Shown here: one piece after another, positions 1 to 28,090 of the stretch | Position numbering within the stretch: the stretch's first letter is position 1 | How the letters are laid out: each line of letters begins with the position of its first letter | IMG/VR virus record: IMGVR_UViG_3300033993_001389 | Location: 1-28,090 of that record | Length of the DNA: 28,090 nucleotides | Strand: one strand, 5' to 3' | Source of the DNA: a virus | Made by a program: the position numbers and the translations under genes | The notes under the pieces: generated by a model | The model's input: the letters and a program-made list of their open reading frames with translations, nothing else | Databases searched by the model: none | Told to the model about the DNA's origin: nothing

Positions 1-71
1 GCCACCATTCCCTTGGCGACCAATGCGGCAGCGTGATGCAGCCGCTCGGGCAATGGCGTGCCTCGGCGAAT
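1..71 (-). CDS. Possible 5' end of a gene cut by the left edge
   Basis: Immediately after the stop of the 74-residue gene, one minus-strand frame stays open to the window edge and reads like protein (IRRGTPLPERLHHAAALVAK). An AGGAG sits just upstream, but the codon at the right distance is ATT, a rare start, and there is no ATG, GTG or TTG at a proper distance. The product cannot be named from 23 codons. It may be a real downstream gene of the recT operon or only an open stretch. Confidence 0.3.
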   Translation of the reverse strand, partial: MRRGTPLPERLHHAAALVAKGMV

Positions 72-72
72 G

Positions 73-297
73 TCAGTCTCCTGTCCAGACGACGTCAGGC
101 TGCCGATTCGGTGGCGGCTCGTACTGGTGCAACCTCGCGGCCAAGGCAGCGATCTTGTCCTTGAGGCCCTGCTCGCGGAGGTACGCATCGCGTGACCTTG
201 AATCCAGCGAACGAATGAACGACGCCATGTCGGGCCTGGCCTGCCGCTCGAGGTACTCGGCGATCACGCTGGCGTCGATGTTCAGCGGCTCACGCAT
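73..297 (-). CDS. Small hypothetical protein downstream of recT
   Basis: A 74-residue soluble protein that I do not recognise. It is highly charged and looks helical, with the segment RDAYLREQGLKDKIAALAARL likely forming one long helix. No signal peptide or membrane segment is visible. The start is well supported: the ATG overlaps the recT stop by eight bases and is preceded by AGGAGGTGA six to seven bases upstream, close to a full anti-16S match. It is therefore probably translated together with the RecT homologue and may assist phage recombination or replication, but that role is inferred only from position. Confidence 0.7.
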   Translation of the reverse strand: MREPLNIDASVIAEYLERQARPDMASFIRSLDSRSRDAYLREQGLKDKIAALAARLHQYEPPPNRQPDVVWTGD

Positions 298-1126
298 TCG
301 TCACCTCCTCGGGCTCGCTCATCAGGATCTCGACGCGGCCCATCAGCAGCTTCGTCAGCTCGGCAAACTCGTCGTCGCTGATCTCGCCGCCGTCGTGGTA
401 GACGTCGAGCTTGGAACGCAGGGCCTCGCACGCCTCAATCGTCGCGGCACTGCCGATGGCCAGGCGGCCAGCGTCGGCGCGGGTACGCTGCGGCTCCTTG
501 CTGACCTTTGGCTTGAGCGGCACCACGGTTTCCGTGTCGCTGGTGAACTTCGGACGCACGACCACGGGCTCGCGGGCCGGCTCGGGCTGCGGGTAGTCTT
601 GCGCCTCCTCGGCGGTGATGAGCCCACGCAGGGCGTCTGCGAACGCATTACGCAGGGCGAACCCGCGAGCACGCAGCTGAAGCATCCGTTCCGGGTACTG
701 CGACCACGGGCCAGACTTTCCAGCCAGCCCGGCCCGCTTGGCGTCAGCCATGCTGAACCTGCTCACGGTTGGTGCCGGGTAGCCTCGGCGCTTGGCCTCG
801 CAGACAGCCGTCAGGTTGTCGCCCTGGCCCTCGACGTACTCCTTCACGTACTCGCAGACCGCGCTCGACTGCACCAACGCAAGGGCGGCATCGCCCCAGA
901 TCGTCGGCCTGCCGTTGATGACGGCGATGCTCTGGAGCGACTGCATGGGCGACAGCCCGACCTCGCTTCCGTGCTGGATCGCCAGCAGGCACGACTCGGC
1001 CTTTCCCTTGAAATCCTTCGGAGCGAACTCCGATGCCGCCACCATCTTGGCGAACCGGAAAGCGTCATCGAACGATTGCAGTGCGAGCCCCGTGGCTGCA
1101 CGCTGCGTGCTGATTTCCGTGCTCAT
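290..1126 (-). CDS. recT: RecT-family single-strand annealing protein
   Basis: A 278-residue protein resembling RecT-type annealing proteins of phages, which coat single-stranded DNA and pair it with complementary strands during phage recombination or replication. The family-like core is easy to see: FKGKAESCLLAIQHGSEVGL at residues 39-58, MQSLQ at 61-65, INGRPTIWGDA at 70-80, and WSQYPERMLQLRARGFALR at 141-159. Residues from about 175 onward are proline- and charge-rich and probably form a flexible tail, ending in an acidic helix. AAAGGA and GAGG lie just upstream of the ATG. No RecE or lambda-type exonuclease partner is visible in the window, so the nuclease partner, if any, is beyond the left edge or supplied otherwise. 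The long leader upstream is unusual and described separately. Confidence 0.88.
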   Translation of the reverse strand: MSTEISTQRAATGLALQSFDDAFRFAKMVAASEFAPKDFKGKAESCLLAIQHGSEVGLSPMQSLQSIAVINGRPTIWGDAALALVQSSAVCEYVKEYVEGQGDNLTAVCEAKRRGYPAPTVSRFSMADAKRAGLAGKSGPWSQYPERMLQLRARGFALRNAFADALRGLITAEEAQDYPQPEPAREPVVVRPKFTSDTETVVPLKPKVSKEPQRTRADAGRLAIGSAATIEACEALRSKLDVYHDGGEISDDEFAELTKLLMGRVEILMSEPEEVTNA

Positions 1127-1358
1127 GTCCTCGTGTCCTTTCCGTTTTCTGGAATCTGGAAAATCCCGGCTCCGCGTCCTGCTCGCCGGGTGCTATTGCG
1201 TCCCTGCTACCGGCGTCTCCGACGCCACTCCTTCCGCCTGCTGCGTCCTGCTCGCAGGCGGTCCTCTCGTGTCCTTGTGTGCACCAACTTTTCTGGGGGG
1301 AGAACGTAACGGGGGGGGGGGGGGGGGGCAATCCCCATGCCGTTTTGCCCGAGAAAAA
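1127..1358 (-). repeat. recT leader: nested direct repeats and hairpins, no gene
   Basis: This 232-base gap holds no convincing gene. On the minus strand it contains two copies of AAGGACACGAG (1266-1276 and 1130-1140) enclosing two copies of GCGAGCAGGACGC (1243-1255 and 1174-1186). There is also a perfect six-base inverted repeat with a three-base loop (1212-1226) and a seven-base inverted repeat (1234-1240 with 1255-1261). A homopolymer tract lies at its promoter-proximal end. The second AAGGACACGAG forms part of the recT ribosome binding region, so the repeats may reflect duplication of that region. Confidence 0.6.
1311..1328 (-). repeat. 18-base C homopolymer (G on plus strand)
   Basis: Eighteen uninterrupted G residues on the plus strand, read as C18 in the direction of transcription between the 75-residue gene and recT. 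A further G6 lies fifteen bases to the left. Tracts of this length are prone to slippage in replication and also to sequencing error, so the exact length should not be trusted. Confidence 0.9.
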
Positions 1359-1586
1359 TCAGAAAGTGATGTCCTTGACCGGCACGAACAGCCAGCCGCC
1401 GCCGACGTTGATGCACGCGGTGCGGCCAGAGTCGCTGAACCACTCGATGCGACCGCTCCACGGCTTGCCGCAGCTCGTGCCGCTGACGTAGTCGCCCTCG
1501 GCGTAGGTCCGCTTCATCGCGGACGGCAGCGTGTGCTCGGCCATTCCGGCGACGGCTGCGAGGTATTCGTTTCTGTGTGCGTCCAT
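1359..1586 (-). CDS. Small hypothetical protein with its own promoter
   Basis: A 75-residue protein that I do not recognise. The N-terminal third looks helical (HRNEYLAAVAGMAEHTL). The rest looks like a small beta-rich fold with Gly and aromatic residues (YVSGTSCGKPWSGRIEWFSD and GGGWLFVPVKDITF), perhaps an SH3-like barrel. The start is secure: AAGGAGAT lies eight bases upstream of the ATG, and a good sigma70-like promoter lies 31 bases upstream. A compact gene with its own promoter in an early region fits a host-takeover or regulatory protein, but nothing in the sequence gives a function. Confidence 0.75.
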   Translation of the reverse strand: MDAHRNEYLAAVAGMAEHTLPSAMKRTYAEGDYVSGTSCGKPWSGRIEWFSDSGRTACINVGGGWLFVPVKDITF

Positions 1587-1616
1587 GTGGGTGATCTCCT
1601 TCGTGTGTGGGGCGCA

Positions 1617-1644
1617 ACTATACGCCCGTACAGGTGATGGTCAA
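1617..1644 (-). promoter_or_regulatory. Sigma70-like promoter P4 (leftward)
   Basis: TTGACC (1639-1644) and TATAGT (1617-1622) are separated by 16 bases on the minus strand. The start point would fall near 1610, ahead of the AAGGAGAT ribosome binding site of the 75-residue gene. It lacks the CTACCG element seen in the other leftward promoters, so it may be regulated differently. Confidence 0.7.
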
Positions 1645-1730
1645 GCGTCGCAAAAAGGATTTTCGATGCTGTTTTCCTGCGGCGAAACGCAGGTTGCGGG
1701 AGTGGTTGTTGTGTTCAGTAGTCGCTGCCG

Positions 1731-1770
1731 GTAGCGGTAGATAGGCTATCGAGTAGCGGTAGTTCGTCAA
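1731..1770 (-). promoter_or_regulatory. Leftward promoter P3 with two operator-like repeats
   Basis: TTGACG (1765-1770) and TAGCCT (1743-1748) are 16 bases apart; the -10 is weak (4 of 6). CTACCGCTA occurs twice, in the spacer (1754-1762) and at about +1 (1731-1739), 23 bases apart. Between them is the palindrome GATAG-G-CTATC (about 1739-1749). The -35 overlaps the stop codon of the 47-residue gene. Two equal sites bracketing the -10, roughly two helical turns apart, is a typical repressor arrangement. Confidence 0.55.
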
Positions 1771-1910
1771 GAGAAAAACCGTGTTGCCGCAGAAAGAGCG
1801 GCGTCGATGAACTGGGCCACGGCTCGAGACAGCTCCGAGTCGGTGCCAAGCTGCTGGCCCAGGCGGACCAAGAGCAGGGAGCGGATGATGGCGTCGAGGT
1901 GGCGTTTCAT
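1767..1910 (-). CDS. 47-residue protein coupled to the methyltransferase
   Basis: A very short gene whose ATG overlaps the methyltransferase TGA as ATGA (1907-1910), the usual sign of translational coupling. The 47 residues look like one or two amphipathic helices (MKRHLDAIIRSLLLVRLGQQ, then SRAVAQFIDAALSAATRF). I do not recognise it. A longer reading of the same frame exists upstream, but that part is a shadow of the methyltransferase. Its position suggests a small partner or modulator of the methyltransferase, or an early regulator. Confidence 0.55.
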   Translation of the reverse strand: MKRHLDAIIRSLLLVRLGQQLGTDSELSRAVAQFIDAALSAATRFFS

Positions 1911-2803
1911 GTGGTCACCTGGCTTTCGGCTTGGATGATGGCTCGTCCGATGACTTCTGCGACCTGTGGCACGACGGCGTTTCCGAGGCATCGCAGTCGG
2001 TCCACCCGATTGGGAACCCCATGAGCCACTCGACAAACGCCGGATTGAGACGACCACCAGTTGTCGGTGGTGCTGGATACGTCTTCGACTTCGTCGCTCC
2101 ACGCTCCACTGCGAAGTCCAGGCAGTCCCTCGCTGGCGTATTGACTGACGGCCCCTTCCAATCCCTCGCCGCTGGTGTCGGCCATATCACACGGGCGAAG
2201 TACGGGTTGCATTTCCACTCCTCCAGAGGAGGGCAGTCGCAGTCGTGTGCATGCGTCCTGTGTATCGTGCAGATGTAGTCCTCGCAGCTGTCGCACTTGA
2301 TCCATGCGGCTGTCCTGCCTTGCCACCAACCAGACTCGCTCCCTTCGGTGCGGGGCACCGCAATCCGCAGCTGACACGATGTGCCACTCGCACTCGTACC
2401 CGACCGCCCCCAACGCCGCGATGATTGCGCCAAACGTGCGCCCTCCATCATCGTAAAGAAGTCCGGTGGGATTCTCAGCCACAAACATTGCTGGCTTGAG
2501 AGTCGCAACAACTCGTAGACATTCGCCCCACATCCATCGGCCATCGCCTGCCCCCTTGCGTTTTCCTGCAATGCTCACCGGCTGGCACGGCGGGCCAGCA
2601 CAGATGACGTCAGCAGACCAATGCAATCCGTCGTCTGGCGGGAAAGTGGCGACGTCGCCCCAGCGGGTGACGCCGGGCCAATGGCGTGCCAGCACGTCCT
2701 GTGCGTATTGGTCAATCTCGACCTGCCAGCGGCACTCCATGCCAGCACGCTCTAGGCCCAAGTCGAAGCCGCCGATCCCGGCGAACAGTGATCCAAACGT
2801 CAT
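1907..2803 (-). CDS. C5-cytosine DNA methyltransferase (Dcm-like)
   Basis: Transfers a methyl group from S-adenosylmethionine to C5 of cytosine, most likely to protect phage DNA from host restriction. Counting from the chosen start, the family motifs appear in order: motif I LFAGIGGFDLGLE near 6-18, motif IV PPCQPVS with catalytic Cys73, motif VI ENP at 110-112, motif VIII RRERV at 153-157, and motif X RLRCLGNAVVPQ near the C terminus. The start at 2803 is preferred because AAGGA lies eight bases upstream; an in-frame ATG at 2812 sits directly on that ribosome binding site. Oddly, the target-recognition region after motif VIII is poorly family-like in this frame, while the frame one base downstream reads as another known methyltransferase C terminus (see findings). 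No matching restriction enzyme gene is present, so it is an orphan methyltransferase. Confidence 0.9.
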   Translation of the reverse strand: MTFGSLFAGIGGFDLGLERAGMECRWQVEIDQYAQDVLARHWPGVTRWGDVATFPPDDGLHWSADVICAGPPCQPVSIAGKRKGAGDGRWMWGECLRVVATLKPAMFVAENPTGLLYDDGGRTFGAIIAALGAVGYECEWHIVSAADCGAPHRRERVWLVARQDSRMDQVRQLRGLHLHDTQDACTRLRLPSSGGVEMQPVLRPCDMADTSGEGLEGAVSQYASEGLPGLRSGAWSDEVEDVSSTTDNWWSSQSGVCRVAHGVPNRVDRLRCLGNAVVPQVAEVIGRAIIQAESQVTT

Positions 2804-2833
2804 CGGTCGCATCCTTGCATCGTGGCGTTGGCG

Positions 2834-3058
2834 TCAAGCAATCAAGCCGTCATCGTCGCACTGCACGCCAGCCTTGCGGGCAAGCTCAATGGCATCGCCA
2901 TCCGTGACATGGAACCTCCTGCCAGAGCCGAGCTGCCCGTAGACGTCAGAAACGATGAAGTGCTGGCCACGCTCGTACTGGATGCACCACGCCTGCTTCG
3001 GGCCAACCTTGCAGGCAAGCCGCTTAGCGTTTGTGAGGTTGTCTGTCGTCGTGGTCAT
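2834..3058 (-). CDS. Small hypothetical protein before the methyltransferase
   Basis: A 74-residue protein of unknown function. The ATG at 3058 is chosen because AGGAG stands seven bases upstream; the longer frame reading from 3178 has no such signal and runs through a hairpin. Residues WCIQYERGQHFIVSDVYGQL suggest strands, and DGDAIELARKAGVQCDDDG a helix with a short acidic tail. The gene ends 30 bases before the methyltransferase start and is probably co-transcribed with it. Confidence 0.68.
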   Translation of the reverse strand: MTTTTDNLTNAKRLACKVGPKQAWCIQYERGQHFIVSDVYGQLGSGRRFHVTDGDAIELARKAGVQCDDDGLIA

Positions 3059-3086
3059 GGTCGTGCTCCTTGGTTTGTGGTGGTAT

Positions 3087-3114
3087 TGCCAGCCGGCCCG
3101 ATTGCCGGCTGGCA
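3087..3114 (-). terminator. Strong hairpin between two small early genes
   Basis: A perfect 11-base inverted repeat (TGCCAGCCGGC with GCCGGCTGGCA) around a six-base loop lies between the 64-residue and the 74-residue genes. On the minus strand no U-run follows, so it is a poor classical terminator. It may slow or partly stop transcription, protect the mRNA end, or separate expression of the two genes. Confidence 0.5.
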
Positions 3115-3122
3115 GTGGTGGT

Positions 3123-3317
3123 TCAGCCCCAAGCGGACCATTGGCTGAATCGAGCGTCCCAAACCCACTTGCGACCATCGGCAGTCATCGCCGTCTTGCC
3201 GTCGCGTCCGAGGTTGTGGGAAGTCAGGGCCATTTCCTTGGCAGTCTTGGTTTGGCTCACGACGGAAACCATCTCGTCAGCCACCATCCGAATCCCTTTG
3301 AGAGTTGCGGCGTTCAT
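3123..3317 (-). CDS. Small hypothetical protein with its own promoter
   Basis: A 64-residue protein that I do not recognise. The first half looks helical (LKGIRMVADEMVSVVSQTKT) and the last part is Trp-rich (RKWVWDARFSQWSAWG). The ATG at 3317 is chosen over longer readings because GGAG lies upstream at normal distance and a sigma70-like promoter lies 50 bases further up, leaving a short leader. It belongs to the leftward early region and may be a regulator or host-interaction protein. Confidence 0.68.
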   Translation of the reverse strand: MNAATLKGIRMVADEMVSVVSQTKTAKEMALTSHNLGRDGKTAMTADGRKWVWDARFSQWSAWG

Positions 3318-3368
3318 CGTTTCGTCTCCGGTTGGCGTTGCGTCAGGTCTCAATCGCCTGACACGGGT

Positions 3369-3397
3369 ACTGTATGGTATCGGTAGTTGGGCGTCAA
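3369..3397 (-). promoter_or_regulatory. Leftward promoter P2 with operator-like element
   Basis: TTGACG (3392-3397) and TACAGT (3369-3374) with a 17-base spacer on the minus strand. The spacer holds CTACCGATA (3378-3386), one base different from the element in P1 and P3. The expected start near 3362 precedes the 64-residue gene. Confidence 0.65.
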
Positions 3398-3444
3398 GGG
3401 CATGAATCGGATTTTTTTGGAGTGCGTTTTCGGCCGGGAAAACG

Positions 3445-3711
3445 CTACTTCTTCCGCTTCGCCTTCTTGCGTTTGGCGGCGGGACGCTTGGCGAGGTGCT
3501 TCTTGGCGTTTGCCCTGGTCGTGAGGGAGTCTCGAGCTTCCCTGGCAGCCTCCACCGGGATGAGCCAGACACGTTCCCCGAACCGGCGGCCCCGCAGCTT
3601 GCCCTCGCGGAGCAGTATGCGGATCCAGCCGTCCGTGCAGCCCATGAAATCCACGGCCTCACTGACCGTGAGGTACTCGCCGCCGTCGATTTTTTGTGGC
3701 ATCCCGACCAT
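3445..3711 (-). CDS. Excisionase-like helix-turn-helix DNA-binding protein
   Basis: An 88-residue protein with a winged HTH of the excisionase/MerR-like type: EYLTVSEAVDFMGCTDGWIR forms the helix-turn-helix (about residues 12-31) and LREGKLRGRRFGERVWLIP the wing. The C-terminal tail is strongly basic (AKRKKAKRKK), which should add nonspecific DNA binding. It lies next to the divergent integrase and is the first gene of the leftward early region, as expected for an excision factor or early regulator. Two starts are possible: ATG 3711, which coincides with the predicted transcription start, and ATG 3702, ten bases from GGAGG. It is the best local candidate for the protein that reads the repeated CTACCG element, by inference only. 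Confidence 0.78.
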   Translation of the reverse strand: MVGMPQKIDGGEYLTVSEAVDFMGCTDGWIRILLREGKLRGRRFGERVWLIPVEAAREARDSLTTRANAKKHLAKRPAAKRKKAKRKK

Positions 3712-3717
3712 GCCTCC

Positions 3718-3745
3718 ATGCTAACTGCTAGCGGTAGCTAGTCAA
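3718..3745 (-). promoter_or_regulatory. Leftward promoter P1 with operator-like element
   Basis: TTGACT (3740-3745) and TAGCAT (3718-3723) are 16 bases apart on the minus strand, with CTACCGCTA (3728-3736) in the spacer. The start point would fall at about 3710-3712, on or next to the ATG at 3711, so the message may be leaderless. Confidence 0.55.
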
Positions 3746-3872
3746 ACCAAACCAAAAGCTGGAACCTGCCCCAGCGCCCCGCGTAGGATGGGGGCAGCCG
3801 AGCCAAGTATCAGCGGAGGGCATGGAAGTGGTGCGACTGGTCACCTGTGTGCATTCGACTACTAGTGAGCGT

Positions 3873-3902
3873 TTGTATACAGGTGTTCAGGTCTGGTATT
3901 CT
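3873..3902 (+). promoter_or_regulatory. Possible integrase promoter (extended -10)
   Basis: TATTCT (3897-3902) is preceded by TG at 3894-3895, an extended -10, with a weak -35 TTGTAT (3873-3878) 18 bases upstream. It would give a leader of about 85 bases before the integrase start. Confidence 0.4.
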
Positions 3903-3968
3903 TTCCCTTCCGCAGTGGCAACGGCATGGAGCCGCTAGGTGTAGGTCGCCTAGAGGTTGATCGCACGG

Positions 3969-3990
3969 AGGCACCTGCGGAGAGGTGCTT
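3969..3990 (+). promoter_or_regulatory. Hairpin covering the integrase ribosome binding site
   Basis: GCACCT (3971-3976) pairs with AGGTGC (3983-3988), extended by one wobble and one A-T pair, around a six-base loop. The Shine-Dalgarno AGAGG (3981-3985) lies partly in the loop and partly in the stem, so folding would limit ribosome access to the integrase start at 3993. Confidence 0.45.
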
Positions 3991-3992
3991 CG

Positions 3993-4925
3993 ATGACGCT
4001 GAAAGAACTGCTGGACCGATATTCAATTCTGAATGCCCTGTCCGATAGGACGATTGAGCTCTACGGCTGCACGCTAGACAGATTCCGCGATTTCCTGCGG
4101 GCGGAATCTGGCGATCAGACACGCGAACCGACAGTTGCTGACCTCGACGACATGGTCGTCAGCAAGTTTTTGCGGTGGCGTGCGAAGACACCGCACCACG
4201 GGCGGATTCCAAAGCCTGCGTCTGTGCTCAAGGACCGCACGCAGATTGTCGCCTTGTGGAACTTCGCCGCTCGCAAGAGGTTGGCGGCAGAGTTCCCAGC
4301 ATTGGCACGCATGAGGGTTGCCCAGCGAATTCCTCGAGCCTACACGGCCGATGACGTCGCCAAGATGATTCGGACAGGGCGGCTGCGCCGTGGCACCGTA
4401 GGTGGCCAGCCAGCCGCCTGGTGGTGGCCCACGCTGATCTACACGGGCTACTGCACCGCCGAGCGGATCTCGGCAATGCTCTCGCTTCGCTGGTCTGAGG
4501 TTGACCTCGACGGTTGCCGCGTCACGTTCCTCGGTGACACTCGCAAGGGCGGTTTGCGCGACATTGTGAGAGAGATCACCCCAGACCTTGCCAAGATGCT
4601 CCGCGCCCGCCAGCGGGCTCCTGGCGAGCTCGTATGGGATTGGGACCGCGTTCATCGGGATTCGATCTGGCAATCCCTCAAGCTGCTGTGCGCCAAAGCA
4701 AACGTCACCTACAGGGGCTTCCACGGGCTGCGTCGTGCGGCAGCGTCCTATATGGCGGCCGGTCCAGGCGGGCGGGCTGCGGCGTCCGCTCTGCTTGATC
4801 ACAGCAGCCCGAGGCTACTGGAGCATTATGTCGATCCGGCAATCTGCCCGCCGGAACGGACCAGCGTGGAGTCCCTGCCCACGCTCGACCTCACCGACAA
4901 ACCGCCGGAAAACCCGGCGGCGTGA
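3993..4925 (+). CDS. int: Tyrosine recombinase (phage integrase)
   Basis: A 310-residue site-specific recombinase that would join phage and host attachment sites. The N-terminal part (about 1-110) is a SAM-like core-binding domain. The catalytic domain carries the expected set: Arg158 (TAERIS), Lys185 (DTRKGG), His244 and Arg247 (HGLRR), His270 (LLDHSS) and nucleophile Tyr279 (EHYVDP). All six residues are present, so the enzyme should be active. The ATG at 3993 is chosen because AGAGG stands seven bases upstream; a longer TTG reading from 3957 lacks support and overlaps the leader hairpin. It is transcribed away from the HTH gene, a common layout for an integration module. The C-terminal style recalls planctomycete integrases, a recollection rather than a search result. 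Confidence 0.93.
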   Translation: MTLKELLDRYSILNALSDRTIELYGCTLDRFRDFLRAESGDQTREPTVADLDDMVVSKFLRWRAKTPHHGRIPKPASVLKDRTQIVALWNFAARKRLAAEFPALARMRVAQRIPRAYTADDVAKMIRTGRLRRGTVGGQPAAWWWPTLIYTGYCTAERISAMLSLRWSEVDLDGCRVTFLGDTRKGGLRDIVREITPDLAKMLRARQRAPGELVWDWDRVHRDSIWQSLKLLCAKANVTYRGFHGLRRAAASYMAAGPGGRAAASALLDHSSPRLLEHYVDPAICPPERTSVESLPTLDLTDKPPENPAA

Positions 4926-4966
4926 ATCATTGCTAGACTTTCAAACCACAGAAAAGGAGCGAACCG

Positions 4967-5323
4967 ATGGCGACAAAGAAAAAGTCCGCGAAAGTCAAGG
5001 CACCGAGCATGGGCATGGCTGCCGTCCCTGCTGGCTGGAGCCTTGGCACTGATTGGCAAGTAGTGCAGATCATTCCCGCCACAGGCTATTGGGCGACGTA
5101 CAAGGATGGCGGGAGGGAGCCAGTTGTGGCGTGGGCGATGCAGTGTCGCGTACTTAGAGAAGAAGAGCGTGGAGATTGGGGCGATGACGAAGTCGCGCCA
5201 GGATTTATCAGCCGCGTAATAGGGATTGTCGCGTGCGGTAGATCCCCCTGTCTGTACGAAGCAGACAGCGACTTTTTAGTCGACAGCGACGACGACTTCA
5301 CTGGCTACGAGTATGACCGTTGA
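4967..5323 (+). CDS. Hypothetical protein downstream of integrase
   Basis: A 118-residue protein that I do not recognise. It starts with a Lys-rich stretch (MATKKKSAKVKAPS), continues with a likely beta-rich core rich in Trp and Gly (PAGWSLGTDWQVVQIIPATG), and ends very acidic (SDFLVDSDDDFTGYEYD). No signal peptide or membrane segment is visible. AGGAG lies at normal distance before the ATG, 41 bases after the integrase stop, so it is likely co-transcribed. Genes in this position in temperate phages are often lysogenic-conversion or moron-type genes; here that is only a positional guess. Confidence 0.72.
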   Translation: MATKKKSAKVKAPSMGMAAVPAGWSLGTDWQVVQIIPATGYWATYKDGGREPVVAWAMQCRVLREEERGDWGDDEVAPGFISRVIGIVACGRSPCLYEADSDFLVDSDDDFTGYEYDR

Positions 5324-5331
5324 GCTAGAGC

Positions 5332-5373
5332 TCGTGCGACGACAGAAGCCATCGCGGCTGGCCTATCGCACGA
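5332..5373. terminator. Inverted repeat between convergent genes
   Basis: TCGTGCGA (5332-5339) and TCGCACGA (5366-5373) are perfectly complementary, with a smaller inner pair AGCC/GGCT in the loop. It lies between the ends of the plus-strand gene and the minus-strand protease gene and overlaps the protease stop. It could serve as a two-way transcription stop, although no clear T-run is seen. Confidence 0.4.
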
Positions 5374-6091
5374 GGCCCAGAATCCACTCCCGGTACAGGC
5401 TGACGCGGGTGTGAGCGGTCTCTTCGCCCTGGCGGCTCTTGAGCGTCGCGCCCTTCGCCGCCATCGTGAACGAGTTCACGCCAGCCAGCCGGCCGCCTGC
5501 GAATAGCGGGCCGCCGCTGTCGCCGGGGCTGATGCACAACTCGAGCACGCTCGTGCCGCACGCCGCATGGCACACGATGAGGCTGCGGTCGAACCTCTCG
5601 ATCGTCTGCGTCCCAGCTCGCAGCCTGCCGTCGTGATTCGTGTGCCCCTCGGTCAGCCGCCCGTGCAGCCCGTAGCCTGCGATGCTGACCACCTGGCCGA
5701 CGTGCTCGTCTCCGTCAGAAAGCGCCGGGAAGAAGTCTAGCTCGAGCGGCTCGTCGCAGCGGACCAGAGCGAGGTCGTGCAGCCCGTGCACGTCACGCTG
5801 CCACTCGGGATGGATCACGACCGTCGCTGCAGCCCGCGGCAGCGTCCCCGACGTCACGATGACATCGGTGCAGCCATGCACAACGTGAGCCGCAGTGATC
5901 GCCCAGTGCGGCGACAGTAGCGTGCAGGACGCAGAGGCCCGCCTGCCGTCCCCACCGACGCCGCTGACCTTGCAGGTGTACGTCGCGAATCCACGCCCAT
6001 ACTCGACATACCGGGCGTCTGGCACGGCATCGTCGGTCGTGCCGGCCACCAGCGGCGAGCACAGCACAGCGAGGATGATGGCGGCACGCAT
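5363..6091 (-). CDS. Secreted trypsin-like (S1) serine protease
   Basis: A 242-residue chymotrypsin-fold protease with a complete catalytic triad: His69 in ITAAHVV, Asp106 in HDLALV, and Ser192 in PGDSGGP. The N terminus (MRAAIILAVLCSPLVAG) is a plausible signal peptide, so the protein should leave the cytoplasm. Cys56 and Cys74 flank the His region as in the conserved S1 disulfide, and further Cys residues at 40, 112, 174, 178 and 186 suggest more disulfides. The residue expected at the base of the specificity pocket is not the Asp of trypsin, so trypsin-like cleavage should not be assumed. It is the last leftward gene of the late block. No strong ribosome binding site is visible. S1 proteases are common in bacteria but unusual in phages; it may help lysis, entry or virion processing, or be a lysogenic-conversion factor. 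Confidence 0.88.
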   Translation of the reverse strand: MRAAIILAVLCSPLVAGTTDDAVPDARYVEYGRGFATYTCKVSGVGGDGRRASASCTLLSPHWAITAAHVVHGCTDVIVTSGTLPRAAATVVIHPEWQRDVHGLHDLALVRCDEPLELDFFPALSDGDEHVGQVVSIAGYGLHGRLTEGHTNHDGRLRAGTQTIERFDRSLIVCHAACGTSVLELCISPGDSGGPLFAGGRLAGVNSFTMAAKGATLKSRQGEETAHTRVSLYREWILGLVR

Positions 6092-6173
6092 GGCCGCAGC
6101 ATCGCGGAAGTGTCAAGCCGGCGGGGGCGACCAGGGTGGAAAGGAGACACCCCGGCCGCCGCGCCCGCCCGGC

Positions 6174-6398
6174 TCAGTCAGGCACGCTTGCCAACGCTGG
6201 CAGCGGCCTGCGAATCTCGTCACGTCTGGCAAGCTCTACCGTCAGGTGATTCACCTCCGCGAGCAGCCGCTTCCTCTCGGCCAGGCATCGCAGCACCATG
6301 CCCGCGAGAGTGCCCGATGTGCCCGTAAACGCACCGCAGAATCGACGAGCAGCGTGCTCCATCGACTGCACCTCGTCGTCGCTCAGAGTCACGCTCAC
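6174..6398 (-). CDS. Small helical protein, GTG start
   Basis: A 74-residue protein of unknown function. The GTG at 6398 is preferred to the ATG at 6413 because it overlaps the preceding TGA as GTGA and has GGAAGGA six bases upstream. The sequence is mostly helical (DDEVQSMEHAARRFCGAF, then GMVLRCLAERKRLLAEVNHL), the second part looking like a short coiled coil. No membrane segment is evident, so it is a poor holin candidate. It forms a tightly coupled set with the next two genes upstream. Confidence 0.62.
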   Translation of the reverse strand: MSVTLSDDEVQSMEHAARRFCGAFTGTSGTLAGMVLRCLAERKRLLAEVNHLTVELARRDEIRRPLPALASVPD

Positions 6399-6595
6399 GA
6401 GAAATCCTTCCACTCGTCGTTGTCGTCATCGTCGAGGTCAGCCCGCATCGCCTTGACCTCCGCGGAGATGCCTTGCAGGTGAGCTACGGCCGCCGTCGCG
6501 AATAGCGTATGCGTCGTGGCAATCTCGCTCACCGCCCTGGCAATCGCCAGCACGTTCTGCTCGAGAGCGGATACGCGAGCCTCTAGGTCGGTCAA
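6395..6595 (-). CDS. Small coiled-coil protein
   Basis: A 66-residue protein: an N-terminal heptad-like helix (DLEARVSALEQNVLAIARAV), a middle Ala/Thr-rich part, and a very acidic tail (RADLDDDDNDEWKDF). Its ATG overlaps the preceding stop as ATGA. I do not recognise a family. The size, coiled coil and location after the tail genes would fit a spanin-like or accessory factor, but there is no signal peptide or lipobox, so I do not propose a lysis function. Confidence 0.65.
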   Translation of the reverse strand: MTDLEARVSALEQNVLAIARAVSEIATTHTLFATAAVAHLQGISAEVKAMRADLDDDDNDEWKDFS

Positions 6596-7086
6596 TGCTG
6601 TTCCTCGCGATGCAAGAGCAACGCCAGCAGCGCGTAGGACGCCAGGTCGAAAAGGTTGTCCTCGAGCGATTCGTTCTCTAGCCGGCCTGTCGCGTTGTAC
6701 GCGGCGAGCCTCGTGACCTTGTCAGACAGCCGCACCATTGCCGCTTTCCACGACGGGATCCCCACAAACTTCGCCCCGCTGCGGATGTTCGCGAGCGGGT
6801 CCGTGCCGCTCGGACACCCGTAGTCGGCGCTTTTCTTTCTGTGCATTTCTTTGATGTCGTCGCAGAGGTCGAAGAACTGCTGCGACGTGGGATGCACGTC
6901 CGCGACTCTCGCAGACGCAAACGCGGGCGGCGTCCACTCCGCGTAGGTCTCGGGGCTGGCGTTGAGGATGCCGTCTCCCGGCAGGCGATAGCCCTGCATT
7001 TTCGGATCATCGGCTGGCGTGCCTGCGAGTCGAGCTTCGACGGCAGAGCGGAGTGCGGATACGGATTCGTCGAGCGTGGTGGTCAT
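6592..7086 (-). CDS. MazG/DUF1599-like all-alpha protein
   Basis: A 164-residue protein whose C-terminal half (about 68-160) resembles the small all-alpha nucleotide pyrophosphohydrolase-like proteins of phages (MazG-like or DUF1599/Nmad1-like). Visible marks are MHRKKSADYG at 81-90, WKAAMVRLSDKVTRLAAY at 113-130, and EDNLFDLASYALLALLL at 142-158, where the acidic residues could bind metal. Such proteins act on nucleotides or are associated with base modification in phage DNA; the exact substrate cannot be told. The ATG at 7086 overlaps the metallophosphoesterase stop as ATGA and follows AAGGG at close range. The N-terminal 65 residues are not family-like. Confidence 0.68.
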   Translation of the reverse strand: MTTTLDESVSALRSAVEARLAGTPADDPKMQGYRLPGDGILNASPETYAEWTPPAFASARVADVHPTSQQFFDLCDDIKEMHRKKSADYGCPSGTDPLANIRSGAKFVGIPSWKAAMVRLSDKVTRLAAYNATGRLENESLEDNLFDLASYALLALLLHREEQH

Positions 7087-8282
7087 CGTGTCCCTTTCGG
7101 AGTCGAAACGTGCATGGCTGTGAGTCCGCCCTCGGCGGCGTAGATGAAAGTCTCCATGCACTGTCTAGTGTTAAGAAACCCGTGGCTGGCGTGCCAATCG
7201 TCAGGAGCACAGAGCGACGGGCTGACCCGCGTCAGCACGCCGTCGAGCGTCTCAATCGGTCTCGACCACTCCGCAGCCGACGAGTGATAGTGCCCGGTGT
7301 GCCACTCGCGGTACGGGCAGCGAGCCCACTCCTCCGCAGCCTCCAGCGCCATCAGCTGCGGGAGCCGACGCTTTGCCTTGTGGCCGTGGCAAAAGCCGAG
7401 CAGCGTCTTGCCTTGCGTCAAATACTTGCGGCCCGTGTACCGCTCGTCGACCTTCACGCGGCGATCGTTGCGGAATCGCTCAATCAGGATGCGATGAAAT
7501 GCCCACGACAGCATCTCGTCGTGGTTGCCTTGCACGAGCACGACGTCCGTCGGGCAGGTTTCGGCGGATCGCTCAACGATGCCAAGCAAAACGTCCGCAC
7601 CAACCTTGATCATCTTCTGCAGCCGCCCGTCTCGCTCTAGCGGAGTGCCGCTCGATGTCTCGGCACGCTCGGCCCGATCGTAGTGGAAGAGGTCGCCGAG
7701 GAACGCAATCGTCCTGCGGGCCGGCTTGTGCGTGTCCCCCACCGCGAGCAACTCGCCGGCAGCCTGGCCGATGACACGCTCGGCAATAGACAGATCCCAA
7801 TCGCCCGCTCCGGTCGTCTGGCTCCAGGCGTAGTTGCCGAGGTGCGTGTCGCTCACCGGCAGGACTTGCCACAGGCCGTCGCGCTTCTGTGCCTTGACAG
7901 CCTTGGTCACAGGGCGGCGAATGCCGCCAGCCGCACCGGCAATCATCGCCTCGACGATCTCTTTCGTCGTCGGGCCGCCGCGTGGCTTGAGCCGCACGAA
8001 CACACGATGCAGCTCGGTGACGATCGGCTCGCCGTCATCTCCAGCAGTCGCACACTCCCATTTCGTTGCCTCGCTGGCGGCGACCTCGTAGCGTTCAAGG
8101 TCTGCCTCGATGTGTCGCAGCAGATCCTCGACCGTCTTGATTCGACGGCTCGTGGACCGTGCCTCGAGCACGTCGCCATCACGCTTCTGCGTGACCTGCT
8201 CGGCATCGTGGCCGGGCTTCGGCGTGGCACCAGCGGACGCAGCCGCGAGAATCTCTACGGCGCGTCGGCGTGAAGCAGCCAT
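7083..8282 (-). CDS. Calcineurin-like metallophosphoesterase
   Basis: A 399-residue two-metal phosphoesterase. All the metal-binding motifs are present in order: D145-x-H147 (VSDTHLG), G196-D197 (FLGDLFH), GNHD at 252-255, H299/H301 (CHGHK) and GHYH at 330-333. The family includes nucleases of the Mre11/SbcD type, phosphodiesterases and phosphatases; this phage form is often annotated as a DNA-repair-like exonuclease, but the substrate is unknown. The N-terminal 135 residues are an extra region, helical at first with a KPRGGPTTKEIVEAM segment that might bind nucleic acid. AAGGGA lies eight bases before the ATG. It overlaps the gene upstream by 28 bases. In a phage with RecT it might supply a nuclease, but it is far from recT and lies in the late block. 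Confidence 0.88.
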   Translation of the reverse strand: MAASRRRAVEILAAASAGATPKPGHDAEQVTQKRDGDVLEARSTSRRIKTVEDLLRHIEADLERYEVAASEATKWECATAGDDGEPIVTELHRVFVRLKPRGGPTTKEIVEAMIAGAAGGIRRPVTKAVKAQKRDGLWQVLPVSDTHLGNYAWSQTTGAGDWDLSIAERVIGQAAGELLAVGDTHKPARRTIAFLGDLFHYDRAERAETSSGTPLERDGRLQKMIKVGADVLLGIVERSAETCPTDVVLVQGNHDEMLSWAFHRILIERFRNDRRVKVDERYTGRKYLTQGKTLLGFCHGHKAKRRLPQLMALEAAEEWARCPYREWHTGHYHSSAAEWSRPIETLDGVLTRVSPSLCAPDDWHASHGFLNTRQCMETFIYAAEGGLTAMHVSTPKGTR

Positions 8283-8551
8283 TCCGAGAGTCCCTTCTTG
8301 CAGGGGAATCGTGTCTCTGGCATCTGGGAAATCAGCGTCTTCGCCAGCGATGCGGCCGATACGCCCGTCATCTCGCGCGTTGCACGCCAGCGGTCACGAA
8401 TCTCGACGAGGAGCTCTTTTTCGCTTGGCGGCAGGGCGGTGAGCCAATTCGTCTGGCCCGACGCCTGTGCCAGCGCCAGAATCTCCGCTGCTCTGCTTGA
8501 GGGTGATCCAGCCGTCATCGTCGGGGATGACACTGCCGCCTTCTTCGTCAT
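8255..8551 (-). CDS. Hypothetical protein, probably 3' part of a shifted gene
   Basis: A 98-residue reading frame whose last 75 residues look like real protein: AAEILALAQASGQTNWLTAL, then PSEKELLVEIRDRW, then ASLAKTLISQMPETRFPCKK. The pattern suggests a small helical, possibly DNA-binding protein. Its own ATG at 8551 has only a weak, distant GGAG. The overlapping frame starting at 8621 has a strong ribosome binding site and a natural-looking first half. The two may be one gene split by a +1 shift, as argued in the findings. Confidence 0.55.
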   Translation of the reverse strand: MTKKAAVSSPTMTAGSPSSRAAEILALAQASGQTNWLTALPPSEKELLVEIRDRWRATREMTGVSAASLAKTLISQMPETRFPCKKGLSEWLLHADAP

Positions 8552-8621
8552 CGTCGTCAAGCTCCGGGGGCAGGATGACGGCGTCAGGCTTGGGCTTCGG
8601 CTGCTTCCGTGGCCGTGGCAT
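8394..8621 (-). CDS. Lys/Pro- and Asp-rich protein, probably 5' part of a shifted gene
   Basis: A 75-residue frame starting at an ATG with AGGAG eight bases upstream, the best start in this area. The first 45 residues look genuine: MPRPRKQPKPKPDAVILPPE, an acidic stretch, then DDDGWITLKQSS. After that the sequence becomes Gly/Ala- and Arg-rich and looks like out-of-frame reading of the gene that overlaps it. The most economical view is that translation starts here and continues in the other frame, through a programmed shift, a mutation or a sequence error. Confidence 0.5.
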   Translation of the reverse strand: MPRPRKQPKPKPDAVILPPELDDDDEEGGSVIPDDDGWITLKQSSGDSGAGTGVGPDELAHRPAAKRKRAPRRDS

Positions 8622-8660
8622 GGGCGTCGCTCCTGTGACGCCTACAGCGTGACAGGCGCG

Positions 8661-9041
8661 TCAAGCGAGACGGCGGGCGTTGGCTATCGCTCGTCGCACG
8701 AGGAGCCGCCCGGCGGCGTCGAGGAACGGCAGGCCGCGTGCCTGTGCCTCCGCACGCATGACAGCGACGACCTCGTCGATGCGCTCGGGCTTGCTGCACT
8801 CGTCGCATCCCCAGGCGTCCATCTCTGCCGCCTTGGCTCGGCAGGCGCAGGTCGGCGTCGGCTCGATGCCAAAGCGTTTCAAAAGGCGGGATAGCTCGGT
8901 GCCGGGGCCGTGGGTGATGGGCTGCGGGGGCGGTGGCTCGGCGACCGAGCGGCCTGGGCATTGCCTCGGCGACCCGCAAAAAGCATCGGCAACGCCACAG
9001 CGCCTGCATGTCTTTGTTGCGTTGTCGCAGTCGCAGATCAT
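8661..9041 (-). CDS. Cys-rich conserved phage protein after the tail appendage genes
   Basis: A 126-residue protein with two Cys clusters: C3, C5, C12, C15, C22 and C28 near the N terminus, and C65, C67, C79 and C82 in the middle (CACRAKAAEMDAWGCDEC). These look like metal-binding knuckles. The C terminus (GLPFLDAAGRLLVRRAIANA) is helical and resembles a domain I remember from phage-like loci of Planctomycetes, without a known function. The ATG at 9041 overlaps the stop of the preceding Cys-rich protein as ATGA, so the longer frame from 9191 is rejected. It probably serves in tail-tip assembly or is a nucleic-acid-binding late protein; this cannot be decided here. Confidence 0.78.
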   Translation of the reverse strand: MICDCDNATKTCRRCGVADAFCGSPRQCPGRSVAEPPPPQPITHGPGTELSRLLKRFGIEPTPTCACRAKAAEMDAWGCDECSKPERIDEVVAVMRAEAQARGLPFLDAAGRLLVRRAIANARRLA

Positions 9042-9967
9042 GGCTGAACACCATTGACCGATAACGTAACGCTGATTCCGCTGTTTTCGCCAGAAACATG
9101 CGACTGTCCCACCATGCCTGACAGGCACACGCCGCTTGTGTAAGGACCGCTTATGTTGACAAAAGAAGTGGATATCGCTGGCGTTTGGCAAACCACGCCG
9201 TTAGAAAGGCAACTCCACCAGCTATTCGGATCGGCGTAAGACGAAAACTCAGTGTCATCAATCAGCGTAAAGGTAAATGACCAGTTTACGTTTGAAGCGT
9301 TGGGGGGATCCAGTTGCGTGGTTCCGTGGAGCGCGATAGTAGCCGAACCGATAACGCCGTTTCCTATCGGCAGCGAGCCCTGCCGTCCGGGCAGGCCGTA
9401 ATGCCAATTGGGGCAGTTAAATCTCGAAGGCTGAGAAAAGGCGGAGAGCGTCACGGTAGCGTTTATGCTTTTTTGCTTTGATCGCAACCCGATCTGCACC
9501 CCGTTTTGCAATATCGGTTGATACACGAGATACCACCCAGACAGCGTGGCATTGATGAAGCGTGGGTACGGCGCGGCTCCGTCCCCGCAAAAACACCAGC
9601 ACCAAGCACACTGCCCTGGCCGCGGCTGACCAAAAGCGTCGCAGCAGAGGCACGTCCCTTGAGCGCAAGTAGTTCCCACCCCACGAAACAGCTTGCCATC
9701 ACCGACGCATTCGCACTCGGGCTTGATGCTGCACGACGCCCCATCGCAGCACGCACCGTTGTATTGGCTGCACGTTGTCCCCACCCCCTTGAACGTCTTC
9801 CCCGTTCCCTGGCACTGGCACGCGGGCTTGACGCTGCACGTCGTGACACCGTTCGCTGTCTCGCAGCACGCGCCTTCTTTGCAGGCTTCGAGACAGGCGG
9901 CTTCGGTGGCGTAGGTCGGACCAATGCCCGGTCCGCCATTGCCGGCTGATGTTTTGAGGCAGGCCAT
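9038..9967 (-). CDS. Cys-rich appendage/tail protein with tandem modules
   Basis: A 309-residue protein in two parts. Residues 1-130 contain about 22 cysteines arranged in tandem modules: EGACC...GVGTTC at 31-66 and NGACCDGASC...GVGTTC at 70-101, followed by a third, denser cluster (CLCCD to CWCFCGDG). The spacing suggests small disulfide knots. Residues 131-309 are Thr/Ser/Asn- and aromatic-rich and look like a beta sandwich, as in receptor-binding or fibre-tip domains. There is no signal peptide. The gene lies in the tail block and follows a homologous neighbour by six bases, so a virion appendage role is likely. Disulfide-type modules in a protein made in the cytoplasm would have to mature late or bind metal instead. 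Confidence 0.75.
   Translation of the reverse strand: MACLKTSAGNGGPGIGPTYATEAACLEACKEGACCETANGVTTCSVKPACQCQGTGKTFKGVGTTCSQYNGACCDGASCSIKPECECVGDGKLFRGVGTTCAQGTCLCCDAFGQPRPGQCAWCWCFCGDGAAPYPRFINATLSGWYLVYQPILQNGVQIGLRSKQKSINATVTLSAFSQPSRFNCPNWHYGLPGRQGSLPIGNGVIGSATIALHGTTQLDPPNASNVNWSFTFTLIDDTEFSSYADPNSWWSCLSNGVVCQTPAISTSFVNISGPYTSGVCLSGMVGQSHVSGENSGISVTLSVNGVQP
9665..9877 (-). repeat. Tandem Cys-rich module repeats
   Basis: Two consecutive units of 36 and 32 residues with the pattern GACC-x(2-5)-C-S-x-K-P-x-C-x-C-x-G-x-G-K-x-F-x-G-V-G-T-T-C. A degenerate single copy occurs in the upstream neighbour at its residues 35-63. The units indicate module duplication. Confidence 0.75.
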
Positions 9968-9973
9968 GTGTCG

Positions 9974-10813
9974 CTACGCAGAATGCGAGATTGTGATAGA
10001 TGCGTTGAGTATGTAATTCTCGCACGGAGTTCCATACCCCGCACCCGACGCAAGCGAGTGCGTCCCCTCCTCCGGAAGTCCGTTTGACGCGGCCGGTATC
10101 AAAATCGTGCCGCTGTCGGAGTAGAGCAACGTGATGTTTGTCTGGTACGAGTATGTGCCATAGAAAGGATCACGCGTCCACCTAAAGCAAGTCATTCCAG
10201 TCGACCACGACATCGCCCACTGCCCCGTCTGTTTATTGCATATCAGTTGGGCTAGTACGTACGCGTTGCCATCCGTGAGATCTCCGCAGCACGGCGAAGC
10301 GAATGGCGGGAATAGCGTGAACGGAGTGGCAAGATATTTCTTCCACAATCCTTCTACTGAGACACCGTAATTAGACCCACTGGTACCTAGTGCGGGCGCT
10401 TCGGTGAACGAAGTTTGTGCTTCTGATCCATACACGGCAAGCAGGCTTGCGGCGTCAGGGAAAAAGGTTTGAATGTTTGTGTAGTTCCCAGAATATGAGT
10501 GCCGGCCGTCGGTGAGAGTGCAGTAGATAGGCAGCCGGCGGCCAATCATCGGATCGTCAATGCTAGTAATCGCACCCGGCAGCGGCGCAAGTGTTGGAAA
10601 CACGCAATAGCACGCGCTCCCGCCGCAGGGCACGCCGTTTTTGAACGTGCTCGTGCTTGCGCAATCGCACTTGTATTTGTTTTCGCACTGAGTCCCATTG
10701 CAGCACGCGCCGTACTGCTGGTCGCAATACCACTCCTCACAGCACCCGCAGTTCTCCGCGAGCTTGCCGTCCTTGAGGATGATCGCGTTGTTCTTGGTCG
10801 CGATTGGCGTCAT
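9974..10813 (-). CDS. Cys-rich appendage/tail protein, paralogue of its neighbour
   Basis: A 279-residue protein with the same plan as the next gene: a Cys-rich head (residues 20-70, including NCGCCEEWYC, YGACCNGTQC and KCDCA) and a large Tyr/Ser/Thr-rich beta-type domain. The head holds one GACC module against two or three in the neighbour. Two further Cys (SPCCGDL) and others lie in the body. The ATG overlaps the preceding gene as ATGA. The start NNAIILKDGKLAENCGCC is typical, to my memory, of small planctomycete phage-like tail proteins. It probably sits at the tail tip or on side fibres and contacts the host envelope. Confidence 0.72.
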   Translation of the reverse strand: MTPIATKNNAIILKDGKLAENCGCCEEWYCDQQYGACCNGTQCENKYKCDCASTSTFKNGVPCGGSACYCVFPTLAPLPGAITSIDDPMIGRRLPIYCTLTDGRHSYSGNYTNIQTFFPDAASLLAVYGSEAQTSFTEAPALGTSGSNYGVSVEGLWKKYLATPFTLFPPFASPCCGDLTDGNAYVLAQLICNKQTGQWAMSWSTGMTCFRWTRDPFYGTYSYQTNITLLYSDSGTILIPAASNGLPEEGTHSLASGAGYGTPCENYILNASITISHSA

Positions 10814-11271
10814 GTGCAGGCCGTGGTGGTAATGGTCGACACGCTCTCCGTCGCCGTGCTGGCGACAGTGATGGACGCTCGTGTGAATTGCAGCCCAGCC
10901 GTCCCGAGGCTGACGCCCGTGAGAACAATCACGGCCGTCGTCTGCTGAACGACGTCAATCAAAAACCACGCCGTGCCGTCCTTCGCGACGGCGCAGTCCC
11001 TGCTGCCTGCCGCATTAGACGTGACGGGGAAAAACAGATTCGTCGCGCTGACGGTATTCGGCGTGTTCGTTTGATTCTTGAACGTGACCGTCTTCGCCGA
11101 GCCGATTGACCACGCACCAGTATATGTGGCGACGCGAAATACCTTTTTATCCGCTTCGATGATCTGCGCGCGAAACTCAAGCGCGACGCCGGGCGGCCGT
11201 GCGTTCTCAACAGCCCTGACAACGCGGGCGATGCGCTGCGCGGAACGCGGCGTGAATGAGACTCGATCCAT
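10810..11271 (-). CDS. Hypothetical tail-tip protein
   Basis: A 153-residue protein with a basic helical start (FTPRSAQRIARVVRAVE) followed by a beta-rich body with many Thr/Val/Ser residues, ending in a Thr-rich tail with a last Cys. AGGTGA lies at normal distance before the ATG. It lies between the fibre genes and the Cys-rich appendage genes with ATGA coupling to the latter. I infer a structural role such as an adaptor that connects appendages to the tail tip; I do not recognise the family. Confidence 0.7.
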   Translation of the reverse strand: MDRVSFTPRSAQRIARVVRAVENARPPGVALEFRAQIIEADKKVFRVATYTGAWSIGSAKTVTFKNQTNTPNTVSATNLFFPVTSNAAGSRDCAVAKDGTAWFLIDVVQQTTAVIVLTGVSLGTAGLQFTRASITVASTATESVSTITTTACT

Positions 11272-11283
11272 GCGTCACCTACG

Positions 11284-11658
11284 TCACTTGTATTCGACGT
11301 ATGCGACATCGACCGTCAGGTCGCCGGTAGCGTTGGCGAAGACGCGAATCGCGTGATCCTCGGGCAGCACCATCTTCGCGGTGCCGTCGACCACGCGGAG
11401 GGAGGCGTCGGCCGGCACCGAGATCGTCGTATACAGCTGCGTGGAGTTCGTGCCGACGAATCGCAGCACGCTCACGTCGGCAGAGTTCACTCCGTCGACG
11501 TTATTGACGGTAAGCGAGTTGATCTCGAGGACGGCGGAACTGGCTGACCCGTTGGCGAGTACGAGCGTGGCGCTCGACCCGGTGGCGGTGCCGACAGGGA
11601 TCGTCACTGTCCGCAGATAGACCTCTGTCGCGGTCCCGGCAACATTCGGAGCAGCCAT
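11284..11658 (-). CDS. Hypothetical tail appendage protein
   Basis: A 124-residue protein that looks entirely beta-stranded, with alternating Val/Thr/Ser (LRTVTIPVGTATGSSATLVL, then LTVDVAYVEYK at the C terminus). GAGGTGA precedes the ATG at good distance. It sits just after the long fibre gene, 8 bases from its stop. It is likely a small fibre-tip, collar or decoration-type component of the virion. No family could be named. Confidence 0.7.
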   Translation of the reverse strand: MAAPNVAGTATEVYLRTVTIPVGTATGSSATLVLANGSASSAVLEINSLTVNNVDGVNSADVSVLRFVGTNSTQLYTTISVPADASLRVVDGTAKMVLPEDHAIRVFANATGDLTVDVAYVEYK

Positions 11659-11666
11659 CGTTCACC

Positions 11667-13112
11667 TCAAGTACGGAAGACAAAGTGCAGAGAGCGTGCA
11701 GCCGGGGCGGCAGAGCCACCACTTCCACCACCCGACGCAATCGTGATCGTCGAGCCGGCGGTGCTCACCGTCACATTACTGCCCGCCGCAATAGTCAGCG
11801 TGCCAGTGAGCCCGTTGAGCGTGCTCACGTGGCTCGGCATCCGAGCGACGTCGAGCGTCCCGCTCGTGATGTCGGCGGCGGCATGGGTGTGAACCGCGGC
11901 AGCGGCAGTGATGTCCCCGACCGTCGGAAGCGTGTGAACGTGATCCTCGCGGCTGGCGTTGGCGGAACTGCCGGCCGCCGCCGTGCCGAGCGGCTGCGGC
12001 GTCGCCGAGCCAACCGCCAGGCCGGACGTGCCGCCAGCGAAGGCAATCGTGATAGAGCCGGCGGACGTGTCGCGGGTGAACGCCATGCCCGCGCCCTGCA
12101 CGAGCACAGGATTCACAATCGAATAGCGGCTCGTCCACGTCGCACTCGTGCCGTCCGTCACCAGCGGCCCAGCGTAGCCTGCCTGTGGCGGCAGCCCGGC
12201 ATACCCGGAGATGTCGCTGGTGGAGTGCGTGTGCGTGGCCGGTGCGAACGTCAGCGGCACGTTGCCAAGACTCGTGTAGGAGCCGCTGGTGGCCACGCTC
12301 GCCAGACCCGAGACGTCTGCCGCGGCCAGGCTGATCGCCCCCGTGCGGCCTGCCACCGACTGCACAGGGGCAGCAGCCGATGCCGCTGCGGTGAACGACA
12401 CGATGTCGGTCGTGGAGTGCGTATGTGCCGAGGGAGCGAACGACGATGGCACGCCAGACAGGGCGGTGTACCCGATGGTCGGGATGCGTGCGATGTCGAG
12501 CGTCCCGCTCTGGATGTCGCCGGCTGCGTGCGTGTGGCCGACTTGCGAGAACGACGCCGTGAGCCCGACGATGTCGCTGGTCGAGTGCGTGTGCACCTCA
12601 GCGGCGGCAGTGAGGTCGGCCCGCGTGAGGACGACGGCACCCGTCCTCGACTGCACAGACTGCACGGGTGCTGCGGCAGACGCCGCCGCCGTGAATGCCA
12701 CCACGTCCGTGGTCGAATGCGTGTGAGCGGAAGGTGCAAACGTCGTCGGAACGCTGCTCAGAGCCGTGTACGAGATCGTCGGAATGCGAGCAATTGCGAA
12801 CGTGCCAGCCGTGACGTCGCTCGCTTGGAGGACGATCGCCCCGACGCGACCGGCCACGGACTGCACCGGCGAGAACCCCGCCACGACCGCCGTGTCGTAG
12901 CTCGCAATCGTGAACTGTCCGCTCGTCGTGCTGACCGTGATGCCAGGGCCGGGCACGAGCTGGAAAGTCCCGAACGCATTCGTCGCCGTGCCTGGCACGG
13001 TCAGGAATCCCGCGGGTCCGATGCCGCCGCTGGCAACAACGGAGACGCCCGTGTTGCCGCTGACGGATACGGAGACGCCCGTCTCGCCAAGGATCGAGAC
13101 GTTGATCGGCAT
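11667..13112 (-). CDS. Tail fibre protein with HxH repeats
   Basis: A 481-residue fibre protein with the trimeric-fibre signature of repeated His-x-His motifs: HTH at 130-132, 174-176, 193-195, 230-232 and 294-296, and further copies near the C terminus. In other phage fibres such HxH motifs line the trimer axis and bind iron. The repeated unit IPTI-x-YTALS-x-VP to PVQSV occurs at 111-152 and again at 211-252. The N-terminal part (1-60, Gly/Val-rich SVSVSGNTGVSVV) should attach to the tail. The C terminus is Gly/Ser-rich and ends ARSLHFVFRT, without an obvious receptor-binding domain. It shares one base with the preceding stop (TGATG). Confidence 0.85.
   Translation of the reverse strand: MPINVSILGETGVSVSVSGNTGVSVVASGGIGPAGFLTVPGTATNAFGTFQLVPGPGITVSTTSGQFTIASYDTAVVAGFSPVQSVAGRVGAIVLQASDVTAGTFAIARIPTISYTALSSVPTTFAPSAHTHSTTDVVAFTAAASAAAPVQSVQSRTGAVVLTRADLTAAAEVHTHSTSDIVGLTASFSQVGHTHAAGDIQSGTLDIARIPTIGYTALSGVPSSFAPSAHTHSTTDIVSFTAAASAAAPVQSVAGRTGAISLAAADVSGLASVATSGSYTSLGNVPLTFAPATHTHSTSDISGYAGLPPQAGYAGPLVTDGTSATWTSRYSIVNPVLVQGAGMAFTRDTSAGSITIAFAGGTSGLAVGSATPQPLGTAAAGSSANASREDHVHTLPTVGDITAAAAVHTHAAADITSGTLDVARMPSHVSTLNGLTGTLTIAAGSNVTVSTAGSTITIASGGGSGGSAAPAARSLHFVFRT
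12357..12782 (-). repeat. 42-residue direct repeat in the fibre gene, period 300 bases
   Basis: Segments 12657-12782 and 12357-12482 encode nearly the same 42 residues (residues 111-152 and 211-252) spaced exactly 100 codons apart. The DNA between them also holds HTH-containing repeats. Recombination between copies would keep the frame and change fibre length. Confidence 0.8.
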
Positions 13113-13492
13113 CAGGGAACCCTCACGCTCACGTCACCTGCCAGATAGGTCCGCGTCACGTTGCCGGGCGTTATGGTCTTGAACCACCAGCGATACCGGC
13201 CCGTCGCTGCCAGCTGATCCGTCTGCACCTCGGAGAGCGAGACGTTGACCTGGCCGGCCGTGAGGTTGACCGGCGTGATCGTGAACGCCACCACGGTGCC
13301 GCCGGCAGCCACGGTCACGCCGGCTCCGAGCCCGCCGCCAGCAGCGACGCTCGTGAGTGAGTAGATGCGACTGTCGTAGCTGTGGCCTGTGAGGTTCGTG
13401 CCGTCCATCGAAATCACCATGCCGAACTCGTCCCCCTTGATGAAGGCGAGATCCAGCTCGGCCGGCAACTGCTCGTAGGTCGTGTCTGCCAT
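13112..13492 (-). CDS. Small beta-rich tail/baseplate protein
   Basis: A 126-residue protein with a mostly beta fold. Residues from about 80 on (QVNVSLSEVQTDQLAATGRY, then RWWFKTITPGNVTRTYLAGD) resemble the small Ig-like or upper-baseplate-type domain often coded next to fibre genes: a strand carrying bounds, then a 'YRWWFK' strand, then a final 'LAGDVSV' strand. The start IKGDEFGMVISMDGTNLTG also fits that group. It is the gene before the fibre and shares one base with it, so I infer a fibre-attachment or baseplate role. The ribosome binding site is weak. Confidence 0.7.
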   Translation of the reverse strand: MADTTYEQLPAELDLAFIKGDEFGMVISMDGTNLTGHSYDSRIYSLTSVAAGGGLGAGVTVAAGGTVVAFTITPVNLTAGQVNVSLSEVQTDQLAATGRYRWWFKTITPGNVTRTYLAGDVSVRVP

Positions 13493-13536
13493 GATTCTGT
13501 TTTACGCCTCGCGGGGGCTCATCTTGCAGAAGACGT

Positions 13537-14409
13537 TTAGGCGGGCGGCGAGCCAAACAAGGACGAAAACGACGCCTCTGGCATGACCCGACGATTGAGT
13601 ACGGCCGGTGCGCCGCCCGTCTGCCCGCCTTCGCCGTTCAGGCCGACAGGGTTGGGGCTCGGCACCCACTCGCCATTCTGAAAGTCGAACACCATCGCCC
13701 GCCGCTTCTGGCCGCTCGCGATGTAGTTCCACCCAACGTCAGGCAGGAGCAGATTCCAGCCGGTCGGGCGGAAGAGGATCTGAGACTCGACCTTCCAATA
13801 CGGGAACACGACGTTCCCCCACAGCTCCTCTGTTCGCTCGACCTTGGAGCCCTCGTGCTTGCACTGGTAGGGAGCAGCCCCGGAGAAGCCGTCGCTGTTG
13901 ACAAAGCCGAATGAGTTGATGATTGCCGACGGCCTGAGTAGGAAATTCTGTTTGATGGTCACCCTGGTCAGCGACTCCTCGACGGTCAGCCCCTCGAAGT
14001 AGTCGTAGGCAGAGTTCGTGAGCGGTCGCTGATCTTGGCCGTCGTAATAAAACAACGCCGGCACCTGCTCTCCCGAGACGGGCTCGAACGACCACTCTGG
14101 GATTCGATCGAGCGGGGAGCGTGCTTGATTGGTCGTGAGGACTGCATACTCAAGCGTGACCTCGACGTGATACGGGTTGTCGCCGAACGTCTCGTTCATC
14201 ACGATCTTGCGGAGCTTGAGAAAATCAAACTCCGGGTGAGCCGCACCCCACAGCCCGCCTCCCACGGCAGCGACAACGTCGAGGTTTGCCGTGGGGCTGA
14301 CGGTCGCCTCGTCGTCGAGGATCACGACGAAGCGGCGCTTCGCCACGGTGGACTCGCCGATAGCGCCCTCGATGGTGCGACCAAGTTCGCGAAAGCTCAC
14401 GACTGACAT
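13537..14409 (-). CDS. Tail protein following the tape measure (distal-tail candidate)
   Basis: A 290-residue protein that directly follows the tape measure, sharing one base with its stop (TGATG). In siphophages this place is usually taken by the distal tail or a minor tail protein at the tail tip. The sequence is aromatic-rich and mixed alpha/beta, with TIEGAIGESTVAKRRFVVIL at the start, HVEVTLEYAVL in the middle and a Pro/Gly-rich end (SPNPVGLNGEGGQTGGAPAV). No signal or membrane segment is visible. I cannot assign a named family; distal tail protein is the positional inference. Confidence 0.7.
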   Translation of the reverse strand: MSVVSFRELGRTIEGAIGESTVAKRRFVVILDDEATVSPTANLDVVAAVGGGLWGAAHPEFDFLKLRKIVMNETFGDNPYHVEVTLEYAVLTTNQARSPLDRIPEWSFEPVSGEQVPALFYYDGQDQRPLTNSAYDYFEGLTVEESLTRVTIKQNFLLRPSAIINSFGFVNSDGFSGAAPYQCKHEGSKVERTEELWGNVVFPYWKVESQILFRPTGWNLLLPDVGWNYIASGQKRRAMVFDFQNGEWVPSPNPVGLNGEGGQTGGAPAVLNRRVMPEASFSSLFGSPPA

Positions 14410-17400
14410 CAGAAAATCTCTGCGGGTGTGTTTCTATATCCGGCCGTCGCCCCGACGATCGCCTGCCGAATGAGACCCAACTGCTTGGTCTGCAGTCGCG
14501 CCTCGATGAGCCTCGGGTCTTGGGCCGTCGCGCCGAGCCCGAGCACGAGCGCCGCTCCCTCTGCCGTGCGTATGTCGGCGGTCTGCACAGTCCCCTGCAC
14601 AGGACGGGACAATTCCGCACGGCGTGCCATCTCTGCATTCGCGAGGGCGACGGAGGCGAGTGCGTTGTTCACGGATTGCAGCGCCTGCCGCTGTGATCGG
14701 GCGACCTGCTGCTGCTGCTCTGCCTCGGCGTTGGTTATGTTCCGGCCAAAACCAGCCACGTTCCGCAGGCCGCCGCCGCCGAACTGGCCGCTCTGCTGCG
14801 GAGCCCTCGCTGACGAGATTTGCTTTTCGATGGCCGCCGCCTGCCGCAACTGCCTTATTCGCTGCGTGCCGGCCTTGGCGGATCTGAGGTCTCCCTTTTC
14901 GCGGGCACTCTCGACTTCTGCCTCCTCTGCCTTGATACGGTCCTCAATAGCCTGGACGTTCTGAATCGCTTCTGTCTTCCGTGCCTCCAATTGCGTTGCG
15001 TACTGCAACTCGGTTCGCTGACGCTCGTCCAGCTGTGACTGCAGGTACTGCTCGACACGCTGCGCACCTTGCAACCGCTGGTTGAAGATGTCCTGCTGCC
15101 GCTCGACTTCTCGGTCGTATGACTCTTTGGTCAGGATGCCGTTCCGGGCTTGCGACTGTGCTGCCGCAACGCCATCGCGAAGCCCTTCTGCAGCGATGGC
15201 ACCAACACGCCCGAAATCCTGCGTCTTTGCTATGAGATCTGAGACGCTCTTGCTCGTGGCGTCAAAGGCTTTCGTGAACCCGTCGCCGAAGCCTTGGCCG
15301 GCAGCTTTCTGGAGGTCGGCGAGCTTAGCGGCCTCTTGGTCAAGCTGGGCGAGCCGCGATGCGGCGGCGTCCGCTGCGATTACGTTTCCGGCCTCTCGCT
15401 GCTTGCGAATTTCTTCTTCAAGCCGCAACTGCTCTCGCTGCACCGCCGCCTGATTCTTCTCCAGCTCCGTGGTCGTGTTGTTCTGGGCGAGAAGCGCATT
15501 CACACGGTCTTGGTCAGCCTTGACGATTGACTGCTGCAACTCCTCGATCTTCTTGAAGCCTTCGATCTGCTTGTCGTATTCCTTAGTCGCCTTGGTTGTT
15601 TCATCCGCAAGCGTTGTGGCGTTGATGCGACCGTCTTCAAACTGCTGCCCAAGGTCACGCAGCTTCTGCTGAAACTGAGCGGCAGCATCAAATCCAGCTT
15701 GACCGAACTTCGTTGAATCGTCTGCCACCTTGTTGATCTTCTGCTGCAGTTCGTCGAGCGTATTCTGTGTCTCTTCAGAGATTTGAATGTCGAGCTTTGC
15801 GTCTTCCTCAATGCGGGCAAGCTCGGCCTTGAACGCATCGCCAGCCCTCTCGGCCTCACGGCGGAATGTTTCTTCATTGAATAGGCCGGCGTCGAGCTTC
15901 TCCTTCAAATCGTCGATCGACTCTTGGTAGCGAAAGGCTGCGTCGAAGCCAGCCTGTCCGAACTTCGATGACTCGTCGATGGCATTCCCGACACTGCCCG
16001 TAATGTCATCAAGCGTTTTTTTGAAGTCTTTGCTTGTCGCGAGCAGTTCCTCAATAGCTCCGCCACCGTTGACTTCAACAGTGGCTTGAACGGGCCGCTC
16101 AATCTCCGGGACGATGCCCAGCCAATCTTCAGCAAACTGAAGTACCTGCTCGATGAACCCGCCCACTTGGCCGACAACGAGCTTGATGCCATCCCACAAT
16201 CCGTTAAACGCAGCCACGACTCCGTCAGCAAACGCTGACAGTACGCTGCCAAGCCCTGTGAACTCGAGAAACTGCGACACTCCATTTCCGATGACTGTTG
16301 CTACGCGACCGATCGCTTCCCCGGCCACCTCCGCAAACCGAGCAATGATCACGCCGATGCGGGAAAAAGACTCGCCGATGGCATTGAATGCCTGCGAAAA
16401 CTGGGCGGCGACTCCTTCAAACTTGAAGAACTCGCGAAAGCCAATGATGGCATCGTTCACGCGGCCGGCAATTCCGGTCACTGCCTGGCTAATGAGGTCA
16501 ATGGCGGAACTCATGATTCGGCCGGTGGCAGCGAAAGGCTCTAGCACAGTGCCGATCAGATTGCCAAGCGTCGATCCAAACTGAAGGAACACATTGCCCG
16601 CCAAACCGACAGCACTGGTGAGCGGCGAGAATATGTCGAGGAGCGCACCGATGTTTCTGCTGAACGTCGCAATCGCTGAAGCCAGGCCGTCGCTCAGGCT
16701 TTGCGTGATCCCGATGAACGGAGTGAGTAGTTCGTTGCCAACGCCAGAAAGCGACACGCGAACCGCGTCAAAAGACGCGCCGAGCCCGTCGATTCTTGCG
16801 CGGTCGATACTGCTCAGGCGAGCGTTGAATCGCTCTACGTCAGTCGCCGCACCGGCGATGTTGTTGAAGAAAGGAATCAGTTCCGATCCAGCTTTCCCGA
16901 ACAGTGCCACGGCTGTCGCTGTGCGTTTGGCGGGGTCTTCTATTGACCGCAGCTGCTCGCCAATAAGCCGGTATTGCTCCTCTGGATTCAGTGCCGCCAA
17001 CTCCTCGGACGTCACTCCGATTTCTTGCAGTGCTTTTTGTGCTGCTTTGCTCTCCTCGTCTACGCCGAGAACACTCTTTTGAAGCCGACCAAACGCAGCA
17101 CTCACCGCGTCGATGCTTGTGCCGCTGCGGTTTGCTGCTTCTTCAAGCGTCTGGATAAACTCAAACGAAACGCCGAGCTTGTCTGCTGTGTTCCCTAGCT
17201 TCTCAACGCGGTCTTCAAGGTTTGACAGCCCAGACACCACGGCCGATGCTGCCGTGCCAAGCCCGGCGATTCCCGCAGCCGCCAGCGTGAACGGGTTGGC
17301 GAGGCTCGTCAGTGAGCCGGCCAGGCTCGTCATCGCGTTCGTCACGCCACCCGCAAAGAGCTTCTGGATGCCATCGCCCGCCGAGGCGAACGCACTGAGC

Positions 17401-18176
17401 CGCGAAGCGACGCCGCCGATCTGCCCTGGTAGCAGGCCGAGAATGCCAGAGAGTTCGTTGAACTTGAGGCCGGAATCCCCGGCCTTGTCCACTTCGCCGC
17501 CGTACTGTGCCGAGGCCACAGCAGCCTTGGCGAAGAGCCCGGCCTGGCGTTGGATCTCCGCGTTCAATTGTTCCTTCGTGAGCAGGCCGCGCTGCTCAAG
17601 CTCTTGAGCTGCTGCGACGGCGGCATCGTATTGCTTTTGGGCTCGCTCGGTAGATGAGAGGTTTGCCTCAATTATGCGAGCCGCTTGCTCCTTAGCCCTG
17701 GCAAACTCCTGCTCCGCAGCTGCCGCCGCCTCGCTCGCTCCGGTGATTCTGTCCCTAGCTCGCCCAGCCGTCTCCTCAGAGATCGCCCCCTGCGCAAGAA
17801 GGTTTTCAATCTTCTCTAGCTCGTCTGCGCGTCGCTCCTCGGCCGTCCGCACCTGCTCGGTGATGCGAAGACCCTCTTCAAATGCTTTTGCGGCAGCATT
17901 CGCCTCTTCGGTCAACTGCCCGAATGCAGCCGCGTACTCCTGAGGCGCGATGACATTTTCGCGAAGCTGGCCTGCGAGAGTTTCGAACTTCGCCGCGAAC
18001 TCCTCCTGAGCCTTGCCCGCCGCCGCCGTCTTGTCGGCGAATGGCTGGAACACAGCCGTCGCCTTCTCGGCCTGCTTGCCGAGATTGTCGAGCGCACGAT
18101 CGACAGGCGTGAGTGACTTCGCCAGCCCGCTGGCGTCGCCAGTGACCTTGAGTGCGAGTCCGAGAATGTTCGCCAT
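14409..18176 (-). CDS. Tail tape measure protein
   Basis: At 1255 residues it is the longest gene here. It sets tail length and is injected on infection. The order chaperone frameshift gene, then long helical Ala/Gln/Glu-rich gene, then tail-tip genes identifies it. The N-terminal half is coiled-coil (KQAEKATAVFQPFADKTAAA and following). The centre holds hydrophobic segments (FTLAAAGIAGLGTAASAVV and AVGLAGNVFLQFGSTLGNLI) typical of tape measures that enter the membrane. The last 550 residues contain degenerate repeats beginning KFGQAGFDAA or similar at about 735, 821 and 983. No lysozyme or peptidase domain is obvious. By the common rule of about 1.5 angstrom per residue, the tail would be roughly 190 nm. 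It starts with TAATG overlap to the chaperone extension. Confidence 0.93.
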   Translation of the reverse strand: MANILGLALKVTGDASGLAKSLTPVDRALDNLGKQAEKATAVFQPFADKTAAAGKAQEEFAAKFETLAGQLRENVIAPQEYAAAFGQLTEEANAAAKAFEEGLRITEQVRTAEERRADELEKIENLLAQGAISEETAGRARDRITGASEAAAAAEQEFARAKEQAARIIEANLSSTERAQKQYDAAVAAAQELEQRGLLTKEQLNAEIQRQAGLFAKAAVASAQYGGEVDKAGDSGLKFNELSGILGLLPGQIGGVASRLSAFASAGDGIQKLFAGGVTNAMTSLAGSLTSLANPFTLAAAGIAGLGTAASAVVSGLSNLEDRVEKLGNTADKLGVSFEFIQTLEEAANRSGTSIDAVSAAFGRLQKSVLGVDEESKAAQKALQEIGVTSEELAALNPEEQYRLIGEQLRSIEDPAKRTATAVALFGKAGSELIPFFNNIAGAATDVERFNARLSSIDRARIDGLGASFDAVRVSLSGVGNELLTPFIGITQSLSDGLASAIATFSRNIGALLDIFSPLTSAVGLAGNVFLQFGSTLGNLIGTVLEPFAATGRIMSSAIDLISQAVTGIAGRVNDAIIGFREFFKFEGVAAQFSQAFNAIGESFSRIGVIIARFAEVAGEAIGRVATVIGNGVSQFLEFTGLGSVLSAFADGVVAAFNGLWDGIKLVVGQVGGFIEQVLQFAEDWLGIVPEIERPVQATVEVNGGGAIEELLATSKDFKKTLDDITGSVGNAIDESSKFGQAGFDAAFRYQESIDDLKEKLDAGLFNEETFRREAERAGDAFKAELARIEEDAKLDIQISEETQNTLDELQQKINKVADDSTKFGQAGFDAAAQFQQKLRDLGQQFEDGRINATTLADETTKATKEYDKQIEGFKKIEELQQSIVKADQDRVNALLAQNNTTTELEKNQAAVQREQLRLEEEIRKQREAGNVIAADAAASRLAQLDQEAAKLADLQKAAGQGFGDGFTKAFDATSKSVSDLIAKTQDFGRVGAIAAEGLRDGVAAAQSQARNGILTKESYDREVERQQDIFNQRLQGAQRVEQYLQSQLDERQRTELQYATQLEARKTEAIQNVQAIEDRIKAEEAEVESAREKGDLRSAKAGTQRIRQLRQAAAIEKQISSARAPQQSGQFGGGGLRNVAGFGRNITNAEAEQQQQVARSQRQALQSVNNALASVALANAEMARRAELSRPVQGTVQTADIRTAEGAALVLGLGATAQDPRLIEARLQTKQLGLIRQAIVGATAGYRNTPAEIF

Positions 18177-18496
18177 TAGCCACCACCTAGCGCCGACTGC
18201 AGCATCTTGATCTGTGCGAGCATCTGATCCTCATGCTGCGGCGGATGCTCAATCGGGTTGAAGTCTTCTGCGGACGGTGCCTGTCCTCGTGCTGAATACG
18301 GTGCCAGGATTGCACTCACCTCGAGCCCTGTCTGTCTCCACGGATCTGGCAACGCCTGGAAGTACCGCGTGTAAGCCATCCACTCGGACAACTCGCGAGA
18401 ATCCATTCGCACGCACAGTTCGCCGACCGTCATCTTCAAGTGCCCCGCCAAAGCGAAGATGAACCTCCGCGTCGGCGAGACACTCAGGTTTTCCCC
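18176..18496 (-). CDS. Tail assembly chaperone extension (T-like), made by -1 frameshift
   Basis: A frame without a good start of its own that continues the preceding chaperone gene in the -1 frame. From the shift site it encodes about 105 residues, including RRFIFALAGHLKMTVGELCV and RMDSRELSEWMAYTRYFQAL, which resembles the GpT/DUF4035-like extension of tail assembly chaperones. The fused G-T protein helps load tail tube subunits onto the tape measure and is not part of the virion in known phages. It ends at the tape measure start (TAATG). The open frame extends further upstream, but that part is a shadow of the G-like gene. Confidence 0.82.
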   Translation of the reverse strand, partial: GENLSVSPTRRFIFALAGHLKMTVGELCVRMDSRELSEWMAYTRYFQALPDPWRQTGLEVSAILAPYSARGQAPSAEDFNPIEHPPQHEDQMLAQIKMLQSALGGG

Positions 18497-18828
18497 AGCT
18501 GCTCGACATCCGCCTCCGTCATGTTGTTGTGTTGGAGCGCCTCGTCGAAGAGTCTGCCCATGACGGCTCCACTCTTGTTCGCCAGTGACGCGACCTGCTC
18601 GCGGGTGAAGAGCAGCTCGCCCTTCTCGGTGCAGAGCACGCGAGCGAGATACTCGGTGCGGAAGTTCTCCACACCCGTGTCCCGCTTGCCCATCCACAGC
18701 CGCTCATAGGAATCACGCTCGCCGACGCTCATCACGCGAATGTAGACGTCGCCGCCCCACTCGCGAACGGCGACCTTCTTCAATCCGAGGTCGTCGCTTG
18801 CCAGGATCTGCTCTGCCGTCAGTGCCAT
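18484..18828 (-). CDS. Tail assembly chaperone (G-like)
   Basis: A 114-residue protein of the G-type chaperones that bind the tape measure before tail assembly. Visible features are the short helical start (ALTAEQILASDDLGLKKVAV), a beta segment with Trp and Arg (WGGDVYIRVMSVGERDSYER) and a helical C terminus that includes LFTREQVASLANKSGAVMGR. The start is firm: AGGAG is six bases before the ATG. The gene ends within a G4A4 tract where ribosomes are expected to slip back one base into the T-like frame. It stands between the tail tube candidates and the tape measure, the classical place. Confidence 0.85.
   Translation of the reverse strand: MALTAEQILASDDLGLKKVAVREWGGDVYIRVMSVGERDSYERLWMGKRDTGVENFRTEYLARVLCTEKGELLFTREQVASLANKSGAVMGRLFDEALQHNNMTEADVEQLGKT
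18489..18496 (-). other. Probable -1 ribosomal slippage tract (G4A4)
   Basis: On the minus strand the zero-frame codons CTG GGG AAA ACC TGA cross GGGGAAAA, four codons before the end of the G-like gene. After a -1 shift, reading proceeds as GAA AAC CTG into the T-like frame. The phase (G GGG AAA) differs from the lambda heptamer G GGA AAG but has the same G/A-run character. Confidence 0.72.
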
Positions 18829-18837
18829 GCTTGTCTC

Positions 18838-19170
18838 CTAGATGGGTGCCAGACGCAGCGTCACTGTGTTCTTCTGCACATCGTTGACCTTCTTCTCGAC
18901 GACGAGTCGCTCGAAGATCGCTTTGTGAGTGAACACGACGCCTGGCCCCGACACCTGAAACGTGGCGCGTTTGCCGTAATTGGCAACGCTACAGTTCGCG
19001 GTCCCGAGGCACGCTATCTCTATAGTGCCCAGGTCAAGCGCGAACGCACTGCCGGCTGGAGCTTCACGCGAGATCGGCAGATTGCCGCCGAGCGTGACCT
19101 TGAAGTCAGTGACCTCGGCGAACGCAACGCTGTTCCACGTCACGGTCACGCCAGCAGCATAGACAGCCAT
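18838..19170 (-). CDS. Small tail tube-like protein
   Basis: A 110-residue beta-rich protein (VTVTWNSVAFAEVTDFKVTL at the start, KKVNDVQKNTVTLRLAPI at the end). The strand pattern, with a first 'A-x-VTW' strand and a closing 'TVTLRL' strand, fits a single tube domain. It lies between the other tube candidate and the chaperone pair, where the major tail protein belongs. GGAGG precedes the ATG by nine bases. Two adjacent small tube-like genes raise the question of which is the main tube subunit. Confidence 0.7.
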   Translation of the reverse strand: MAVYAAGVTVTWNSVAFAEVTDFKVTLGGNLPISREAPAGSAFALDLGTIEIACLGTANCSVANYGKRATFQVSGPGVVFTHKAIFERLVVEKKVNDVQKNTVTLRLAPI

Positions 19171-19194
19171 GACGGGATGCCTCCGTCACGGCAA

Positions 19195-19575
19195 CTAGCG
19201 TGCGACCTTGAAGACCGCCTGGCCCTTGATGACGTCGTTTGTCGCGAATGTCACCGACGAACTGACGACCGTGGCATTCTTCGACAGGAACGTCGCCCCG
19301 GCGTGCGTGATCGACATGGCGGCGCTGGAGGCATCCGCGACAACAGACTTGCCGAGATAGTCAATCGTGATCTGGCGGCCGGTATCGGTAGCGTTGCCGG
19401 TCAGTGGGCGGTCGATCGTGCTGACAGCGTTGCCAGCAGTGAGCCCGAGGTGCGACACGTCGATGGTGTTGTCGGTCGCCGGATCGGCCAGGTTGTAAAC
19501 GATGTTCGTGACGGTGAAGGCCGTGCCGCCGAACGTGAACACTGTCCCCGCACCGTCATGAGGCGTGATCGACAT
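19195..19575 (-). CDS. Major tail (tube) protein candidate
   Basis: A 126-residue beta-rich protein: TVFTFGGTAFTVTNIVYNLA at the start, DNTIDVSHLGLTAGNAV, then GRQITIDYLG and VVSSSVTFATNDVIKGQAVF at the end. The 'TIDVSHLG' segment and the final long strand are typical of phage tail tube subunits of the lambda gpV/phi13 type. The ATG at 19575 is chosen because AGGAGA stands seven bases upstream; the longer frame is a shadow. It follows the tail terminator gene by two bases. Confidence 0.75.
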   Translation of the reverse strand: MSITPHDGAGTVFTFGGTAFTVTNIVYNLADPATDNTIDVSHLGLTAGNAVSTIDRPLTGNATDTGRQITIDYLGKSVVADASSAAMSITHAGATFLSKNATVVSSSVTFATNDVIKGQAVFKVAR

Positions 19576-19577
19576 AG

Positions 19578-19994
19578 TCAACTCTCCTGCCAGAGAATGC
19601 CGTAGATTTGCTGCACGGTGTAGACCGGCGGGAGGTCGCCGCCGGCCAACTGGGCGAATCCGTCGCTCTCGTTTTCGAGCGACACACGCGCCACAGTCAC
19701 ATTTTCCAATGTGCCCCCCCAGCCATCCAGAGATTGCCGGCACTGGTCTGCGATATCTCTCGCGGATTCGTAGGTCTCTGCGAAGATGTCGACCGAGAGG
19801 CTTACTGTCGGCGTGCCGATCGGTCCCTTGAGGGACTGTGCTCGCTCGACCGCCACACGACGCCACGTCACGAACGGCAGGGCCGCCGTGGCCGGTGCAA
19901 TGACGGGATAGATGCGGGTGCCGATGAGGGCGGTGACCCCGGCTGTCGCGACGAGACGGCTGCGAACGGCAGCCTCTGGTGATTTCAGCGGCAT
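19578..19994 (-). CDS. Tail completion/terminator protein (DUF3168-like)
   Basis: A 138-residue protein resembling the DUF3168/gp17-type tail completion family, which caps the finished tail tube and joins it to the head. Recognisable parts are the N-terminal helix with VTALIGTRIYPVIAPATAAL, the strand LPFVTWRR, the core TPTVSLSVDIFAETYESARD and the helix IADQCRQSLDG. Length is normal for the family. GGAG lies eight bases before the ATG. It follows the gp10-like gene, the usual order. Confidence 0.85.
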   Translation of the reverse strand: MPLKSPEAAVRSRLVATAGVTALIGTRIYPVIAPATAALPFVTWRRVAVERAQSLKGPIGTPTVSLSVDIFAETYESARDIADQCRQSLDGWGGTLENVTVARVSLENESDGFAQLAGGDLPPVYTVQQIYGILWQES

Positions 19995-19996
19995 CG

Positions 19997-20800
19997 TCAG
20001 ACTCCAGAGAGGGTGCCTTCGCCGCGGAACGTGAGCGTGCTCAGTGCTCGCTCCAGGCTGATTCGCAGCTCCTGCTGCAAGATCGACGCCACCTGGCTCT
20101 GCGATTGTTCAAACGCAGTGCGAACCGGCGGGCGTCCTGCACGGCCGCCCACGGGCGTCGGTGCGATCACGATGGGCGTTTTCGACTTGCGGAAAAACGC
20201 ACCCGGATAGGGCGGGTCAGTCTGGACGCGGCCGTTTCGCTGGCGAATCAGGTCGAATGGCCCGAGGCTCTTGAAGCTCGACGCGATGTAGGCGTTCTGC
20301 CCCTTCTTGACCTCGTGGACGACGCCCTTGCCGCGAACCGTCTCTTGCCGGCCCATGCGGGTTCGCACGAACGGCACCGCCGGGCTTTTCCGCTCATAAG
20401 GCTTGTTTGAAAATTTGCCGACCACACGCTGCCGCGTGCCGTACTCGATCAGCCACTGGTGGTTCGCACGGTCACCGACAGACGCACTAGAGGCACGGAC
20501 CTTGCCGCCGGCGGCACTGCGAGAGTCCTGCCTGTTGGCCCGGCGATAGCCAATCAGGCCGACGGCGTTGCCATCACGCGGGTACGCCTTCACCAAGTGC
20601 GAGGCCGCGGCCTTCAGATTGCCGGTAGGGCCGACAGGCGATAGTTCACGCAGCCGCAGATACGCAGGGTAGATGGCTTTTTCTAGGGCATCCTTGAGAG
20701 CCTGGGCGGTGAATCTCTTATCGCCCAGCCCCCGGATAGCGTCTCCCACCTTCTTGAGGTCTGGAAAGTCGGCCGAGATGACGATGCCGGCTGTTGCCAT
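19997..20800 (-). CDS. HK97 gp10-like head-tail/minor tail component
   Basis: A 267-residue protein of the gp10-like group found between head closure and tail terminator genes. The N terminus has the family-like helical start (GDAIRGLGDKRFTAQALKDA and LEKAIYPAYLRLRELSPVGP), then LKAAASHLVKAYP, and the central EYGTRQRV (about 119-126). It is longer than the usual 130-170 residues because of a basic insertion in the middle (KPYERKSPAVPFVRTRMGRQ and on) and a long C-terminal helix. It starts directly after the stop of the preceding gene (TAGATG). Confidence 0.8.
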   Translation of the reverse strand: MATAGIVISADFPDLKKVGDAIRGLGDKRFTAQALKDALEKAIYPAYLRLRELSPVGPTGNLKAAASHLVKAYPRDGNAVGLIGYRRANRQDSRSAAGGKVRASSASVGDRANHQWLIEYGTRQRVVGKFSNKPYERKSPAVPFVRTRMGRQETVRGKGVVHEVKKGQNAYIASSFKSLGPFDLIRQRNGRVQTDPPYPGAFFRKSKTPIVIAPTPVGGRAGRPPVRTAFEQSQSQVASILQQELRISLERALSTLTFRGEGTLSGV

Positions 20801-21118
20801 CTAGGTGTTCTCCTGGCAGATGGCCTCGTGCTCACTGCGGTTGCCGTGCTCGAGCAGGCTGACAATCTCCAGCGTGCGGGACCGCCACGAGAAGCGATGC
20901 GACTGCGTCAGGCCGGGCAGATACCGCAGCCGCACGCGATGGCTGATCGCCGTCTGGCTCTGCCCTGCCGTGATCTGCTCGCGTGCCGACACGCCCTCCA
21001 CGCTCGCCCAGACGGCTGACGAGTCGGACCACGTCAGCACCGTCTCGCCGAGGGCATTGGTCGTGCCACTCGCGACCTGCACCGTGACACGCTCGCGGAG
21101 CTTGCCGGGGTCAATCAT
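20801..21118 (-). CDS. Head closure (head-tail joining) protein
   Basis: A 105-residue protein of the SPP1 gp16-like head-closure group, which seals the connector after packaging. It shows the usual small beta-barrel pattern: LRERVTVQVA, then TWSDSSAVWASVEGVSARE, SHRVRLRYLPGLTQSHRFSW, and a final strand-helix (LEIVSLLEHGNRSEHEAICQ). The ATG at 21118 overlaps the preceding gene as ATGA; the longer frame is a shadow of the connector gene. Confidence 0.85.
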   Translation of the reverse strand: MIDPGKLRERVTVQVASGTTNALGETVLTWSDSSAVWASVEGVSAREQITAGQSQTAISHRVRLRYLPGLTQSHRFSWRSRTLEIVSLLEHGNRSEHEAICQENT

Positions 21119-21714
21119 CGGTACGAGCCCCAGCGTTGAGCGTCCAGCAGCGCCTTCGCCCCGAATGGAATCTCGTTCAACGCCCCGGCATCGGCCGCGA
21201 GCCGTCGCTCGTACCAGTGCCCGACGAGCATCAGGATGGCGTTGCGGACGCCCTGCGGAACTTCGTTTCCAGACGAGCCGCGCCCAGCCCACCACGTCAC
21301 AGTGACGGCGTTGAAGTCCATGATGTGACCGGGCCACGCCCCGCCGTAGTTCGTGCGGATCACGCCCGGCGTGCTGTCCCGGTCCACGCGGTACTGCGTC
21401 GAGGACAGCGTTGCCGTCGTGCCTGTCTCGTCGAGCGTGTAGGTGACCGTGACGGCAGTCGTCGTGCCGGCGGTTGCCATCGGTGGACGCGGCAGCTCAA
21501 TCTCGACGGGAAACCCGTCCATCTTCATGGTGAGCTGCTGATGGACGAGCGACTCGTCCATGTACGCCTCGACCCACTCGCGGGCAGCCGTCACCAGCGA
21601 CGCCAAATAGGCATCGTCGGTCGTCGAGTCGACCCGGCAGTGGCCCTTCGCCTCGGCCAGCGAGACAGGCTCAACTATCGGCTGCGTGACCGTCCTGATG
21701 CTGCGGTAGTTCAA
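21115..21714 (-). CDS. Head-tail connector (HK97 gp6-like), TTG start
   Basis: A 199-residue gp6-like adaptor that forms the ring below the portal. Clear family marks are VEPVSLAEAKGHCRVDSTTD near the N terminus, TAAREWVEAYMDESLVHQQL, the strand YRVDRDSTPGVIR and the C-terminal helix QGVRNAILMLVGHWYERR. The start codon is TTG, with AGGAG seven bases before it; there is no ATG at a suitable place. It overlaps the small upstream gene by 44 bases, unusually long for this genome. Confidence 0.88.
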   Translation of the reverse strand: MNYRSIRTVTQPIVEPVSLAEAKGHCRVDSTTDDAYLASLVTAAREWVEAYMDESLVHQQLTMKMDGFPVEIELPRPPMATAGTTTAVTVTYTLDETGTTATLSSTQYRVDRDSTPGVIRTNYGGAWPGHIMDFNAVTVTWWAGRGSSGNEVPQGVRNAILMLVGHWYERRLAADAGALNEIPFGAKALLDAQRWGSYR

Positions 21715-21925
21715 CGTGTCGCTCCTTGGGAGGTCGCCCCCGTCGCCGCGGAGTCAGGTCCGCAGACTCGCCGCCAGGCTCAAGTGCCGCCGTCTCGATC
21801 AGGTCGGCCTGCCGATCTGCTACGGCAGTGCCCTCGGCGATGAGCCGACGAGCCACTGCCTCGTCGCAATCGACAACGTCGCCCGGCCGGTAAGTCGAGT
21901 AGTTCCTATGGAATTTGATTTTCAC
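21671..21925 (-). CDS. Small head-module protein, GTG start
   Basis: An 84-residue protein with a short conserved-looking N terminus (MKIKFHRNYSTYRPGDVVDC, then DEAVARRLIAEGTAV) that matches a type of small protein often found in phage head modules. A Pro/Arg-rich linker (PRRRGRPPK), AT-hook-like, and a His/Gln-rich tail follow. I choose the GTG at 21925 because it overlaps the glycosyltransferase stop as GTGA; an in-frame ATG at 21943 is possible but has no ribosome binding site. Function unknown. Confidence 0.65.
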   Translation of the reverse strand: MKIKFHRNYSTYRPGDVVDCDEAVARRLIAEGTAVADRQADLIETAALEPGGESADLTPRRRGRPPKERHVELPQHQDGHAADS

Positions 21926-22659
21926 GATTGTGGCACGCTCCATGCAGTGTCGGGGGCTTTGAGCTTGCTCGTGAACTCCGTCGTCCACTGGAAAACAGGC
22001 GAGCTGAGATCCTTGCCGGGCCACGTCACGACGTACTCTCCGTGGCCGAGAATCACTCGCGGCGTCACGAACACGCGGTTCCCGCTGTCTCGCCAATTTC
22101 TCCAGAAGTAGATGTCGTCATCGAGGCGACCGTCGTTCCAGGTGCCGTCCTCGGAGGGACGCGACCAGAACCACGGTTTCTTGCACCGCTTCAGCGCCGC
22201 CGTCGACAGCACTGTCAGGCCGAAATGCGCGGAGTCCACTTCCTGCACGGGCTCACCGAACCAACTGGCGGGCACCGTCGTGCTGCCGGTCGCGGGAGGA
22301 TTGTCGAGCGTGCCCTTGAGCGTGAGCATCGGCCGGCCGTCTTCGCGCTTGGTCTGTAGCCCGGTCAGTGCGTCGCACTGGAACGTGAGCGCCATCGTAA
22401 AGAGGTGCTCGACATCGGCCCTCGTGAAGAACGTGTCGTAGTCGATGGTGAGAATGTATTCGCATTTATCAATGAACTGCTCGAAGATGCGAGAGTTCAC
22501 CTGTGACCAGAACGCACCAGTGCCCATCGTCGGCCGAATGCCGAGCGGCATGAGTGCCTGAGCCCATGCGAAGTGGTTGGCGGTAAAGCTCAACCGCGGC
22601 ATCGACAGCACCGCCTCGACGCGAATGTCTGCCTCTGTGTTCCCCACCTTGACGATCAT
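21922..22659 (-). CDS. Glycosyltransferase-like protein (GT-A fold)
   Basis: A 245-residue protein of GT2-like character. The diagnostic part is CEYILTIDYDTFFTRADVEH at 66-85, where DYD (73-75) is the DXD-type metal and nucleotide-sugar site at the end of a core strand. Further parts are DALTGLQTKREDGRPM, a DDDIYFWRNW acidic segment that could hold the catalytic base, and VTPRVILGHGEYV near the end. It would move a sugar from a nucleotide donor to an unknown acceptor, perhaps a virion protein or a host envelope glycan. It lies inside the head module, immediately after a terminator, with GAGG seven bases before the ATG. Confidence 0.75.
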   Translation of the reverse strand: MIVKVGNTEADIRVEAVLSMPRLSFTANHFAWAQALMPLGIRPTMGTGAFWSQVNSRIFEQFIDKCEYILTIDYDTFFTRADVEHLFTMALTFQCDALTGLQTKREDGRPMLTLKGTLDNPPATGSTTVPASWFGEPVQEVDSAHFGLTVLSTAALKRCKKPWFWSRPSEDGTWNDGRLDDDIYFWRNWRDSGNRVFVTPRVILGHGEYVVTWPGKDLSSPVFQWTTEFTSKLKAPDTAWSVPQS

Positions 22660-22673
22660 TCTGGTACCTCGTG

Positions 22674-22714
22674 AAAAAGGAAGCGGCTGGCGGGGATTGC
22701 TCCCTGCCAGCCGC
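22674..22714 (-). terminator. Rho-independent terminator after the capsid genes
   Basis: A 13-pair GC-rich stem (22683-22695 with 22702-22714, one G-U pair) and a six-base loop, followed on the minus strand by TTCCTTTTT. It lies after the capsid and decoration genes and before the glycosyltransferase. It should reduce but perhaps not abolish read-through into the connector and tail genes. Confidence 0.82.
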
Positions 22715-22739
22715 CCAGAATGACGATAGTGTCAAGCGA

Positions 22740-23180
22740 TCAGGACTCGACCGAGACCTTCACGCCCTTGCCGGTCGCGTCGACCGGGCCAGCCTCGCCG
22801 CGGCCGAGCCGAGCCGAGACCACGATCACCGTGTCGGTGTTGGGGCTCGCCACCACCCGGAGATATCGCTTCTTGCCGCGGAGGTCAACGTCCAGCCGCG
22901 AGACGGTCATCGCGTCCGCCGCGGTCTGGCCGGCGTAGGCCGCCGGCTTGAGGTCGACCGCGAAACCCGAGACGGTGGAGTAGGTGCCGGTGCTGGCATC
23001 CGACTCCGTCAGGGTCAGCGTCTGGAACACGCTCGACGTCGACGCCGCAGGGCCGGCGATCACGTCGATGGAGGCGTACTCGTAGCCGACCGTATCGAGC
23101 GTCAGGGTCGCGGTCTGCGAGGACGTGTAGACACTGGCCTTGCCGGCCGCCGCGGACTTAGTAGCAGCGAGATGGATCAT
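22740..23180 (-). CDS. Possible capsid decoration protein
   Basis: A 146-residue, beta-rich protein (SVYTSSQTATLTLDTVGYEY, then KKRYLRVVASPNTDTVIVVS). It follows the capsid gene by 31 bases and precedes a strong terminator, so it belongs to the highly expressed capsid unit. Small beta proteins in this place are often head decoration proteins, and that is my inference; a tail-tube role is less likely by position. AGGAG lies ten bases before the ATG. Confidence 0.7.
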   Translation of the reverse strand: MIHLAATKSAAAGKASVYTSSQTATLTLDTVGYEYASIDVIAGPAASTSSVFQTLTLTESDASTGTYSTVSGFAVDLKPAAYAGQTAADAMTVSRLDVDLRGKKRYLRVVASPNTDTVIVVSARLGRGEAGPVDATGKGVKVSVES

Positions 23181-23211
23181 GGATCAGAGTCTCCTAGGAA
23201 GGGGGTGTTGT

Positions 23212-24570
23212 TCAGCCGAACTTGAGGGCGACCACCGGGCCGGCCTTGGTGGTGGAGCCGAGGTCGTGGGCGACGATCGCCACGCGAGCGGTCGCGAAGG
23301 TCAGACTCTGGTCGTACTCGATGAAGCGGCTGCCGTCGGTCTTGATCGTGACCGCACGCCGCTCGCCGTAGGTCGCCGCCTGGCTCATGTCGCCGAACAG
23401 GCAGGCCACCGTGCCGGTCGTGCCGGTGAGCGCCGACTGAAGTGGGTGGCATAGCACCACTGGAAATCCAAGGAACTGGAGGTTCGCACCGCCAGCAATG
23501 TCCGAGGCATTGTTGCCGGCGTTGGCAACCATGAGCCGCAGCATCGACGAGCCGTACCCGGCCGGGCTGATGTAGAACTTCGCCGACCGCCGAGCGAACA
23601 GCGGAAGCCGAGCCACGAGGTTCGTGAAGTCGGTCAGCGTCAGGGCGTCGAACGTCGTGCGGCTGGTCGCCGTCACCACGCCCGCGGTATGCGTGCCATC
23701 GTTGATGGCAGTCGCCACGCCCGTCGTCCCGTGGTAGGTGCTGCCGCCGTCGCCGATGAGGCCCGCGTTGTCGAAGGCTTCCGCGAACGACTGCGCCACC
23801 TCGACGGCCATCGCGTCGGCCAGGTCCACCACGGAGTCTTCGAGCAGGCTGTTGGGCACGCGGTTGTCGATGCCCCACAGCTTCGCCACGAGGTTGACGT
23901 TGTCGAACGTGACGTCGCTGGTCGTCGGAGCAGCGTTCTCGCCGATCGGCCGAGCCGACAGACCGCCGGTGCGACGGGCGACCAGGATGCTGTCCGTGTT
24001 CATCGAGACCCGACGGAACTCCGACGGAACCACGCCGAACTCCTCGACGAGCCGGATGATCTCGCTCGACAGCTCCTCGCTCACGAGGACGCCGCCGAGC
24101 GAGTTGATGCCGCCCGCCTGGGCACGGCTCTCGACGCCGTGATCGCGGCACCACCGACGAGCCTCCTCGTCACCGAGCACAAAGCCCTTGAGGTGCATTC
24201 CGGCACGGTAGGCACGCTCTTCGGCGTTGGGGCCGACGAAGCCCTTGAGCTTGCCGGTCGCACGGGGAACAGCGTAGTTGCGGTTTTCCACGACGGACTC
24301 CTTGGTCTCGGGGGCTTCGGTCTTCTCGACCGTCTTGGCGGGAGCGGCACGCTCCAGAACGGCACGCAGTTCGACCTGCTTCGCCTCGATCCGCTGCAGC
24401 AGCTCGATCTGCTCGCGAAGGCCAGCGGCACGGGTCTCGAGCGAGCGGAGGGACGCCTCCTGCTCGGCACTCATCGCGGGAGCGTCACCTTCGGAGGGCA
24501 TCTCCGAGGTCGCTTCCATCTCGGCAACCACCGCGGCGAGTTCGTCGAGCAGCTTCTTGAGCTTGTCCAC
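23212..24570 (-). CDS. Major capsid protein, HK97 fold, with N-terminal delta domain
   Basis: A 452-residue HK97-type capsid protein. Residues 1-80 form a charged coiled coil (KLKKLLDELAAVVAEMEATS and on), the delta domain that acts as scaffold and is cleaved by the prohead protease. The fold proper starts near 145 (GGINSLGGVLVSEELSSEII) and includes the N-arm, E-loop and P-domain regions, for example PIGENAAPTTSDVTFDNVNL, SLLEDSVVDLADAMAVEVAQ and LFGDMSQAATYGERRAVTIK. The start is the GTG at 24570 because AGGAG stands seven bases upstream; the extra open frame before it is not translated. The mature part after delta removal would be near 330 residues. Confidence 0.93.
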   Translation of the reverse strand: MDKLKKLLDELAAVVAEMEATSEMPSEGDAPAMSAEQEASLRSLETRAAGLREQIELLQRIEAKQVELRAVLERAAPAKTVEKTEAPETKESVVENRNYAVPRATGKLKGFVGPNAEERAYRAGMHLKGFVLGDEEARRWCRDHGVESRAQAGGINSLGGVLVSEELSSEIIRLVEEFGVVPSEFRRVSMNTDSILVARRTGGLSARPIGENAAPTTSDVTFDNVNLVAKLWGIDNRVPNSLLEDSVVDLADAMAVEVAQSFAEAFDNAGLIGDGGSTYHGTTGVATAINDGTHTAGVVTATSRTTFDALTLTDFTNLVARLPLFARRSAKFYISPAGYGSSMLRLMVANAGNNASDIAGGANLQFLGFPVVLCHPLQSALTGTTGTVACLFGDMSQAATYGERRAVTIKTDGSRFIEYDQSLTFATARVAIVAHDLGSTTKAGPVVALKFG

Positions 24571-24676
24571 GTGAAGACTCCTGTGTACGGGATGGGCGAC
24601 GCTTGCCGCCCGCACACTCAAAACTACGGAGAGACCCCGCGACCCTTGCAGTGAAAGGGCGGCGAGAGTAAACGAA
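24571..24676 (-). other. Leader of the capsid gene, no clear promoter
   Basis: About 100 bases between the zinc-ribbon gene and the capsid start. It contains small inverted repeats (CCCTT/AAGGG) but no convincing -35/-10 pair. The ribosome binding site AGGAG at its end is strong. Confidence 0.45.
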
Positions 24677-24847
24677 TCAGCCACCCTTCAGCCGACGGAC
24701 CTCAACCGCATGAAGCACATGCTTGTCCGTACAGCCGCAGGCGCGGCACCGCAGATACCGCACCTGATAGTCGCCGTGCCGCTGGCTACTGGCGATTTCC
24801 AGCCTGCCGCGGCGGCAACTGCATGGGTCGTTCGTTCTAGCGGCCAT
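24677..24847 (-). CDS. Small zinc-ribbon-like protein
   Basis: A 56-residue protein with C-x-C (CSC) near the start and C-x2-C-x-C (CRACGC) 24 residues later, separated by HGDYQVRYLR. The layout is that of a small zinc ribbon of the Ogr or NrdR-like kind that binds DNA or RNA polymerase. The ATG at 24847 overlaps the end of the protease gene by 11 bases. No good ribosome binding site is visible, so coupling is likely. It may be a late regulator or a packaging-associated protein. Confidence 0.65.
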   Translation of the reverse strand: MAARTNDPCSCRRGRLEIASSQRHGDYQVRYLRCRACGCTDKHVLHAVEVRRLKGG

Positions 24848-25841
24848 GCCTGCGGAGGTACTCTCGGAGGTCTGCGGCCCGTGCCTGCACCGCCAGGAGC
24901 CGGGACGAGTTGGCGTCACGCTGGCTGCGGAAGGCGTTGAAGGATCGCTGGGCTACGCTCACGTCGGTGTCGGGATAGGCTGGGAACGTCACCGGGCCAA
25001 CGTCGATCAGCGAGTCGATCTTCGTCACGGTGCGGATACTGCGACCGTCCTCGACGCTCCAGGCTTCGCCGCCCGGCGCGATCTGAAACGAGAACGACGA
25101 GCCACGCACGATGCCCGCGTCGATGTTCGCAGCGAGGTCGCGGCCGTAGGTCGTGTCTGGCACGGGGAACTCGTACCGTAGCCCGATGTCGTCCACGTTC
25201 ATCCGCAGCGTGCCGGGATACCGAGCGAGCGGATAATTCGCGTCGTGGTTCCACAGGGCTCGCGTCTCCAGCGGTTTCTTCCGGCCGCGACGCTCGGCGA
25301 CGATGCCAAACGCCTGCGGGTCAATCCGCTCTACGAAGTCACCGAGGTCAAGCGAGTTCACGCCGAACTTCGCGGCGTAGCCGACGATCCACCGCGACTC
25401 CGCGGCACCGTCCTCGGAGCGTGACTCTACTCGGAGCAGCGGCAGGTCGGCGGACTCTTCCTCGTACAGACTGCGTCGCTCGATCATGCTTCGGTTCTCC
25501 TCGTCTGCGGCGTTCATTTGCTCAACTAGCTTGCGACTCCACGCCCACCCTGGATCGGAGCCCCACAATGCCCACGCGATCCGCCCGTTGCTGGGGAAGC
25601 CCGGCTCGCCGGGACTCCAGCCTTCACCTTGCTTGTCGATCTCGTGCCGGTCGAAGTACGCCTTCATCCTGCGAGCCGTCTCGGGGCTGATCGTCGTGCC
25701 GTTGCTCAGGTCGCGTCCGCGAGCCACGCCGACTGCCGTGCCGCCGCGGCCGTATTCGCTTCGCCATGCCAGCCCCTTCGCCGCCTCTTCACGCACGCCC
25801 GCGGGCGGCTTGAAGTCAATGTGGTCGTACCTAGCTGCCAC
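24837..25841 (-). CDS. Prohead protease (HK97 gp4-like) with extra N-terminal domain
   Basis: A 334-residue protein. The C-terminal two thirds (about 135-300) form the S78-type maturation protease that cleaves the capsid delta domain: GYAAKFGVNS, ERIDPQAFG, catalytic His199 in WNHD, and Ser248/249 in RGSSFSF. The closing PVTFPAYPDTDVSVA is typical. The first 110 residues (ISPETARRMKAYFDRHEIDK, FPSNGRIAWALWGSDPGWAW) form a separate domain known from several phage head proteins but of unclear role. The GTG at 25841 with GGAGG ten bases upstream starts the long form, 11 bases inside the portal gene. An internal ATG at 25487 has AGGAG nine bases before it and would give a 216-residue protease of normal size. 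Confidence 0.88.
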   Translation of the reverse strand: MAARYDHIDFKPPAGVREEAAKGLAWRSEYGRGGTAVGVARGRDLSNGTTISPETARRMKAYFDRHEIDKQGEGWSPGEPGFPSNGRIAWALWGSDPGWAWSRKLVEQMNAADEENRSMIERRSLYEEESADLPLLRVESRSEDGAAESRWIVGYAAKFGVNSLDLGDFVERIDPQAFGIVAERRGRKKPLETRALWNHDANYPLARYPGTLRMNVDDIGLRYEFPVPDTTYGRDLAANIDAGIVRGSSFSFQIAPGGEAWSVEDGRSIRTVTKIDSLIDVGPVTFPAYPDTDVSVAQRSFNAFRSQRDANSSRLLAVQARAADLREYLRRHGR

Positions 25842-27939
25842 GCTTCCGCCCCCTCCGCTTGGGCTTGCCGTAGGCGTTCTCCTCGACCGGCGGCGGCTCT
25901 GGCAGCGGGTCAATCTTCGTGAGCGTTGCCACCTTGTGACCGACTTGCGTCTCGGTCGCACGCCACCCGCCGGCCACCTCTTCGTAGAGCGTGATGAGGG
26001 CGGCAGGGTCTGCTTTCGTAGCGTCGATCTTGAAATCAGTGCCTGGGATGTCGAGCGTGCCGTAATCCATCACATGGTCAATCCGCCCGCGAGCACGGCC
26101 GCCCGAGGAATCCCACGACACAAAGTCACCTTCCGACACGGTGCCCGGCTGGGCACGCTGCTCGCCCCGGATGAACTGCGGCGAGTCATCTACCCACACG
26201 TCCACGCTGATCCCAGCCGCCTGGGCGGCGTCAGCCTTGAGCGTGTCACCACCCACGAGCAGCACGTCGGAGAACGACTCGGCGTAGTCGCCGAGAGATG
26301 AGATCACCTCCTCTCGATCTGACTCTGGCCTTCGAGAAATCATCACCACACGATTGCCGTCCGCGACCGCCTTGCGGGCGAACTCGCCCCACAGCTGCGG
26401 GTCGGCGGCGAATGTTCGATCGAAGTCGATACTGACGGTCATCGCTCGCGTTGTCAGAACTGGCTGAGGCTGGGGATCTGGCAGCGGTTCCGGCTCCGGT
26501 GCCTGCACGCCTTGCAGGATTGTCTCGACCCGTGCGGGCGACAGCACCGGGAACGCTGCCGCGATGATGGCACGGGCTGCGTCGATGGAGAGCATTCCGT
26601 CAGTGATTTGCTTCACGACCGTCAGGAGCGACGACACCTCTGCCGTTGTCAAACTGGTCTCGCTCGCGGCCACCGACTCGGCTGGCTGGCCTTGCTCTGC
26701 CGCAGCGATGCCGCCCTCGACCGCCTGGCCGTCGATGCCGCTGCCGGGCTGCTGCTGGGCGAGCACGTCGCCGACTGACGGTGGTGCCCCAAGCGTCCCC
26801 ATGTTCAGCGGCCGATACCGCTCGTCGCCGCCATCGACCGGGTCAAGATTCTCGCTCGCCCTGATGTCGTTGGTCGACACGACGCCGATGTCCCACATCG
26901 CACGGTAGTACGCTGACCGGCTGGCGGCATCGCCACGCAGGAGACCCCGCACGTCGAACTCGACCAGATACCGCTCGTCGTCGACGATGAGGTCACGCAT
27001 GAATGCCGACTCGAGACGCCGCAGCCACGGCATGATCGTGTGCGTGACGAATTGAATCTCGGCCTGCGGCGTACCCGGCTCAATCCCCAGCAGATAGCCA
27101 GGGATGCGGAACAGCCTGGCGATCTCGCGCAGCTGGTACTCCCGCAACTCCAGATACTGCGAGTCGGTGTTGCTCGCGTATGGAACCTCGTAGGGTTTCA
27201 GACCGCCCGTGAGGACGGCCGTCTCGTGAGCGTTGTACGAGCCGCGGTGCTTGCGGTTCCAGTTCTCTGCAAGCTCGCGGCGAGCGTCGGCGTTCAACTG
27301 GTTGTCGGTCGAGAGGATGAATCCCGGCCGGGCACCGGCACCGAAGAACCTCGCCCCGTGGATTTCGCACGCACGAGCTAGGGCAATCGCGTCGCGGCAC
27401 TCCTCCACCACCGAGATGCCATGCACGCCGTCGTCGCTTGGGCCGCGAACGTGCAGAATCTGCTCGTCGGTGTAAATCGTCTGCGAGCCCTTCGCCTCGC
27501 GGTACGTGTATCGCAGCCGGCCGTTCTCGAGCGTCTCAATTTTCATCCGGCTCGGGTGCAGCGGCACAATCTGGTCGATCGCCCCTGACTGACCTGGAAC
27601 AAGCTCGCTCTCGGCGTCGCCCCACAGGCCGACGTGCATCACCATCTGCTCGCGCCACTCGAAGCTCGTCTGCCATGCGTTTGGCTGGGAGTGCAGCTTG
27701 CGATACAGCGGCAGCTCGCGGGCGAGTCGCTTGCCGCCGCCAGGCGTCCGCTCGAGCAGGTGGAGCGGCAGGCCCGCCACCGTCTCGGCCAAAATCCGCA
27801 GGCACGAAAACACCGCCGCAACCGAGGTCGCATTCTCTGGCGTGATTCGCACGCCGGCCGGCGAACGACCGCCGCCATCGTCGTCCCACGAGCGCTCTTC
27901 GCCGGGGAGCCAGAGAATCCGGTGTTCGTGAGCGATCAT
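25831..27939 (-). CDS. Portal protein fused to HAD-like and Tudor-like domains
   Basis: A 702-residue protein. Residues 1-400 are an HK97-type portal, the dodecameric ring at the packaging vertex: ITPENATSVAAVFSCLRILA, ETVAGLPLHLLER, LREYQLREIARLFRIPGYLL and DIRASENLDPVDGGD. Residues 430-480 form a helical part. Residues 500-590 carry HAD-like marks: DFDRT with D505 and D507 (DxDxT), VVMISRR with S535, K568, and VWVDDSP with D584/D585. Residues 600-676 (EGDFVSWDSSGGRARGRIDH, PAALITLYEE, VGHKVATLTKID) match the small HVA1/Tudor-like domain that often accompanies phage head proteins. The ATG at 27939 overlaps the terminase stop as ATGA. Ordinary portals have 400-520 residues. Confidence 0.88.
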   Translation of the reverse strand: MIAHEHRILWLPGEERSWDDDGGGRSPAGVRITPENATSVAAVFSCLRILAETVAGLPLHLLERTPGGGKRLARELPLYRKLHSQPNAWQTSFEWREQMVMHVGLWGDAESELVPGQSGAIDQIVPLHPSRMKIETLENGRLRYTYREAKGSQTIYTDEQILHVRGPSDDGVHGISVVEECRDAIALARACEIHGARFFGAGARPGFILSTDNQLNADARRELAENWNRKHRGSYNAHETAVLTGGLKPYEVPYASNTDSQYLELREYQLREIARLFRIPGYLLGIEPGTPQAEIQFVTHTIMPWLRRLESAFMRDLIVDDERYLVEFDVRGLLRGDAASRSAYYRAMWDIGVVSTNDIRASENLDPVDGGDERYRPLNMGTLGAPPSVGDVLAQQQPGSGIDGQAVEGGIAAAEQGQPAESVAASETSLTTAEVSSLLTVVKQITDGMLSIDAARAIIAAAFPVLSPARVETILQGVQAPEPEPLPDPQPQPVLTTRAMTVSIDFDRTFAADPQLWGEFARKAVADGNRVVMISRRPESDREEVISSLGDYAESFSDVLLVGGDTLKADAAQAAGISVDVWVDDSPQFIRGEQRAQPGTVSEGDFVSWDSSGGRARGRIDHVMDYGTLDIPGTDFKIDATKADPAALITLYEEVAGGWRATETQVGHKVATLTKIDPLPEPPPVEENAYGKPKRRGRKRGS

Positions 27940-28090
27940 ATGAAGAAGATTTCCGGGGCGGCGTTGGCGTTGCTCTGCTCCGACCTCATCCACATTCCGA
28001 GCCCTTGGCACAGCGCCACGATGCCGTCAATTCGCTCGGTGCTGGCCTGCTTGCTCGGGAAAATGTTGCCTCGCCTGTCTTCGTGTATGG
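27936..28090 (-). CDS. terL: Terminase large subunit, C-terminal end only
   Basis: Only the last 50 codons are in the window; the gene continues beyond the right edge. The reading GNIFPSK and ERIDGIVALCQGLGMWMRS matches the conserved C terminus of HK97-type terminase large subunits (the nuclease-domain end, 'NIxPSK...RIDGIVA'). The enzyme is the packaging motor and nuclease. Its stop overlaps the portal start as ATGA, the classical terL-portal order. Confidence 0.78.
   Translation of the reverse strand, partial: IHEDRRGNIFPSKQASTERIDGIVALCQGLGMWMRSEQSNANAAPEIFFI

Follow-up and report, generated by a model that had tools for sequence, protein, structure and literature searches.

A shared operator-like element in the early region of a family of uncultivated phages, and an excisionase-family winged-HTH protein as its likely reader

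The window analysed here, a stretch of 28,090 bp, is one complete IMG/VR record, and its early region is read leftward from a gene for a small HTH protein, through an operon of small genes with a methyltransferase as cargo, toward a RecT-like annealing protein (Table 1). The 47-aa microprotein at the end of the first operon has an amphipathic look and a weak match to Pfam cIII (E 0.024). At the very start of the transcript expected from promoter P2 lies a hairpin with the conserved loop CRANTGAGA, whose stem covaries: 89.7% of cells are paired, 41 are double-compensated and none of 500 shuffles scored as high. It has no match among the Rfam families. An ORF at 5363-6091 (minus strand), placed between integrase and structural genes, resembles, on the impression of its sequence, a trypsin-like protease.

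Table 1. Features of the early region, with positions in the window.
Feature	Coordinates	Strand	Description
Promoter P1	3718-3745	-	Serves the HTH gene; CTACCGCTA copy of the element (3729-3737) flanked by TTGACT and TAGCAT
HTH protein	3445-3711	-	88 aa; proposed regulator; excisionase-family winged HTH (HTH_17) with basic C-terminal tail
Promoter P2	3369-3397	-	Serves the first early operon; CTACCGATA copy of the element (3378-3386) flanked by TTGACG and TACAGT
P2 5'-leader hairpin	3342-3362	-	GTCAGG-CGATTGAGA-CCTGAC
First small gene of P2 operon	3123-3317	-	64 aa; no family
C5-cytosine DNA methyltransferase	1907-2812	-	Cargo between P2 and P3; Pfam DNA_methylase, E 1.7e-51
Conserved microprotein	1767-1910	-	47 aa; 89 loci; ends at P3, stop codon overlapping the P3 TTGAC
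P3	1743-1770	-	Weak promoter-like site, TTGACG-16-TAGCCT; operator O3a, CTACCGCTA, at 1754-1762
O3b	1732-1740	-	Repeats the CTACCGCTA of O3a in the same orientation, 22 bp away
Promoter P4	1617-1644	-	Promoter of the next operon; without CTACCG element; RWAC-N4-GTWY box at 1620-1631
Small conserved gene	1359-1586	-	75 aa; downstream of P3/P4
RecT-like ssDNA annealing protein	290-1126	-	Downstream operon

The sequence-only reading had proposed that the word CTACCG(C/A)TA is shared by three leftward sigma70-like promoters, P1, P2 and P3, and the word itself is confirmed at all three. CTACCGMTA has five matches in the window, all on the minus strand, against 0.04 expected, and none of 100 shuffles reached five. 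Four of the copies lie at P1, P2 and P3, with two at P3. The fifth (19383-19391, minus) was excluded as a regulatory site since it falls inside a coding frame; a wide scan for TTGAC-gap-CTACCGCTA was likewise left unused, the matches listed being judged mostly chance on base counts. The promoters themselves fared unevenly: a scan of the window for the sigma70 consensus picked P1, P2 and P4 independently (three found, 0.7 expected), whereas P3 escaped it because its -10 hexamer is weak. The spacer measures 16 bp in P1 and 17 bp in P2, where the element fills it. The supposedly near-identical placement of the element holds for P1 and P3, where it starts 2 nt past the -35 hexamer, but not for P2, where it starts 5 nt past. 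At P3, the second copy proposed earlier forms an exact direct repeat with the first, but the palindrome ATAGGCTAT between them is only partly conserved, appearing as ATAGCCTA or ATAGCCCA in relatives. P4 lacks the element, as had been noted, and carries another palindromic box instead.

The HTH protein falls just below the curated cut-offs of its nearest profiles: the Pfam HTH_17 match has an E-value of 2.6e-5 and 24.8 bits against a cut-off of 27, and TIGR01764 scores 27.8 against 28.8, while the excisionase profile phrog_1840 matches with an E-value of 1.7e-4. An AF2 model takes up a winged-HTH fold with pLDDT of 81-87 over residues 11-60, and predicts a recognition helix at residues 27-36, including Arg35. 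The nearest PDB folds are Pukovnik Xis (4j2n) and BldC (6ama), with a probability of 1.0 although a Foldseek E-value of only about 0.05, and RacA and RdfS are also among the nearest. Sequence and modelled fold together thus place the protein near Pukovnik Xis, BldC and RdfS. A search of the phage record collection gave no relatives. Of MAG contigs, only two short ones carry the gene (Planctomycetota bin36 and a 'Proteobacteria' MAG), and among 392 genomes in the phylum of genome G001 it occurs in G001 alone. In uncultivated phages, on the other hand, more than 115 relatives were found, in a family of more than 100 members; the protein search gave 66 loci and a profile search then gave 80, of which 50 were new.

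These relatives allow the element to be followed beyond a single genome. A P2 of the form TTGACGCCYAACTACCGATA...TACAGT could be placed in 109 loci; it follows closely on the HTH gene, +303 to +385 from the start of that gene. The P3 pair, TTGACGAACTACCGCTA...ATAGCCTATCTACCGCTA, was found in 67 loci at about +566 to +2400; here the 22-bp spacing was itself the search criterion, and position and flanks were not. In many relatives the site at P1 is an inverted repeat, CTACCG-N5-CGGTAG, flanked by TTGAC and TAGTAT. The core of the element varies between loci: at P2 it is CTACCG or ATACCG in 53 loci, STGACG in 43, CTAACG in nine, CTTCCG in three and CTAGCG in one, and the same variant stands at P2 and P3 in 61 of 63 loci. 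Own-class cores lie at P2/P3 in 102 of 130 cases in CTACCG-class loci and 69 of 82 in CTGACG-class loci, and in neither class does a core of the opposite main class occur at P2/P3. A count over 17 larger records gave 54 copies of CTACCGMTA, almost all of them at P1-P3, and 21 of the pattern reversed. Since both the word and the own-class cores are concentrated in this way, the phage uses the element in a single early region, as an operator serving several promoters of one phage and rare elsewhere. P1 breaks this regularity: its sites are degenerate and in some loci disagree with the specificity class. The L214 group, for one, has Gly35 in the HTH protein and CTGACG at P2/P3, yet CTACCG at P1.

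The natural variants of the element point to its reader. Among unique HTH proteins, Arg35 occurs with C at the fourth operator base of P2 in 35 of 35 cases, and Gly35 with A or G in 34 of 34, giving an NMI of 1.00; the next-best HTH column, residue 27, reaches 0.84. For operator base 3 the best column is residue 32 (NMI 0.76), and residues 27, 32 and 35 all lie inside the predicted recognition helix. The best control columns from other proteins of the same loci were 0.41 for the integrase, 0.35 for RecT, and 0.49 and 0.28 for two small proteins. A column of a LexA-like protein with an NMI of 0.79 was not taken as signal, as it came from 21 sequences with many-letter (high-entropy) columns. At P3 the same rule returns with 37 Arg-C and 30 Gly-A cases and no exceptions. 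A scan that used operator DNA only retrieved 84 IMG/VR contigs (35 + 49), many of them already in the earlier set: 33 have Arg with CTACCG, 47 have Gly and one has Cys with STGACG (base 4 being A), two have the HTH gene cut before the helix, and one ends at the operator. Hence 83 of the 84 hold the HTH gene or its cut end, sometimes more than 1 kb upstream, the exception being the contig cut off at the operator. Eight of these loci have the HTH gene 0.9-2.1 kb from P2 and another gene in between; in several, that intervening gene looks from its sequence like a DNA methyltransferase.

As the HTH gene and P2 are usually adjacent, part of the covariation on gene trees reflects exchange of a linked block. 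Three observations argue that there is more to it than linkage. First, P3 tracks residue 35 even though variable cargo genes separate it from the HTH gene. Second, on the integrase tree all eight supported independent pairs go in the same direction (p 0.0078). Third, the scan by operator DNA leads back to the same pairing. Counts of changes in P3 class against residue 35 also agree, with 6/6 on the RecT tree and 6/6 and 7/7 on those of two small flanking proteins, trees on which few branches are individually supported; a tree of the HTH protein with the helix left out is so short that it supports one independent pair at most. That the word recurs by chance or common descent alone and binds nothing is hardly credible: the loci are indeed related, but across differing flanks and genes the core variants at P2 and P3 change together with one another and with residue 35.

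A second candidate reader is a stand-alone LexA DNA-binding-domain protein or a host regulator. LexA-type proteins are repressors, and a LexA DNA-binding domain is encoded in 27 of 34 larger records. We nevertheless consider this very improbable. Operator class tracks HTH residue 35 in every set examined, and much the same LexA-like helix can accompany one operator class in L239 and another in L053. The RWAC-N4-GTWY box at P4 and the integrase promoter is a better candidate for a LexA-type site, and a host factor would leave the operator variation linked to the HTH residue unexplained. Covariation and co-occurrence thus strongly indicate the HTH protein as the cognate, phage-encoded reader of the operator. 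The earlier proposal of a shared operator under the nearby HTH protein is supported by the 83 of 84 contigs and by the pairing of residue 35 with base 4, and the identity of the site, its conservation and its pairing with the protein can be read with good assurance from the sequences.

We therefore take the element as the candidate binding site of the HTH protein, which most likely represses two early operons. In the proposed circuit, the small winged-HTH protein would bind the operator core CTxxCGMTA (CTACCGMTA here), with its recognition helix reading the variable bases and Arg35 pairing with C at position 4 (G on the other strand). At P2, a good sigma70 promoter agreeing with the consensus at about nine of 12 positions, the site fills the 17-bp spacer between -35 and -10, so that bound protein should block polymerase. 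At the P3 pair it would sit over the -10 and just past it. Two operons would be shut in this way: the small genes with the methyltransferase cargo and the microprotein, and then the region toward RecT and the replication genes. It is the geometry of the sites that suggests repression of P2 and P3. At its own promoter P1, weaker and less constrained sites may give mild feedback, but self-regulation is the weak part of the earlier reading, given that the P1 sites are degenerate and off-class in the group mentioned above; such sites would fit a repressor that spares itself, or a P1 not bound by the HTH protein.

The position of the sites within the spacer, together with a MerR-like fold, could instead speak for activation from the spacer in the manner of MerR. 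MerR activation works on promoter spacers of 19-20 bp. Spacers of that length are absent at P1 and P2, where those of 16-17 bp are already optimal, and P2 has the good sigma70 match given above; the difference in spacer length makes activation less likely, and we regard it as improbable.

P3 is either a weak promoter or a roadblock. It had been read as a promoter, which agrees with the presence of a rightly placed TTGAC in 35 of 52 distinct P3 regions and with a best sigma70 match of 8/12 in half of the regions, above that of random positions. In the remaining 17 of 52, however, the operator pair is kept although TTGAC is gone, so P3 may act as a paired roadblock or distal operator and not as a promoter, stopping read-through from the P2 operon into the recombination and replication operon, as do the stoperators of mycobacteriophages. 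The -10 is just TAGCCT or TAGCCC, and the sites point with transcription and come after the stop codon of the upstream gene. On balance this stands as a serious possibility that falls somewhat short of being probable.

The family of the HTH protein invites a further reading, in which it binds these sites chiefly for excision, as a recombination directionality factor, or in a Cro-like lytic role, with repression secondary. It is excisionase-like by sequence and fold, a divergent integrase gene adjoins its own, and both Apl of phage 186 (PMC7498355) and RdfS (PMC11963761) excise and also repress promoters. The exact sites, however, cluster at P2/P3, 0.3-2.4 kb away from the integrase side, and a search for a CTACCG cluster between integrase and P1 found none. 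Directionality factors would be expected to use direct repeats about one helix turn apart, whereas the site is single at P2 and the two at P3 are 22 bp apart. No integrated prophage was found. We accordingly rate a chiefly excisive or lytic role as possible but doubtful, and repression as the better account.

The HTH protein may further have a role in lysogeny or immunity. None of 34 larger records, which may be fragments, encodes a Peptidase_S24 domain of the kind found in CI/LexA S24-type repressors, and HTH_3 occurs in just three of them, which leaves the HTH protein as the best candidate for the main repressor, subject to the same caveat on fragments. On this basis one could tentatively propose that an excisionase-fold protein serves as main repressor in a large group of temperate phages showing no CI-type repressor, that the code of residue 35 and base 4 divides this group into immunity classes, and that the integrase and replication promoters are under the RWAC-N4-GTWY box, whose reader may be the stand-alone LexA DNA-binding domain.

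The RWAC-N4-GTWY box is a palindrome of LexA-type appearance and recurs at 3877-3888 in the integrase promoter region, which like P4 lacks CTACCG. In relatives, 58 of 139 matches with spacing 4 lie between integrase and HTH genes and 21 downstream of P3, an enrichment at those places above that of any other spacing tried; the box near the integrase may alternatively be part of attP. The LexA-like protein is about 80 aa long and lacks the S24 peptidase half (e.g. L007:10589-10834); it is absent from the window, where the contig ends first. A separate conserved intergenic motif, TTG-C(8 to 22) followed by a -10-like box (TTTACACT, TATTTT or TTACGCT), stands upstream of RecT or a small gene in many relatives (L007, L026, L060, L064, L068, L216, L228 and L229) and in the window at 1311-1328, as poly-G on the plus strand. 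Its run length differs among near-identical relatives, which may also be homopolymer sequencing error. As the homopolymer seems to form the promoter spacer, its length could switch the promoter, a form of phase variation.

An operator has thus been tied to its likely reader in uncultivated phages from sequence alone, with a specific rule for which natural protein prefers which natural site and with the HTH protein as a likely switch for early genes. Should that protein prove to be the main repressor, the lineage would be expected to divide into immunity groups along this rule, and it would follow that a fold of the excisionase type, mostly known for reading DNA loosely, is able to evolve a strict specificity. 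A literature search found no paper on this circuit, which is no proof of absence, and several known systems share parts of it.

Apl of coliphage 186 and Cox of P2 are recombination directionality factors that double as regulators of early promoters: as here, a small excisionase-type DNA-binding protein accompanies a phage integrase, has sites at early promoters and represses, the last being our proposal for the present case (PMC7498355). Apl binds direct repeats arrayed every 10-11 bp at attP and pR-pL; the present system has one conserved P2 site and a P3 pair 22 bp apart, and its sites show a clear consensus of 9 bp and fall into natural specificity classes. RdfS of ICEMlSymR7A, which covers the -35/-10 in the promoter of its own gene, and BldC of Streptomyces, which binds direct repeats, have the HTH_17 winged-HTH fold in common with the HTH protein, but are described as reading DNA partly indirectly and without a strict consensus (PMC11963761), in contrast to the strict consensus and residue-base rule seen here. 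XisF4 of Pf prophages, according to the sections of the source drawn on here, is likewise an excisionase and also controls the lysis-lysogeny decision, but belongs to a filamentous prophage, and those sections describe no operator code (PMC7379572). The stoperators of Cluster A mycobacteriophages (L5, Bxb1) are, like the present sites, mostly aligned with transcription and vary in specificity between related phages (PMC6550527); their repressor, however, is unrelated, larger and served by many sites genome-wide, against some three to four exact sites in one early region here. Set beside these precedents, the present system differs in its strict 9-bp consensus, its few sites and a rule linking residue to base.
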